13,050 nt of DNA. It comes from Kiritimatiellia bacterium (GTDB taxonomy: Bacteria > Verrucomicrobiota > Kiritimatiellia > RFP12 > UBA1067). The translations under genes and the position numbers were made by a program. Position 1 is the first letter of the stretch, and every line of letters begins with the position of its first letter. Where the stretch lies: NCBI GenBank assembly GCA_017547265.1, contig JAFYQC010000237.1, positions 1 through 13,050 of the forward strand, given 5' to 3'. The notes beneath the pieces were generated by a model. The model was not told the DNA's origin, made no database searches, and saw only the letters and a program-made list of their open reading frames with translations. Shown here piece by piece: positions 1 through 13,050 of the stretch.

Positions 1-98
1 CCCTTCAGCACCGCGACGGCGATGTTGACGGCCATCCCGGCGTATGTGACGCGCCGGACCTCGCGAACCGTCCTGTTCTCTGAAGCAATGGTTTCCAC
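1..98 (-). CDS. Probable cation diffusion facilitator (CDF) transporter, N-terminus only (runs off left edge)
   Basis: Only the first 32 codons are in the window. Reading leftward from a GTG at 98, the peptide has a short polar N-terminus, then REVRRVTYAGMAVNIAVAVL followed by KG. That pattern (charged R-x-x-R-R-V-T, then a first membrane helix containing V-N and ending in L-K-G) is typical of the start of CDF metal-efflux proteins. Family knowledge: these export Zn, Fe or Mn from the cytoplasm using the proton gradient. The start is constrained: an in-frame TAA lies four codons upstream of the GTG, and the next ATG falls inside the helix. A TATAAT box at 107-112 sits only 8 nt upstream, so the transcript would begin at or next to the start codon. 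The family call rests on about 30 residues and is tentative. Confidence 0.5.
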   Translation of the reverse strand, partial: METIASENRTVREVRRVTYAGMAVNIAVAVLK

Positions 99-106
99 TG
101 GCGTAG

Positions 107-121
107 ATTATACCAAAAAAA
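107..121 (-). promoter_or_regulatory. Promoter with T-tract directly upstream of TATAAT (CDF-like gene)
   Basis: On the minus strand seven T are followed by GG and then TATAAT (-10 at 107-112). No convincing -35 hexamer is visible 16-18 nt upstream, where the gapA terminator hairpin ends. The same T-tract-GG-TATA(A/C)T layout recurs at 3358-3370 and 11887-11900. Confidence 0.6.
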
Positions 122-156
122 GGGAACGACGAGGGCCGCCGGCGACCGGCGGCCCT
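115..156 (-). terminator. Rho-independent-like terminator after gapA
   Basis: A perfect 11-bp GC-rich stem (132-142 with 146-156) closes a 3-nt loop, 30 nt after the gapA stop. A run of seven T (115-121) follows 10 nt later, farther than in a classic intrinsic terminator. A smaller hairpin, GCCTT-loop-AAGGC (165-179), precedes it. Transcription probably ends here, but the T-tract also lies against the -10 box of the next gene. Confidence 0.7.
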
Positions 157-186
157 TGCGTTGTGCCTTGTGAAAAGGCGGCGAGC

Positions 187-1206
<1,020 letters not shown>

Positions 1207-1245
1207 TTACTCCTTGTGTTGTTGTTTGTTAGATTTCAGTTTGAA

Positions 1246-1497
1246 TTATTTCTTCTTCGCAGCCTTGGTCGCCTTGACGACCTTGCCGGCCTTGATGCAG
1301 CGGGCGCAGACGGTCATGCGCTTCGTGTTGCCCTTTCCATCCGTCGCGCGGACGGTCTGGAGGTTCGGGAGGAAGCGACGCTTCGTGATGCCGGTCGTGT
1401 GGAGACCGATGCCGCCCTTGTACTTCGGCGAACCCTTGCGGACGACGACATTGCCGACCGAAGGCCCCTTGCCGCAGATTTCACAGACTCTTGACAT
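1246..1497 (-). CDS. rpmB: Large ribosomal subunit protein bL28, zinc-binding form
   Basis: An 83-residue basic protein beginning MSRVCEICGK, with an HTTGITKRRFLPNLQ core (33-47) characteristic of bL28 and a lysine-rich tail. Cysteine pairs C5/C8 and C64/C67 form the CxxC...CxxC arrangement of the zinc-containing ('C+') form; many bacteria carry a cysteine-free paralogue. It binds 23S rRNA in the 50S subunit. The ATG at 1497 has AAAGGA about 8 nt upstream. It lies 24 nt after rpsA and 45 nt before gapA, suggesting co-transcription from the rpsA promoter. Confidence 0.95.
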   Translation of the reverse strand: MSRVCEICGKGPSVGNVVVRKGSPKYKGGIGLHTTGITKRRFLPNLQTVRATDGKGNTKRMTVCARCIKAGKVVKATKAAKKK

Positions 1498-1521
1498 TTT
1501 CGTGTTCCTTTCGTCTGGGGG

Positions 1522-3282
1522 TTAGTTGGACTCGCCGGGCTGCCACTCGACGTTGGCGAAGGCGTTGTCGAACGCGGCGGAAAGACCGCCGAGCGACTCG
1601 CTGCCGGCCGTCTTCGTGGAGGTCGTCGCGGGCGTTTCGCCTGCGGCCTCTGCCTCGAGGGCCTTGATTTCGTCCTCGGTCATCGACATCGCGCGGATGG
1701 AGAGGCCGATGCGGCGCTCTGCGCGGTCAACCTTGACGACCCTGGCCTCGACCTCCTGGCCGACGTCGAGAGCGTCCTTGACCTTCTCGACGCGCTGGTC
1801 GGAGATCTGGGAGATGTGGACGAGACCGTCAACGCCGTCCTCGAGCTCGACGAACGCGCCGAACGAGGCGACCTTGGAGACCTTGCCCTTGACGACCATG
1901 CCGACCGGGTACTTGGTGGCGATTTCCGTCCACGGATCGGTCTGGGCCTGCTTGAGGCCGAGAGAGATGCGCTGCTCCTTCGGGTTGACGTCGAGAACGA
2001 CCGCCTCGACTTCCTGGCCCTTCTGGAGGCACTCCGACGGATGGTTGATCTTCCTGGTCCAGCTCATGTCGCTGACGTGGATCATGCCGTCGATGCCCTC
2101 TTCGAGCTCGACGAACGCGCCGTACGCCGTGAAGTTGCGAACCTTGCCCTTGACCTTCGAGCCGACCGGGAAGCGGTCCTGGACCGTGTCCCAGGGGTTC
2201 GCCTGGGTCTGGCGGATGCCGAGGGCGATCTTCTGGTTCTCGACGTCGATCGAGAGAACGACGACCTGGACTTCATCGCCGACGTTGAGCATATCGCTCG
2301 CGCGGGCGACGCGCTTGGTCCAGCTGAACTCGGAGATGTGGACGAGACCCTCGATGCCGGGGGCGATTTCGACGAACGCACCGTAGGCGGCGAGATTGAC
2401 GACCTTGCCCTGCACGCGCGCGCCGACCGGGAACTGGTCCTGGATGGCGTCCCACGGATTGGGCATGGTCTGCTTGAGGCCGAGCGAAACGCGCTCGCGC
2501 TCGCGGTCGACGTCGAGCACCATGACGTCGAGCTCCTGGCCGACCTTGATGATCTCGCTCGGGTGCTTGATGCGCGCCCAGCTCATGTCGGTGATGTGGA
2601 GAAGACCGTCGATCGCGTCCTCGATGGAGACGAACGCGCCGAAGTCGGTGATGTTCTTCACGCGGCCCTTGCGGATCTCGCCCTTCTGGAGCGAGGCGAG
2701 GAGCTCGGCCTTCTTCTCGGCCTGGACGCCCTCGATGAGCTCGCGACGCGAAACGATGAGGTTGCGCCTCTCGTTGGAAATCTTGATGACCTTGAAGTCG
2801 TAGGTCTGCCCGACGTAGGGCTCGAGGTCCTTGACGGGGGCGACTTCGATCTGGCTGCCGGGGAGGAACGCCTCCACGTCGTCGATCTGGACGAGGAGAC
2901 CGCCCCTGACCGCGCTCTTGATCGTGCCAGTGACGACGCACCCTTCGACGTAGCGCTCGAGGATCTTCTCCCAGCGGATCTTTTCGTCCGCGGCGCGCTT
3001 GGAGAGGACGACCATGCCGGTCTTGTCGTTCTCGAGCTCGCGGAGCATTACGGTTACCTTGTCGCCGGGCTTGACTTCGGCGCCTTCGCCGAATTCGGAG
3101 ATGTCGATCGACCCCTCGGACTTATAGCCGATGTCGATAAAGACTTCGTCGCCCTTGATTGCGCTGACGGTGCCTTCAACGAGGCTGCCGTTCTTGAACT
3201 TCGACTCCTGCCCTGCCTGGGCGAGAAGCTCCGCCATCGCGGCGGACTTTTCTCCCTTGGGAGTCGGCTTTCTGATTGCCAT
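1522..3282 (-). CDS. rpsA: Small ribosomal subunit protein bS1 (six S1 domains)
   Basis: A 586-residue protein, slightly longer than the 557 residues of E. coli S1. It contains six S1/OB-fold RNA-binding repeats at about 32-96, 115-181, 201-270, 286-357, 373-444 and 460-531. Repeats 3-6 carry the conserved GAFV...GL(V/L)H(I/V)S core, while repeats 1 and 2 are divergent, as expected for the ribosome-docking domains of S1. A low-complexity acidic tail follows (534-586). S1 helps the 30S subunit bind and unfold mRNA leaders. The ATG at 3282 has no Shine-Dalgarno; it follows an A-rich single-stranded-looking stretch and two short hairpins, resembling the S1-autoregulated E. coli leader. It is the first gene of the rpsA-rpmB-gapA unit. 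Confidence 0.95.
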   Translation of the reverse strand: MAIRKPTPKGEKSAAMAELLAQAGQESKFKNGSLVEGTVSAIKGDEVFIDIGYKSEGSIDISEFGEGAEVKPGDKVTVMLRELENDKTGMVVLSKRAADEKIRWEKILERYVEGCVVTGTIKSAVRGGLLVQIDDVEAFLPGSQIEVAPVKDLEPYVGQTYDFKVIKISNERRNLIVSRRELIEGVQAEKKAELLASLQKGEIRKGRVKNITDFGAFVSIEDAIDGLLHITDMSWARIKHPSEIIKVGQELDVMVLDVDRERERVSLGLKQTMPNPWDAIQDQFPVGARVQGKVVNLAAYGAFVEIAPGIEGLVHISEFSWTKRVARASDMLNVGDEVQVVVLSIDVENQKIALGIRQTQANPWDTVQDRFPVGSKVKGKVRNFTAYGAFVELEEGIDGMIHVSDMSWTRKINHPSECLQKGQEVEAVVLDVNPKEQRISLGLKQAQTDPWTEIATKYPVGMVVKGKVSKVASFGAFVELEDGVDGLVHISQISDQRVEKVKDALDVGQEVEARVVKVDRAERRIGLSIRAMSMTEDEIKALEAEAAGETPATTSTKTAGSESLGGLSAAFDNAFANVEWQPGESN

Positions 3283-3350
3283 TTGTTCTTTACTTTAGTT
3301 TGTTAGTGTTCGCGGTTTTCAGCCGCGTCCGCCCCGTCTTTGGGCGCGGA
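3283..3350 (-). promoter_or_regulatory. rpsA 5' leader with two small hairpins and no Shine-Dalgarno
   Basis: About 68 nt between the predicted transcription start and the rpsA ATG. Hairpin one (3329-3349) pairs CCGCGCCC with GGGGCGG with one bulged G. Hairpin two (3311-3327) is CGCGG, a 7-nt loop, then CCGCG. The final ~28 nt before the ATG are A-rich and lack any purine-rich Shine-Dalgarno. In enterobacteria a structured leader with no strong Shine-Dalgarno mediates S1 autoregulation; applying that here is inference. Confidence 0.45.
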
Positions 3351-3357
3351 GTTATAT

Positions 3358-3387
3358 AGTATACCAAAAACCCTTGTGGGGATGCAA
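3358..3387 (-). promoter_or_regulatory. Promoter of the rpsA-rpmB-gapA unit
   Basis: TATACT (3358-3363) preceded by GG and five T, with a weak candidate -35 TTGCAT (3382-3387) at 18-nt spacing. The -35 candidate lies in the loop of the hairpin described at 3364-3400, so termination of the upstream gene and initiation here use the same DNA. Confidence 0.6.
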
Positions 3388-3400
3388 TCGGGCTTTTTGG
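3364..3400 (-). terminator. Terminator-like hairpin after the Na/Pi transporter gene, overlapping the rpsA promoter
   Basis: CCAAAAA-G-CCC (3400-3390) pairs with GGGTTTTTGG (3373-3364), leaving one bulged G and a 16-nt loop. It starts 5 nt after the TAA of the transporter gene. The stem is A/T-rich and its descending arm supplies the T-run. It is weaker than the gapA terminator, and its T-GG end abuts the rpsA -10 box. Confidence 0.45.
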
Positions 3401-3405
3401 CGTTT

Positions 3406-5073
3406 TTAGCGCTTGCCGCCGGCGAGAGTCTCGGCGCAGTTGAGGTAATAGGCGCGAATGCGCTCGTAGGCGTTGATTACGTCAAGCTCGCCCAACACGC
3501 GGATCGACGAACCGGGATCCTCGGGTCCGACGCGGCCGAGCTGGATGCGGCGGCACTCGCGGATGTACGCGTGGATCTCAGACGAACGCTTCTGCAGGGG
3601 CTCAAGGTCGAAGGGAGTGCGCGGCGAGCGAATGAGGGGCGTTATGTCGGCCGCGAACGACGCCACCTTGTCGTGGACATCGAGAAGGAGCGCCACGGAC
3701 TGCTCGGACATCTTCTGGCCCTGCTTCCTGAGGCGCTTCACGACCTTGAGCACCTGGGCGCACTCGTCGGAGACCGACTCAAGCTCGTCCGTGAGCCTGA
3801 GGAGACGCTGCGCGCGCTCGGCGACGTCGCGCGGGAGACGCTTCGACATCATGCTGCCGAGGAATTCGGTGACCTCGCGCTGGACATTGTCGAGAATGTC
3901 TTCGCGGTGGACTATGTGCTTCTCGGGCCCGTCGTCATCCTCGGTCTCGCCCGAGAGCACCTTGCGGGCGCAGTCGAGAAGCTCGAGGTTGGAGCGCTTC
4001 ATGAAGTCCACTTCGAGAAGCGCCTGGTCGCACGCGAGGACGGGCGATATCTTCGCGCCGAACCGGAGCGCGGAAAGGTGCGGCTTTTCGTCCTCGGGCT
4101 GCGGTACAAGACGCTCGACGAGGCGGCAAAATGGCTTCACGATCGGGAAGAAGATAAGCCCGCGGCAGACGGCGAAGAGCGTGTCCGTCACGGCAATCGC
4201 GGCCATCGTATGCGGGTTGCCGACCTCGTCGCACCCGGGGAAAAGCATCTTGCCGAACCACACGAAGAAGCCGAAGAACCAGATAAGGACTATCGAGCCG
4301 AGGAGGTTGGAGAGCGTATGCGAGAGCGCGGTGCGGCGGGCATCCGCGGTGCCGCCGATTGCGGCGATCCAGCCGGTCGCCGTAGTGCCGATGTTCGCGC
4401 CAAAGAGGACGGCTATCGCGACTTCATAGGTTATGAGCCCCTGGGCGGCGAGCGCCATGGCGATGGCTATCGTAGCGGCCGAGGACTGGACAACCGCCGT
4501 AAATACCATCGCGACCGCGGCGACAGCGAAAACGCCGGAAATCGACTTCGCGGAAAGGCGCGTAAACATCGCGGCGACTTCGGGATCCTCGCGGATGGGG
4601 GAAACGCCCTTCGACATGAAGTAAAGCCCGAGGAAAACAAGCCCAAGGCCGATTATGGTGAGGCCCAGGTTGTGGACCCTCTCGCCCCTGAGGAAGAAGT
4701 ACAGGATTCCGCCAAGCCCGAGACCGAGGAAGCCGAGGAGCTGGGGATCGGGCGCGTAGGCGATGATCCAGATTGTCGCCGTAGTGCCGATGTTCGCACC
4801 AATCAAGACGGCAAACGCCTGCGGGAGAGTCATGAGCGCCGTCGAAACGAAGCCGACAAGCATCACGGTGATGATCGACGACGACTGGACGATCATCGTG
4901 GAGACAATGCCCGAGCCGATGCCGACAATGCGGTGGCTCGTCGCCTTGGCCATGAACTTGCGAAGCCCCCCGCCGGCCGTCGCCTGGAGACCCTCGGAAA
5001 GATGCTTCATCCCGAGGAGAAATATCCCAAGTCCGCCAATCAGCGGAGGCAGGATGGCAAGGGACATGCTCAT
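3406..5073 (-). CDS. Na/Pi-cotransporter II-related protein with C-terminal PhoU-like domain
   Basis: A 555-residue membrane protein with the inverted-repeat PNaS (SLC34-like) fold. Repeat one has QSSS at 63-66 and GANIGTTAT at 92-100; repeat two has QSSA at 196-199 and GANIGTTAT at 225-233. These QSSS and GANIGTT motifs define the substrate and sodium site in this family. Hydrophobic helices span about 5-315, and a charged helical PhoU-like region spans about 340-550, the usual layout of bacterial YjbB/NptA-like proteins. Likely role: sodium-coupled phosphate transport, with direction and regulation unknown. Its ATG overlaps the stop of the upstream membrane protein gene (ATGA), implying translational coupling. 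It ends 5 nt before the terminator-like hairpin that precedes rpsA. Confidence 0.9.
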   Translation of the reverse strand: MSMSLAILPPLIGGLGIFLLGMKHLSEGLQATAGGGLRKFMAKATSHRIVGIGSGIVSTMIVQSSSIITVMLVGFVSTALMTLPQAFAVLIGANIGTTATIWIIAYAPDPQLLGFLGLGLGGILYFFLRGERVHNLGLTIIGLGLVFLGLYFMSKGVSPIREDPEVAAMFTRLSAKSISGVFAVAAVAMVFTAVVQSSAATIAIAMALAAQGLITYEVAIAVLFGANIGTTATGWIAAIGGTADARRTALSHTLSNLLGSIVLIWFFGFFVWFGKMLFPGCDEVGNPHTMAAIAVTDTLFAVCRGLIFFPIVKPFCRLVERLVPQPEDEKPHLSALRFGAKISPVLACDQALLEVDFMKRSNLELLDCARKVLSGETEDDDGPEKHIVHREDILDNVQREVTEFLGSMMSKRLPRDVAERAQRLLRLTDELESVSDECAQVLKVVKRLRKQGQKMSEQSVALLLDVHDKVASFAADITPLIRSPRTPFDLEPLQKRSSEIHAYIRECRRIQLGRVGPEDPGSSIRVLGELDVINAYERIRAYYLNCAETLAGGKR

Positions 5074-5507
5074 GTGCCGGGCTCTTCCTCCTGGCCCTGC
5101 TTGTGCTCCTTGCCGTCACCGATGCCAAAGACCTTCTCGACCTTCCAGGGATAGAACATGCCGTACATGCCGATTACGGCGATGACATACATGAGAACTA
5201 CGAGCAAGTGGATCGGCGCAAAGCCGCTTTCAGGCACCATAAGCCGCGTAAACCTGAAGACTGTCGCGGGCAAAAGCATGAAAATGCCCATTATTGCGCG
5301 CGTAATGAGGTGGGGGCGCATCCAGAGGAAAGTAAGGACGGTCAGAACGGCCGCAAGAATCCAGACGAAAAGACCGCCCGTGCGCTCCTTCATGAGAATC
5401 ATGTCAAACACGTCGATTCCGATCGTGTCGCACTCAAACGCCGTCCAAAACCAAGCGACGGCGGTCAAAACCGCCGCCAAGACATCTGCGCTTTTCTTAT
5501 TCATCAT
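5070..5507 (-). CDS. Small four-helix membrane protein of unknown function
   Basis: 145 residues, family not recognised. Four hydrophobic segments are visible at about 7-24, 45-63, 69-85 and 98-119, followed by a polar, charged tail (121-145) rich in E, K, G and Q. The start is one of two adjacent ATGs (5507 or 5504), only 9 nt after the encoded CCA end of tRNA-Cys and with no Shine-Dalgarno, so the mRNA would be almost leaderless if the tRNA is cut out by 3' processing. Its stop overlaps the Na/Pi-transporter start by 4 nt, suggesting a partner role to that transporter; this rests on context only. Confidence 0.8.
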   Translation of the reverse strand: MMNKKSADVLAAVLTAVAWFWTAFECDTIGIDVFDMILMKERTGGLFVWILAAVLTVLTFLWMRPHLITRAIMGIFMLLPATVFRFTRLMVPESGFAPIHLLVVLMYVIAVIGMYGMFYPWKVEKVFGIGDGKEHKQGQEEEPGT

Positions 5508-5516
5508 CAGAAAAGT

Positions 5517-5590
5517 TGGAGGTGGGTAGCGGAGTTGAACCGCTGTAAGCGGATTTGCAGTCCGCTACCTAACCGCTCGGCCAACCCACC
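5517..5590 (-). tRNA. tRNA-Cys (anticodon GCA)
   Basis: 74 nt including an encoded CCA (5517-5519). The 7-bp acceptor stem GGTGGGT/ACCCACC, the anticodon stem GCGGA/TCCGC around loop CTGCAAA (anticodon GCA), and the T stem AGCGG/CCGCT with loop TTCAACT all pair. The discriminator base is U73, the key cysteine identity base. A sigma-70-like promoter lies just upstream at 5615-5644. No intrinsic terminator separates the tRNA from the membrane protein gene 9 nt downstream. Confidence 0.97.
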
Positions 5591-5614
5591 TATGGTTTGA
5601 ACCAAACTGAAGAT

Positions 5615-5644
5615 AGTATATCAGTTTTCGCCCGCGACTGTCAA
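5615..5644 (-). promoter_or_regulatory. Sigma-70-type promoter for tRNA-Cys
   Basis: Consensus -35 TTGACA (5639-5644), 18-nt spacer and -10 TATACT (5615-5620), placing the start about 17 nt before the mature tRNA 5' end. The TGA inside TTGACA is the stop codon of the preceding YhcH-family gene. This is the strongest -35/-10 pair in the window. Confidence 0.85.
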
Positions 5645-6102
5645 TAGAGCACCTTGACGATGGCCTTGCGAACGCGCGTGCCGGGAACGTCGGTGTGACA
5701 CGGGGCGTGGGCGACGAACGGCTCGAAGATGATACACTCACCTGGCTTTACTGGCTGCATCGGGCACTTTGCGTCGAAAAGCGCGCCATCGCCCTTATCG
5801 TCAAAAGGACCGTTTGCGACTTCCTCGGGAAGATCGGGAACGCCAAAAAGCTCCGTACCCGTGATCGGCGCCTGGACGTCGACATAGCGCTTGTGGAACT
5901 CCGGGCGCTGCACTTCGCCGATGGGCTTCAAGTCGTTTTCGCAGATTATCGCATAGACGCGGTCGCCGTCGATTTCTTGCCTTCCGAGCGGCAGATCCTT
6001 GAGATCGGGCCTACGCAAAAACTCGAACGCCTTTGCGTACTTTTCTCCGAGCGCCGCAACTGCGGCATCGTCGTCTATCCTGATGAGCTTGGCGTTGTTC
6101 AT
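5641..6102 (-). CDS. YhcH/YjgK/YiaL family protein (DUF386)
   Basis: 153 residues, the normal length for this cupin-like family, whose members include TabA and YhcH and are linked to sialic acid and other sugar metabolism; their biochemistry is only partly known. Visible hallmarks are LPLGRQEIDGDRVYA (37-51), the metal-site-like EFHKRYVDVQ (68-77) and PFVAHAPCH (128-136), followed by KAIVKV near the C-terminus. Start ATG 6102 has a strong AGGAGG Shine-Dalgarno 7 nt upstream. It follows the NYN gene by 19 nt and is the last gene before the tRNA-Cys promoter. It could process a sugar released by the nearby GH2 enzyme; that link is inference. Confidence 0.88.
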   Translation of the reverse strand: MNNAKLIRIDDDAAVAALGEKYAKAFEFLRRPDLKDLPLGRQEIDGDRVYAIICENDLKPIGEVQRPEFHKRYVDVQAPITGTELFGVPDLPEEVANGPFDDKGDGALFDAKCPMQPVKPGECIIFEPFVAHAPCHTDVPGTRVRKAIVKVLY

Positions 6103-6121
6103 GTGTTGTCCTCCTTTTTTG

Positions 6122-6631
6122 TTACGAAGCGAATATGCGCTTCACTTCCTTTTTGAAGTCCTTGTCGTCCGTGCGCACCTCGATGCGCCGGATGTCACCG
6201 CGGAAGCGCGCCATCTTGAGAAAGTCGCAGATGAACTTGTCGGCGCGATGCGCGCCTACGCCGCCAGTGTATGAGACACGCACCCTTCCTTCGACGGTCG
6301 ACGACGCGCGCGGTCCGTCGAGAACGATCCATACAAAATCAGACGAATGCTCCGCGACGTGCGCCTTCGCCTGCGCGATGAGTTCGGCGCGGTCCTTCGC
6401 GACTTTGTTTGCGCCGAGGATCATGTTCCAACCGTCGACGATGACGAGCCGTCCGTCAGGCGGCAGCGAGGCGAGGTCGTTTGCAGCGAGAACGGCGAGG
6501 TCAAAGTGCGCGAAGAGCATTTCGTTCTCGGTCTTGAGCCGAAGGTTTTCGGCGGCGGCCTTGGTGAGCGCCGTCTGAAGTTCGCGAACGCGCACGAGCC
6601 GCGCCGCCTCGATCATGTCCTGTGCATTCAC
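6122..6631 (-). CDS. NYN-domain (YacP-like) predicted RNase
   Basis: 169 residues. Residues 7-45 form a charged heptad-like helix, probably a coiled coil. From about 62 the NYN/PIN-like nuclease fold is recognisable: VIVDGWNM (63-70, acidic D66), IVLDG (102-106, D105), HRADKFI (128-134, D131) and TDDKDF (154-159, D155/D156). These acidic residues match the metal-binding set of NYN proteins. The YacP/Rae1 relatives act as ribosome-associated or mRNA-cleaving RNases; the substrate here is unknown. The GTG start at 6631 overlaps the prmC stop (GTGA), so translation is probably coupled. The N-terminal helix extension is an addition to the minimal domain. Confidence 0.82.
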   Translation of the reverse strand: MNAQDMIEAARLVRVRELQTALTKAAAENLRLKTENEMLFAHFDLAVLAANDLASLPPDGRLVIVDGWNMILGANKVAKDRAELIAQAKAHVAEHSSDFVWIVLDGPRASSTVEGRVRVSYTGGVGAHRADKFICDFLKMARFRGDIRRIEVRTDDKDFKKEVKRIFAS

Positions 6632-7524
6632 GAAAGCACCCCCGATGCATAGCGGTCGTGGCCGGCGAAGTCCTTCTCGATCTTCACTTCGCCAAAGCCA
6701 TAGTCGGCCATGAGCTTCGCGAGCGCCGCACCCTGGCCCTCGCCTATCTCGAAGAACACCGCCCCTCCCGGCTTAAGTATGTTTAACGCGTCGCCGAGAT
6801 AGCGGTCGTAGAAGTCGAGCCCCGTAACGCCGCCATCGAGCGCAAGGCGTGGCTCGTAGTCGCGGACGCGCGGATCGAGCGTATCGCATACGGAGCTTTC
6901 GATATACGGCGGGTTTGAAACTATCACGTCGACGCATTCCGGCTCGTCGAAGTCGTCAAGCCCGTCGGCAACCGCGAACTTCACCCTTTCCGCAAGTCCG
7001 CACTTAGCGGCGTTCTCCTGCGCGAGCGCGATTGCGTCCTCCGAAACGTCCGTTCCGAGAAACGCCGCGTCGCCCGTGAACTCCTGCGCGAGCGAGAGGA
7101 CTATCGCGCCGGTGCCAGTGCCAACATCGACGACTACTGGCGGGAGAGAAGTGTTTGAGTGTTTGAGTGTTTGAGTTGTGAGTTTGTTGAGATGCGCGAG
7201 AACGCGAGTGACGAGTTCTTCAGTCTCGGGGCGGGGAATAAGCGCGCGGCGGTCGCACTTCAGCGTGAGGTGGCGGAAATCCCACTCGCCTATGACGTAC
7301 TGGACCGGCTCGCCGTTTGCAAGCCGCGCCATTCCGCGCCGCATCGCCTCGAGCCATTTCTCGGGGACTTCCTTCTCGAGATGCGAGGCAAGTGTGCCGC
7401 GCCCCGTCTTGAGAAGACGCGCGGCGAGAAGCTCGGCCGCCACCTGCGCATCAGGCACGGCCTTCGCCTGAAGATAGGCGCCCGCCTTGGCAATCGTCTC
7501 ACGCCAAATCACGGCACTCCCCAC
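6628..7524 (-). CDS. prmC: Peptide chain release factor N5-glutamine methyltransferase
   Basis: 298 residues, close to the family norm. The N-terminal helical bundle contains EPVQYVIGEWDF (72-83) and the hinge IPRPETEELV (96-105). The SAM-binding motif is VDVGTGTGAI (132-141), and the substrate-glutamine motif NPPY is at 204-207. PrmC methylates the GGQ glutamine of RF1 and RF2. A polar insertion of unusual composition (residues 113-128) sits between the N-domain and motif I and is encoded by three tandem 8-bp repeats. The GTG at 7524 has no clear Shine-Dalgarno; a second in-frame GTG at 7512 is preceded by GGGGAG at 4 nt and is a real alternative. It lies 36 nt after the GH2 gene. Confidence 0.95.
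   Translation of the reverse strand: MGSAVIWRETIAKAGAYLQAKAVPDAQVAAELLAARLLKTGRGTLASHLEKEVPEKWLEAMRRGMARLANGEPVQYVIGEWDFRHLTLKCDRRALIPRPETEELVTRVLAHLNKLTTQTLKHSNTSLPPVVVDVGTGTGAIVLSLAQEFTGDAAFLGTDVSEDAIALAQENAAKCGLAERVKFAVADGLDDFDEPECVDVIVSNPPYIESSVCDTLDPRVRDYEPRLALDGGVTGLDFYDRYLGDALNILKPGGAVFFEIGEGQGAALAKLMADYGFGEVKIEKDFAGHDRYASGVLS
7151..7174. repeat. 8-bp tandem repeat, three copies, inside prmC
   Basis: GTGTTTGA on the plus strand (TCAAACAC on the coding strand) repeats three times exactly, followed by a degenerate related tract to about 7191. It encodes residues 118-125. The unit is not a multiple of three, so loss or gain of one copy would shift the prmC frame upstream of the catalytic motifs. 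Confidence 0.9.
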
Positions 7525-7560
7525 CTGCTATAGACGCAAGTTCTGACATCTGGCATGACT

Positions 7561-9363
7561 TCAGCGGACCTTCTCGACAATCTTGCGGTGCGCCTCGCGC
7601 AACACGGCAGGATTGTACTTGAGGACCTTGCGGTCGTAGGTGAGCAGCCCGTTTATCTCGATCTCGACATCGGTCGTCTGCGTGTATACGGAGCCGCCAA
7701 GCCCCTTCTCCGCGAGAAGCCCGAGTTTCTCCATAAGCCCGAGATACGTCTTTTCAAGTCCCTCGCGCGTCTTCGTGTCCGCAATGCCGCCGTAGCCCCA
7801 GCTGCCCTTGGCCTCTTTCCAGAGATGGCCCTCAACGGGATGGCCGAGCCCGCCGAACTCTCCGAGGAAGCTCACGCGACGGTCATTGACGGGGAACATG
7901 TCGGGACCGCGGTAGAGATGCAGGTCGACAGTGTCCGCCGCCTCGCACTCGCCTTCAGGCTTGTGCTTCGACCAAACGCGATCGTTCCACGCCCAGCCCT
8001 TAGGCAGAAGATGTCCGCCCTCCCAGTCCCAGCATCCGCTCGGACCGTTGACGAGGCGCGTCGGATCGTGGCGGCGCGTGAAGTCGAGCATCGAGTGGGT
8101 GAGGAACTCGCCCGGCTGCGACCAGCCCTCGTTGTACGGATTCCACATTACGATGGACGGGAACGTCTGGAGATCGTCCATCATCTCCTTCATCTCCTGG
8201 CGCTCGAGCCAGTAGCGCTTCACCGTATCGGCCTTCAGGGGCGAGATCGACCTGCCGTCGCCGCTCGGAAGGTCCTGTATGACGAGTATGCCAAGACGAT
8301 CGCACATCGCGTAGTACTGCTGGGGCTCGACCTTGATGTGCTTGCGGAGCATGTTGAAGCCGCAGTCCTTCAGCACCTTCACGTCGTATTCCATCCCCTC
8401 CTCGGACGGCGGGGTAAGAAGCCCGTCGGGCCACCATCCCTGGTCGAGGGTGCCGATCATGAAGTAGGGCTTGTTGTTGAGGAAAAACCTGAGGATGCCA
8501 TTCGAGTCCTTGCGCTTCTCGATCTTGCGCATGCCGAAATAGCCCTTCACCACGTCCTTGCCGTACTTCGCCGTGAAGTTGTAGAGGTCGGGAGACTCCG
8601 GGCTCCAGAGCTTGAAGCCTGCCGGCATCTTCACAACGACCTTGCCGTCGCCCGCGAACTCTCCGACGCCGTCAACTGACACCGTCACACGATCGGCGCC
8701 GCGTCCAACGAGGCGGAAGTCGAGCGTCGCCGTGCCTTTGTCAATGTCCGTCACCACAGTGTACTTCTCGATGCGGCACTCAGGCACAGCCTCCATCCAC
8801 ACCGTCTGCCAGATGCCGGAGACGCGCGTGTAGAAGCAGCCAGCCGGCTTGAAGCACTGCTTGCCGCGAGAGTTGATGAAGTCGTCCGTCGGATCCCACA
8901 CGCAGACGGTTAGATCGTTCTCGCCCTTCTTCACGTAGTCGGTGATGTCGAGCGTAAACGGATTCTGCCCGCCTTCGTGCGGAACGTCGGTCACCTCGTC
9001 GTGCCCGATGAAGACCATCGTGCGGAAGTCGACGCCACCGAAGTGGAGGAGTATCCTCTCGCCCGGCTGCAGGTCGCATTCGATCTTGCGCGTGTACCAG
9101 AGGAACTCGTCTGGCTTCAAAAGCCGCCCCACGCCGGAAAGCGCACTCTCGATCGCGAACGGCACGAGGATCTTCCCGTCCCACTGCGTCGGCCGACCGG
9201 GAGTGTTCGTCACGCTCGTCACGGCATAGTCCCATTTGCCGTTCAGGTTCGTCCAGTTCTCGCGAACCATCTGCGGGCGGGGATACTCGCGCCAGGCGTT
9301 TTCAGGGGTGACTTTTTCTCCGAACGAAGTCATCATCGCGGCCGCAACAATCAAACCGACCAT
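7561..9363 (-). CDS. Secreted glycoside hydrolase family 2 enzyme
   Basis: 600 residues from the ATG at 9363, which has GGAAGG about 6 nt upstream; a GTG at 9369 in the same frame is less well placed. The N-terminus is a short hydrophobic export signal (MVGLIVAAAMMTS). Next come the jelly-roll sugar-binding domain with REYPRPQMVRENWTNLNGKW and WYTRK (about 25-195), an Ig-like domain (200-280) and the TIM barrel (about 295-590). In the barrel RKHIK, the acid/base glutamate in WNPYNEGW (E412) and the nucleophile glutamate in FLGEFGG (E502) are visible, as is the late TQTTDVE motif. GH2 covers beta-galactosidase, beta-glucuronidase and beta-mannosidase; the lineage with W-N-P-Y-N-E is not assigned a substrate. 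It lies downstream of the oxidoreductase gene but has its own promoter. Confidence 0.93.
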   Translation of the reverse strand: MVGLIVAAAMMTSFGEKVTPENAWREYPRPQMVRENWTNLNGKWDYAVTSVTNTPGRPTQWDGKILVPFAIESALSGVGRLLKPDEFLWYTRKIECDLQPGERILLHFGGVDFRTMVFIGHDEVTDVPHEGGQNPFTLDITDYVKKGENDLTVCVWDPTDDFINSRGKQCFKPAGCFYTRVSGIWQTVWMEAVPECRIEKYTVVTDIDKGTATLDFRLVGRGADRVTVSVDGVGEFAGDGKVVVKMPAGFKLWSPESPDLYNFTAKYGKDVVKGYFGMRKIEKRKDSNGILRFFLNNKPYFMIGTLDQGWWPDGLLTPPSEEGMEYDVKVLKDCGFNMLRKHIKVEPQQYYAMCDRLGILVIQDLPSGDGRSISPLKADTVKRYWLERQEMKEMMDDLQTFPSIVMWNPYNEGWSQPGEFLTHSMLDFTRRHDPTRLVNGPSGCWDWEGGHLLPKGWAWNDRVWSKHKPEGECEAADTVDLHLYRGPDMFPVNDRRVSFLGEFGGLGHPVEGHLWKEAKGSWGYGGIADTKTREGLEKTYLGLMEKLGLLAEKGLGGSVYTQTTDVEIEINGLLTYDRKVLKYNPAVLREAHRKIVEKVR

Positions 9364-9425
9364 TAGCACCCTTCCTTTCCTTTTCGTTTGTCCGGCGATC
9401 CGCCTCGGGACACGTCTATGTTCAT

Positions 9426-9434
9426 ATTATAGCA
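9426..9434 (-). promoter_or_regulatory. Extended -10 promoter for the GH2 gene
   Basis: TGC-TATAAT (-10 at 9426-9431, TG at 9433-9434) is a classic extended -10 element, with no good -35 at 16-18 nt. It leaves a leader of about 55 nt before the ATG at 9363. No terminator is seen between it and the oxidoreductase stop at 9479, so read-through from the upstream operon is also likely. Confidence 0.6.
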
Positions 9435-9478
9435 TATCCCCAGACCATCTTACCGCCCGAGCTGCAACTTGCAACCGA

Positions 9479-10900
9479 TCAGAACAGGTTCGTAAACCAA
9501 CTCCCACCGGCAGTAGACTTGTAGCCGACCCACGGCTTGCCGCCAGCGAGGACCTGGCGTGTCTTTTCGTCGAAAGTGGCGCGCATTCCAGTGCGGAGCG
9601 CGGCATTTGCCATGATGAGCGCGATGGCGTGACTGTAGCCCGCCTCGACGGGCGCGTGCGGATCCTTGCGGTCGCGTACGCACTCCATCCAGTTGCGCAT
9701 ATGCGCCGACGTGAGAGCGTCTCCACCCGTGTTTGCAGACGTGACGACCTGCTCTTCGGGCGCAGGAAGCGGCTCGCTCGTCGGATTCGCGTTCTCGACG
9801 CCCTCGTTAGTGACGCAGCCAGAACCGAGATCAATGCAACCAGCCGGCCCAAAATACTTCTCCGTAGGAGATTCGTTGTTCGGCTTGGAACCGCCGGCGC
9901 AGTTTGTCTGGTGCGACTGGAACATGACCTGGAAGCCCTTGCCCTTCACGCCCGATTCGCCGTACTCGAGAAGCGTCGTGAACGTATCGTAGCTCTGGCG
10001 CCCGTCGACCCACTGGTATAGGCCGCCCGACGAGACTGCCGTCTTGGGATACGGCTGGCCGAGGAACCAGGCGACCGTATCGATCTGGTGGCACATCCAC
10101 TGCCCCGGAACCCCCGACGAGAACGGCCAGAAAAGACGGAACTCGAGGTACTTGCGCGGATCGAACGGATATTCCTTTGGATCGCGGTCGAGAAGCCACA
10201 TCTTCCAGTCGACGTCCTCCTCCTTGAGCGAGGCGATGAGTTTCTCGGAGCGGCGCCAGCGCCTGGGCTGGTTGACGTTCCACGTGAGGTGCACATAGCT
10301 GATGTCTCCAAACTTTCCAGCGTCGATGTATTCCTTGGCGGCCATGTACTTCTTGCCGGAACGGCGCTGCGAGCCGATCTGGAGAACGGCGCCTGGATTC
10401 ATCGCGCCGTTCGCGCGCTTCTCGTTCACGGCGTCCAACAGCATATTCGCAGAATACATGTCCTCGGCGATCGGTTTCTCGCAGTAGGCGTCGCAACCTG
10501 CTTCGATCGCGTGTACCGCGTGCTGCGCGTGCTGGAAGTCGGCAGTGGAGATGATGACCGCATCGAGCCCGAGACGTTCCTTGGCCTCGTAAAGCTCTAT
10601 GTCACTCGAAAACGCCTCGACGTCATGGCCAAGGGCCCGCTCCATCTCCGGCTTCGCGTTATCGTAGAGACGCTTTCTCCAGAGGTCGGCGACGGCGACC
10701 ATGTCGAAGTTTAGCTCCTTGTTGTGGTGCAGGAAACACGGCAGAAGCGTCTGGCGAAAACGGTCGGAGTAGCCGACACAGGCGACGCGTATCTTGTCGT
10801 TTGCACCGGCGGCGTAGAGCGAGGGCCCGTACCCGGCGGCGATTATTCCGGCGAGACCGGCAGCACCCTTGCAGAATTCACGACGATCTATCTTTTCCAT
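9479..10900 (-). CDS. Tat-exported Gfo/Idh/MocA family oxidoreductase
   Basis: 473 residues. The N-terminus has a twin-arginine signal, DRREFCKGAAG (5-15), followed by an alanine-rich hydrophobic stretch. The Rossmann part starts near 36 (KIRVACVGYSDR), with a degenerate dinucleotide loop. The family's CEKPIAED motif (140-147) supplies the catalytic-region lysine, and CHQIDTVAWFLG (270-281) matches the H-x-x-D element of the substrate site. WKMW...DPRKY (232-251) is typical of the long Planctomycetes/Verrucomicrobia forms. Family knowledge: NAD(P)-dependent sugar or glycoside oxidation, often with the cofactor bound before Tat export. Its ATG shares one base with the TGA of the isomerase-like gene (TGATG) and has AAAGGA upstream, so the two are coupled. 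Confidence 0.92.
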   Translation of the reverse strand: MEKIDRREFCKGAAGLAGIIAAGYGPSLYAAGANDKIRVACVGYSDRFRQTLLPCFLHHNKELNFDMVAVADLWRKRLYDNAKPEMERALGHDVEAFSSDIELYEAKERLGLDAVIISTADFQHAQHAVHAIEAGCDAYCEKPIAEDMYSANMLLDAVNEKRANGAMNPGAVLQIGSQRRSGKKYMAAKEYIDAGKFGDISYVHLTWNVNQPRRWRRSEKLIASLKEEDVDWKMWLLDRDPKEYPFDPRKYLEFRLFWPFSSGVPGQWMCHQIDTVAWFLGQPYPKTAVSSGGLYQWVDGRQSYDTFTTLLEYGESGVKGKGFQVMFQSHQTNCAGGSKPNNESPTEKYFGPAGCIDLGSGCVTNEGVENANPTSEPLPAPEEQVVTSANTGGDALTSAHMRNWMECVRDRKDPHAPVEAGYSHAIALIMANAALRTGMRATFDEKTRQVLAGGKPWVGYKSTAGGSWFTNLF

Positions 10901-11805
10901 CAGACGAGTCCTTTCATTGTTTCAATTGCTGTCTTTGCGTTTTTTGCGAAATCCTTTGCGTCTCCCCAACCGCACTCGCAGCTGACGCCGCCCGAGTAGC
11001 CGATGGCCTTAAGTGCGTCGAAATATGGCGCAAGGCGGCGCGTCTCGCGCGGGTCGTGTCCAGGGAACTGACGCGTGCCGTAGTCTGCGACATGGCAGTG
11101 CTTCAAGAGCGACCCTGCCTCTACGATTGCCGTCGCAGGGTCTCCGCCCATCATCATGTGGAAGATGTCTGCGAGCTGCATGAGGCGCGGCGAATTGACG
11201 TCGCGGCATATCGCGAGACCTTGGAACACGAAGTTGATGATGTTCGATTCGTTGGGCCTGAGCGGCTCGATCACGACGACGGTCGTCTTCAGGTCCGCGA
11301 CGCGCTTCACGAGTTCGCGGCAGAACTCGGCATACTGCCTCGTTCCCTTCTCGGTGTCTGGGTTATTGCCAGTCGTGAAGTCGCCCGGGACGTTCCTCGC
11401 ACCACCGGAGCCGAAGACCACAGTCTTTACGCCAATCTCGTCAGCCCGCCTGAGCACTTTCTCCGCATAGTCGAGCGCAGGGGCATGATCGGCATTCGGC
11501 CCCGTCAGCCGGAACTTGCCAGGCAGAAAGCCGTTACAGCTCCTTAATGGTAGCGGCCGCTTTGCAATCTCCTCCTTTTGTGTCTGCCACCACGCGTCGT
11601 CCTTGCCCGGGTCGAACGCCTCGCCCGCGCTCCATTCCCAGAAGTCATAGCCGAAGTCGCGCATGATCGTGACATCCTCGATGGACGAACGGCACGCACC
11701 GAAGAGGATGCGCCCCTTCCCACACTTGCCGTTTGTGAGCCCTGCACAGCCGGCAAGCCCAGCCGCCGCAAGCGAGCCAACCAGAAAATCACGTCTTCCC
11801 GTCAC
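10900..11805 (-). CDS. Tat lipoprotein, xylose-isomerase-like TIM barrel (sugar phosphate isomerase/epimerase family)
   Basis: 301 residues from a GTG at 11805 preceded by AAGGAG at 7 nt. This start places a Tat motif GRRDFLVGS at residues 3-11 and a lipobox LAGC with C20, as expected for an exported lipoprotein; an upstream in-frame ATG (11919) would read through the promoter and terminator and is rejected. The TIM barrel carries the family's four metal ligands in context: VVIEPL (E180), LADIFHM (D213), HCHVAD (H238) and SCECGW (E277). Relatives include hydroxypyruvate isomerase, inosose dehydratase, C-glycoside deglycosidase subunits and 3-keto-sugar enzymes. The overlap with the oxidoreductase suggests they act on the same oxidised sugar outside the cytoplasm. 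Confidence 0.9.
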   Translation of the reverse strand: MTGRRDFLVGSLAAAGLAGCAGLTNGKCGKGRILFGACRSSIEDVTIMRDFGYDFWEWSAGEAFDPGKDDAWWQTQKEEIAKRPLPLRSCNGFLPGKFRLTGPNADHAPALDYAEKVLRRADEIGVKTVVFGSGGARNVPGDFTTGNNPDTEKGTRQYAEFCRELVKRVADLKTTVVVIEPLRPNESNIINFVFQGLAICRDVNSPRLMQLADIFHMMMGGDPATAIVEAGSLLKHCHVADYGTRQFPGHDPRETRRLAPYFDALKAIGYSGGVSCECGWGDAKDFAKNAKTAIETMKGLV

Positions 11806-11886
11806 TTCGATTCTCCTTCTGCTTCTTGTCTGGAATATGTCATGGCACATTTGTTGCAAAAGACGACATGTCTCCCAGTAAGGATT

Positions 11887-11900
11887 ATTATACCAAAAAA
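11887..11900 (-). promoter_or_regulatory. Promoter of the isomerase-oxidoreductase operon, fused to the upstream terminator T-tract
   Basis: Six T (11895-11900), GG, then TATAAT (11887-11892). No good -35 is visible 17 nt upstream because that DNA is the terminator hairpin. The leader to the GTG at 11805 would be about 75 nt. Confidence 0.6.
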
Positions 11901-11917
11901 GCCCTTGTGAAAAGGGC
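11895..11917 (-). terminator. Rho-independent terminator
   Basis: GCCCTT, a 5-nt loop TTCAC, then AAGGGC, immediately followed by six T. It is probably the original terminator of the glycosidase-like gene at 12135-13050, now separated from it by the mobile element. The 13-nt core CCTTTTCACAAGG is also found in the hairpin after gapA (166-178). Confidence 0.75.
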
Positions 11918-11955
11918 ATAAAAAAACTATATTCCCCTCGGCGAAGCTGCGACCA

Positions 11956-11996
11956 ACAGGGTCAGACTTGATTACCACAGTAGATTGCCACAGTAG
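11956..11996 (+). repeat. Left terminal inverted repeat of the mini-element
   Basis: Begins ACAGGGTCAGACTTGATT and contains tandem 13-mers ATTACCACAGTAG and ATTGCCACAGTAG. It pairs with 12148-12188, differing at about six positions. It supplies the stop codon of the 49-codon transposase remnant. Confidence 0.85.
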
Positions 11997-12121
11997 GTTT
12001 TCCTTGTCATAGCGGCGTAACTTTTTCGATTCGCCGCTTGCCCTCCTTCAAACGCGCGGTGGGCGACGCGGCTGATCAGGCGACAGCACCGATTTGGAAG
12101 ATTTATCCTGCAACGTCTCAT
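11972..12121 (-). pseudogene. Remnant of a REP-associated tyrosine (Y1/IS200-like) transposase, internally deleted
   Basis: A 49-codon ORF from ATG 12121 to TAA in the left inverted repeat. Residues 5-24 read RINLPNRCCRLISRVAHRAF, very like the first strand of RAYT/Y1 transposases, where a C/Y-H-L-I-S-R-V-A-H/N-R pattern precedes the HUH motif. After HRAF the similarity stops and a basic tail (residues 25-49) runs into the repeat. The HUH histidines and the catalytic tyrosine domain are missing, so it cannot be an active enzyme. The tail may be the original C-terminus joined by an internal deletion. The family call is from memory of the motif, without a search. Confidence 0.65.
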
Positions 12122-12134
12122 GTCGAACAGGATA

Positions 12135-13050
12135 TCACAATCTCCCGCTACTGTGATAATTTACTGTGGCAATCAGATCTGACCCTGTAGGTGCCGTAGA
12201 CAAATCGTGCGCCCACAGGCGCTCTGTCAGCTCTGCGCGCCTTTCGGGTGTCGATGCGTCCGCCGCATAGGGAGCAGGATATCCCGCAGCAAAAGGCCTG
12301 ACAAGTGCATTCAACAGCGCTTCCGCGTCGCGCGAAACGACAAAGAGCGGTGCGGGAGTGAGCGGAATCTCCGTCTCGCCGTCTTTATCGCAAGGCGGCG
12401 CGGCGCGGCGGTTGCCCATCAGATCGACGAACTTAAGGTCGCCGGGATGGCGGACGTCCCCATCCGCCTTGGCGCGTGAGGACACGCGCCCTCCCAATTT
12501 CAAACACACCCCCTTCTTCCGCCCAAGCTCAACCTGACGCTCGTTCGTCCAGACCGCCGCGACGCCATAGTCGCCCTGGCGGAAGACGTAAGCGCGCCAA
12601 TCGTCCCGCTTGACGTCGCCAAGGAACTTGGGCGACGGCAAGAGATGCCCCAGCGTATTCGGCACCATGTTCCACATGAACGGCGACATCGCTGCGTCCG
12701 CCACAAGGCGGTGCTGCCACGAATGGCTCGTCATGACGCGCGGCCAGTATTTGAGGTCCATTATGTAGAGCCGCGCCATGGCGGCGGCCTGGAGGAACTC
12801 GCGCCAACCAAGATCGAGAGATGCAGGTCCTCCGTTGATATAGACGTCGGCGGAGGATACCGCCCCGAAACGCGGAACGAAAAACGGAAGAACGTTGAAG
12901 CCTTCCGAAAACATGACCGGCGCGTCGCCGTAGCCGTACTTCTCCATGCGCGAAAGAAGCTCTGCCGCGTTCTCGTCGCGGTCTGCGTAGCCGAGATACG
13001 AGTTGTCGATCGCGTAATATGTATGTATCGCGATGAAATCGTAGCGGAAA
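12135..13050 (-). CDS. Glycoside-hydrolase-like protein, 3' part only, C-terminus altered by element insertion
   Basis: 304 residues are visible; the frame is open to the right edge, so the gene starts outside the window. The first part looks like the late strands of a TIM-barrel glycosidase: FIAIHTYYAIDNS, then PVMFSEGFNV, where the glutamate is a candidate nucleophile, then a helix-rich stretch with WPRVMTSHSW. The last third resembles a C-terminal beta-sandwich (YVFRQGDYGVAAVWTN; FVDLMGNRR; IPLTPAPLFVVSRD), as seen in GH39/GH51-like enzymes; the family is not certain. The final 17 residues and the TGA come from the mobile element at 11956-12188, so the natural C-terminus is lost or replaced. 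Context with GH2 and sugar-oxidising genes supports a glycan role. Confidence 0.75.
   Translation of the reverse strand, partial: FRYDFIAIHTYYAIDNSYLGYADRDENAAELLSRMEKYGYGDAPVMFSEGFNVLPFFVPRFGAVSSADVYINGGPASLDLGWREFLQAAAMARLYIMDLKYWPRVMTSHSWQHRLVADAAMSPFMWNMVPNTLGHLLPSPKFLGDVKRDDWRAYVFRQGDYGVAAVWTNERQVELGRKKGVCLKLGGRVSSRAKADGDVRHPGDLKFVDLMGNRRAAPPCDKDGETEIPLTPAPLFVVSRDAEALLNALVRPFAAGYPAPYAADASTPERRAELTERLWAHDLSTAPTGSDLIATVNYHSSGRL
12148..12188 (-). repeat. Right terminal inverted repeat of the mini-element
   Basis: Read on the minus strand it begins ACAGGGTCAGATCTGATT and carries 13-mers ATTGCCACAGTAA and ATTATCACAGTAG. It is read in frame by the glycosidase-like gene. Confidence 0.85.

What the first reader, a model, noticed from the sequence alone, without database searches (positions are those of the whole stretch)
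11956..12188. Small RAYT/REP-type transposon derivative with bipartite inverted-repeat ends
A 233-bp unit is bounded by 41-bp imperfect inverted repeats. Each end is built from an ACAGGGTCAGA cap plus two 13-bp direct repeats (ATTRYCACAGTAR). The six differences between the ends leave the cap and the CACAGTA cores intact, as if those are the recognised parts. It resembles a REPIN/MITE derived from a Y1-transposase element, but with longer, modular ends than classic REPs.
Basis: partly seen in the sequence, partly recalled or inferred. Interest (0 to 1): 0.72.

Follow-up and report, generated by a model that had tools for sequence, protein, structure and literature searches.

The report
Miniature Y1-transposon with repeat-built ends
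The 245-base unit is a shrunken, gene-less copy of a jumping gene that is common in one genus of gut bacteria; its ends use pairs of short direct repeats where this kind of enzyme usually has DNA hairpins, so it is a variant of a known kind rather than something wholly new.

Summary
In detail: 41-nt inverted ends with 6 mismatches (best of 100 dinucleotide shuffles: 16), each an intact cap plus two 13-nt repeats. Six or seven conserved bases outside each cap make the unit about 11950-12194. It matches in 30 of 61 held genomes of the nearest genus, uncultured gut bacteria titled Kiritimatiellae, Lentisphaerae or Verrucomicrobia.

On the minus strand it is an internally deleted transposase gene: promoter-like end, ATG at 12121, about 24 N-terminal codons, then the last 10 codons and a stop. 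A full-length element with the same kind of ends (caps differ slightly) carries a 356-aa Y1/HUH protein with a C-terminal winged helix (L117). So it is a MITE of a RAYT-related transposon.

It is not a REP or REPIN: single A and B ends fold no better than shuffles, while the one C and one P end tried do (z -9.9, -11.1). Closest known kind: TIRYT/TIRtron (TnpA_REP subclass 2.1). New here: the paired direct repeats, and repeat-built and palindromic ends within one protein clade. No clean empty site was found; one near-empty allele keeps a 14-nt tail remnant.

The parts
11950..12194 (-). whole unit: type-A MITE, read from the promoter end (12194) to the tail end (11950)
   Evidence: copy alignments run to about 6 bases outside the caps
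12178..12188 (-). cap of the promoter end, ACAGGGTCAGA
   Evidence: sequence; conserved in copies
12161..12173 (-). promoter end, repeat 1, ATTGCCACAGTAA
   Evidence: sequence
12148..12160 (-). promoter end, repeat 2, ATTATCACAGTAG; overlaps a degenerate -35-like TTATCA
   Evidence: sequence; in L117 the same place reads TTGCCA followed by TATAAT; one search lists no promoter here above its threshold
12050..12121 (-). remnant of the transposase start, MRRCRINLPNRCCRLISRVAHRAF
   Evidence: resembles the N-terminus of the L117 protein
12007..12039 (-). remnant of the transposase end, KRRIEKVTPL and stop, out of frame with the start in this copy
   Evidence: the L117 protein ends ERIRRVAPL
11984..11996 (+). 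tail end, repeat 2, ATTGCCACAGTAG
   Evidence: sequence
11971..11983 (+). tail end, repeat 1, ATTACCACAGTAG
   Evidence: sequence
11956..11966 (+). cap of the tail end, ACAGGGTCAGA
   Evidence: sequence; conserved in copies
12135..12188 (-). last 17 codons and stop of the upstream open frame (12135-13049), supplied by the element: TGSDLIATVNYHSSGRL

Best explanation
A non-autonomous, internally deleted copy (MITE) of a Y1/HUH transposon of the TIRYT kind. Shown: the same kind of ends on a full-length element with a Y1 gene; loss of the middle of that gene; many copies in the genus. Inferred: a Y1 protein made by a full-length relative binds the ends in trans, the winged helix reading the paired 13-nt repeats as duplex and the HUH core cutting near the cap; the element moves as a single strand, its two inverted ends pairing with each other, and leaves no target duplication. 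The repeat nearest the gene overlaps the -35-like box of the transposase promoter, so binding could also shut the gene off.
For: Matches in 30 of 61 genus genomes; 24 exact end matches in 5 of 30 genomes, 0 for the reversed pattern; 43 units of 150 or more aligned nt in the loci I searched, from the window and 16 genomes, 42 distinct. L117: 356-aa frame with Y1_Tnp and Fic-like_C over cut-off between ends with the type-A repeats; H58, H60 and Y171 invariant in the 36 aligned proteins; model closest to 4er8, the REP-bound RAYT, then IS608/ISDra2 proteins and a Fic protein, with weaker MarR-type hits. L244 equals the L117 element less 895 bp at 93 and 96% identity; L226 is an intermediate; 7 of 8 distinct deleted B copies listed share one 908-bp deletion, the eighth (L122) lacks 484 bp. 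No target duplication at the unit edges as drawn: 2-nt match in 1 of 41. Orientation with the longer flanking open frame: upstream 26 with, 5 against, 9 unclear of 40; downstream 25, 4, 10 of 39. The whole unit as one strand folds better than shuffles (z -6.4, -8.0), as any inverted-repeat unit would.
Against: In G001, the nearest genome held, I found no intact type-A gene, only remnants (assembly 82% complete). The window unit is only 72 and 87% identical to the L117 element over its two parts, and the L117 caps read GAAGGGTCAGC and AAAGGGTCAGA, not ACAGGGTCAGA. No pre-insertion site was seen. Gene order in the genus is broken also where there is no element, so flank discontinuity cannot be read as transposition. 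The winged helix is not special to repeat-built ends: the palindromic C family has the same domain over cut-off, and P proteins have sub-threshold HTH hits, which weakens the idea that this domain reads the repeats. Some copies are near-duplicates, so the orientation counts are not all independent.
Confidence: 0.88

Rival explanations
1. A classical REPIN: two REP hairpins in inverted orientation, moved by a RAYT that reads ssDNA hairpins.
For: GTAG closes the inner repeat in families A, B and D; the whole unit can fold on itself; the core protein is RAYT-like.
Against: Ends of types A and B fold no better than shuffles on the outward-reading strand (z 0.22, 0.49, -0.34, 0.55) and at most weakly on the other (z -1.71, -0.15). 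Nothing folds after GTAG on the promoter side (z -0.38, -0.69, 0.22). On the tail side a hairpin (z -4.0) lies about 14 nt after GTAG, with no match at the other end.
Confidence: 0.07
2. A domesticated regulatory unit: the repeats are operator or promoter parts kept for host genes, mobility being over.
For: Bias to lie in the direction of the neighbouring frames; the element supplies the end of the upstream frame.
Against: Copies have different flanks; the mini reading frame runs in frame to the native stop in 16 of 41 copies with a start found.
Confidence: 0.04
3. Copies spread mainly by horizontal transfer and recombination of whole gene blocks, the unit being a passive joint.
For: A 4.6-kb single-gene block is 99.0-99.8% identical in four genomes whose rpsA is 87-95% identical in the five pairs computed, in different surroundings, with element ends at its edges.
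Against: The edges carry different families (A, B, palindromic) in different genomes, which recombination between like copies would not give; 7 of 8 deleted B copies share one deletion, as expected from amplification of one deleted form.
Confidence: 0.15

Closest known systems
TIRYT / TIRtron (Di Nocera et al. 2013, PMC3733652), which Quentin et al. 2018 (PMC6006769) say probably corresponds to TnpA_REP subclass 2.1
   Same: RAYT-like Y1 protein, long, with a C-terminal helix-turn-helix; gene between terminal inverted repeats in place of REPs; related motif GGGGWSAS; some of those repeats form repeat families, some self-complementary.
   Different: Here ends hold paired 13-nt direct repeats, and deletion-derived MITEs are seen. 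'direct repeat' and 'internal deletion' do not occur in the main text of either paper; figures and supplements were not seen, so their drawn TIRs could hold such repeats.
REPIN / RAYT (Bertels and Rainey 2011, PMC3116915; search listing only)
   Same: Miniature, inverted, multi-copy, thought to depend on a RAYT-type enzyme.
   Different: No REP hairpins; the unit is a deletion derivative of the whole transposon; ends longer.
IS200/IS605 (IS608, ISDra2)
   Same: Y1 HUH core; no target duplication (the latter recalled for IS200/IS605).
   Different: Those use subterminal secondary structures (abstract of PMC6006769); lack of terminal inverted repeats is recalled.

Membership tests
TIRYT / TIRtron | RAYT-like Y1 protein with HUH and catalytic Tyr | tested here: met
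   L117: Y1_Tnp over cut-off; H58, H60, Y171 invariant in 36 proteins; 4er8 best fold match. NCBIfam REP_Tyr_transpos was hit by the B protein below its cut-off, 43.6 of 80 bits. That Y171 is the catalytic one is recalled from the RAYT motif
TIRYT / TIRtron | gene between terminal inverted repeats rather than REPs | tested here: met
   L117, L093, L187, L190
TIRYT / TIRtron | GGGGWSAS in the repeats | tested here: inconclusive
   type A has AGGGTCAG, 7 of 8; the short-protein S family has GGGGACAG exactly
TIRYT / TIRtron | C-terminal helix-turn-helix | tested here: met
   PF21247 over cut-off in A, B and C, below it in D; weak MarR-type matches of the model. The domains named in PMC6006769 are others (Bac_DnaA_C, HTH_23, HTH_28)
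TnpA_REP subclass 2.1 | match to the subclass profile | not testable with these tools
   profile not held
REP / REPIN | GTAG or GTGG with a hairpin of 7 or more pairs 0-2 nt away | tested here: not met
   GTAG present, no such hairpin within 2 nt
IS200/IS605 | subterminal hairpins at the ends, no inverted terminal repeats | tested here: not met
MITE | short, no intact transposase, many copies, ends of a full-length element | tested here: met
MITE | filled and empty alleles | tested here: inconclusive
   G046 filled; G048 lacks the unit but keeps 14 nt of its tail

The most novel reading that the evidence does not exclude
A clade of Y1/HUH transposons in gut Kiritimatiellae has given up hairpin recognition for paired direct repeats read as duplex by a winged helix, and the ends of its many families act as joints at which single-gene blocks are exchanged between species.
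Probability: 0.25. Interest if true: 0.75.

Novelty: new variant of a known kind. Interest (0 to 1): 0.5.

Why it matters
The Y1 enzymes with solved DNA complexes found were solved on hairpin or end DNA of REP, IS608 and ISDra2. Here related proteins of one genus have either palindromic ends (perfect in some) or hairpin-less, repeat-built ends. That is a natural series for testing how such an enzyme changes what it recognises, and whether RAYT relatives with a helix-turn-helix are true transposases that make MITEs.

Tried and rejected
REP/REPIN filing was rejected on folding. Selection on the mini reading frame is not supported: in frame in 16 of 41 (in 2 further copies of 43 no start was found). 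Element-driven loss of gene order was considered and set aside after the control: 0 of 40 breakpoints near a cap in core loci (these cluster at a few places, so they are not independent), 17 of 49 in pairs with loci fetched because they hold elements, random 7.5%; several of the 17 are the elements themselves. Exact end pattern in viral contigs: 0. The pattern was wrongly spaced and says nothing. One origin of the direct-repeat families A, B and D apart from C is not settled, and L117 is a long branch.

Full report
Observation. The unit at 11956-12188 is as described: 41-nt inverted arms, 6 mismatches, against 16 at best in 100 dinucleotide shuffles. Caps and CACAGTA cores are intact in the window. 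Copies show conserved bases for six or seven positions outside each cap, so the element is about 11950-12194. Among copies the caps hold best; the core of the inner promoter-side repeat is changed in 8 of 22 (7 CACACTA, 1 CACAATA), leaving aside one copy out of register and one with another core change.

Copies and host. The window's own assembly is not held. In G001, the nearest genome by shared words, a 751-nt query gave 32 matching stretches, 31 of them on the unit or its edges (one unit can give more than one stretch). Genus-wide, 30 of 61 genomes match at E 0.001 or better (at most 12 candidates scored per genome, so counts are lower bounds). Exact ends were found in 5 of 30 genomes, all in the genus, with none for the reversed pattern. 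The loci I searched hold 43 units of at least 150 aligned nt, 42 distinct, from the window and 16 genomes. Nine loci encoding relatives of the L117 protein carry titles of uncultured Verrucomicrobia, Lentisphaerae, Kiritimatiellae or plain bacteria; one names goat duodenum, and RUG names I recall as rumen genomes. By rpsA the window is 98.6% identical to G043 and 97.2% to G001.

What it is. On the minus strand the element starts with a promoter-like end, an ATG at 12121 and MRRCRINLPNRCCRLISRVAHRAF, then jumps to KRRIEKVTPL and stop. These correspond to the two ends of the Y1 protein of L117 (G045:C23), 356 aa, which stands between ends with the same repeats and slightly different caps. Its tail end is present twice in tandem. 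L244 is the L117 element less 895 bp, at 93 and 96% identity; L226 is a longer, partly deleted form, 88 and 92% identical to the window unit at its two parts; 7 of 8 distinct deleted B copies share one 908-bp deletion of the full B element with a 3-nt overlap at the joint, and the eighth lacks 484 bp. This is how MITEs form from a parent.

The enzyme and the ends. The A protein has Y1_Tnp and a C-terminal winged-helix domain, PF21247. The AlphaFold model, mean pLDDT 84, is closest to the REP-bound RAYT 4er8, then IS608 and ISDra2 enzymes; weaker hits are MarR-like. 22 gave a score of 42 or more, 17 gave 35 or less (some of these cut at a contig edge), and 2 had no gene hit. Of the 22, 14 hold GGTC[AT]GACC, 2 (A and B) its half GGGTCAG, 4 GGGGACAG, one GGGGGACAGTCC, and one (L187, B-like) has lost the cap. 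Families A, B and D add two direct repeats ending in GTAG; C and the P genes are palindromes, perfect in some. On the tree P, S and C are each one side of a branch; A, B, D and C lie in one clade (97/95), but A+B+D alone is not resolved and L117 is a long branch. As single DNA strands the A and B ends tried (three A, one B) fold no better than shuffles, while the one C and one P end tried give z of -9.9 and -11.1. The whole MITE folds on itself through its inverted ends.

Mechanism, shown and inferred. Shown: parent with matching ends, deletion, many copies, no target duplication at the edges as drawn (2-nt identity in 1 of 41), and a bias to lie in the direction of the longer neighbouring frame (26 to 5 upstream, 25 to 4 downstream, 9 and 10 unclear). 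Inferred: the Y1 protein acts in trans, reads the paired repeats through its winged helix, and moves a single strand. Against the winged-helix step: the palindromic C family has the same domain and P proteins have sub-threshold HTH hits. The overlap of the inner repeat with the -35-like box suggests self-regulation; in the window that promoter is degenerate and was not called.

Alleles. For the unit in G046:C54 both flanks are found together in G048:C32, the 82 nt next to the junction on the left identical and 200 nt on the right 99% identical; G048 has 29 nt there, 15 unrelated and the last 14 of the element's tail, so it looks like a loss scar and not a site before insertion. With the same left flank, G001, G011 and G039 have 15, 21 and 50 nt of the promoter end and then other DNA, and G059 has 15 nt and then the second half of the element. 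Elsewhere flank homologues ran past the junction into DNA not found on the other side, but gene order in this genus is loose in general, so I do not read this as caused by the element.

Known kinds. For PMC3733652 I read passages and section 16; for PMC6006769 the abstract, passages and sections 11 and 20; other papers only as listings. TIRYT occurs in 2 papers of the library. Searches on RAYT, REPIN and MITE, on this lineage (the latter listed 15 of 1,553) and on deletion derivatives (15 of 138) listed none on these elements by title or abstract start. Two listed planctomycete papers mention RAYT once each and were not opened. This is a limited search. I file the element as a MITE of a TIRYT-like transposon, a new variant of a known kind.

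Noticed in passing
L266 4033-8621; L259 3279-7864; L255 2657-7442; L264 1-4791: A 4.6-kb block with one 1458-aa frame (no Pfam match) is 99.0-99.8% identical in four genomes whose rpsA is 87-95% identical in the pairs computed; its surroundings differ and element ends of different families stand at its edges. Mis-binning of contigs is not excluded, above all for G054.
   Followed up: partly
L252 3760-4722 against L263 2806-2864: About 0.96 kb in G059, apparently one small gene between two unlike element ends, stands where G048 has 57 nt; flanks are collinear on both sides, 92 and 97% identical. The gene was not analysed.
   Followed up: partly
window 12135-13049, minus strand; L029 about 1460-1580: Open frames run into the promoter end and stop there with element-coded residues (window: TGSDLIATVNYHSSGRL; L029: a frame that I take for an hsdR-like fragment, not tested).
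   Followed up: partly
L027, L006, L116, L011; also L117: Partial duplication of element ends: in the first four a new end starts right after CAG of an older one; in L117 the whole tail end is doubled.
   Followed up: no
L176; L259 about 3279: Another end type with TCAGGTAGAATTTGC twice beside AAAAGGGACCCTTTTG.
   Followed up: no
L099 about 6079 and L097 about 8017: GTACGCCAAGCRAAGCTCGGCAGAACTG follows ACAG of both an A and a B end: perhaps another repeat element.
   Followed up: no
L004, L005, L252, L260, L261: Five MITEs in four genomes have a truncated promoter end next to nearly the same GGCAAATCCGCCGCGTGGAGCC but different tail-side flanks.
   Followed up: partly
window 5517-5590, minus strand: tRNA-Cys, near the point where collinearity with G001 ends (5630).
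   Followed up: no
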